From NCBI GenBank assembly GCA_020627825.1, contig JAHDGD010000028.1, positions 1 through 37,568 on the forward strand: a stretch of DNA of 37,568 nt. The letters run 5' to 3'. Position numbers and translations under genes: made by a program. Under the pieces are notes generated by a model. It did not search any database, was not told the origin of the DNA, and saw only the letters and a list, made by a program, of their open reading frames with translations. Positions 1 to 37,568 of the stretch are shown here, piece after piece (the first letter of the stretch is position 1; every line of letters starts with the position of its first letter). Source of the DNA: Saprospiraceae bacterium. GTDB taxonomy: Bacteria > Bacteroidota > Bacteroidia > Chitinophagales > Saprospiraceae.

Positions 1-1424
1 TCAGGCATAATATACGGAATTACAAATTGGAAAAATAATATCAAGAGGCCGATAGAAATGATATTGAGGTAAATGCCAGTCCTTGCCATTTCTTTTACTT
101 TAATATGTCCGCTAGCAAAAACTATAGCATTCGGAGGGGTCGCCATAGGGAGCATGAAGGCACAACTAGAAGCCATAGCAATAGGTACAATGATAGTTAG
201 TATATTCATATTCAATCCAGATGCTACACCCGCGACCATAGGAGCAAAAATGGCTACTAATGCCACATTGCTCATCAATTCAGTGGTAAATAGAACGACT
301 GAAATTAGTAAGAAAGATATGAATAAAATTGATATGGTTTGGTTATTGCTAAAGTAAGACCCTATTAAGTCAATAATTCCTGCTTGTGAAAGCCCATTAG
401 CAATGGCAAGTCCGCCCCCAAATAGTATGATGATACCCCATGGAAGGTTTTTAGTATCTTCCCACTTAAAAATAAAATCACCTTTATGGACTACACTAAA
501 GCAAGCAAAAGCAGCAAGCATACTTATGGTTGTATCCGATAGTTTAAGGGCTGGGAAAAAGTCATTTATTTGATTTTTAGAGATCCATAATGCAATCGCT
601 AAAACGAAAATCGATAAAACATACTTTTCTTTTGCAGTTGTTCTACCTAATTCTTGAAGCTCTTTTTTGATCAGTTTATTTGTATTGTCAAAAGATTTGA
701 TTTGAGTTTTATAAAGCACTTTGGTTAGAAGGAAATAAATGAAAACAAGCATAATTGCGGAAAAGGGTACTCCTATGATCATCCATTTGACAAAAGAAAT
801 GCTGTAATTGTATTCACTTTCTAAAAATCCGGCGAGCACGATATTGGGAGGTGTTCCTATTATGGTAGCGATCCCTCCTACATTGGCCGCATATGCAATG
901 CCAAGCAGTAAACTAAGAGCAAATTTTTTATCTTCTTTTGTGAATCCATCTGAATCCGAGGACATTAATTTTATGATGGAATAGGCAATTGGCAGCATAA
1001 CAACTGTTGTTGCTGTATTGCTTATCCACATACTAAGAAAAGCAGTAGACAGTATAAACCCTAAAATAACTCGGTCGGGCTTAGTTCCAGTAAAGTTGAT
1101 GATATTTAATGCAATCCGTTTGTGTAGATTTACTTTTTCAAGGGCGAGCGCCATTATAAAGCCTCCGAAAAATAGAAAGACAATAGGATGTCCGTAAAAT
1201 GGAGCAACATCGTTTATTGTCATAATACCCATCAAAGGGAAAAAAGTTAAGGGTATGATCGCAGTTGTTGATATGGATACAACTTCTGTAATCCACCATA
1301 ATATCATCCATGCCGCAACCCCTATTACTTTATCTGCATCAGGATTTATTAAATCATAAGGAGATAAGTAGAAAAAAAGACAGATAAGTGGACCTGCTAG
1401 AAGAATAAAATATTTTTGCATCAT
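1..1424 (-). CDS. SLC13/DASS family sodium:anion symporter, 3' end cut by window
   Basis: Read by translating the reverse complement; the frame is open from ATG 1424 to the window edge (474 codons), so only a few C-terminal residues are probably missing. It is a hydrophobic multi-pass inner-membrane protein. Both helix-hairpin/SNT signatures of the divalent-anion:Na+ symporter family are visible: WISNTATTVVMLP near residues 133-145 and MSNVALVAIFAPM in the second half, followed by LPMATPPNAIVFASG, the typical second substrate-site region. Family members import dicarboxylates, sulfate or similar anions with Na+; the substrate cannot be told from sequence. It lies 71 bp downstream of the TonB-dependent receptor on the same strand, with a hairpin between them, so it probably has its own promoter or depends on read-through. 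The Na+ coupling fits with the NQR operon in the same window. Confidence 0.9.
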   Translation of the reverse strand, partial: MMQKYFILLAGPLICLFFYLSPYDLINPDADKVIGVAAWMILWWITEVVSISTTAIIPLTFFPLMGIMTINDVAPFYGHPIVFLFFGGFIMALALEKVNLHKRIALNIINFTGTKPDRVILGFILSTAFLSMWISNTATTVVMLPIAYSIIKLMSSDSDGFTKEDKKFALSLLLGIAYAANVGGIATIIGTPPNIVLAGFLESEYNYSISFVKWMIIGVPFSAIMLVFIYFLLTKVLYKTQIKSFDNTNKLIKKELQELGRTTAKEKYVLSIFVLAIALWISKNQINDFFPALKLSDTTISMLAAFACFSVVHKGDFIFKWEDTKNLPWGIIILFGGGLAIANGLSQAGIIDLIGSYFSNNQTISILFISFLLISVVLFTTELMSNVALVAIFAPMVAGVASGLNMNILTIIVPIAMASSCAFMLPMATPPNAIVFASGHIKVKEMARTGIYLNIISIGLLILFFQFVIPYIMP

Positions 1425-1437
1425 GATAAAATGGTAA

Positions 1438-1472
1438 GAATGGCTATCCAATTTAGAAAAAGATAGCCATTC
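1438..1472 (-). terminator. Hairpin terminator after the TonB receptor gene
   Basis: Arms GAATGGCTATC (1438-1448) and GATAGCCATTC (1462-1472) form a perfect 11-bp stem with a 13-nt loop. It starts 24 bp after the receptor stop. The trailing minus-strand sequence (TTACCATTTTATC) is only moderately T-rich, so termination may be partial. Confidence 0.65.
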
Positions 1473-1495
1473 AGAATTTATATAAAACTACTACT

Positions 1496-4396
1496 TTAAA
1501 ATTTGAAATTAGCTTTTGCATAGTAACCGGCACCTGCTATACCAAATTGTGACACTCTTCTACTGTATGGAAACATACCTCCACTGTAATTTCCAGAATG
1601 TGTATGTCTATCAGGATAAACATTCATAATATTAGTTCCACCTATCCCGATTTCTACATTTTCATAGATCGTATACGTTAAATCTAAATCTGTAAGAATT
1701 TTAGGCGAAAAGGTTTGATCTCTTATTTCTAGTACGTCATTATTCCATGCATTAGCTACTTCAGCTGAACTAGGGTGCACGTAGTCAATTTTTCCGAATC
1801 GAGTAAATGTAAGATTAGTGGATAAATTTCCTACTCTTAGAATGCTGCCTAAAATTATTTTACTTCTTGGTTGCGCCACTTCTATTCTTGATACTTCTTC
1901 TCTGTTGAATAATGTTGATCCGAAGCCTTCTAAAAATTCACCTGTTTTAATAATAGGTTCACCATCCTCTCCACGTGGTACTTTTGTTTCTGTAAAATTA
2001 GCTCCAAGATTTACTTTTAGACTACCATTGTTAAGTGGAATAAAATAACTTCCCACAATGTCAGCCCCTCTTGTTCTTGTATCTACAGCATTAGTCATGA
2101 ATTGAACTTGTGAAAGTCCAGCTGGATCAAGGATAGAAGCGAATCTTTCATCTTGACTTCCATTGAATCTTCCAGTTATTCCTATTCTATCTTTTATGTC
2201 AATTTGATATATATCTGCTGTTAAAGATAATTTTCCGAATCTTGCAGTAAGCCCAAGACTTACGTTTGATGAAGTTTCAGGCCTTAGATTTTCTATACCA
2301 AATTGCCTTGTCACAAAACTATCGTCATTAAGGTGTGCAATATTTACGCCATCAATTATGGTTTGACCTGGATTATTAGGGTCATCTATGGATATGAATT
2401 GCAGGGTAAAGGAACTAAAATATTTTTGCGGGAGTGAAGGTGCTCTAAATCCCGTAGAGTAAGCTCCTCTAACCGTTATATTTTGGGTAATCCTATATCT
2501 ACTTGATAGTTTCCAACTAAAATTGCTTCCGAAATCAGAATAATCTTCAAATCTTCCGGCAACACCAACAAGAAATGCATCTGTAAATTCAGCTTCTAAA
2601 TCTGCATATAAACCTGAGTTGAATCTAAATTTATTGATATCATTTCCTCTTTGATATCCAGGGAATACCTGTGAACCAGCTTCTTTTATTCCTCCATCAT
2701 AGTTTTGCCATGATTCATCTTCACCAGCTGTTTGAATGAAGTTTTCTAATCGAAATTCGGATCCTAACCCAACATTCAAAGGAAATCCAACATGAATACC
2801 TTTTGATACATCTAAGTTTATGACATTTTGAGCATACTTTAAATTTCCAGCTTCAAAGGAAGTAGGAGATTCAAGTCCCATAGAGGCATTATTTGAGTTA
2901 AATATTGTCCATCCAAAGCTATTGGATCCATAATTATTGCTAAGGTCAACATCCCATCCATTGAAATTAGTCCTTACTCCAAAGGTTCCTGATAAGTCTT
3001 GAATATCACTATCTAGATGAGGAGAGAATCCTAGGGGCCAAAGACCTGATTGCCTTCCTGACTGATTCGGTCTTCTTACAAAACCAGTTGCTTCTCCCAA
3101 TCTGTAATTATATCCTCCGAAAGAATAAAAAGTAGCTTTTTCAGACATCGGTAATTCCATGTTAAGAAATATACCAGCATTAGTAACTCCTGAACCACCC
3201 ATTCTTGCCATTCTTCTTCCAGTAGGGTCATTGAGTTCATTTACAATGGCTCTTCCTCTTTGATCTTCTGCTAATAAAGCATTGTTTTCTGTATTGTCTA
3301 CCCACTTCGCATTATAGGCTTCAATTGCGTCTGCATCACCTTGATTAAATGCAGCAAATTCTGCAACTTGATCACCTCTTCTTGGATCATCAGCACCGAA
3401 CATTTCAATAGTGTAATCATCCATTCTGTTAAATGGTTGCTTTGTTTGATAATTAAGAGTCATATTAAGAAATCCACCTTTATCTCCTATTCCTATTCCA
3501 TAATTAGCACCGACCTGAAACATTTCACCACCTCCTAGATTTTGGGTAGGATCTTCTAATCCTACAATATCGGAATATGGATTTGATATCAAGTTATTAA
3601 GTTCATCCGATATTTTGGGAGGACGAGCTAAAAAGCCAGTACGCACATTAATTTCGCCTTTATTGATGTTTTCTTTAAGTACGATGTTTATAACGCCTGC
3701 TATAGCATCAGATCCATATTGAGCAGCAGCTCCGTCTCTCAATATTTCTATTCTCTCCACTGCAGACATTGGAATGGAATTGAGGTCCGTTCCTACCTGA
3801 CCTCTTCCTACTGTACCATTCACATTCATAAGTGAAGTAGCATGACGTCTTTTGCCGTTAATCAAAACTAATGTTTGATCTGCTCCAAGTCCACGAAGAG
3901 CCATAGGGTCAATATGGTCAGAACCATGTCCTATATTTTGTTTTGTTGAGTGAAAAGAAGGAGCTGCATATTGTAGTGCTTGAGAAAGGTCATTCTGAGC
4001 AGATCTAGTCAACTGGGCTCCACCAATCACATCAATAGGAACGGCAGTTTCTAGAGCTGTCCTTGGTTTACCTCTTGATCCTACAACTGTAACGACATCT
4101 AATTCAAGTTCAGAACTTAATTTAATAATATATTCGGTTTGCGTAGCGATAACGGTAAATTCTTTATCATTGAATCCTATATAAGATATTTTGATTTTAT
4201 CTCCTTCGTTAACGTCTAAAGAAAATGTTCCATCATATTCTGTTATTGTACCAGATCCGTCTGTTGTATTCAGAATAGATGCACCGATTACAGCTTCACC
4301 ATTTTCGTCAAGTACGGTCCCTTTTATTTGTAATTGCGCTTGAAGGGAAGCTGATATCCAGAAAAAGGCAAAAAATGCCCAAAATAATTTTTTCAT
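1496..4396 (-). CDS. TonB-dependent outer-membrane receptor with CarboxypepD_reg-like N-terminus
   Basis: A 966-aa outer-membrane beta-barrel transporter. Residues 1-21 are a signal peptide ending SLQAQ. Residues about 22-95 form a carboxypeptidase-regulatory-like (CarboxypepD_reg) domain (IKGTVLDENGEAVIGASI...). A TonB-box-like ELDVVTVVGSR follows at about 97-107. The plug domain at about 108-235 carries ALRGLGADQTLVLINGKRR and VERIEILRDGAAAQYGSDA. The rest is barrel and ends in a C-terminal Phe, as expected for outer-membrane proteins. There is no SusD-like partner next to it, so it is not an obvious SusC/SusD glycan pair; the ligand is unknown. The divergent gene at 4528 encodes a possible membrane-tethered regulator and shares the 131-bp promoter region, while the sodium:anion symporter follows downstream. 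That arrangement would fit outer- then inner-membrane uptake of one solute, but this is inference. Confidence 0.95.
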   Translation of the reverse strand: MKKLFWAFFAFFWISASLQAQLQIKGTVLDENGEAVIGASILNTTDGSGTITEYDGTFSLDVNEGDKIKISYIGFNDKEFTVIATQTEYIIKLSSELELDVVTVVGSRGKPRTALETAVPIDVIGGAQLTRSAQNDLSQALQYAAPSFHSTKQNIGHGSDHIDPMALRGLGADQTLVLINGKRRHATSLMNVNGTVGRGQVGTDLNSIPMSAVERIEILRDGAAAQYGSDAIAGVINIVLKENINKGEINVRTGFLARPPKISDELNNLISNPYSDIVGLEDPTQNLGGGEMFQVGANYGIGIGDKGGFLNMTLNYQTKQPFNRMDDYTIEMFGADDPRRGDQVAEFAAFNQGDADAIEAYNAKWVDNTENNALLAEDQRGRAIVNELNDPTGRRMARMGGSGVTNAGIFLNMELPMSEKATFYSFGGYNYRLGEATGFVRRPNQSGRQSGLWPLGFSPHLDSDIQDLSGTFGVRTNFNGWDVDLSNNYGSNSFGWTIFNSNNASMGLESPTSFEAGNLKYAQNVINLDVSKGIHVGFPLNVGLGSEFRLENFIQTAGEDESWQNYDGGIKEAGSQVFPGYQRGNDINKFRFNSGLYADLEAEFTDAFLVGVAGRFEDYSDFGSNFSWKLSSRYRITQNITVRGAYSTGFRAPSLPQKYFSSFTLQFISIDDPNNPGQTIIDGVNIAHLNDDSFVTRQFGIENLRPETSSNVSLGLTARFGKLSLTADIYQIDIKDRIGITGRFNGSQDERFASILDPAGLSQVQFMTNAVDTRTRGADIVGSYFIPLNNGSLKVNLGANFTETKVPRGEDGEPIIKTGEFLEGFGSTLFNREEVSRIEVAQPRSKIILGSILRVGNLSTNLTFTRFGKIDYVHPSSAEVANAWNNDVLEIRDQTFSPKILTDLDLTYTIYENVEIGIGGTNIMNVYPDRHTHSGNYSGGMFPYSRRVSQFGIAGAGYYAKANFKF

Positions 4397-4494
4397 ATTC
4401 AGTTTTATTTTGAATTAGTTCTTAAAATGAAAAACCAATTTATAACTATGAGACAGAATAAAATAACGATTATGTTTGTAAATTCAATATTTTA

Positions 4495-4522
4495 TTTGTT
4501 TTTACAACATTTTATAACTTTG
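4495..4522 (+). promoter_or_regulatory. Bacteroidota-type promoter for the 4528 gene
   Basis: TTTG at 4495-4498 and TAACTTTG at 4515-4522 match the TTTG / TAnnTTTG pattern of the Bacteroidota primary sigma factor, with a 16-bp spacer (slightly short). The ATG begins only 5 bp after the second box, so the transcript would be leaderless or nearly so. Confidence 0.5.
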
Positions 4523-4527
4523 CTGCG

Positions 4528-5664
4528 ATGAAAATAGAGAAAAAACAAGCATTTATTAAAGCCCTTGAAGAATTGTATGGTGCGTATAGATATGAGTCGG
4601 CTCTTTTCGGAACTCATAATTATACATCTATAGCAAGTAACCTTTGTTATAGTCAAAGTCATTTTACAAAATTAATTTCGGGAGGTGCATCAGAGGCAAT
4701 GTACGATAGAGCTTTAGATAATATTAAAAGGCTCAAGAAGATGGCGGAATTGGAGGATCAACAAGCTTTAGTTTCAGATGCTCCATCTAAATTGCTGTCA
4801 GGTAAATTGTGGAAATACATCAGTTTAGTTCTTTTGTTTGCACTTGCTTGCTTGCTATTTAAACCATTTTTTTCAAAAGAAGATCAAGCGTCTTCACTTG
4901 TCAATAGTACTGATCATCCTTTGGATATTTATTTTAATTTCAATGAAGCTGACTTTTATAAATCTCCTTATTTATCTGATGAAGAAGTACATGAATATTG
5001 TCCGTGTAGTGCTTTTGAGGGAAGATGGGAATTGCATGAAGAATACATCATTCCAATCCCATATAAAATTCCAGGACTATATTATGTAGGAAAAATGGCT
5101 GATATACGATTTAAATGCAGAAAAAACAATTCCGATCCCAAAGGGCATGAAATAATCGGATTTGAAAATATTGAAAATGAAATATGGTTTGATACTTCAA
5201 AAACGCCAATTGACTTAATTAGTAAAGAAAAAGGAGAACAACATATTAGTGATTTTTTGAGCACATTGGATTTTAGTACGGATGATAACTTTGTGAAAAT
5301 AGCTGATGTTTATTCATGTTTTTATGATGAAATAAAGGTTATGAATGATTCTATTTATAGACTGGGAGAACCGTGTGGTCGTTATGCAAATGCTTCGAAT
5401 GAAAATATCTTGAGAGAATTTAATCTGGATCTAAATCATATCATCGAGTATATTATTGGCAATATGAAATTTGCCCAGTGTGCACCGATTTCGAATCCAT
5501 ATAGTGACCCGAATGACCTGAAAAATGGAGAAAGCTTACTTTCTTTTCCATGTAAATGTTATAGTAAAAATGAGAATTTAGGTTTGGGCGGTTCCTATCC
5601 ATACAGGAAAACGATTCAATTAACTGAACAAAATTATCAATCGAATCTCTATTGTAAAGAATAA
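4528..5664 (+). CDS. Unrecognised single-pass membrane protein with N-terminal HTH-like region
   Basis: A 378-aa protein I do not recognise as a named family. Residues about 33-70 (TSIASNLCYSQSHFTKLISG, then YDRALDNIKRLKK) look like an XRE/AraC-type helix-turn-helix followed by a recognition and stabilising helix. A basic stretch (SGKLWK) leads into one hydrophobic segment at about 95-113, with no N-terminal signal peptide. This predicts an N-in, C-out single-pass topology with about 265 residues outside the cytoplasm. The outer part has several cysteines (CPC 158-160, C197, C264, C283, C318, CKC 342-344, C376), so disulfides are possible. It diverges from the TonB receptor gene. A one-component, ToxR-like membrane-tethered regulator of the receptor is a reasonable hypothesis, but neither DNA binding nor the output gene is shown. 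The protein is certain as an ORF; its function is not. Confidence 0.75.
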   Translation: MKIEKKQAFIKALEELYGAYRYESALFGTHNYTSIASNLCYSQSHFTKLISGGASEAMYDRALDNIKRLKKMAELEDQQALVSDAPSKLLSGKLWKYISLVLLFALACLLFKPFFSKEDQASSLVNSTDHPLDIYFNFNEADFYKSPYLSDEEVHEYCPCSAFEGRWELHEEYIIPIPYKIPGLYYVGKMADIRFKCRKNNSDPKGHEIIGFENIENEIWFDTSKTPIDLISKEKGEQHISDFLSTLDFSTDDNFVKIADVYSCFYDEIKVMNDSIYRLGEPCGRYANASNENILREFNLDLNHIIEYIIGNMKFAQCAPISNPYSDPNDLKNGESLLSFPCKCYSKNENLGLGGSYPYRKTIQLTEQNYQSNLYCKE

Positions 5665-5695
5665 TGTTTTAAAGTGTAGAATGATTATACTTTTC

Positions 5696-5719
5696 TTTTT
5701 TGGGCTCGAGCCCAAAAAA
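5696..5719. repeat. Palindrome family member 1 (GGGCTCGAGCCC core)
   Basis: A perfect 24-bp palindrome: six T, then GGGCTCGAGCCC (5702-5713), then six A. It lies between two convergent genes, 3 bp from the phosphatase stop. It has no trailing T-tract on either strand, so it is not a canonical intrinsic terminator. It is identical over 28 bp (5693-5720) to the copy at 29633-29660. Confidence 0.85.
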
Positions 5720-5722
5720 ACT

Positions 5723-6184
5723 TTACTTAATAGATGTTCTTTCTTTATCAATAAGATCTTCACAAGCTTGATAAATCATGTCAAAAACACGATCAAATCC
5801 GCCTTCGTAATAAGGATCAGGTACAGCTCTGTTCTCACCTGGGTAAGAATAATTGAGTAATAATTTCACCTTGGCTTTTTGCTCTTTTGTTGAGCAAAGT
5901 TTCAAGACGTTTTGATGGTTTTGTTGGTCCATCACGACAAGTAAATCAGCTGTTTCAATGTCTGATTTATCCACTTGTTGTGAACGTTGGTGTGTAATGT
6001 CTATCTCGTGTTTTGCGGATACAGAAATGGATTCAGTGTGAGGTTTTTCACCATTATGAAAGCCTGAGGTTCCAGCACTATATACTTCCCAATCCAACTG
6101 ATGTTGACGTATTAATTTTTTCATTACCCCTTCTGCAATAGGTGAACGACAAATATTTCCTAAACATATCATTACGATTTTCAT
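5723..6184 (-). CDS. Low-molecular-weight protein-tyrosine phosphatase
   Basis: A 153-aa cytosolic phosphatase when started at the ATG at 6184. The longer reading from 6205 adds seven residues that do not belong to the family, and the 6184 ATG overlaps the upstream TGA as ATGA, which supports translational coupling. The phosphate-binding loop CLGNICRSP is at residues 7-15 (nucleophile C7, R13, S14). The general acid lies in VPDPYYEG (D123). Length is normal for the family, which dephosphorylates tyrosine on proteins or small phospho-compounds; related bacterial enzymes often act on exopolysaccharide tyrosine kinases. No such kinase is in this window. It is the last gene of a four-gene minus-strand unit. 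Confidence 0.95.
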   Translation of the reverse strand: MKIVMICLGNICRSPIAEGVMKKLIRQHQLDWEVYSAGTSGFHNGEKPHTESISVSAKHEIDITHQRSQQVDKSDIETADLLVVMDQQNHQNVLKLCSTKEQKAKVKLLLNYSYPGENRAVPDPYYEGGFDRVFDMIYQACEDLIDKERTSIK

Positions 6185-6777
6185 TGGTCCTTTATTACAT
6201 TCCAAGTTTCATAAAGTACATCCTGAGAAGGCCTGTCTGCAGGAACTTCGCGCAATGGTTCAACTTCTTTCATATGATTGTGGCAATCATAGGGTAGAGA
6301 TTGATACAATTTTGTACCAGCTGTTTTCCATTTTACCATATCCGGTGAAACAGATTTAATCTGTTTTGCGGGATTTCCTACAATAAGAGAATTGCTTTCA
6401 AAAATTGCATTAGCTTTTACGAAAGCTAGTGCTCCAACAATAGAATTTTCACCAATTACAGCATTATCCATAATAACGGCATTCATTCCGATCATGCAAT
6501 TTTCTTTTAAATGTGCTCCATGAATAATTGCACCATGACCGACATGTGCATTTTTTTCTAGTATGGCTTCTTGACCTGGGAACATATGAATGGTACAATT
6601 TTCTTGGACATTGCAACCATCTTTAATCGTTATCCCTCCCCAATCTCCTCGTAGTACTGCTCCAGGACCCACATATACTTTTTTCCCTACAATAACATTG
6701 CCCACAACTGTGGCTAAAGGATGAATAAATGAAGTTTCATCGATAACTGGTATAAATCCTTTGAAAGCGTAAATCAT
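6181..6777 (-). CDS. PaaY-like gamma-carbonic-anhydrase-type hexapeptide protein
   Basis: A 198-aa left-handed beta-helix protein with repeated hexapeptides (for example VVGNVIVGKKVYVGPGAVLRG). The gamma-class metal-site histidines are present: H64 in CTIHMFPG, and H81 and H86 in HVGHGAIIHG. Length and the C-terminal segment (VKWKTAGTKLYQSL ... VEPLREV) match PaaY-type proteins more than Cam-type carbonic anhydrases. PaaY of the phenylacetate pathway is described as a thioesterase/hydrolase clearing ring-CoA by-products, but no paa genes are in this window, so the substrate is open. It overlaps both neighbours by 4 bp (ATGA), so the three proteins are made from one message. Confidence 0.88.
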   Translation of the reverse strand: MIYAFKGFIPVIDETSFIHPLATVVGNVIVGKKVYVGPGAVLRGDWGGITIKDGCNVQENCTIHMFPGQEAILEKNAHVGHGAIIHGAHLKENCMIGMNAVIMDNAVIGENSIVGALAFVKANAIFESNSLIVGNPAKQIKSVSPDMVKWKTAGTKLYQSLPYDCHNHMKEVEPLREVPADRPSQDVLYETWNVIKDQ

Positions 6778-7232
6778 TGTTTAATATTTTGAATTGTTTG
6801 TTCCATGATTGTTAATATTTCTTCCACAGCAGGACATATTTTAGCATTAATTTCATGTAAATGAATTCTTTTGAGAAAATCGCCGTCATCTGTGTGGGGA
6901 TAAGATCTGCATGCAGTAGGTCGCGCTTCATAAATACTACAAACATTATCATGTCCTAGAAAGTGACACGGCACATGGTTAAAGGAAAAGCTTCCATCAA
7001 CATCTTGCAATACATATTTTCGTTTAAAGCTTTTGGGCGAAAGCCCAAGAAAGTGTGCAATGCGTTTTATATCCTTACTGGTTACTAAAGGCGGTGCAGA
7101 CTTACAGCAATTTCCACATGCCAAACAATCCGTACGTTCAAATACTTTTTTATGTGTTTCTTGTACTAAGTCGTTGAGCTTAGAAGTCTTATTTCTAAGT
7201 AAAAGAAATTGATCTTTTCTTTCCATATCCAT
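6774..7232 (-). CDS. YkgJ-family cysteine cluster protein
   Basis: A 152-aa cytosolic protein with the zinc- or iron-binding cysteine cluster of the YkgJ/CxxCxxCC family: CLACGNCC at residues 36-43, then C89, C98 and C108 (VCSIYEARPTACRSYP). The family's biochemical role is not settled. The segment FLGLSPKSF fits the family, but its codons form a palindromic element (7033-7048) belonging to the repeat family described elsewhere in this annotation. M3 (7226) is an alternative start. The 3' end overlaps the PaaY-like gene by 4 bp. Confidence 0.88.
   Translation of the reverse strand: MDMERKDQFLLLRNKTSKLNDLVQETHKKVFERTDCLACGNCCKSAPPLVTSKDIKRIAHFLGLSPKSFKRKYVLQDVDGSFSFNHVPCHFLGHDNVCSIYEARPTACRSYPHTDDGDFLKRIHLHEINAKICPAVEEILTIMEQTIQNIKQ
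7033..7048. repeat. Palindrome family member 2, inside the YkgJ-like gene
   Basis: TTGGGC-GAAA-GCCCAA on the plus strand. In the gene's reading direction it is CTT GGG CTT TCG CCC AAA (LGLSPK). The 15-mer GGGCTTTCGCCCAAA also occurs, in frame, in the transglutaminase gene at 32303-32317. Confidence 0.7.
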
Positions 7233-7269
7233 AAAGATGCAGATTTCCTATGGATTCATTGAAAAAAAA

Positions 7270-7917
7270 CTAGACGGTTTGGTATTTATTTGCGTAGATG
7301 TGGTGTTCTTTCAATGCTGAAAATGTATAGCCTCTTTTTGAAAAGAACTGAAGTACTTTTGGCAAAACGACTTGAAGTTTTTCGAATGCTTTTAGACTAT
7401 CATGGAAAACTACTATACTTCCATTTTTAGTGGAACGAATGACTTTATTGTAGCATTCACTTGCGGAAATTTTGGGGTCGAAATCACCACTTAAAACATC
7501 CCACATAATGATGTCATAATGTCGAGAAAGAAACTGTCCTTGCTTTGGTTTTATCCTTCCATAAGGCGGTCTAAAAAAAGGGGAATCTACGACTGTAGCG
7601 CATTTACGAATATTGTGAAAATACGATCTGTTTTCTGTTGACCACCCATTCAAATGATTAAATGTATGATTTCCTATAGTGTGCCCTTCAGTGGACAGTT
7701 GATTAAAGATATCAGGATTTTTTGTCACGTTTTCACCTACACAAAAGAAGCTTGCTTTGGCATTGTATTCCTTCAGTCTTTCAAGAACCCATGGTGTTAC
7801 TTCAGGGATTGGTCCATCATCAAATGTGAGAAATATTTCTTTTCGTGCATCTTGAACTTTCCATGTATAATTTGGAAAGAGATTCTGAATAAAATTCGGT
7901 GTTTTAGTTAAGTACAT
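7270..7917 (-). CDS. Polysaccharide deacetylase (NodB-homology, CE4)
   Basis: A 215-aa metal-dependent deacetylase with all five NodB motifs: TFDDGP (31-36; D33 and D34), HTFNH (84-88), the RPPYG arginine loop (116-120), WDVLSGDFD (139-147) and VVFHDS (169-174; H172). There is no signal peptide or N-terminal membrane segment, so it is predicted cytoplasmic unless exported by another route. The family removes N-acetyl groups from chitin-oligosaccharides, peptidoglycan or other glycans; the substrate is not evident. It sits 37 bp upstream of the YkgJ-like gene on the same strand and is probably the first gene of that operon. Confidence 0.93.
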   Translation of the reverse strand: MYLTKTPNFIQNLFPNYTWKVQDARKEIFLTFDDGPIPEVTPWVLERLKEYNAKASFFCVGENVTKNPDIFNQLSTEGHTIGNHTFNHLNGWSTENRSYFHNIRKCATVVDSPFFRPPYGRIKPKQGQFLSRHYDIIMWDVLSGDFDPKISASECYNKVIRSTKNGSIVVFHDSLKAFEKLQVVLPKVLQFFSKRGYTFSALKEHHIYANKYQTV

Positions 7918-8141
7918 AGTTTATTAACGGGCGATTTTTCAACTTTAGTCTAAGCGTTAGTAATGTAACGTACGAAAATCAGATTCGTTGCTTAAGAAGA
8001 CAAATTACATTATAAAAAAACATAATATGAAGGCGCCTCTAGATTACTTCGTAATTGCCGTGTATATTAGCTTTGTGATTTTTTTTAAAAAAACTTTAAA
8101 AAATGTGGAACGAAATCTAGGGTTGATTACACTAATAAGGG

Positions 8142-8840
8142 ATGAAGAAAATTGAAGTAGAACAGACCTTAGCCATTTCATCATGGATAGATGAAGAGCG
8201 CCCACGTGAAAAATTAGCAATGTGGGGAAAGAATTCGATGTCTTTAACTGAATTGTTAGCCATTATAATAGGATCAGGTACTAAACAGATGAATGCAATA
8301 GAGTTAGCGCGTATGATTTTAAAAGAGCATGAAGCACATGAATTACCATATTTGAATATATCAGAATTATGCCTTTTCAATGGAATTGGCAGTGCAAAAG
8401 CTATAAGTATAATTGCTGCATTAGAATTTGGTAAAAGATGTGCTCGAGAAACACGCCAAAATAGAAGTCAGATAAAGACCAGTGAAGACGTGTATCAGTT
8501 AATGCGCGACAAATATGAGAACCTAGATCATGAAGAATTTTGGGTGGTATTTGTAAATGCGGCATCTAAGGTGACGCAAATTGAAATGATTTCAAAAGGA
8601 GGTATGACCAAAACAATTGTCGATCCTGTAATTATCTTAAAGAAGTCCATACAATTTATGGCACGAGGAATAATTTTAACTCATAATCATCCTTCAGGAA
8701 ACTTGAAAGTTTCAAGCGCAGATCGAAATCTAACAAATAAAATGAAAGAGTTATGTTCGCTCCTTGATATTAATTTGGTTGATCATGTTGTGTTTACAGA
8801 TGGGGGGTATACAAGTTTTGTAGATGAAGGATATTTGTAA
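8142..8840 (+). CDS. radC: RadC-family JAB/MPN domain protein
   Basis: A 232-aa member of the RadC (UPF0758) family. The N-terminal part has a helix-hairpin-helix-like segment (LCLFNGIGSAKAISIIAALEFGKR, split at about 77-99). The C-terminal JAB/MPN metalloprotease-like domain carries LTHNHPSG at 179-186 with the H181, H183 and D194 metal ligands (HxHx10D). Despite the name, a role in DNA repair has not held up, and the biochemical activity is uncertain. The gene stands alone in a 224-bp divergent region; TAGCTTTG at 8068-8075 is a possible -7 promoter element, though I see no good -33 box. There is no Shine-Dalgarno site before ATG 8142. Confidence 0.93.
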   Translation: MKKIEVEQTLAISSWIDEERPREKLAMWGKNSMSLTELLAIIIGSGTKQMNAIELARMILKEHEAHELPYLNISELCLFNGIGSAKAISIIAALEFGKRCARETRQNRSQIKTSEDVYQLMRDKYENLDHEEFWVVFVNAASKVTQIEMISKGGMTKTIVDPVIILKKSIQFMARGIILTHNHPSGNLKVSSADRNLTNKMKELCSLLDINLVDHVVFTDGGYTSFVDEGYL

Positions 8841-8987
8841 TGTCCATGTAATACCCGATAATCTAAAAACTTGTGCACTTATGAATGACCAATTGAATTA
8901 TTTCTATGACATTATAAACCTCATTACGACTTTCTGTTATTTAATCCAGTTTAAATATCATTAAATTAGCGGTGAAAAAATGGATAT

Positions 8988-11477
8988 ATGAAAATCATTT
9001 TAGTGTTAATCGGATTTATTGGTTTTAGTTTAGCAGCACAAGAATTGCCTTCTCCATCTCAATTTTTAGGGGAAGAGTATGGTAAACAATTTACGGCTCA
9101 TCATCGTTTGGTAGATTATTTTCAAGAAATGTCAAAAGATCCCAGGGTAAGCTTACAGCAATATGGAACAACATATGAAGGGAGACCACTTTACATGGCC
9201 ATTGTTACATCAGAGGCCAATCATGAAAATTTAGAAGCTATTCGAGAGAAAAATTTAGCTTTAGCTCAGATGGGTTCGTCAAATAGGAGTGATGATGAAG
9301 CATTGCCTATTGTATGGTTAAGTTACAGTGTGCATGGAAATGAAGCGGGAGGATCTGAAAGTTCTATGAATGTAATCTATGAATTATTGACAAATCCTGA
9401 ACAATCAAATGTACTAGATGATGTAGTAGTTATTATAGATCCATCTTTAAATCCAGATGGTTATTCAAGGTATACGCATTGGTTACGCGGATCAAGTGGT
9501 AAAGCATTGCATCCTGAGCATACCGATATAGAACATATGGAACCATGGCCAGGAGGAAGAGTGAATCATTACTTATTTGATTTAAATAGAGATTGGGCAT
9601 GGCAGACGCAAAAGGAAACAAGACAACGAATTGTGCAATATAATCGATGGATGCCACATGTTCATGCGGATTTACATGAAATGGGCTATGACAGTCATTA
9701 CTATTTTGCACCTGCTGCAGAGCCTTATCATAAAGCAATAACTGATTATCAACGTGAATTGCAGACCAAGATAGGCAAGTCTCATGCGGCAATATTTGAT
9801 CAGAATAGTTGGCTGTATTTTACAAGAGAAGTATTCGATTTGTTATACCCATCTTATGGAGATACTTATCCAACATTCAATGGATCAGTTGGGATGACGT
9901 ATGAACAAGCGGGGCACGGTATGGCTGGTAGGGCAATTACGATGAGTAATAAAAAACAACTTACTTTACAAGATCGAATCGATCATCATACGGCAACTAG
10001 TTTATCAACCATAAGGACAGCTGTAATAGAAAGTTCATCCATTCTTTCAAATTTCAAAGCATATTTTGAACAATCAGCAAGTCCAGTAGGCAAGCCTTAT
10101 AAAGGATATATAGTGAAACAGGGGGCTTCTCTATCTTCTTTCAAGGAGTTGTTAGCAAATAATGGAATTCAGTATGGGATTATTGATGTTAATAAAAAGG
10201 CTAATGGATACAGTTATTTTCAAGGTGATGATATGTCTTTTGAAGTTCAGAAGGGTGATGTTTTTATTCCTACAGACCAAGCAAAATCGGTTTTGTTAGA
10301 AGTATTGATGGAGGAAGAACCTGTTTTAGCAGATAGTGTAACATACGATATTACTTCATGGAGTTTACCATTTGCTTATGGGTTGGAATCGTATGGTGTA
10401 AAATCCATATACTCAAATCAGGCGGACGATCATCAAAATAAGGTAATATCGGATGTAGAAAATGATGCTTATGCTATTTATGTGAAATGGTCGAGTTCAT
10501 TAGAATCCAAATCTCTAACAGCTTCCTTATTAAAGGAAGATTTAACGATCAAGAGTGTTCGTTCCACTATTCATTTAGATGGCATTACTTTGGAACCAGG
10601 AGATGTCGTAATTATAAAAGGAGATCAACTGTCTTTGTCGCATTATGATCTAGCAATAAGACTTCTTCAAAAGACAAAAGTTGAATGTGGAAGAATTGAA
10701 TCAGGGTATTCGTTAAATGGTAAAGATTTAGGAGGAAGTGCATTGCAAAAAATTCATTCGCCTAAAGTGTTGACATTTTTTGGTGAAGGAGTAAATGCTA
10801 ATGCTTATGGTCAAGTGTGGTATTATTTTGAACAGATTTTGGATTATCCGATCAGCAGAGTTGATATACAGCAATTGTCTTCAATAGATTTATCTATTTT
10901 TAATACCATTATACTCCCAGATGGGTATTATAGTTTGAGTGAGCATCAGAGAAAAGAACTTGGTAAGTGGATTAGAGAAGGAGGGAAATTAATCAGTGTA
11001 GGAGGAGCTAATCGTAATCTTAAAATAGATGAGCAATTTGCAATATCAGAGATAGAGCAAGAAAATAATAAGGAAGTAGAGGAAAAAGCTGACAAAGAAC
11101 GATATAAAAAAAGGCAGTATGAAGGAGCCGAAAGGAGGTCTATTGCTGGAAGTATTCCTGGTGCAATAATAAAAACAGAAATTGATCCTACACATCCATT
11201 GTGCTATGGGTTAGAATCCTATTACACTTTGAAGAATTCAAGAACAAAGTATCCATTGATGGGAAAAGGAGTATATAATCCTGTGCGAATTCCAAGAGAT
11301 TATATCTCATATGGTTTTATCGGATCAGAAATACAGGAAGGTTTTGAAGAAAATGCTGTATTTTCAGTTCAAAGAATGGGTAGAGGTCAGGTTGTTTATA
11401 TGTTGGATAATCCATTGTTTAGATCTTTTTGGAAGAATGGAGAAGTTGTATTTGCCAATGCATTGTTTCAATTGTAG
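8988..11477 (+). CDS. Secreted M14-family zinc metallopeptidase
   Basis: An 829-aa exported peptidase. A signal peptide occupies residues 1-18 (IGFSLAAQ). The M14 domain spans about 30-350: zinc ligands H116 and E119 (VHGNEAGG), substrate-binding NPDG (155-158) and DLNRDW (198-203), a third ligand candidate in VHADLHEMG (H226 or H230), and general base E306 in MTYEQAGHG. The C-terminal third (about 580-680) has a class-I-glutamine-amidotransferase-like fold pattern (TIILPDGYYSL, KWIREGGKLISVGG), as is usual in large Bacteroidota M14 proteins. I see no type IX C-terminal sorting domain, so it is predicted periplasmic. The gene is monocistronic as far as can be seen. Confidence 0.92.
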   Translation: MKIILVLIGFIGFSLAAQELPSPSQFLGEEYGKQFTAHHRLVDYFQEMSKDPRVSLQQYGTTYEGRPLYMAIVTSEANHENLEAIREKNLALAQMGSSNRSDDEALPIVWLSYSVHGNEAGGSESSMNVIYELLTNPEQSNVLDDVVVIIDPSLNPDGYSRYTHWLRGSSGKALHPEHTDIEHMEPWPGGRVNHYLFDLNRDWAWQTQKETRQRIVQYNRWMPHVHADLHEMGYDSHYYFAPAAEPYHKAITDYQRELQTKIGKSHAAIFDQNSWLYFTREVFDLLYPSYGDTYPTFNGSVGMTYEQAGHGMAGRAITMSNKKQLTLQDRIDHHTATSLSTIRTAVIESSSILSNFKAYFEQSASPVGKPYKGYIVKQGASLSSFKELLANNGIQYGIIDVNKKANGYSYFQGDDMSFEVQKGDVFIPTDQAKSVLLEVLMEEEPVLADSVTYDITSWSLPFAYGLESYGVKSIYSNQADDHQNKVISDVENDAYAIYVKWSSSLESKSLTASLLKEDLTIKSVRSTIHLDGITLEPGDVVIIKGDQLSLSHYDLAIRLLQKTKVECGRIESGYSLNGKDLGGSALQKIHSPKVLTFFGEGVNANAYGQVWYYFEQILDYPISRVDIQQLSSIDLSIFNTIILPDGYYSLSEHQRKELGKWIREGGKLISVGGANRNLKIDEQFAISEIEQENNKEVEEKADKERYKKRQYEGAERRSIAGSIPGAIIKTEIDPTHPLCYGLESYYTLKNSRTKYPLMGKGVYNPVRIPRDYISYGFIGSEIQEGFEENAVFSVQRMGRGQVVYMLDNPLFRSFWKNGEVVFANALFQL

Positions 11478-11567
11478 AAATTGAGTAAGAGCATATTACA
11501 ATTCTATGGGAAAAAATAAAAAATGAGTAAATAGGTATAATTTTAAAAAAAAGCACGAATACATACT

Positions 11568-12200
11568 ATGAAAACATACATAAGGCATGATGCAAATTTG
11601 CGTTTATTAAAGCGCAATTCCAAGATGGAATCAGACACGGTTTATATTTTACAGAGTGAATCAGCAGGGAGTAGTCAATATTTTGAAAAAAATAAAGAGT
11701 TAAAATATGCGAGACAAATGTTTAGAAAACATTTTGAAGGTTGCATAGATATTTATCATGAATTGTATACATCTAGAGGACTTATGCTGGTAGTGAAGGT
11801 TAGAGGTAAAAATGAAATAATTGATAGTTGGGGTAGAAAGGGGAAGCTAGAGAAGGAGGTTTCAGCTATATTGAGTGAGTTAATGCGTTATGCTATAAGT
11901 GCTATTGCTAAGTTTCGGAATAGAGTTCATGGGAGAAAAGGGGCAGTGGTCAGAGAGAATTTCAGACTGTATGAATTCAAGGGAGAGGAGGAGGTTAAAG
12001 CATTTATAGGTCGTTTGAGGAAGAAGTTGGTGGGATTGTATGGACAAGTGGGGAAATATTGTGGAGGGGTAAAGAGTGAAGTGGGGTATTGGTATGCGGA
12101 GGTTTGTAAAATACCTAGATATGTCCTACGTAATTTCTTGAAAAGCACCGAAATTATCCTAAAACCCCCAATCCAACATAATAACTTAAATCAAATTTGA
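11568..12200 (+). CDS. RAYT-like (Y1 transposase-related) protein, HUH motif lost
   Basis: A 210-aa protein that follows the layout of REP-associated tyrosine transposases / IS200-like Y1 domains. It has a beta-alpha-beta start (VYILQSESAGSSQYFEKNKE at 25-44, RQMFRKHF), an IYHELYTSRGLMLVVKV strand (62-78) where the family has a xMPNHxHLLV strand, a helix with a candidate nucleophile tyrosine (LMRYAISAIAKFRN, Y108), then GRKGAVVRENFRLYEF (122-137), matching the family's RxGxLFxxRFK segment, and an IGRLRKKLVGL helix. The HUH pair itself is replaced by R70-G-L72, so metal-dependent nicking looks lost. This may be a domesticated or decaying relative. Composition also differs from its neighbours: 11.82-12.11 kb is G/purine-rich on the coding strand. 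No terminal repeats are seen flanking it. The family assignment is my reading from pattern, not a search. Confidence 0.55.
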   Translation: MKTYIRHDANLRLLKRNSKMESDTVYILQSESAGSSQYFEKNKELKYARQMFRKHFEGCIDIYHELYTSRGLMLVVKVRGKNEIIDSWGRKGKLEKEVSAILSELMRYAISAIAKFRNRVHGRKGAVVRENFRLYEFKGEEEVKAFIGRLRKKLVGLYGQVGKYCGGVKSEVGYWYAEVCKIPRYVLRNFLKSTEIILKPPIQHNNLNQI

Positions 12201-12277
12201 TTTATAAGTCAATAATTGAAATAATTTCCAATTTCTAGTGTATTAATTACTGAAATGGCTGCTGCCATTATATTTTT

Positions 12278-13276
12278 CTATATAACAAAGTGAAATTTAA
12301 ATTCCCCTAATGTATTGTATTCTATCGCTGGCATAGGAATATGAAATATGTCAAATACATCAAGAACTCCATTAATAAAATAATTGTTGGTTCGAATTGA
12401 ACTCAAGTTTATGTCAGGTGCTATTAAAAACCGACTGTATCTAGGATACATTTCATTAACATCAAATAAGGCATCACCCTCCATCCAAGTGTTATCAAAT
12501 CCTCCATATAAATTTCCCCCACTGTATCCTATTGCTAAATTCAGCCATTTTGGATAACTAGTGCTCGGTATAAATTTTTTAATATCTATACACATCCAAT
12601 AAACCTGAGAATTATAATCTTTTAAGAATTTTTCTGGGAAACTTGAACCATATAATGCATTTGCCCTTTTTTCTAGACTTGACGTACTTAAACCGTCTTC
12701 TGAATTTATTTTATTGGATGGATAAGGTCTTGGAATATTACTTAATTTGAAAGTAACCCGTTGTTCTCCCCAAAATTTTTGTTGTACTACAAAAGCTCCA
12801 GAACCTGCAAAATTCATTGCAATATCAGCTTTTGAAAAACCCCATTTGGATGAAAATCCATCCATTACCTCAATTGTAGATTGAAATAATGTGCCGAGTA
12901 AAAAGCCAGTAAGAATACTTTTGTCTTCAGATAAACCTGTCCATTTTGCTCCTTTGTATACTAGAACTCCTTGAAAATATGCTGTATAAAAATGACCATA
13001 TTTATCCATGTTTTTCCATTCATTTCGATCATCAAAAAAATGGAAAGGCTCTTGCTCAAAATTTCGATACCAAGCATTGTAAAGACCGATCGAAAATCCT
13101 GTGTAACTAATTGCGCTAAATGCAGCAGATGGAATAAATCTTTTTTTATTTAACGAATCTGCTTTCTGAAAAAATGGGATCGAATTTTCTTGATTTACAT
13201 CAAAAGTTTGGGCAAGTGTTGTAAAATATCCGAATATGAGACAAAATAAGGTCACTATATATCGCTTCCAATTCAT
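12278..13276 (-). CDS. DUF2279 family exported protein
   Basis: The ATG at 13276 gives a 332-aa protein with a clean signal peptide (MNWKRYIVTLFCLIFGYFTT then LAQ); the longer reading from 13330 only adds a poor N-terminus. The body matches the DUF2279 / YfiM-like pattern: NAWYRNFEQEPFHFFDDRNEW, MDKYGHFYTAYF, STIEVMDGFSSKWGFSKADIAMNFAG. These are envelope proteins of unknown function, common in Bacteroidota. It diverges from the PorP/SprF gene and faces the RAYT-like gene tail to tail, 77 bp apart. Confidence 0.8.
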   Translation of the reverse strand: MNWKRYIVTLFCLIFGYFTTLAQTFDVNQENSIPFFQKADSLNKKRFIPSAAFSAISYTGFSIGLYNAWYRNFEQEPFHFFDDRNEWKNMDKYGHFYTAYFQGVLVYKGAKWTGLSEDKSILTGFLLGTLFQSTIEVMDGFSSKWGFSKADIAMNFAGSGAFVVQQKFWGEQRVTFKLSNIPRPYPSNKINSEDGLSTSSLEKRANALYGSSFPEKFLKDYNSQVYWMCIDIKKFIPSTSYPKWLNLAIGYSGGNLYGGFDNTWMEGDALFDVNEMYPRYSRFLIAPDINLSSIRTNNYFINGVLDVFDIFHIPMPAIEYNTLGEFKFHFVI

Positions 13277-13507
13277 AAAACATATTATTTTTATAAATGT
13301 GTAGAGTATTGATAAACATATATTAGACATGCATTCTGTTTTTTAATGCTTCCGAAAGATGAAATAAAATCAATAACTATAGCAATTTACTTCTTTTCCA
13401 AGACATAAGAAAGTTTTAATTCTTTTGACAAATTTAAGTATCTTTCCACTTTAATCTTAATGCGTCCAATAAATGGACTTCAAAGACTACTTGAAATAAC
13501 TGAATTT

Positions 13508-14515
13508 ATGTTAAAAAGATTTACATTCCTTTTCATACTTTTTTGCTCGGTATCCATTTCGAAGGCCCAAGATATTCACTTTACTTCTTTTGATTATGCT
13601 CCTTTAACAATAAATCCTTCTTTAGCAGGAGCTTTTTTAGGTACATATAGAATAGGCGGAATTTACAGAGATCAATGGAGAAGTGTCTCATCCGATGGTG
13701 GATTCAAAACGGTTAATTTTCACGTTGATATGCCTGTAATTAGAGGCTTTAGAGAACAAGATTGGATAGGAATAGGGGTTAATGTTTTCAATGATCGTTC
13801 GAACACCTATGACATTAACGTTACAAGAAGCTATCAAGGGTTTTCTTACCACCTTTCTCTTGACAAAAAACAAACTCAGATTATTTCATTTGGTATTCAA
13901 AATTCTACATCTAATACTAGGATTTTAAGAAACGATCGAAGTTTTAATACAGAATCATTTATTCTTTCTATGGATACTTCAGATGATGATTTAGATTTAG
14001 GAGGAACAAGTCAAATGCTTACGCGATGGTCAGGTGGTGCAATGTATTCGCAATATCTAAGGAATCAAATGTTTATCCGTGGAGGATTATCCGTAGGAAA
14101 TATTGGTCGACTTACTAATAATAATGCTAATCTAAATACAAGATTGCATTACATCGCTTTTGCAATGGTTGATGTTCCTTTAAGAGGAAACTTGTTTATC
14201 ACACCTCAAGTCTTATACCAACGAAAAGGCAATAATCAAGAATTCATGACACAAGCCAAAATTGGGTTTTTACTCAATGAAGATAAGGGAATATATGTGA
14301 ATAGTGGTTTAGGTGTCCGATGGGGAGATGCAGTAAGTATTCTCCTTGGAGCTGATTATAATGATGTTAGATTTCAATTTGCATACGATATAAATGTGAG
14401 TGGATTATCACCTGCAACAAATACTGTTGGGGGATTTGAATTAGGGGTTTCTTACATAGGGAAGATTTATAAAAAGCCAAAGGTTGATCCAACCGAAGTT
14501 TGTCCGAGATTTTAA
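13508..14515 (+). CDS. PorP/SprF family type IX secretion system membrane protein
   Basis: A 335-aa protein from the ATG at 13508, which puts a signal peptide (MLKRFTFLFILFCSVSISKAQ, split) at the N-terminus; the ORF from 13460 adds 16 residues in front of it. The mature N-terminus QDIHFTSFDYAPLTINPSLAGAF is the hallmark of the PorP/SprF family, outer-membrane beta-barrels that work with type IX secretion or with secretion/attachment of gliding adhesins. The usual partner, an OmpA-family protein, follows directly. No giant CTD-containing adhesin is present in this window, unlike many such loci. Confidence 0.93.
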   Translation: MLKRFTFLFILFCSVSISKAQDIHFTSFDYAPLTINPSLAGAFLGTYRIGGIYRDQWRSVSSDGGFKTVNFHVDMPVIRGFREQDWIGIGVNVFNDRSNTYDINVTRSYQGFSYHLSLDKKQTQIISFGIQNSTSNTRILRNDRSFNTESFILSMDTSDDDLDLGGTSQMLTRWSGGAMYSQYLRNQMFIRGGLSVGNIGRLTNNNANLNTRLHYIAFAMVDVPLRGNLFITPQVLYQRKGNNQEFMTQAKIGFLLNEDKGIYVNSGLGVRWGDAVSILLGADYNDVRFQFAYDINVSGLSPATNTVGGFELGVSYIGKIYKKPKVDPTEVCPRF

Positions 14516-14568
14516 AATATATACGATCATTTGGACATTTATTTATTTGTGAAAAAGAACAACAATTA

Positions 14569-16992
14569 ATGAAAAGTTTATCAAGAAATATTTTCACCCT
14601 TCTTATCTTATTTTTTGCATTGCATGCTGCTTTTGCTCAGCCTCTAAGAGAAGTGACATATGAAATGATGTTGGAAACAGCTGATGAAAGTTATGATGTA
14701 GACGATTATTACAATGCGGCTATTTGGTATGAAAAGGCATATAAAGAGCAAAGAGATAAAGACATTGCAATTAAAGTTGCAGAATGTCAATATAAAATGA
14801 GGGATTATAAACGAGCAGTCAGTTGGTACAAAAGGGTAGTAACCAGAGATAAGCAAGGTTTCTATAAGCAATATAAACTAGAATATGGTCGAGTGTTGAA
14901 AATGATGGGAGAATATAGTGAAGCTTATAAAATTTTATCTGAATTTATTGCTGAAACTGATGATGACGAACGTCGTAAAGAAGCAGCATTAATTGCGAAT
15001 GGAATAGCAAAGAGTTCTGAATTTATTGAGAATGTAGATGCAATCATTAAACCAGTACATCGCAATGTGAATAGTGCTTCTTCGGAATCTGGTCCTATTT
15101 ACTTTGAAGATAAATTGTATTACAGCTCTTTAAATAGAAAAGATGAAATTGTTTACAATAGTAAACTTGAAGGTCAGACACTTTTCAAAATTTTCACGAC
15201 TCAGCTTAACGATAAAGGTGAATATGAAAAAGGTAGTTTGCTTAATGATGAGATAAATAGAGAAGGTTATCATACAGGAAACCCCACATTTTCTGATGAT
15301 GGTTTAATTATGTATTTCACAAGAATGCTTGTTGAAGATGGGGATATTCTAGAATCTAAGGTATTTTACACAAAGAAAAATGGGAAGAATTGGGGGGCAG
15401 CTAATGAAATAGGAGGAGAATTGAGCGAATACAATATAAAGCATGCTGTGATTGGTGAATTGTATGGTAAAAACGTCATGTTTTTCTCTGCAGATGTTGA
15501 AGGAGGATTTGGTGGATATGATTTATATTACAGCGAGGCTAGTGGTCCCTATGAATTTGGAACTCCAGTTAATCTTGGTGAAAGTATAAATACACCATAT
15601 GATGAAATCACACCTTTTTACAGAGAAGGAACGCTTTACTTTAGTTCTGAAGGATATCCTACATTAGGAGGTAAAGATCTTTTTAAGACGAATTGGGATG
15701 GATCTACTTGGTCTGCACCTGAAAACATGGGTTCAGGTTATAATAGTACGGCAGATGATATGTATTACACAATGGATAAAACTGGAACTCAAGGGTTTTT
15801 AGTTTCGAATCGGGTTGTTGAAAAGAAACGATCAGTAAAAAGTAAAACATGTTGTGATGATATCTATTCAATAACGTTCCGTCAAGTTATCATTGATATT
15901 TTAGCTAAAGTATTTGATCAAGAGGATAATCCATTAAATGAAGCTGAAGTAACTCTATTCGATATGACGGTAGGTGACGAGCGAAACTCACCAGAGAGAA
16001 AAGTAAATTTAAATAGCAACGATTTTAATTTTGCATTAGATCAAGACAAACAGTATAAAGTATTATTTAAACGTGATGGATATTTTCCAGATTCTTTAAC
16101 TTTCAATACTGTTGGAATTCTTGATGACTATACAGTTGAAAAGTCAATTAAGTTAAAAGAAATCCCTAAAGATCCACCTCCACCCAAAGAAGAAACAATT
16201 ACCATTACAACGAATCAGCCGATTCGTATGAACAACATATATTATAACTTGAATAGTTCTGATATCCTGCCGGATGCAGAGATTGATTTAGCATATATTC
16301 AAGAATTAATGTTGAAATACCCAACAATGGTTATAGAGCTTTCATCTCATACTGATGCTCAGGGTTTAACAAGAAGCAATCAAGAATTATCTCAGCGAAG
16401 ATCTGACTCTGCTAAGAAGTGGTTGACAGATCGCGGTATTGACGGTGCCCGAATTCAAGCAGTTGGCTATGGGGAAGAGTTTATTTTAAATAGATGTGTG
16501 AACGGGGTTCGTTGTTCTGATGAAGAACACAGATTTAATAGACGTACAGAGTTTAAAATTCTCTCAGGGCCAACAACTATAGAAGTTAAAAAACAAAAGA
16601 CAGTTGTTCAACCGTCAGGTGGACTACCAATGAATGTGGGAATTGATTTGTATACTAAACCTGATACTAATCCAACTTTGCCTGTTCTTGAATTTAAAGA
16701 GAATGAATATAAAATAGGTGAATTAAAATTAGGTGAGAAAATAGACTTGGTTTTTGAGTATAAGAATACAGGAGATGCTGACTTAGTGATTGAAGTTGTT
16801 ACTGCATGTCATTGCACAACTTATGAATATGAAAAAGAACCTTTAAAGCCAGGAGACACTGCAAAGATTTATGCTACTTATGACACTGGTGTCAAAGGTA
16901 AAACTGGTGAATTCCGAGAGGCCATCAATATTATTTGTAATACAGATAATGTAGTAGAAGAAGCCATTTTTCATGTTAGGGTAATTGAATAG
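14569..16992 (+). CDS. PorE-like TPR-PD40-OmpA protein with extra C-terminal DUF1573 domain
   Basis: An 807-aa exported protein from the ATG at 14569, where the signal peptide begins (MKSLSRNIFTLLILFFALHA then AFAQ); starting at 14500 would bury it. Domains in order: TPR-like repeats (about 30-150), PD40/beta-propeller segments (about 170-435; FSDDGLIMYFTR, FSSEGYPTLGGKDLF), a carboxypeptidase-regulatory-like domain (about 440-530), an OmpA-like peptidoglycan-binding domain (about 547-667; IELSSHTDAQG ... RRTEFKI), and a C-terminal DUF1573-type domain (about 700-807; VFEYKNTGDADLVI, TACHCTT, KPGDTAKI). The first four match T9SS PorE-type proteins, which anchor the outer-membrane complex to peptidoglycan. 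The last domain is an unusual addition. The stop TAG overlaps the GTG start of pnuC. Confidence 0.92.
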   Translation: MKSLSRNIFTLLILFFALHAAFAQPLREVTYEMMLETADESYDVDDYYNAAIWYEKAYKEQRDKDIAIKVAECQYKMRDYKRAVSWYKRVVTRDKQGFYKQYKLEYGRVLKMMGEYSEAYKILSEFIAETDDDERRKEAALIANGIAKSSEFIENVDAIIKPVHRNVNSASSESGPIYFEDKLYYSSLNRKDEIVYNSKLEGQTLFKIFTTQLNDKGEYEKGSLLNDEINREGYHTGNPTFSDDGLIMYFTRMLVEDGDILESKVFYTKKNGKNWGAANEIGGELSEYNIKHAVIGELYGKNVMFFSADVEGGFGGYDLYYSEASGPYEFGTPVNLGESINTPYDEITPFYREGTLYFSSEGYPTLGGKDLFKTNWDGSTWSAPENMGSGYNSTADDMYYTMDKTGTQGFLVSNRVVEKKRSVKSKTCCDDIYSITFRQVIIDILAKVFDQEDNPLNEAEVTLFDMTVGDERNSPERKVNLNSNDFNFALDQDKQYKVLFKRDGYFPDSLTFNTVGILDDYTVEKSIKLKEIPKDPPPPKEETITITTNQPIRMNNIYYNLNSSDILPDAEIDLAYIQELMLKYPTMVIELSSHTDAQGLTRSNQELSQRRSDSAKKWLTDRGIDGARIQAVGYGEEFILNRCVNGVRCSDEEHRFNRRTEFKILSGPTTIEVKKQKTVVQPSGGLPMNVGIDLYTKPDTNPTLPVLEFKENEYKIGELKLGEKIDLVFEYKNTGDADLVIEVVTACHCTTYEYEKEPLKPGDTAKIYATYDTGVKGKTGEFREAINIICNTDNVVEEAIFHVRVIE

Positions 16993-17609
16993 TGTGGTTA
17001 AGTATAATTGATTCATTAACTGCCTATACTTTCATAGATTGGGTAGTTTTAGTTACTGGGTTGATATATGCAGCCCTCAGTATGTTAAATAGACCATCTT
17101 GCTGGATCTTTGGAATCATTAGTTGTGCTTGTCTAGCATATCAAGATTTTACAACCTACAATTTATTGTTTGATGGAATATTGCAAATATTCTATGTACT
17201 CATGGGAGCCTTAGGGCTGTATCGTTGGTTTAATAGAAAAACCAATGAGGGTAATCCAATGGTCATTTCGCTTCCTCTTTTATCCCATGTAAATGCTCTT
17301 TTACTTGGTTTTCTATCTACGCTGGTTCTTGTTTTCTTAATTAACTTTATTTTCAATCCTTCTTTCATATTTTTAGATTGTTTGACTACAATTTTTAGTT
17401 TTTGGGCCACTTGGTTATTAGTCAATAGAGTATATGATAACTGGTATTATTGGGTAATTATAAATATGCTGTATGTCTATATTTATTTTTCTCAAGGAGC
17501 TGATCTTTTTGCTGTTTTATATGTTGTATATTTAGCTACTGCACTAGGAGGTTTATTCTTATGGAAGCATGATAAAGAAAGAACTAAGGCTTATTTAGAT
17601 GTTATCTAA
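16992..17609 (+). CDS. pnuC: PnuC-family nicotinamide riboside transporter
   Basis: A 205-aa inner-membrane protein with about seven hydrophobic segments. Family signatures visible include CWIFGIISCACLAYQDF, GILQIFYVLMGALGLYRW and DNWYYWVIINMLYVYIYF. PnuC proteins take up nicotinamide riboside for NAD synthesis. The start is GTG at 16992, overlapping the TAG of the OmpA-family gene by one base (TAGTG); no in-frame ATG lies close enough to serve instead. It sits 61 bp before nqrA, which fits with NAD(H) supply for NQR, though co-regulation is not shown. I see no riboswitch. Confidence 0.9.
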   Translation: MWLSIIDSLTAYTFIDWVVLVTGLIYAALSMLNRPSCWIFGIISCACLAYQDFTTYNLLFDGILQIFYVLMGALGLYRWFNRKTNEGNPMVISLPLLSHVNALLLGFLSTLVLVFLINFIFNPSFIFLDCLTTIFSFWATWLLVNRVYDNWYYWVIINMLYVYIYFSQGADLFAVLYVVYLATALGGLFLWKHDKERTKAYLDVI

Positions 17610-17670
17610 ATTGCAAGTTGTGAATTTAACTTTCATCAGCTAGCCCCAAGTATTATGAAAGCGTTTATAT

Positions 17671-19335
17671 TTGTGGAAATTTTTACAAAAAAAATCAAAG
17701 GTTTTGAATAAAGGATTAAAATTTTTAATCGTCCTTGCTTTACAACTTACAATGATCACTTCAGCTTCTGCTCAATCCGCAGGAGGTTCTACCAATGGAT
17801 TTGTTATAGGTCTTATTGTACTAGGTGTCTTGTTACTAGTATGGGCAATTATTGCAATTACAGATAATTTACTCCAGATCGAAGCTGGAAAAGCTGGTAT
17901 TGATACCGAAAAGAATAACATGGGACTTTTTCCAAGTGTTAAAAGTGTTTTTTCTAAAAATACACCGGCTTTCGCCCAAAATGACCACTTTGTTCGTTTG
18001 AACAAAGGGTATAATCTTCGACTTGAAGGAGAGGCAGAAAAAGTGGATGAGGGAAATGCACATGTTACTCGATTCGCTGTAAGTCCTTATGATTTCCGTG
18101 GAATTTCTCCAATTCCCAAGGTAGTTGTAGAAGTAGGGGATGAAGTAAAAGCTGGAGATGTTTTATTTTTTGATAAAAAGAACCCTGATGTCAAATATAC
18201 AGCACCAGTCTCTGGAGAAATTGTTGATATAACGAGAGGGGCAAAGAGATCGATATCCAATGTTGTAGTCTTAGCTGATAAGGAGCAGCAATATGCACAA
18301 TTTGACGTACCATCATTAGATGCTTCAAGAGAAGAATTAGTCGATTTCTTGCAAGCTTCAGGTGCTTGGTCCTTATTAAATCAACGACCTTTCGATATTA
18401 TCCCTTCTGCTACAGCAATTCCAAGAAATATATTTATTTCAACTTTTGATACAGCTCCTTTAGCTCCATCTACACATATTCTTTTAGATGGAAATGAAGA
18501 GGCTTTCGCAAAAGGTGTTGAAGTGTTGTCAAAACTAACTTCTGGTAAAGTACATTTAGGTTTGGACGGCAAGTCCACTCCTTCTGCTGCACTTTCTGGG
18601 ATTAACAATGCTGAGATTCATTATTTCTCAGGACCACATCCAGCTGGAAATGTAGGGATACAAATTCACCACATTGATCCTATCAAGCTATGTGACGATG
18701 TAGTATGGACTGTAGATTTTCAAGATGCTATCATTTTAGGTAGACTATTTAAAGATGGTGTTTACAATACAAGTAAAGTTGTTGCTGTTACTGGTGCAGA
18801 ATTAAATGAACCAAAATATGTAAAAACCTACACTGGAGCTAATATTGGAGAATTGGTTAAGGACAACTTAGCAAATGATCACATTAGACTAATCTCCGGA
18901 GACGTCTACTCTGGAGATAAAAAGTCTGAAGACGATTTCTTAGGCTTTAGAGATAATCAAATCACTGTTGTGGAAGAAGGGGACAATTATGAAATGTTCG
19001 GATGGTTACTTCCAATTTCTCCTAGACCATCAATTTCGAACACTTTCCCTAATTTCTTATATCCAAACTTTAAATTTAGAGCGGATACGAATACACATGG
19101 TGAAAAAAGAGCCTTTGTAGTTACTGGACAATATGAGAAGGTATTGCCTATGGATATTTATCCACAAGCACTAATGAAGTCTATTTTGACACAAGATATG
19201 GAACGAATGGAGGGGTTAGGTATTGCAGAATTATCTGAAGAGGATATTGCAATATGTGAATTTGTATGTACATCCAAAACTCCAATGCAACAGATATTGC
19301 GTGATGGATTGGATATGATGCGAGAACAACTTTAA
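17671..19335 (+). CDS. nqrA: Na+-translocating NADH:quinone reductase subunit A with N-terminal membrane-anchor extension
   Basis: A 554-aa reading; standard NqrA is about 450 aa. Homology to NqrA begins near residue 106 (FVRLNKGYNLRLEGEAEK) and runs to the C-terminus (TSKTPMQQILRDGLDMMREQL, split). The extra N-terminus holds a signal-peptide-like stretch (NKGLKFLIVLALQLTMI...SASAQ, to about 35) and a hydrophobic segment at about 44-64 (FVIGLIVLGVLLLVWAIIAI). After cleavage this gives N-out/C-in, keeping the NqrA body cytosolic but tethered. The start is uncertain: the frame has no ATG before residue 28, only TTG at 17671 or TTG at 17704. An ATG at 17655 with a better context is out of frame by one base across a run of eight A (17687-17694). 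First gene of nqrABCDEF. Confidence 0.9.
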   Translation: MWKFLQKKSKVLNKGLKFLIVLALQLTMITSASAQSAGGSTNGFVIGLIVLGVLLLVWAIIAITDNLLQIEAGKAGIDTEKNNMGLFPSVKSVFSKNTPAFAQNDHFVRLNKGYNLRLEGEAEKVDEGNAHVTRFAVSPYDFRGISPIPKVVVEVGDEVKAGDVLFFDKKNPDVKYTAPVSGEIVDITRGAKRSISNVVVLADKEQQYAQFDVPSLDASREELVDFLQASGAWSLLNQRPFDIIPSATAIPRNIFISTFDTAPLAPSTHILLDGNEEAFAKGVEVLSKLTSGKVHLGLDGKSTPSAALSGINNAEIHYFSGPHPAGNVGIQIHHIDPIKLCDDVVWTVDFQDAIILGRLFKDGVYNTSKVVAVTGAELNEPKYVKTYTGANIGELVKDNLANDHIRLISGDVYSGDKKSEDDFLGFRDNQITVVEEGDNYEMFGWLLPISPRPSISNTFPNFLYPNFKFRADTNTHGEKRAFVVTGQYEKVLPMDIYPQALMKSILTQDMERMEGLGIAELSEEDIAICEFVCTSKTPMQQILRDGLDMMREQL

Positions 19336-19359
19336 TAAAACAAGATATCAATTATATAA

Positions 19360-20610
19360 ATGGGATTACTTGACGTTTTTAAGAAAATAGAACCAGATAA
19401 AAAGAAAAGTCCGGTTCTACATACTTTCTACGATGCCGTATTCACTTTTGCTTTTTCACCAGATGAGGTAACTACAGGTAAAGGTGTCCATGTGAGAGAT
19501 GGAATGGACCTAAAAAGAACCATGATTCATGTGGTTTTACCTTTAGGAATATTAGTATTACTAGGAGCCTATAATATAGGTCATCAACATTTTCTTGCAC
19601 AAGGTGCTTATGGAGGTGTTTTAGAAGGTTTTGGTTTGAAATTCTTATATGGATTTATCAAGTTATTGCCTTTAATTATTGTCGCAAATGTAGTAGGTCT
19701 AGGTATAGAAATTATTACTGCGGCACGAAAAGGACATGCTGTTGAAGAAGGGTTTATCGTTTCGGGTGCTCTTATTCCTTTAATCATGCCGCCAGATCTT
19801 CCGCTTTGGATTTTAGCAGTCTCTGTTGCATTCGCTGTAATCATTGGAAAAGAAGCATTTGGAGGAACAGGTATGAACATATGGAATATAGCTTTGCTCT
19901 CAAGAGTATTTGTATTCTTTGCATATCCTACAACGATCGCTGGAGATAATGTATGGGTTGCAGGGTATGAAAAGTTAGCTCCAGGTGAATCAACTGATTA
20001 TGGCTTCTTTATCAACAAAATTGTTAACCCTGTACTTGATTTATTTGGATCCGCCAAGTTTGAAGCCGCCACCATAATTGATGGGTTTAGTGGAGCTACT
20101 CCGCTCAGCATTGCAGCTAAAGAAGGTTGGGATGCAGTATTGATGCAATATAGTGAAGCTCAAATGTTTTGGGGACTTATACCAGGATCAAATGGTGAAA
20201 TGTTCAAGCCACTAATCATCTTAGGTGCTATATTCCTTATCATTACAGGAATTGCTTCTTGGAGAATTATGTTGAGTATGATTATTGGTGCAGCAGTTAC
20301 AGCAATGCTATTAAATGCATGGGGTGCTTCACCTATGATGGATGTTCCATGGTTTTTCCAATTTTATATGGGATCTTTCTTATTTGCAATGGCTTTTATG
20401 GCAACAGATCCTGTTACAGCTTCCAGTACTAATACTGGTAAATGGATATATGGTATCATTATAGGATCAGTAGGTATGATTATACGAGCTATCAATCCAG
20501 CTTATCCTGAAGGATGGATGCTATCTATATTATTCGCTAATACGTTTGCTGCAACCATAGATCACTATGTTGTTCAAGCGAACATCACTAAAAGATTAAA
20601 ACGTGCATAA
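19360..20610 (+). CDS. nqrB: Na+-NQR subunit B
   Basis: A 416-aa multi-pass membrane subunit of normal length. The covalent-FMN motif SGAT is at 244-247 (GFSGATPLS), with T247 as the phosphoester-linked threonine by family analogy. NqrB carries FMN and riboflavin and forms part of the Na+ and quinone path. It starts 24 bp after nqrA with an A-rich leader and no Shine-Dalgarno site. The FMN is attached by ApbE in known systems; no apbE is present in this window. Confidence 0.97.
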   Translation: MGLLDVFKKIEPDKKKSPVLHTFYDAVFTFAFSPDEVTTGKGVHVRDGMDLKRTMIHVVLPLGILVLLGAYNIGHQHFLAQGAYGGVLEGFGLKFLYGFIKLLPLIIVANVVGLGIEIITAARKGHAVEEGFIVSGALIPLIMPPDLPLWILAVSVAFAVIIGKEAFGGTGMNIWNIALLSRVFVFFAYPTTIAGDNVWVAGYEKLAPGESTDYGFFINKIVNPVLDLFGSAKFEAATIIDGFSGATPLSIAAKEGWDAVLMQYSEAQMFWGLIPGSNGEMFKPLIILGAIFLIITGIASWRIMLSMIIGAAVTAMLLNAWGASPMMDVPWFFQFYMGSFLFAMAFMATDPVTASSTNTGKWIYGIIIGSVGMIIRAINPAYPEGWMLSILFANTFAATIDHYVVQANITKRLKRA

Positions 20611-21349
20611 TAATACATTAAAAGTTCTTTTATTCGTCGTTGCGATGACCACAGTAGTGGCACTTACACTAGCAGGAATCGATTATTCGACGAAATCAAT
20701 GGTAAAAAACAACGAAGAGGTGTATAATAAACGTGCAACTCTATCCGCTGTAAAATCTAAGCTAGGTAAAAATTTAGATGATATTTCTAATGAAGAAATT
20801 CTTTCTATTTTCGATAACCAAGTAAAGCAAATTGTAGTAAATGGGACCGGTGAGGTACTTGATACATCTGCAGTTTCAGCATTGGGATATGGTGGAAATA
20901 CTGCGGAGGCAATTGATATGGCTAAAGAAAAGAAAAAGCCGGTAGCCGATAGAGTTTGGCCCTTATATGAGTTCACTTCTGAATCTAATGAGAAATTCTA
21001 CATATTGGCCATGAGAGGAAATGGTTTATGGGATGAGATTTGGGGATACATTGCTTTAGAAGATGATTTACAAACCATTGCTGGTGCTGCTTTTGATCAT
21101 AAAGCTGAAACACCTGGGCTTGGTGCTGAAATAAAAGATAGTAAAGCATTTCAGGAACAATTTATAGGAACATCCATTGTAAACGCTGATGGACAATATA
21201 ATGGTATTCTTGTTCGTAAAGGAGGGGCTCAAGACAAGAAATATGAAGTTGATGGGTTAACTGGTGCTACGATCACAGCTGATGGTGTTACCGCAATGAT
21301 AGATATAGGAGTTGAAGCATATGCTCCTTATTTGAAATCTCTTAAGTAG
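20603..21349 (+). CDS. nqrC: Na+-NQR subunit C
   Basis: A 248-aa subunit with one N-terminal membrane segment (about 8-26) and a periplasmic FMN domain. The covalent-FMN motif is TGAT at 220-223 (DGLTGATITADG), with T223 as the FMN-carrying residue by analogy. The start is GTG at 20603, overlapping the nqrB stop by 8 bp, which suggests coupled translation. KAETPGLGAEI is the conserved flavin-domain segment before it. Confidence 0.96.
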   Translation: MHNNTLKVLLFVVAMTTVVALTLAGIDYSTKSMVKNNEEVYNKRATLSAVKSKLGKNLDDISNEEILSIFDNQVKQIVVNGTGEVLDTSAVSALGYGGNTAEAIDMAKEKKKPVADRVWPLYEFTSESNEKFYILAMRGNGLWDEIWGYIALEDDLQTIAGAAFDHKAETPGLGAEIKDSKAFQEQFIGTSIVNADGQYNGILVRKGGAQDKKYEVDGLTGATITADGVTAMIDIGVEAYAPYLKSLK

Positions 21350-21382
21350 AAATTAGTAGTCTAAGAATAAAAAGAAATTAAA

Positions 21383-22081
21383 ATGGCAGAAACAACTGCA
21401 GTTGCTCAAAAAGAAGCAGCATTTAGTTTTGGTAAAAAAGAAAGGAAACTTTTAACGGATCCGTTAAATGACAATAATCCTATTACTGTTCAAGTTCTAG
21501 GTATCTGTTCAGCTTTAGCGGTAACAACATTGTTCAATAAAGCATTGGTTATGTCTATAGCCGTTGTTTTTGTTTGTGCATTCTCCAGTTTGATTACCTC
21601 CATGTTACGAACTTCTATTCCCAAGCAAGTTCGTATGATCGTTCAACTTGTGATCATCGCTTTTCTTGTGACTGTAGTAGAAATGGTGCTTAAAGCTTTT
21701 GCTTATCCTATGTATAAAGACCTATCTGTATTTATTGGTTTGATTATTACGAATTGTATTGTAATGGGAAGACTAGAAGCCTTTGCTATGGCAAATGCGC
21801 CTTGGAAATCATTTCTTGATGGTGTAGGAAATGGCGTAGGATACGGTATTATTCTTCTGATTGTAGCTGCTATAAGAGAAATCTTCGGTAAAGGATCAAT
21901 TGGTGGTTTTAAAATCATAGGTAATACAGAAGAGTTTTTAATCAATACTGAAACTAGTACAATCTTTGGTTGGTACGAACCAAACAACTTGATGGTATTA
22001 TTCCCCTCTGCTATGTTTGTTATCGGTGGCCTCATATGGGCGCACAGAGCATGGAATAAGAAATTAGTAGATATTTCGTAA
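21383..22081 (+). CDS. nqrD: Na+-NQR subunit D
   Basis: A 232-aa integral membrane subunit with six predicted helices. NqrD and NqrE are inverted-topology paralogues that hold a buried iron centre between them. Family stretches seen include NNPITVQVLGICSALAVTT, ITNCIVMGRLEAFAMANAP and IGNGVGYG-like DGVGNGVGYGIILL. A charged N-terminal tail of about 30 residues precedes the first conserved block. The leader is A-rich (AAAAAGAAATTAAAATGG), similar to that of nqrE. Confidence 0.97.
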   Translation: MAETTAVAQKEAAFSFGKKERKLLTDPLNDNNPITVQVLGICSALAVTTLFNKALVMSIAVVFVCAFSSLITSMLRTSIPKQVRMIVQLVIIAFLVTVVEMVLKAFAYPMYKDLSVFIGLIITNCIVMGRLEAFAMANAPWKSFLDGVGNGVGYGIILLIVAAIREIFGKGSIGGFKIIGNTEEFLINTETSTIFGWYEPNNLMVLFPSAMFVIGGLIWAHRAWNKKLVDIS

Positions 22082-22117
22082 CATACACATTCAATTAAAA
22101 AGAAAATTAAATAGAAA

Positions 22118-22720
22118 ATGGCTGATTTAGCAAATATATTTATAAAGTCTGCATTCATAGAAAATTTGGCTTTGTCATACTTCTTGGGAATGTGTTCATT
22201 TCTTGCCGTATCAAAAAGTGTGAAAACTGCATTTGGACTTGGACTTGCAGTAATCTTCGTACTTGGAATCACAATGCCAATCAATTGGTGTATCAATACT
22301 TACCTATTGAGTGAAACTGGTATTTTAGGACAAGATTTTACCTTCTTGCGATTGATTTTATTCATTGCAGTAATTGCATCAATGGTACAATTGGTTGAAA
22401 TGGTAGTAGAGAAATTTTCTCCATCATTATATAATGCATTAGGAATTTTTCTTCCGCTTATCACAGTAAACTGTGCTATTTTAGGTGGATCCTTATTTAT
22501 GGTATCAAAAGAATATAATTTCGCCGAATCTGTATCTTTCGGACTTGGTGGTGGTTTTGGCTGGTTTGTAGCGATTGTAGCCATTGCTGCAATAAGAGAG
22601 AAAATAAAATACTCAGCTGTACCTCCTGCACTAAGAGGTCTTGGTATGGCTTTTATGCTAACTGGACTGATGGGACTCGCTTTTATGGGTCTTATGGGAA
22701 TCGATCTTGCATCATTTTAA
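22118..22720 (+). CDS. nqrE: Na+-NQR subunit E
   Basis: A 200-aa integral membrane subunit of normal length with six helices. Characteristic segments are [39 protein letters not shown] and [22 protein letters not shown] (split). The conserved cysteines (C29 region and C in VNCAI) correspond to the iron ligands shared with NqrD. It is followed 12 bp later by nqrF. Confidence 0.97.
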
Positions 22721-22732
22721 ATTAATTAGTAG

Positions 22733-24064
22733 ATGATTTATTCAATATTATATCTAAACGCATTACTATCTATAGGTGGAGCAATTTTGCTTTTTACAGT
22801 ATTGATTGTTTTACTATCCTTAATGCTTATTTTCGCGAGACAAAAATTAGTACCACAAGGAAATGTAAAAATTATAGTGAACGGTGATACTGAAAATCCT
22901 ATGGTTGTTCAGCCAGGATCTACTTTATTGTCAGCACTTTCTGAAAAAGACGTTTTTCTTCCATCTGCATGTGGAGGTGGTGGAACTTGCGCTATGTGTG
23001 AATGTCATGTCGACAAAGGAGGTGGAGAAACACTACCTACTGAATTGAATCACATGACAAAGAAAGAAGCTTCTGAAGGTTTGCGTCTTGCATGTCAAGT
23101 GAAAGTAAGAGAAGATATGGAAATCAGAATTCCAGAAGAGATCTTCGGTATTAAGAAATGGGAATGTGAAGTTATTTCAAATTACAACGTAGCGACATTC
23201 ATCAAGGAATTTGTTGTGAAATTACCTGAAGGTGAGACCCTCGACTTCCAAGCTGGTGGGTATATTCAAATTGATGTGCCACCTATTACAGTAGACTATA
23301 AAGATATTGATATCACGGCACACCCTAAGTATCATGATTCTCCGGATAAATTCCAACAAGACTGGGATAAATTTAATTTGTGGCCATTGAAAATGGTAAA
23401 TGACGAAGAGATTTTTAGAGCTTATTCAATGTCCAATCACCCTGCTGAAGGAAATATTGTTTCATTGACCGTTCGTATCGCTTCACCTCCTTGGGATAGA
23501 GCGAAAAATGATTGGATGGATGTTAATCCAGGAATATGTTCTTCGTATATTTTTAGCTTGAAACCTGGTGACAAAGTAACAGTTTCAGGTCCATATGGTG
23601 AATTTTTCATCAAGGAAACTCAAAACGAAATGTTATACATTGGTGGTGGTGCAGGAATGGCTCCTATGCGTTCTCATTTGTATCACTTGTTTCATACACT
23701 AAAAACAGGAAGAAAAGTTACTTTCTTTTATGGAGGTCGAACTAAAAAAGAGTTATTCTATATTGAAGAATTTAGAGAAATAGAAAAGCAATTTCCAAAT
23801 TTTAAATTTGCTATTGCTCTTGATAATCCACTAGAAGAAGATAACTGGGTTCTTAAGGAAAATTTAGATGATCCGAACGGTGATGGATTTAAAGGATATG
23901 TACACCAAGTAGTAATCGATGAATTTTTAAGTAAACACGAAGCTCCGGAAGAGCTTGAATTGTATTTCTGCGGTCCTCCTATGATGAACCAATCCGTAAT
24001 TAAAATGGCGGATGACTGGGGAATACCTGAAGAAAATGTTGCTTTCGATGATTTCGGAGGATAA
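22733..24064 (+). CDS. nqrF: Na+-NQR subunit F (NADH-oxidising, FAD, 2Fe-2S)
   Basis: A 443-aa subunit that accepts electrons from NADH. The N-terminal membrane helix is at about 10-34. The ferredoxin-type 2Fe-2S cluster ligands are C80, C86, C89 (CGGGGTCAMC) and C121 (LACQV). The FAD-binding RAYSMSN and the NADH-binding GGGAGMAPMRSHL follow, with CGPPMMNQSV near the C-terminus. All functional residues look intact. It is the last gene of the operon, 19 bp before a strong intrinsic terminator. Confidence 0.97.
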   Translation: MIYSILYLNALLSIGGAILLFTVLIVLLSLMLIFARQKLVPQGNVKIIVNGDTENPMVVQPGSTLLSALSEKDVFLPSACGGGGTCAMCECHVDKGGGETLPTELNHMTKKEASEGLRLACQVKVREDMEIRIPEEIFGIKKWECEVISNYNVATFIKEFVVKLPEGETLDFQAGGYIQIDVPPITVDYKDIDITAHPKYHDSPDKFQQDWDKFNLWPLKMVNDEEIFRAYSMSNHPAEGNIVSLTVRIASPPWDRAKNDWMDVNPGICSSYIFSLKPGDKVTVSGPYGEFFIKETQNEMLYIGGGAGMAPMRSHLYHLFHTLKTGRKVTFFYGGRTKKELFYIEEFREIEKQFPNFKFAIALDNPLEEDNWVLKENLDDPNGDGFKGYVHQVVIDEFLSKHEAPEELELYFCGPPMMNQSVIKMADDWGIPEENVAFDDFGG

Positions 24065-24083
24065 AACACTTATAACAATATGT

Positions 24084-24120
24084 AAAGGCTTTGTGTACAT
24101 GCACAAAGCCTTTTTTATTT
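24084..24120 (+). terminator. Intrinsic terminator of the nqr operon
   Basis: A perfect 12-bp stem, AAAGGCTTTGTG (24084-24095) with CACAAAGCCTTT (24102-24113), a 6-nt loop and a T-tract (TTTTTTATTTC). This is a textbook intrinsic terminator and contrasts with the T-before/A-after palindromes elsewhere. Confidence 0.93.
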
Positions 24121-24258
24121 CTTTTTACTTCACTTATTTCTTACGTTAAGGTGCTCTTAATGTATGCCATCTGCGTAACACGACATTTAAATAATTCGTA
24201 TATTTCTAAACGCACTTCTTTCAAATAAGTGAATCCTTATTTAAAGAATAATTTAAAT
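24121..24258. other. Intergenic stretch before the nested repeat
   Basis: First part of the 504-bp gap between nqrF and the lipoprotein gene. It is AT-rich, with no ORF, RNA gene or clear promoter that I can support. Confidence 0.5.
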
Positions 24259-24525
24259 AACGTGAATAATGGATAAAGAATAAAATCAGTTGACAGAGAT
24301 GCATACATATACAAGGCTGATTTTATTTCTCCTAGCAGCGCTAAGAGAAATAAAACAGAACGAAGTAGATGGATGTAGAAATGTCAATAGCTCATAAAAC
24401 CATTTAAAGGGTCATCTTTTTCCTAAAAATTCCTCGAATTAGCTTTGGCTAGTCCTTCGGAATTTATAGTCAAACCTAACCCATTAAAAGGTTTCTGATA
24501 AAATTCCTTATCCATTATTCACGTT
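24259..24525. repeat. 267-bp element of nested inverted repeats (MITE-like or structured RNA)
   Basis: The outer arms AACGTGAATAATGGATAA (24259-24276) and TTATCCATTATTCACGTT (24508-24525) are perfect 18-bp inverted repeats, with weaker pairing continuing inward to 24287/24497. Inside are a hairpin 24321-24355 (TTTTATTTCTC/GAGAAATAAAA plus TAGC/GCTA), a second arm pair at about 24397-24412 and 24479-24494 (14 of 16 pairing), and a hairpin 24427-24465 (AAATTCC/GGAATTT, TAGC/GCTA). The tetranucleotide AAAT directly flanks both ends (24255-24258, 24526-24529), as a short target duplication might. No transposase is encoded within. It could be a miniature transposable element or a folded RNA in the leader of the lipoprotein gene. 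Confidence 0.7.
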
Positions 24526-24536
24526 AAATAACTAAA

Positions 24537-24552
24537 TTTGGGTAAACCCAAA
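24537..24552. repeat. Palindrome family member 3 (GGGT/ACCC variant)
   Basis: TTTGGGTAAACCCAAA: 7-bp arms around AA. It has the same T-before/A-after layout as the GGGC/GCCC copies, with one compensated base-pair change. It lies 17 bp upstream of the lipoprotein start. Confidence 0.6.
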
Positions 24553-24568
24553 CGAAAATTTATACGAT

Positions 24569-25102
24569 ATGAAACAATTTCTTTTTCTACTTGCCTTAGT
24601 ATCTTGCTTAGCATCTTGTAGTCCTCGATTGACTCCTTTTACTGCTAACCTACGAAATGAAAATAACTGGACCGAAAAGGATCTTAAGAAAATTCAGTTC
24701 TATTTATCCGAAGAGATTGTCTTGTGGCGAGAAATCCGCGATGGCGATGCTAAAATTGATGATGGTGCAATAAAAATTCGAAATGGTCGAAAGGTTGAAG
24801 AAATACGTTTTCCCAAACGTACTCCTGGTGTTTTAATTATTGAACCAAGAACAAATAATTTTGGTATTGCATTTGAATCTGGGAATAGTAAGTACTTAAT
24901 GTTTGGTCCTACAAAAAATAGAGCAGATTTTGTTTTATTGGCAGCAGACTGGAAAAGAGATCAAGGTCGAATCTCATATGGTGATAAAATTTATTATACC
25001 TCTGATGAGAGCGCTTATGCCCGATTACTTGTTGACTTGAGAGCAGCTCAAAAATTAACAGTAAAACGTAAAACTGTTGAAGGCCGAAAAGTAAAAAGTT
25101 AG
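24569..25102 (+). CDS. Hypothetical lipoprotein
   Basis: A 177-aa protein with a lipoprotein signal peptide: MKQFLFLLALVSCLASC with the lipobox LASC, lipidated Cys at residue 17. The following residues (SPRL) do not decide inner or outer membrane. The remainder (WTEKDLKKIQFYLSEEIVLWRE ... KIYYTSDESAYARLLVDLR, split) resembles small Bacteroidota lipoproteins of unknown function; I do not recognise a named domain. The C-terminus is basic (KRKTVEGRKVKS). Its TAG stop overlaps the GTG start of the DNA glycosylase gene by one base. Confidence 0.85.
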   Translation: MKQFLFLLALVSCLASCSPRLTPFTANLRNENNWTEKDLKKIQFYLSEEIVLWREIRDGDAKIDDGAIKIRNGRKVEEIRFPKRTPGVLIIEPRTNNFGIAFESGNSKYLMFGPTKNRADFVLLAADWKRDQGRISYGDKIYYTSDESAYARLLVDLRAAQKLTVKRKTVEGRKVKS

Positions 25103-25722
25103 TGATACCTTATTCCTTTTATGTTAATCAAGATATTCTAGATATATCCAAAAAACTCTTAGGGAAAAGACTTCATTCGAAAATTGGTGGAGTTGAAACT
25201 GCAGGGATAATTGTGGAAACTGAAGCGTATCGTGGTAGCGACGATAAAGCTTGTCATGCTTATGGTGGTAATCGATCTCCAAGGTCATTATCTATGTATA
25301 AAGAAGGCGGTCATGCCTATGTCTATATATGTTATGGCATTCACCCCTTATTTAATATTGTTACAAGTAGTAAAGGTAAAGCTGAAGTTGTATTAATTCG
25401 TGCGCTACAACCTGTAAAAGGAATAGAAGAAATGAAACTGCGGAGGAATCAGCATAAAGAAATTAATTTATGTAACGGTCCAGGAAAACTGACACAGGCA
25501 CTGGGTATTACCAAGCTGCATAATGAAGCCATCTTATACAATTCAACTGCTGAAATTTGGCTAGAAGAGGGTATGAACATACCTAATGACGATATCCTTA
25601 CTGGTCCAAGAGTCGGTCTTAGTACTGCTCAAGAATGTATGAATTGGCCTTGGCGATTCCGAATCAAGGGAAATAAGTTTACTTCTAAGCCAAATACCGT
25701 ATATTATGAAGGTTATCCATGA
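25102..25722 (+). CDS. 3-methyladenine DNA glycosylase (AAG/MPG family)
   Basis: A 206-aa base-excision-repair glycosylase that removes alkylated purines. Family motifs: VETEAYRG at 38-45 (catalytic E41 and intercalating-site Y43 by alignment with human AAG), HAYVYICYGIHPLFNIVT at 71-88, VLIRALQP at 97-104, NGPGKLTQALGI at 125-136, and GPRVGLSTA. Length is normal for bacterial members. The start is GTG at 25102 in a TAGTG overlap with the lipoprotein gene; no in-frame ATG precedes the conserved region. Confidence 0.95.
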   Translation: MIPYSFYVNQDILDISKKLLGKRLHSKIGGVETAGIIVETEAYRGSDDKACHAYGGNRSPRSLSMYKEGGHAYVYICYGIHPLFNIVTSSKGKAEVVLIRALQPVKGIEEMKLRRNQHKEINLCNGPGKLTQALGITKLHNEAILYNSTAEIWLEEGMNIPNDDILTGPRVGLSTAQECMNWPWRFRIKGNKFTSKPNTVYYEGYP

Positions 25723-25784
25723 TTTTTAAATCCCATAGTTCATGAATCTTACTTTGCGACATATTGTATTTCGTTCATTAATTG

Positions 25785-25805
25785 TTTTGGGCTTTAAGCC
25801 CAAAA
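25785..25805. repeat. Palindrome family member 4 (GGGCTTTAAGCCC core)
   Basis: TTTT-GGGCTT-T-AAGCCC-AAAA: 10-bp arms around a single central T. It lies between the convergent glycosylase and TspO-like genes. No T-tract follows the stem on either strand. Confidence 0.8.
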
Positions 25806-25842
25806 TTGCTGATAAACCTAAGCTTTGTTATACCATTAAATA

Positions 25843-26622
25843 CTATGCGATACTTACTTCTTGAGTTTTTTTGTTAAGCATACGGGATAATATGGCACAT
25901 ATTAACACAATGATACATGCTATGATGACATAACTTAAAATAGGTTTATCATTCCAATGCCTAACAGCTATTGCAGTAAATGCCCATATACCTACTGCTG
26001 GTATTTCGTACCAAGATTTTTGCCACGTAACAAGCACCATAATCCCAGTAGCAATAGCTGACATGATATAAAACCAAGGAGTTTCTCCTATGAAACTTGA
26101 AAAACTTGTAGTGTTTAGATAAGCAGCATAATTAGCTACAATTGCAACTATGATCCAACCCAAATATAACCTCACAGGAAATTCTATTGTAATACGTATG
26201 AATCGATTTTTAGGCAGAACTGTGCGATCTACCGATAAGGCAGTAAAAATTAAGGCAATCAAGATTCCACTCATAACGATTGTAGATACTCCAGGAAGTA
26301 ATCCTAGCCATACTACAACCCAAACGCAATTCAATATATTAGCAACAATAAAGGAAGGTGTGATCTTTCGAATCATTTCATCATATTGCTGATCAAATGA
26401 GCATTTCAATACTTGAAATCCTTGAACTAAAAGAGCTAGAAATATAAGCCCCCAGATACTAAAGGCATAGCCTGCTGGTGTAAAAAGATTGATCAGCTCA
26501 TCACTAACTTTTCCTACTTCATTTCCTTGAAATCCGTATATAGTTGTGTAATAATTCCATGAAATGACTCCAATTACTGCAAGGAGATTAAATATCGCTA
26601 AAATCTTACTCATGTTTTGCAT
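25843..26622 (-). CDS. TspO/MBR-like multi-pass membrane protein
   Basis: The likely start is the ATG at 26622 (MQNMSKILAIFNLL), giving 259 aa. A longer reading from 26766 would include the terminator of the upstream SPOR gene and a poor N-terminus. About seven to eight hydrophobic segments are visible. Motifs such as FTPAGYAFSIWGLIFLAL and RLYLGWIIVAIVANYAAYL recall the larger TspO/MBR-related proteins (tryptophan-rich sensory protein superfamily), which bind tetrapyrroles or lipids; the assignment is moderate. AGGAATAAAA before the start is a plausible weak ribosome-binding site. Confidence 0.65.
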   Translation of the reverse strand: MQNMSKILAIFNLLAVIGVISWNYYTTIYGFQGNEVGKVSDELINLFTPAGYAFSIWGLIFLALLVQGFQVLKCSFDQQYDEMIRKITPSFIVANILNCVWVVVWLGLLPGVSTIVMSGILIALIFTALSVDRTVLPKNRFIRITIEFPVRLYLGWIIVAIVANYAAYLNTTSFSSFIGETPWFYIMSAIATGIMVLVTWQKSWYEIPAVGIWAFTAIAVRHWNDKPILSYVIIACIIVLICAILSRMLNKKTQEVSIA

Positions 26623-26670
26623 TTTTATTCCTGTTATACCATTTAGAACTGAGTATGAATAACAAAGTTT

Positions 26671-26715
26671 ATAATAATATAAAAAGCCCATCTCAACATT
26701 TGTGAAATGGGCTTT
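26671..26715 (-). terminator. Intrinsic terminator of the SPOR-domain gene
   Basis: Arms AAAGCCCAT (26683-26691) and ATGGGCTTT (26707-26715), with partial pairing inside. On the minus strand the stem is followed by TTTTTATATTATTAT. It starts 78 bp after the SPOR gene and lies upstream of the revised TspO-like start. Confidence 0.8.
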
Positions 26716-26792
26716 GTATTGAACATAAGTTAATAGGCTAGTAATGATGTTGTACTTATGCTGCAATTATTAATTGACATATAATATTTCAG

Positions 26793-27500
26793 CTATTTTT
26801 CCTTAAAAATAAAGGCATCACTTGCATATAATCTTCTAACTTTTCTTAACTGATTCGTTGAGTTTTCACATGGAATATAAACACCGATCCTTGTTAATCC
26901 TCTGAATGGAACTTCAAAAATGTCATATCCATCTTTATCTAGTCTTTCTTTTAATTTGCTTGTATTCCTTGATTCGTTAAATGCTCCTATCACAATTATG
27001 CAATATTGCGATACATCTGTCTCTTTCATTTCTACCTCAACAGGTGCTTCTTCAATATTTTCTTCTACTACTTTTACTTCATCATCTATTGTAGTTTCAA
27101 CCTTATTAAGAAGCGTATCTTCTTCTTGAATTGAAAATGTTTTTTGTGAAGGAGAATAAATTGTATCTGAAGTCCCTTGATCATCTGTTATATTTCTTTG
27201 CCTACTCGAATCGATTCCTATAATTTTATCATCATCATGGGAAACTTCATGAAGTTCTTGAATTGGTTCGTCACTTGATGTAACTTCATTCTTGCCTAGC
27301 TCCTCAGAAAAAGTTGTGTCTTCAACTTTTATGTACTCTTTTTCATTGATCACCAAACTAGATAAATCTTGGTGTTCAACGATTTCTTCTGAATCTAAAA
27401 AAGTGGATAGACCTCCCAAGACTTGGTATAATATGAACCCCAGTGCGAGCAATACTACAACAATCGCAATTGCTCTATCTGTCTTTTCTTTATTTGACAT
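26793..27500 (-). CDS. Membrane-anchored SPOR-domain protein
   Basis: A 235-aa single-pass protein. One hydrophobic helix at about 11-30 (IAIVVVLLALGFILYQVLGG), then a long acidic, low-complexity linker (about 35-165, rich in E, D, S and T), then a C-terminal SPOR domain (about 165-235; YCIIVIGAF, RLDKDGYDIFEVPFRGLTRIG, YASDAFIF). SPOR domains bind denuded glycan strands of septal peptidoglycan, so a role in division or cell-wall remodelling is likely, with the N-terminus in the cytoplasm. The gene is followed by its own terminator. Confidence 0.87.
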   Translation of the reverse strand: MSNKEKTDRAIAIVVVLLALGFILYQVLGGLSTFLDSEEIVEHQDLSSLVINEKEYIKVEDTTFSEELGKNEVTSSDEPIQELHEVSHDDDKIIGIDSSRQRNITDDQGTSDTIYSPSQKTFSIQEEDTLLNKVETTIDDEVKVVEENIEEAPVEVEMKETDVSQYCIIVIGAFNESRNTSKLKERLDKDGYDIFEVPFRGLTRIGVYIPCENSTNQLRKVRRLYASDAFIFKEK

Positions 27501-27531
27501 GAATTTAATATAAATCTTTATGAGTAGTGAA

Positions 27532-27550
27532 TTTGGGCTTTAAGCCCAAA
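27532..27550. repeat. Palindrome family member 5 (GGGCTTTAAGCCC core)
   Basis: TTT-GGGCTT-T-AAGCCC-AAA, 9-bp arms, the same core as the copy at 25785. Its right A-run (27548-27555) is also the T-tract of the neighbouring minus-strand terminator. Confidence 0.8.
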
Positions 27551-27583
27551 AAAAACAGGGAGGAGGAAAAACTAAAACCTCCC
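27548..27583 (-). terminator. Intrinsic terminator of the TM-helix protein gene
   Basis: On the minus strand GGGAGG pairs with CCTCCC (plus-strand 27578-27583 and 27558-27563), or GGAGG with CCTCC in a tighter fold, and is followed by TGTTTTTTTT. It lies 26 bp after the stop at 27609. Confidence 0.75.
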
Positions 27584-27608
27584 CCATGTAACTAAAAGTA
27601 AGGGTATT

Positions 27609-28790
27609 TTACTTCTTAATATTCTTAAAGAAATTTTTCATTTCTTCTCCAGCTGCTTCTCTTCCTCCTAATCCAAATGATAGGGCAAAGGCAACTGCTA
27701 CTGATCCTAAAGTTAAACCAAATGCAAGGTTAACAATACTCTCCGCTATTCCCATAGTGTGTAAACCAAATGCTAAGAAAATACCTAAAATCGCAAATCG
27801 AACAATTGGTACTAAATATCCATTTTTCTTCGAACCAGACATTGCTTTCTCAGCGATGTTCGAAATAAACACACCAGCCATCAATATGATAAGACCAAAG
27901 AAAATTCTTCCTGTAATGCCAAAGATATTCGTTAGTATTTCTTCAACTTGTTCTAATTCTAGCTTATCACATGCAGCGATAATACCTGTAAACATGATAA
28001 AGAATAAAGCTATATTTCCTAGTATAGATGATAATGATGTTGTTTCACCAATTACTGAATTTAATCCTATGCTTGTAGAAAATTTATCCAATCCTACATT
28101 CCTCAATAAGTCTGTCACAATATTTACAACATATCTTCCTATAATGAAAAATACAGCAAGTAAAATAGCAGCAGCAATAATTTTTGGAATAGAATTAAGT
28201 AAACCTCCTAACATTTCTGACGCTGGTTCAGAAATTACTTTCATATCAAGTTTATCTAACGCGATAATCAAAATAGGAATGAATACAATAATGAAAACAA
28301 CCTGCTTTAAGATCTTAGTCAGGTTAATTGAACCTGCACTTATGCCCATTCTTCTTCCAAAATTTTCAACTCCATCCGAAACAAAACTTGTCGCTTCTGA
28401 TAATATTGTCGCTATAATGTATCCTGCAAATCCTATAATTCCTGCACCAATAATATTCGGAATATAGCCTACAAAACCACTAAGCATCTCTTGCAATGAA
28501 TCAGTCACACTATCAACTCCAAGCATGTTAAGTGCAAATAATAATGCATATAATACAACGATGTAATATGCTAATTTCCCAACAAATTGATCAATTCGAA
28601 CACTTGTTGAAAATTTAGTAGCTAGTTTTTCATCTACAGTTGTTTTGCCTAGTAGGCGAATGACAAGCCGCTTGATGATACCAGCTATAATGAATCCTAA
28701 TATAATAACAACGATTGCTCCTAGCAATGTAGGCAGTCCTTGACCAAGACTAGATGTTAGGGAATCAAATAGGTTTTTAATGTACTCCAT
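27609..28790 (-). CDS. Conserved TM-helix protein (mechanosensitive-channel-related)
   Basis: A 393-aa integral membrane protein built from repeated pairs of hydrophobic helices with GxxxxG-like ends (LPTLLGAIVVIILGFIIAG; IPNIIGAGIIGFAGYIIA; IPKIIAAAILLAVFFIIGRYV; ILMAGVFISNIAEKA). This is the TM_helix (PF05552-type) repeat arrangement seen in CmpX and other MscS-related proteins. The MscS beta domain itself is not evident. The C-terminus (FALSFGLGGREAAGEEMKNFFK, split) is the family's usual ending. Probable role: small-conductance mechanosensitive or osmotic response. Confidence 0.85.
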   Translation of the reverse strand: MEYIKNLFDSLTSSLGQGLPTLLGAIVVIILGFIIAGIIKRLVIRLLGKTTVDEKLATKFSTSVRIDQFVGKLAYYIVVLYALLFALNMLGVDSVTDSLQEMLSGFVGYIPNIIGAGIIGFAGYIIATILSEATSFVSDGVENFGRRMGISAGSINLTKILKQVVFIIVFIPILIIALDKLDMKVISEPASEMLGGLLNSIPKIIAAAILLAVFFIIGRYVVNIVTDLLRNVGLDKFSTSIGLNSVIGETTSLSSILGNIALFFIMFTGIIAACDKLELEQVEEILTNIFGITGRIFFGLIILMAGVFISNIAEKAMSGSKKNGYLVPIVRFAILGIFLAFGLHTMGIAESIVNLAFGLTLGSVAVAFALSFGLGGREAAGEEMKNFFKNIKK

Positions 28791-28959
28791 TTTTTTGAAA
28801 TAAGTTTAATGACATAATAAAACCCTAAGACGCCGAGCAAAAATGAAAACCACATAAAATGTTAAGGATTTTCAAAAAAAAGTTAAGAAAACTAAAATAA
28901 ATCTTAAATGCTTATGAATAAATGTATCGTATGTAGATGTACTTCTTTAGAGCAGATAT

Positions 28960-29622
28960 TTACTCTTGAATGTACTTTTTAAAAAGAAATTTTAATTGTG
29001 ATTTTTTGACCTTATGAATTCCTTCGTAAAATTCAAGTGCAACCTCAAATCCATTTCTTTGAATGATATCAAATAATAGTTCTTTTTTACCATTGGAAAG
29101 ATACATGTCTTGATTTCCTATCGTGTAAAGCAATTTAATACGATCGAAGGATGTGTGACTTTTAGTGAAATCGATGTCTTCAGGAATCCATGTTGAATAG
29201 GCTAACAACACGTCAAGATCTGTCTTTTTTCGATGTAGCCACCGAAAAGCTGATGTCCCTCCTTGTGAAAATCCGAAAACGATCTTTTTACAATTCTTTG
29301 GCAATTTTTCAAGGTAACTAGAGTACAATGAATGGAGATAAGTTGAAAAGTCTTCTATTTCTGTTAATCGATCTTGTTTTGTCATCCATGTAGCTACAAC
29401 ATCCCCACTAAATCCTTTGAGATAAAAGCGCGAAAGCCCTTCTGGAGCAACTACAAAATGTGTTGAAGGATCAAAGTTTTCAAATTTGTAAAGCATTTGT
29501 TCACACAACATGTGCGAACCGTGCAATACAAACCAGAAATAAGATGTTTGATCTGAAAGTTGACCATAGGTACCATAGTGTGCTGTCTTTTCTACTTTGA
29601 GTGTATGTTTTTTTAATTGCAT
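28960..29622 (-). CDS. Alpha/beta hydrolase (phospholipase/carboxylesterase type)
   Basis: A 220-aa cytosolic serine esterase-like protein. The oxyanion-side strand FVLHGSHM is at 31-38, the nucleophile elbow GFSQGG at 117-122 (S119), the acid in GNQDMY (D172) and the histidine in EGIHKV (H203). Length and layout match the phospholipase/carboxylesterase (abhydrolase_2) group; the substrate is unknown. It follows the DUF3857 gene on the same strand after a 51-bp gap that contains a palindrome of the repeat family. Confidence 0.9.
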   Translation of the reverse strand: MQLKKHTLKVEKTAHYGTYGQLSDQTSYFWFVLHGSHMLCEQMLYKFENFDPSTHFVVAPEGLSRFYLKGFSGDVVATWMTKQDRLTEIEDFSTYLHSLYSSYLEKLPKNCKKIVFGFSQGGTSAFRWLHRKKTDLDVLLAYSTWIPEDIDFTKSHTSFDRIKLLYTIGNQDMYLSNGKKELLFDIIQRNGFEVALEFYEGIHKVKKSQLKFLFKKYIQE

Positions 29623-29635
29623 GTTCTATCCATTC

Positions 29636-29659
29636 TTTTTTGGGCTCGAGCCCAAAAAA
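29636..29659. repeat. Palindrome family member 6 (GGGCTCGAGCCC core)
   Basis: A perfect 24-bp palindrome with core GGGCTCGAGCCC at 29642-29653. The 28 bp 29633-29660 are identical to 5693-5720, 24 kb away. It lies between two co-directional minus-strand genes. Confidence 0.85.
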
Positions 29660-29673
29660 ATATGATATTATAA

Positions 29674-31632
29674 TTACTCACTTTTTTCGATTACCCAAAC
29701 GATTTTATTAAAATCTGCGGCAGCATTTAATACATTTTGATACGATTCAAATTTTTCCAATGGAAACAAAACCGTATTATAATATTCAATGTTTTCTATT
29801 GAGTAAGTATTATTTTCTACGGTATATGAACTTGTGAAAACGGCTTCTTCTTTATCATCCATGATTGTTTTAAAATCAAATGTAGCTGTTTCAGGATTCG
29901 ATACTTTATATCCATCAGGAAGAATGACCGTTAAAGTTCTGTAATAATAATGCGGATAATCAATTTCCACTGGCATCATTCGTTTCTCCGATTGATAGAT
30001 TTCCTGTTGTTTTCCAATTGTTTCACCTAGTTTAAAAAGATATTTATCGCCAGCTTTTTGGGTTAAATCTTTACCTTGAAATTCAAGATTTAGTATAAGA
30101 TTTTTCTTACCCATGTTTGCAACACCATTGTTAAGAACTTCTTTTTTGTCCATTTCGGCATCTGCCGAATAATTTTTCAGGATATCTTCAAGAATTTCTT
30201 CGTATCGATCTTCAGGAACTTGATCGACAATACCTTGTAAATGTGCACCTGAATATCCTCCGAAATTCATATGAGAAGTTACTTTGGGATTTGCTATGTC
30301 ACTAGTGAAATCAATGGTTATATTCATGGTATCTGTAGTCAACTGCATACTAGGCGCTTCAATAAACATAAGATCAGCTACTGGTAAAATGGTTCCTGAA
30401 TATTCTTTTTCTTTCAATCTTAAACCATGGTTGTGTGCGTGACCAGAATTGATGAGTGGAATTCTATAAGACTTATTACGTGGATCTAAAAACATATCTA
30501 GTTCCTTAAAATAAAGGAGGCCATAGGTTAGATTATTCGTTGTTTCAAACTCTGGATCGAAGTACATATCAAAACGATCTGTGGTAAAAACGAACTCAGC
30601 TGGAATATCGAATTTATCGAAAATAGATTTGTATAAAACCAACACATCTAGAACAGTTCCTTTTTTAGCTTTGATTAAGTCTGCTAAGGAATTGTTTTTA
30701 TCATAGTAATAGTCATTTATGATCGTAGTTTTTACCAAATGTTCTATTTCAAGCACATTGAGGTACATGTTGTCCGTAATATTTAAATCTTTAGTGAATT
30801 TATCGATCGCTTTAACATCTTTTTTCGGCAATTCAAAAACGAGATTACTGTAGGCATTTTTTGCGAAATTGTTGTAATTGTAAAAGTTCTTTGTTCCCTT
30901 ACTGTAATTTTCATGGAGCTTGTATCGAAAGTATTTCCTGTGCTTGCTGATATTTGCTAACTTCTCTTCTGTGTTGATAGGAAATATTAAGCTATCCGAA
31001 ACGTAGATTGATATTTTATCTTCATACCTATTTTCATCCACATGTGGTTCCATTAGCCCATTGTAAGATTTTGTTTTGAAACCAAGAAAATCAGGATGTA
31101 TCAATTCAAATTGCGATTGAATGATGGGAGCAGAGAATTGAAATGCAAATGAATTATCAGTTAAGTTTGGTGCTACCTGCTTAACATATAATTTTTCGAT
31201 CATTGCCCCTTTTTCTATTCCTTTGACCGCATAATAGGCATAGCTTCTCCCTGTCTCTGTGTCTGTTTCTTCATGGATGTCGTCATCATTAAGTTCTATA
31301 ACAGTCCCATCTGGTAGAATAACTCTGTTTTTATTTAATACAATCCTTTCGTTGGATCTAAAAGAGATGTACAAACGATTGTTTTTCTCTATTGCATCAT
31401 CTGAATTAACAAGCGTCTTTTCATGGACCATAACATATTCTTCAACACCTTCTGAACCACTAACAATTTCAACTTTTCGATTTTGAAACAGTATGATTTC
31501 GTCACTATCATTAAATTCTTCTGGTATTTCTATAGTCTCATCAGAAAAACTTACATCTTCGAATGGTGTGTATTGACTGAAAAGAAAAGTTCCGCACATA
31601 AGTGCTCCTATAAATAGTAGTGTCTTTTTCAT
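29674..31632 (-). CDS. Exported DUF3857/transglutaminase-like protein lacking catalytic residues
   Basis: A 652-aa exported protein with a signal peptide at 1-20 (FIGALMCGTFLFSQ). A DUF3857 domain spans about 50-215 (NRVILPDGTVIEL ... FQFSAPIIQSQFEL), followed by a transglutaminase-like core at about 295-390. At the position of the catalytic GDCKD the protein reads G325-T-V327-L-D329, so the cysteine is replaced by valine. The histidine position (about NNLTYGLLYF) also lacks His, while the LDP aspartate (D383) remains. It is therefore predicted to be inactive as a transglutaminase/protease and probably binding or structural. It starts 1 nt after the stop of its apparently active paralogue. 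Confidence 0.85.
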   Translation of the reverse strand: MKKTLLFIGALMCGTFLFSQYTPFEDVSFSDETIEIPEEFNDSDEIILFQNRKVEIVSGSEGVEEYVMVHEKTLVNSDDAIEKNNRLYISFRSNERIVLNKNRVILPDGTVIELNDDDIHEETDTETGRSYAYYAVKGIEKGAMIEKLYVKQVAPNLTDNSFAFQFSAPIIQSQFELIHPDFLGFKTKSYNGLMEPHVDENRYEDKISIYVSDSLIFPINTEEKLANISKHRKYFRYKLHENYSKGTKNFYNYNNFAKNAYSNLVFELPKKDVKAIDKFTKDLNITDNMYLNVLEIEHLVKTTIINDYYYDKNNSLADLIKAKKGTVLDVLVLYKSIFDKFDIPAEFVFTTDRFDMYFDPEFETTNNLTYGLLYFKELDMFLDPRNKSYRIPLINSGHAHNHGLRLKEKEYSGTILPVADLMFIEAPSMQLTTDTMNITIDFTSDIANPKVTSHMNFGGYSGAHLQGIVDQVPEDRYEEILEDILKNYSADAEMDKKEVLNNGVANMGKKNLILNLEFQGKDLTQKAGDKYLFKLGETIGKQQEIYQSEKRMMPVEIDYPHYYYRTLTVILPDGYKVSNPETATFDFKTIMDDKEEAVFTSSYTVENNTYSIENIEYYNTVLFPLEKFESYQNVLNAAADFNKIVWVIEKSE

Positions 31633-31633
31633 T

Positions 31634-33550
31634 TTATTGTTGTTTTATACTTAGTGTATTGTCCATGTATTCTTTGATAGAACGTATGGTATTATTCCAT
31701 TCTTCGAATTGTGAAGGTTCGATAAATATTGACTTCGACTCGAGAATATAATGTAATTGAATGGTTCTGCCATCCATTGAGTATGCAGCTTTAAATGACA
31801 ATAAATCATTATCTATATCCAAAGGTTCAGGTAATGAATTTATTGACTCTGTATCATTAATGGTATAGCGTGTTGTAACATCAATATGCTGAAGATGCGC
31901 AATCTCATATGGAAAAATCCGATCGTCTTCCATTTCATACAAGAGACTATGTTCTTTCATAAACATATTGATGAAATGTTCATCACCGACTTCAATAACG
32001 TAATTATCTAGATTAAAATCATAATGTAAAATGTATGGAAGATCTCTATTGTCAATATTTTCTTCTGTATAATCAGACAGTATGAATTTATTATTACCGA
32101 GAAGAACTCTTCTTTTTACATCATTAAATTTAGATGTTTTGTTTAGTGAACTCATTGTTGCTAACTGACGTGTCCTAGATAATCCATGGAATTCAAATGA
32201 ACCTGTTCCCTTAATCAAGCCGTTCTCTTCAGTGAAATCAACTTCAATTTTTCGTTTATTATCAATGGCATCTACAATGGGTACGGTAACAATTTTGAAC
32301 TCTTTGGGCGAAAGCCCTACTAAAGCTTCCTTTCCTTGAATGAAGCTGCTAGGATATGGGTAAGCTGTCCATTGATCTGTACCATCCAAGAATATATAAC
32401 TATCATCTTTTACATAGCATGCAATCATATGGTTATCTACCGCAGGTGTTGGTACTTCTTCATAAGTATAAGGTATATCCCGTGTCCCTATCCATGTTAG
32501 TTTTACATTGTCTATTCCAATGCTTTGACACAACGCCTGTGTGATACTTGACATATCTTTACAATCTCCGAATTTCCTTTCGCATACAAGATTTGCCTCT
32601 CTGGGAATAAAGCCCTCATATCCGTTCTCATATGCTATATACTTGATGTTATCCTTTACCCAGTAATATATTGCTTTTACTTTTTCTTCTTCAGTTTCAT
32701 GTGGAGCTGCAATTGTTTCTGCAATTGTTTGTAAATCTTTATTAATGTCTTTATTTAAATCTTTAACAAATGTTTGATAATATGCATACAACTTAGGTAC
32801 ATCCCCTAGGAATATTGGTTTTTCATCTAGTTCAGCATCGGTAATGAAGAGTGCAACATGAGGTTCTACATATAACATACCTGGACTATTGGGTTCCCAC
32901 TTGTATGGCGTTGAATTCTTTTTAACCCATTGATAAAGCGTTTTTTTCCCCTTCTTCGTTTTTTGAAATTCGATATCACCCGAATCATTAATTACTTTAT
33001 AACCTAGTTCTACTGAATTATCTACTTCAACTTCCAATTTAAGCTCTTCTGCTGCATATTGTCTTTTAAAAACGAATCGATGCAAAAGATTGGGATCCGT
33101 AAAAGTGGTTTCATATTGTAAGACTTTTCGAACCCCAGGTTCTAAACCAGAGTATGTGACTTCAATCTTCTTTACGTCATCAAAAAACACAGAACCACTG
33201 TTGTTGCTTGATTCGTTAAAGTTTTTCATCTTCACTTTCTTATTATCTTTTGTAATGATATACGCATTGTAATCCATAACAGGTGATAATTCAGAAGAGT
33301 AAAATTGATCTTTTTGATCTCTGACTCCTAGCTTATTTAAGACTAAAGATTCTTTATGCCTTTCTTGCGTTATAAGTAATCCATTTTTTGCTTTTTTTAT
33401 AACGTATTTCTCCACATCGGAAATCACAACTTCTGGCTGACCTTTATAGGCAGCTTTATAAGCTTCGAAACTTTTCGTTTCTTGAGCAATTGCCGGTACA
33501 ATTACTGTAAATAAAATAAATAGGATCAGGCTATTCCTCAGACGGAACAC
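31634..33550 (-). CDS. Exported DUF3857/transglutaminase-core protein with intact triad
   Basis: An exported protein of the same DUF3857/transglutaminase architecture as its downstream neighbour. The transglutaminase core has the Cys-His-Asp triad: FGDCKDMSSITQALC, DNHMIACYV and IFLDGTD. Start choice: GTG 33550 gives 638 aa with a compact signal peptide (MFRLRNSLILFILFTVIVP, then AIAQ) and a 20-bp overlap with the upstream gene. ATG 33592 gives a longer, less typical N-terminus and a 62-bp overlap; the frame is open to 33628. Such proteins in Bacteroidota are periplasmic or surface proteins of unknown substrate, with proteolytic or cross-linking activity possible. The palindromic 15-mer at 32303-32317 encodes GLSPK here. 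Confidence 0.85.
   Translation of the reverse strand: MFRLRNSLILFILFTVIVPAIAQETKSFEAYKAAYKGQPEVVISDVEKYVIKKAKNGLLITQERHKESLVLNKLGVRDQKDQFYSSELSPVMDYNAYIITKDNKKVKMKNFNESSNNSGSVFFDDVKKIEVTYSGLEPGVRKVLQYETTFTDPNLLHRFVFKRQYAAEELKLEVEVDNSVELGYKVINDSGDIEFQKTKKGKKTLYQWVKKNSTPYKWEPNSPGMLYVEPHVALFITDAELDEKPIFLGDVPKLYAYYQTFVKDLNKDINKDLQTIAETIAAPHETEEEKVKAIYYWVKDNIKYIAYENGYEGFIPREANLVCERKFGDCKDMSSITQALCQSIGIDNVKLTWIGTRDIPYTYEEVPTPAVDNHMIACYVKDDSYIFLDGTDQWTAYPYPSSFIQGKEALVGLSPKEFKIVTVPIVDAIDNKRKIEVDFTEENGLIKGTGSFEFHGLSRTRQLATMSSLNKTSKFNDVKRRVLLGNNKFILSDYTEENIDNRDLPYILHYDFNLDNYVIEVGDEHFINMFMKEHSLLYEMEDDRIFPYEIAHLQHIDVTTRYTINDTESINSLPEPLDIDNDLLSFKAAYSMDGRTIQLHYILESKSIFIEPSQFEEWNNTIRSIKEYMDNTLSIKQQ
32306..32317. 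repeat. Palindrome family member 7, inside the transglutaminase gene
   Basis: GGGC-GAAA-GCCC on the plus strand with TTT on the left only. In the gene's direction it is GGG CTT TCG CCC AAA (GLSPK), identical over 15 nt to the copy in the YkgJ-like gene. Confidence 0.65.
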
Positions 33551-36500
33551 ATTTGCCGTATTCAAAATACATAGTTTCTTTGAGTTCTCCATTTTCATAA
33601 ATTTTATAAGCTCCGTGATATCTATCATCTTTATATCCTATTCGAAGCTGTATGACTCCATTTTCATCATAGTAGGCTATATCATCTTGTAAGTTATGTT
33701 GATTATACGTTTGAACCAAGTACTTTTCTCCATTAGCATGATACTTAACATACGGACCATCTAGATAGCCTTTTTTTCTATTTTTTTCTAGGATGAGGAC
33801 ACCTTCTCTTGAATATATTTGAAGTTTTCCGTCAATGTATAACTTATCAAACGAAATATTCATTGCAGGTTGTCCATCTTCATATGTAATGTTAACTGTT
33901 TTTTTACCTTTTGGCAAAGCAGAACTATTGGACATGGTTCCTTCGGCTGTTCTCACTTGATAGGAATCTATAAGATCTGCTTTCATGTGTAAGATCAACA
34001 AAGTATCTCCAGAAGGGCTGAAAAATATTTTGGGACCTTCCTGTTGATCATTTTTATTCATAGCAGTTCTATAAACACTTCCATCAGGGTAATAAACTTT
34101 AGATTTCCCAGTATATTGATCTTTTTGGTAAAAGCCTTCTGCTGTTTTATTCCCCATATCATCATACCATATAGATTTCCCCTCACTCTCGCCGTACACA
34201 TAATTCATTTCAAGCTTAACTGCACCACTCGGTGCAAAACGTTTTAATACACCATGCTTTTTCCCATTCACATACGCACAAGTTGATTCTACCTTGTCTT
34301 CTCTAAATCGATAGGTTGTAAGCCCTTCCAACATGCCATTTTTTAATGTTCTGTCTATCGATTCTAGACCATACATCGAAGTTTTGAAAAGACCATCTTT
34401 ATAATAAAAATCAATAGAATCTATTTTCTTTCCTTTATAAAAATGTAAGGACTCTGATAATTCTCCATACTCATATCCAACACCTGTATTGAATGTGTTT
34501 TTTTCGTATAATTTTCCACTTGCATCATATAATTCACTAGCTACCATTTTTCCATCTGAATAAAATCTAGTTTCTGAGATTTCTCCTGTTGTTCTGTAAA
34601 AGTTTAATGGACCATTTAATTTGCCATCAGCATAATAACATGTATACGCAAGGTGACCGCTTTCATAAGATTTGAATATACCGTTTAACGTATCGTTTTT
34701 GTAATTCGCTATAGAAGAAATATCCCCATTATAATCATATGCTATGTCCTCACCTGTTTGCTCACCATTTGCATATTCTTCTACACTTAATATTTGGCCA
34801 TTCCTATAATAGTAAGTAGATTTTCCATCCAATGTTAACTTTTTATAAGAGCGCTCACTTCTTTTGTTTCCATCTGCGTCATAATAAGTAATAGGACTTT
34901 TCTTTAATTTTTTGGGCTTTTCGCCCAAATGGCTTGTGATACTTTGAAGCGCATCATTTTTGAAAGTAAACGTGTACAATAATTTATCATCTTCATAAGA
35001 TTCAAGGCTCTTCAACTCATCTCCATCAAATCGATAAATAGAGTGTTCTCCATTTTCATTACTGTATGTAATTTTTTTATCCCCATTTTCCATTTCCCCT
35101 TTCTCTGTTACTTCTCCTTTCGAATTATACAACGTATAAGGAAATACATATTCATCATCTTTCATTTCATATGAAAACTGTAAATTGCCGTCTGGTTTAT
35201 ATACATGTACAGGACCAGTAATCTTACCGTTTTTGTAGGTGTATTCATATGATTTTTCTCCATTTAAACCATAATAGGTTACGATTCCATCTCTTTCTTC
35301 ATTTTCATTATAAAGTATTGTAGCCCTTTTCTGACCATTTGCATAGTTACAGTTCACCTCTCCAATCAATTTTCCATCTATATATGGCTCTTTGCAATTC
35401 ACTCCACCTAGAGCGTATATATAGGAATAGTCACCATCAAGCTTACCGTCTTTAAAATTGATGACCCATGTTTCTTCTCCTTTTGAATTGATTCCAACAT
35501 TTCTTCCATTTTTCTCATCATTGATATACATTGCTTTTTCATCGATTACCCCTTCTATATCATTTAGAATAGCTTCCCCTTCTAGTTTATCATCAACGTA
35601 TTGATAAGTGCCGCGTTTCCTTCCATATTCATCCATATATATGAACGTACCCTGCTTCTTTCCATCAATTACCTCTCCTTTAATAAAAGGGTCTCCCTCA
35701 TTATATTCTATCGTTATCATTTTACTTTCGCCATCTACAACCATCGGTGTGACATAAAATAGATCTTGAAATTCATCTTCAATAAATTCCTCTTGAAAAT
35801 CGAGTAGGTCATTCATGTTTTTCTGAACAGTTTTACCTAGTTTTCCTTCCTCAAACGATACCAATGTATAATAGGTGAACAATTCTGTTAAGTCCTGTTT
35901 TCCTATTTCTTTTAAAAATGGAATGTAATGTGTTTCAAAAAAACCATCTTGAATTTCATGCGATTCTGCATATTCGATTACTGCTTGTAGATATCGCGTA
36001 TAGTTGTAATCAACTGAACTTTTAAGTTTGAATTTTTTATTCAAAGGAAGATTATTCCTGAGAATTTCGATTAATTCTGAAAAATCATCTCCTTCTTTCG
36101 AAAATACAATGCCTGCGAGATCTTTGTAATTTGAAGAAAAATCCTTGTCCAACAAGGATACTGCAGTGGTTGCTAAGTTATCTCCTGGACTAAGCGCTAA
36201 ATACCCCACTATACTTAAGAAACCCGGAATGAGTTCTCCTTTGTCCAACGCTATTGCACCCAGTAAATAATGGGCACGTGATAAACCAGGATTTAAGATG
36301 ATAGTTTGTTTGAAATCATTTACTGCGGCTTGTGTTTTACCCGCTTCGTAATTTGATACACCACTATAAAAATAAAGTAAACTATAATTTGGGAAATTTG
36401 CTTTTCCTTCATCCAAAACTGCTAGAGCTTCATCATATTTTTCTAATGATGAATAAGCTTTTGATAAATTATAATAAAGCGGCGGATAATCATTAAACGA

Positions 36501-36776
36501 TCCTTTTTCAAGCAGAGGAAGTAGTAATTCTATAATTTCTTCATAACGTTCTGCACTTTCAAGAAATTCAACTTTCGAAGTGATACCTACTAAATAGGCA
36601 GGATCTAGAAAATGAATTTTATCAAGTTCTTCAATGGCTTTATTGATTTGATTTCTTTCTTGAAATGAATAGGCACTTGCTGCAATTTCTTGAAGGTCGT
36701 AAATATAATTTTCTTGAGAAAAACATATACATGTAAAACAAGTCAAAAGTAGGGTAGTAAGGTGTTTACTTTTCAT
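33531..36776 (-). CDS. Exported TPR + MORN_2 (YwqK-like) repeat protein, 1081 aa
   Basis: Signal peptide at 1-21 (MKSKHLTTLLLTCFTCICF then SQ). Residues about 22-210 hold TPR-like helical repeats (YNLSKAYSSLEKYDEALAVL, LSRAHYLLGAIALDKGEL). From about 370 to the C-terminus is a long array of roughly 22-24-residue MORN_2 repeats of the type YYxDGxLxGPxxFY (for example CYYADGKLNGPLNFY, EYANGEQTGEDIAYDYNG). I estimate two to three dozen repeats, many degenerate. MORN_2/YwqK repeats are annotated as antitoxin-like in some genomes, but that label has little support for exported arrays like this one; an extended surface or periplasmic scaffold is more likely. It heads a three-gene cassette with the two DUF3857 proteins, the first overlap suggesting translational coupling. 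Confidence 0.9.
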   Translation of the reverse strand: MKSKHLTTLLLTCFTCICFSQENYIYDLQEIAASAYSFQERNQINKAIEELDKIHFLDPAYLVGITSKVEFLESAERYEEIIELLLPLLEKGSFNDYPPLYYNLSKAYSSLEKYDEALAVLDEGKANFPNYSLLYFYSGVSNYEAGKTQAAVNDFKQTIILNPGLSRAHYLLGAIALDKGELIPGFLSIVGYLALSPGDNLATTAVSLLDKDFSSNYKDLAGIVFSKEGDDFSELIEILRNNLPLNKKFKLKSSVDYNYTRYLQAVIEYAESHEIQDGFFETHYIPFLKEIGKQDLTELFTYYTLVSFEEGKLGKTVQKNMNDLLDFQEEFIEDEFQDLFYVTPMVVDGESKMITIEYNEGDPFIKGEVIDGKKQGTFIYMDEYGRKRGTYQYVDDKLEGEAILNDIEGVIDEKAMYINDEKNGRNVGINSKGEETWVINFKDGKLDGDYSYIYALGGVNCKEPYIDGKLIGEVNCNYANGQKRATILYNENEERDGIVTYYGLNGEKSYEYTYKNGKITGPVHVYKPDGNLQFSYEMKDDEYVFPYTLYNSKGEVTEKGEMENGDKKITYSNENGEHSIYRFDGDELKSLESYEDDKLLYTFTFKNDALQSITSHLGEKPKKLKKSPITYYDADGNKRSERSYKKLTLDGKSTYYYRNGQILSVEEYANGEQTGEDIAYDYNGDISSIANYKNDTLNGIFKSYESGHLAYTCYYADGKLNGPLNFYRTTGEISETRFYSDGKMVASELYDASGKLYEKNTFNTGVGYEYGELSESLHFYKGKKIDSIDFYYKDGLFKTSMYGLESIDRTLKNGMLEGLTTYRFREDKVESTCAYVNGKKHGVLKRFAPSGAVKLEMNYVYGESEGKSIWYDDMGNKTAEGFYQKDQYTGKSKVYYPDGSVYRTAMNKNDQQEGPKIFFSPSGDTLLILHMKADLIDSYQVRTAEGTMSNSSALPKGKKTVNITYEDGQPAMNISFDKLYIDGKLQIYSREGVLILEKNRKKGYLDGPYVKYHANGEKYLVQTYNQHNLQDDIAYYDENGVIQLRIGYKDDRYHGAYKIYENGELKETMYFEYGKCVPSEE
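34911..34929. repeat. Palindrome family member 8, inside the MORN_2 gene
   Basis: TTTGGGC-TTTTC-GCCCAAA, 7-bp arms. In the gene's direction it reads as LGEKPKK, in a linker between MORN repeats (SHLGEKPKKLKKSP) that breaks the local repeat pattern. Confidence 0.7.
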
Positions 36777-36869
36777 TTATGAAGGTGTTTTGAATATATG
36801 TAAATAAACAAAGAATGTTTGACTTTAGAAAGTTTTAGTTCTTTATTAAGAAAGTTTCGCTTTTTATAT

Positions 36870-36892
36870 TTTTTGGGGTTTAACCCCAAAAA
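36870..36892. repeat. Palindrome family member 9 (GGGGTTTAACCCC core)
   Basis: TTTTT-GGGGTT-T-AACCCC-AAAAA: 11-bp arms around one T. The C:G pair next to the loop in the common core is a G:C-to-G/T-shifted variant, but the T-before/A-after layout is the same. Confidence 0.7.
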
Positions 36893-37095
36893 GGCATTAA
36901 GTAGTTATCCTGAGTTCTGGGATTAATTGCGAAAGCGAAAATCAAATAAAACACTTTATTCCATACGTTTTGATGGAAATGTGGCTCGCTACATTGAAAT
37001 AAAACAACGTAAAAAAAAGTATAACTAACTTGTTTATAAATTCAATATTGTATCAACTATTGAAGAGCTGTAAATCTTAAACTTTTTTATTTTCT

Positions 37096-37112
37096 TTATT
37101 CACGTTATTTAA
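37096..37112. repeat. Third copy of the 24.26-kb element arm
   Basis: TTATTCACGTTATTTAA is the exact reverse complement of 24253-24269, the left outer arm of the nested-repeat element together with its flank. No partner arm is visible within the next few hundred bases. Confidence 0.5.
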
Positions 37113-37179
37113 GGGTTGATGTATTGTACTTTAGATATAGAATTAGTGGGCTTGAGGTTTTCCTAGAAATAAATTCTGT

Positions 37180-37187
37180 TATATTTG
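37180..37187 (+). promoter_or_regulatory. Promoter -7 box of tRNA-Leu
   Basis: TATATTTG matches TAnnTTTG, 13 bp before the mature tRNA 5' end. A clear TTTG box at the -33 position is not visible. Confidence 0.5.
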
Positions 37188-37200
37188 CCTTCCACATTCT

Positions 37201-37287
37201 GCCCGAGTGCTGGAATTGGTAGACAGGCATGGTTGAGGGCCATGTGTCCGTATGGGCGTGGGGGTTCGACTCCCCCCTCGGGCACCA
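37201..37287 (+). tRNA. tRNA-Leu, anticodon GAG
   Basis: An 87-nt class II tRNA. The acceptor stem is GCCCGAG (37201-37207) with CTCGGGC (37277-37283), then discriminator A and an encoded CCA (37285-37287). The anticodon stem CATGG/CCATG (37228-37232, 37240-37244) encloses the loop TTGAGGG, so the anticodon is GAG (37235-37237), reading CUC/CUU leucine codons. The long variable arm (GTCC-GTAT-GGGC) and the T-arm GGGGG-TTCGACT-CCCCC are intact. Confidence 0.97.
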
Positions 37288-37289
37288 TA

Positions 37290-37328
37290 AAAAAAGGGTT
37301 TGACTTTTTGAGTCAAAACCCTTTTTTT
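37290..37328. terminator. Bidirectional terminator between tRNA-Leu and the 37398 gene
   Basis: GGGTTTGACT (37296-37305) pairs with AGTCAAAACCC (37311-37321), with one bulged A. The A-run before and the T-run after make it functional on both strands, serving the tRNA (+) and the convergent gene (-). Confidence 0.85.
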
Positions 37329-37397
37329 ATTATTCGAATATAGATTAAAAAGTACTTTATACCATTTAATTCTAGAATGTCGGAAGTTTAAATGATA

Positions 37398-37568
37398 TTA
37401 TTTTAAAACTTCTGTACTAAAAAATCCATTTGTTACCTCAACTTGATCTCCTAAGTTATTCTCATCGCTGAATGAAAATGTTCCTTTTATAAAATCACCT
37501 GTATATTCTTCTATGATTACCTTGCCCTGTTCAGTTTGAACGGTAGTAACTTCTGTAGTATTTGTAAT
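37398..37568 (-). CDS. C-terminal end of a hypothetical protein (5' end beyond window)
   Basis: The reverse strand from the window edge is open for 56 codons to TAA at 37398-37400. It reads ITNTTEVTTVQTEQGK, ... GDFIKGTFSFSDENN, ... VEVTNGFFSTEVLK. The pattern GTFSFxxxNxxGxxVxVTNGxF is like the end of small Bacteroidota lipoproteins (DUF6252-type) whose beta-sandwich finishes with a 'TxGxF' strand; this is a tentative likeness only. It faces the tRNA across a shared terminator. Confidence 0.7.
   Translation of the reverse strand: MTNTTEVTTVQTEQGKVIIEEYTGDFIKGTFSFSDENNLGDQVEVTNGFFSTEVLK

Follow-up and report, generated by a model that had tools for sequence, protein, structure and literature searches.

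Genes for RAYT-derived proteins that are predicted to be catalytically dead share their control sequences with DNA-uptake genes in a Bacteroidota bacterium and in some relatives, which suggests that a transposase has been recruited into natural transformation. One member of this family is encoded in the window, the 37,568-nt stretch of Saprospiraceae DNA analysed here, as a 210-aa ORF on the + strand at positions 11568-12200. The reading that we consider probable is that the family consists of lineage-specific, non-catalytic RAYT descendants that are co-regulated with the natural-transformation machinery and bind ssDNA during transformation. Co-regulation of the family with the com genes is well supported by shared promoter sequences; promoter activity in competence, ssDNA binding and an effect of that binding are what we infer.

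RAYTs are transposases for single-stranded DNA hairpins. The window protein was compared with them by profile and by predicted structure, as the first-pass annotation of this DNA had suggested. The window protein matched no Pfam or NCBIfam family at E<=10, and hhalign aligned it, as a single sequence, with a profile of 13 canonical RAYTs at a probability of 94.2% (E=1.1e-7). The family profile aligned with the same RAYT profile at 98.6% (E=8.5e-16), and the family of a third genus (genome G378) aligned with canonical RAYTs at E=1.9e-16. In other genomes, single weak matches of the family profile were canonical RAYTs with NHFH and YIHxNP. Pfam searches with 16 paralogs returned seven families, each matched by one member only, and a PDB sequence search returned two matches, both at chance level. 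The model of the window protein (mean pLDDT 69) had TnpA-REP 4er8 as its best Foldseek match (E 1.4e-3, probability 1.00), and VIA-align superposed it on IS608 TnpA (2a6o/2a6m) with a Z of 10.4 over 97-98 residues at an rmsd of 2.4 A, and on 4er8 with a Z of 7.8 over 135 residues. For the model of a typical paralog (pLDDT 75), 4er8 ranked first both in Foldseek (E 1.4e-2) and structurally (Z 9.8 over 125 residues at 3.0 A). The Y1/RAYT order of strands and helices that had been read from the letters is present in the predicted structure, whose fold is not unrelated to that of Y1 transposases. Given the middling confidence of the structure models, the argument for ancestry leans more on sequence homology. 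As judged from profiles and models, the window protein descends from RAYT/TnpA-REP stock, though by its defining features it is no RAYT transposase.

Catalytic residues were counted in an alignment of 103 proteins, in which the canonical RAYT set comprised all other fetched matches and was not picked by motif. Canonical RAYTs had both HUH histidines in 33 of 33 rows (HFH kept) and the tyrosine in all 32 that reach its column. In the family, the first histidine was present in 0 of 68 rows (53 G, 10 Q, 5 E), the second in 4 of 69, and the catalytic tyrosine in 0 of 67. Among 30 positions that canonical RAYTs conserve, those of the catalytic set have been lost from the family, whereas the N, R and G of NxxxxRxG are retained at 100%. 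Most G378 copies read NQFQ, NEFQ or NQWE, so the histidines were replaced within an otherwise recognisable motif. In the window protein the eroded HUH site had been recognised correctly but misplaced: the histidine columns are G71 and M73, not R70-G-L72. Y108, the earlier candidate for the catalytic tyrosine, sits in an earlier helix and not in the place of the nucleophile, and the tyrosine column (the Y of YIHxNP) holds R149. The GRKG...ENF segment is present as described and aligns with the retained NxxxxRxG block. The family therefore shares fold and homology with RAYT transposases and lacks their HUH site (NHxH), the tyrosine in YIHxNP and the single-copy state. In the tree, from which four rows were omitted (two cut copies from the own genome, the L050 fragment and the truncated canonical L164), canonical RAYTs and the G378 family each make up one side of a branch with support, although the tree has long branches that meet; HUH may have been lost once or repeatedly.

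The window gene had been taken for a single-copy RAYT, which does not hold. In its own assembly (G000; 297 contigs, 96% complete, 4.46 Mb) the window protein matched 19 further sites at E<=2e-6 (23-34% identity), and at most of these the open frame has 210-241 codons. Paralogs were read from fetched stretches, and a profile built from 16 of them gave 33 matches in G000, contig-end fragments included; 31 promoter-bearing copies are found there in addition to the window copy. The window copy is an outlier, since its paralogs are far closer to one another than to it, and its row is the longest branch in the tree (2.99). Ten of 40 genomes, counting the own one, had matches to the profile at E<=0.001. 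There were 25 matches in G002, of the same genus, with 22 genes and one fragment reported among them; three in G003, with one intact gene and one broken copy (L043/L048) that was excluded from the counts; and one in G001. Nine family genes were found in G007, of another genus, and 17 in G378, which was identified among 396 genomes of the order, 45 of which matched at E<=1e-6, with at most seven candidates scored per genome.

The tree shows lineage-specific expansions of the family. Pairwise dN/dS ranged from 0.06 to 0.44 over all lineages (0.13-0.34 for 7 pairs in G000, 0.13-0.18 for 2 pairs in G002, 0.06-0.09 for 3 unsaturated pairs in G007 and 0.09-0.44 for 25 pairs in G378), which indicates that the copies are maintained; these figures cover paralog pairs, and the window copy, having no close relative, stands outside them. 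By these sequence measures, the family proteins are dead as enzymes and maintained as proteins. The earlier suggestion of a divergent or domesticated enzyme is supported, alongside RAYT ancestry.

Sixteen young copies in G000, located at contig ends, are scattered as units of about 1.2 kb; their similarity extends over about 350 bp on the upstream side and 100-150 bp on the downstream side and then fades. These copies (L016, L023-L025, L028, L063-L068, L074-L077 and L113) form one subfamily, nearly all at contig ends, in which coding starts are near-identical and upstream DNA has diverged, through either gene conversion or recent spread. At the 3' ends of G000 family genes, ACGTAGTATCAAA near the stop codon looks conserved as DNA beyond the need of the protein.

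The G000 family copies carry a sigma-type promoter, GGAACG...TTACACTAATA, and the sequence upstream of the G000 paralogs reads AAAAAAGTGGAACGAAATnnnGGGTTCATTACACTAATAAG. A sigma-54 reading of this promoter was judged by eye and dropped. A pattern taken from the family copies alone gave 40 matches in G000 against 4 in the control. Six of the 40 were other places, about as many as the control predicts, and single-copy genes were also matched. By Pfam and NCBIfam naming, the single-copy genes with the family promoter encode ComEC, ComM/YifB, a DUF2851 protein and the RadC of the window. Since the pattern came from family copies only, the com genes were reached via the family promoter and were not chosen for it. 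Model R1, built from all promoter sites known by then, gave 35 matches in G000 at E<=1.2e-9, with the next at 0.53. These were the same four single-copy genes and 31 family copies, of which 16 are full length or nearly so, 11 are cut by a contig end after the gene start and four are cut before or at the start. Model R2, built from 16 family sites without any com gene, found the G000 promoters of ComEC, ComM, DUF2851 and RadC at 6e-14 to 1.4e-12; it had no match in 35 loci surrounding canonical RAYTs and a control. Eight family rows showed no promoter in one scan: L027, L029 and L031 are cut at contig ends, L207 (= C83), L208, L209 and L187 have the promoter by other scans, and the window copy lacks it.

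A second shared element in G000 is a dyad, CATATTA-N10-TAATATG, whose centre lies about 109 bp upstream of TTACAC. Of its 14 positions, at least 11 matched at -113 to -103 in 29 of 34 G000 promoters, including those of all four single-copy genes, against a mean of 0.9 and a maximum of 4 in shuffled controls; the consensus was read from the same G000 sequences in which it was counted. The dyad was present in 15 of 15 young near-copies and in 14 of the 19 remaining promoters.

The promoter was then followed into other genomes. R1 gave 27 matches in G002 (22 family genes, one family fragment, SSB, DUF2851, ComEC, RadC and one contig-cut site) and four in G003 (one family gene, ComEC, SSB and DUF2851). 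Its four matches in G001 were SSB, ComEC and two weak ones (L126, L127); the latter, like one weak R1/R2 match in G031, look like chance. R1 had no match in G007, where nine family genes have the promoter GGGnATATTTTnnnnGTTCnnGACACTTA. The G007 pattern gave 17 matches and its reversed control none; the targets were the nine family genes, ComM, ComEC, ComF (called by TIGR00201 with a score under the cut-off), DUF2851, an ECF sigma gene, a canonical RAYT and two places that lack a clear ORF. The G378 promoter, GGTAAC...ACACTAATA, gave 23 matches against 3 for the reversed control: 18 at 16 family genes, two of which have doubled promoters, four at ComEC, ComM, RadC and RecA, and one by chance. 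The 17th G378 family gene has a variant promoter. In G378 the promoters of family genes and com genes are not quite alike (GGTAACGAAAT versus GGTAACGTTTT), and R2 found the promoter of RecA but not those of ComEC, ComM and RadC, so the link between family and com genes there rests on the G378 pattern. ComEC was a promoter target in all six genomes examined, ComM in three and ComF in one. Where the promoter differs between genera, it does so in family and com genes alike.

None of 33 canonical RAYTs had the promoter, with one further case as an exception. L228:1567-2298 in G007 is a canonical RAYT with NHFH and YIHNNP behind a variant of the G007 com-type promoter at 3 mismatches; the promoter is thus not exclusive to dead forms, and L228 may show the ancestral state. 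The same variant, also at 3 mismatches, precedes the ECF sigma gene at L227:1533-2132, which scores 44.1 bits with TIGR02937 (cut-off 42.9) and is a candidate competence sigma factor by sequence. It is the single such case, in G007, and no sigma gene was among the 35 R1 matches in G000. The two ORF-less places, L212 (= L130) and L224, lie 287 bp apart on G007 contig C58; their com-type promoters have no clear ORF behind them and may mark a decayed copy or a small RNA. DUF2851 genes (L060, L116, L121, L226) have the promoter in four genomes (G000, G002, G003 and G007), and DUF2851 is a candidate transformation gene.

The window copy, which lacks a promoter of the shared type in two scans, one of them with R2, lies on the radC strand 2.7 kb downstream of radC with one ORF between, and the radC promoter is the only R2 match in the window (Table 1). 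Between positions 7900 and 12400, one terminator-like site was found, just after the RAYT-like gene, and none between radC and it; as 1.6 sites are expected by chance, this evidence is weak. The window copy may ride on the radC promoter, or may be in the course of being lost. A 44-nt direct repeat (75%) joins 7994-8037, upstream of radC and including the dyad, with 11086-11129 in the 3' part of the preceding ORF, and may be due to chance.

Table 1 Features of the window that bear on the RAYT-derived gene, the radC promoter and the palindromes.
Positions	Strand	Feature	Evidence
8001..8029	.	Upstream dyad of the radC promoter, 13/14 matches to CATATTA/TAATATG, 15-base gap	Dyad scan
8092..8142	+	Putative competence-type radC promoter, same element as before other family copies	R1 E=4.6e-14; R2 E=5.4e-13
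8142..8840	+	radC, single-copy member of the promoter set	NF000642 above cut-off; PF04002
8988..11477	+	829-aa ORF between radC and the RAYT-like gene, M14-peptidase-like by eye	ORF reading
11568..12200	+	RAYT-derived protein, the family's most diverged copy, without HUH histidines (G71, M73) and catalytic tyrosine (R149)	Alignment, profile, fold model
12254..12269	+	T-tailed hairpin resembling a terminator, following the RAYT-like gene	Terminator scan
5699..5716	.	Terminator-like palindrome of REP-like type, between convergent genes; does not belong to the system	
25786..25804	.	Terminator-like palindrome of REP-like type, between convergent genes; does not belong to the system	
27532..27550	.	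Terminator-like palindrome of REP-like type, after a - strand gene; does not belong to the system	
29639..29656	.	Terminator-like palindrome of REP-like type, after a - strand gene; does not belong to the system	
34911..34929	.	REP-like palindrome inside ORF 33531-36776	
36872..36890	.	REP-like palindrome, intergenic	

The first-pass annotation had counted nine REP-like palindromes in the window and proposed a REP/RAYT pair. A stricter definition, which required perfect 7-bp arms with GGG or CCC in them and a loop of 3-8, gave six, five intergenic and one inside a gene. Four of the five intergenic palindromes are situated at the 3' ends of genes and have T and A tracts on their flanks, as in intrinsic terminators. 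The palindrome is a genuine repeat of the own genome: the pattern TTTGGGCN5GCCCAAA occurs at 139 places in G000 with at most 1 mismatch (reversed pattern, 0), and at 39 in G001 (2.1 Mb), 17 in G003, 7 in G002 (3.4 Mb) and 1 in G007 (5.4 Mb); it is sparse in the last two despite their expanded families of 22 and nine genes. Palindrome density thus does not follow the protein family across genomes, and the proposed co-occurrence fails for the TTTGGGC...GCCCAAA palindrome. The palindromes behave like terminators and not like a partner of the RAYT-derived family. A MITE-like candidate was also noted, with a 37-nt inverted repeat (24253-24289 and 24495-24531, 84% complementary, 205 nt apart) and a related arm at 37085-37112.

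In the reading that we favour, the family copies would be expressed during competence from the sigma-type promoter that they share, in the own genome together with the upstream dyad, with comEC, comM, ssb, recA, radC, comF and DUF2851 genes. ComEC delivers single strands, on which SSB, RecA and ComM act. In Riemerella, one study reports that transformation needs ComEC, DprA, ComF and RecA and is reduced in YifB mutants (PMC8459023). Since the RAYT scaffold is made for gripping a hairpin of single-stranded DNA, a dead version present at this stage would bind strands that are coming in or being displaced, most likely alongside SSB, RecA and ComM. Such binding could influence whether a given strand is protected, recombined or rejected. 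The versions are many and divergent and may differ in the hairpin that each reads, in sorting or in defence against transposons, or the units may spread selfishly. A more specific form of this proposal is that a recruited transposase had its chemistry removed and was multiplied into readers of ssDNA hairpins that sort incoming strands at uptake, as self or foreign, or as transposon-bearing or clean; we put it forward tentatively and think it somewhat doubtful.

The same features could serve a blockade of transposition, in which the dead proteins would occupy the hairpin ends of incoming strands in competition with active IS200/IS605/RAYT transposases and so prevent jumps during transformation; the many protein versions would then reflect the many hairpins of the elements. 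The fold and the lost chemistry suit a dominant-negative binder, and the divergent paralogs under purifying selection and the lack of any PF01797 match over its cut-off in the own genome also speak for it. This lack is not read as absence of active elements, and PF01797 is blunt here: the canonical RAYT L228 passes the cut-off by just 0.8 bits. G007, moreover, holds both an intact RAYT and the family, and we regard this explanation as unlikely. There is also little probability in the view that the gene is a selfish dispersed unit of about 1.2 kb that copies itself by transformation and recombination from its own competence promoter, with a protein that helps its own DNA and not the host. The lineage-specific expansions and the sixteen young copies with their shared flanks speak for such a unit, but the proteins lack any residues for strand transfer, constraint persists in old divergent copies, and three genomes of the same genus range from many copies to one.

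That the shared promoter marks stress and not competence, with the family acting in DNA repair, is suggested by the presence of RadC, SSB and RecA among the targets. The recurrence of ComEC in every genome examined, with ComM in three and ComF in one, points the other way, as does the part of the Riemerella work in which transformation needs ComEC and ComF and is reduced in YifB mutants (PMC8459023), and a general repair or stress regulon is accordingly improbable. Least credible of all is a REP/RAYT pair in which the protein works on the TTTGGGC...GCCCAAA palindromes: these are abundant in the own genome, but they do not track the family, they lie at gene ends like terminators, and the supposed enzyme has neither HUH nor Tyr, so that we give this reading hardly any weight.

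An open-licence literature search found no paper linking RAYTs with competence or describing the family promoter, and no description of competence control in Bacteroidota. If the favoured reading is true, a dead, maintained and expanded offshoot wired to DNA-uptake genes would show that transposases can be domesticated by a new route, and natural transformation would gain a set of new players. The promoter and dyad also offer a way to trace the regulator of competence, and more com genes, in Bacteroidota.

Among known systems, the family is like RAYT/TnpA-REP (Y1 subclasses 2.x) in homology, fold, the N-x4-R-x-G block at 100% and a length of about 210-260 aa; it differs in lacking HUH and Tyr, in its many copies per genome, in its competence-gene promoter and in that the REP-like palindrome of the window does not track it. 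The likeness to IS200/IS605 TnpA lies in the fold (Z 10.4 to 2a6o/2a6m), whereas HUH-Y chemistry and a Pfam family match are lacking. Competence regulons with a dedicated promoter include those of ComX/SigX in streptococci and CRP-S in Haemophilus. The set described here resembles them in that one promoter type is common to comEC, comM, ssb, recA, radC and comF homologs. In contrast to those regulons, the promoter is of another type, the setting is Bacteroidota, and the targets in G000, G002 and G378 are mostly transposase-derived genes.
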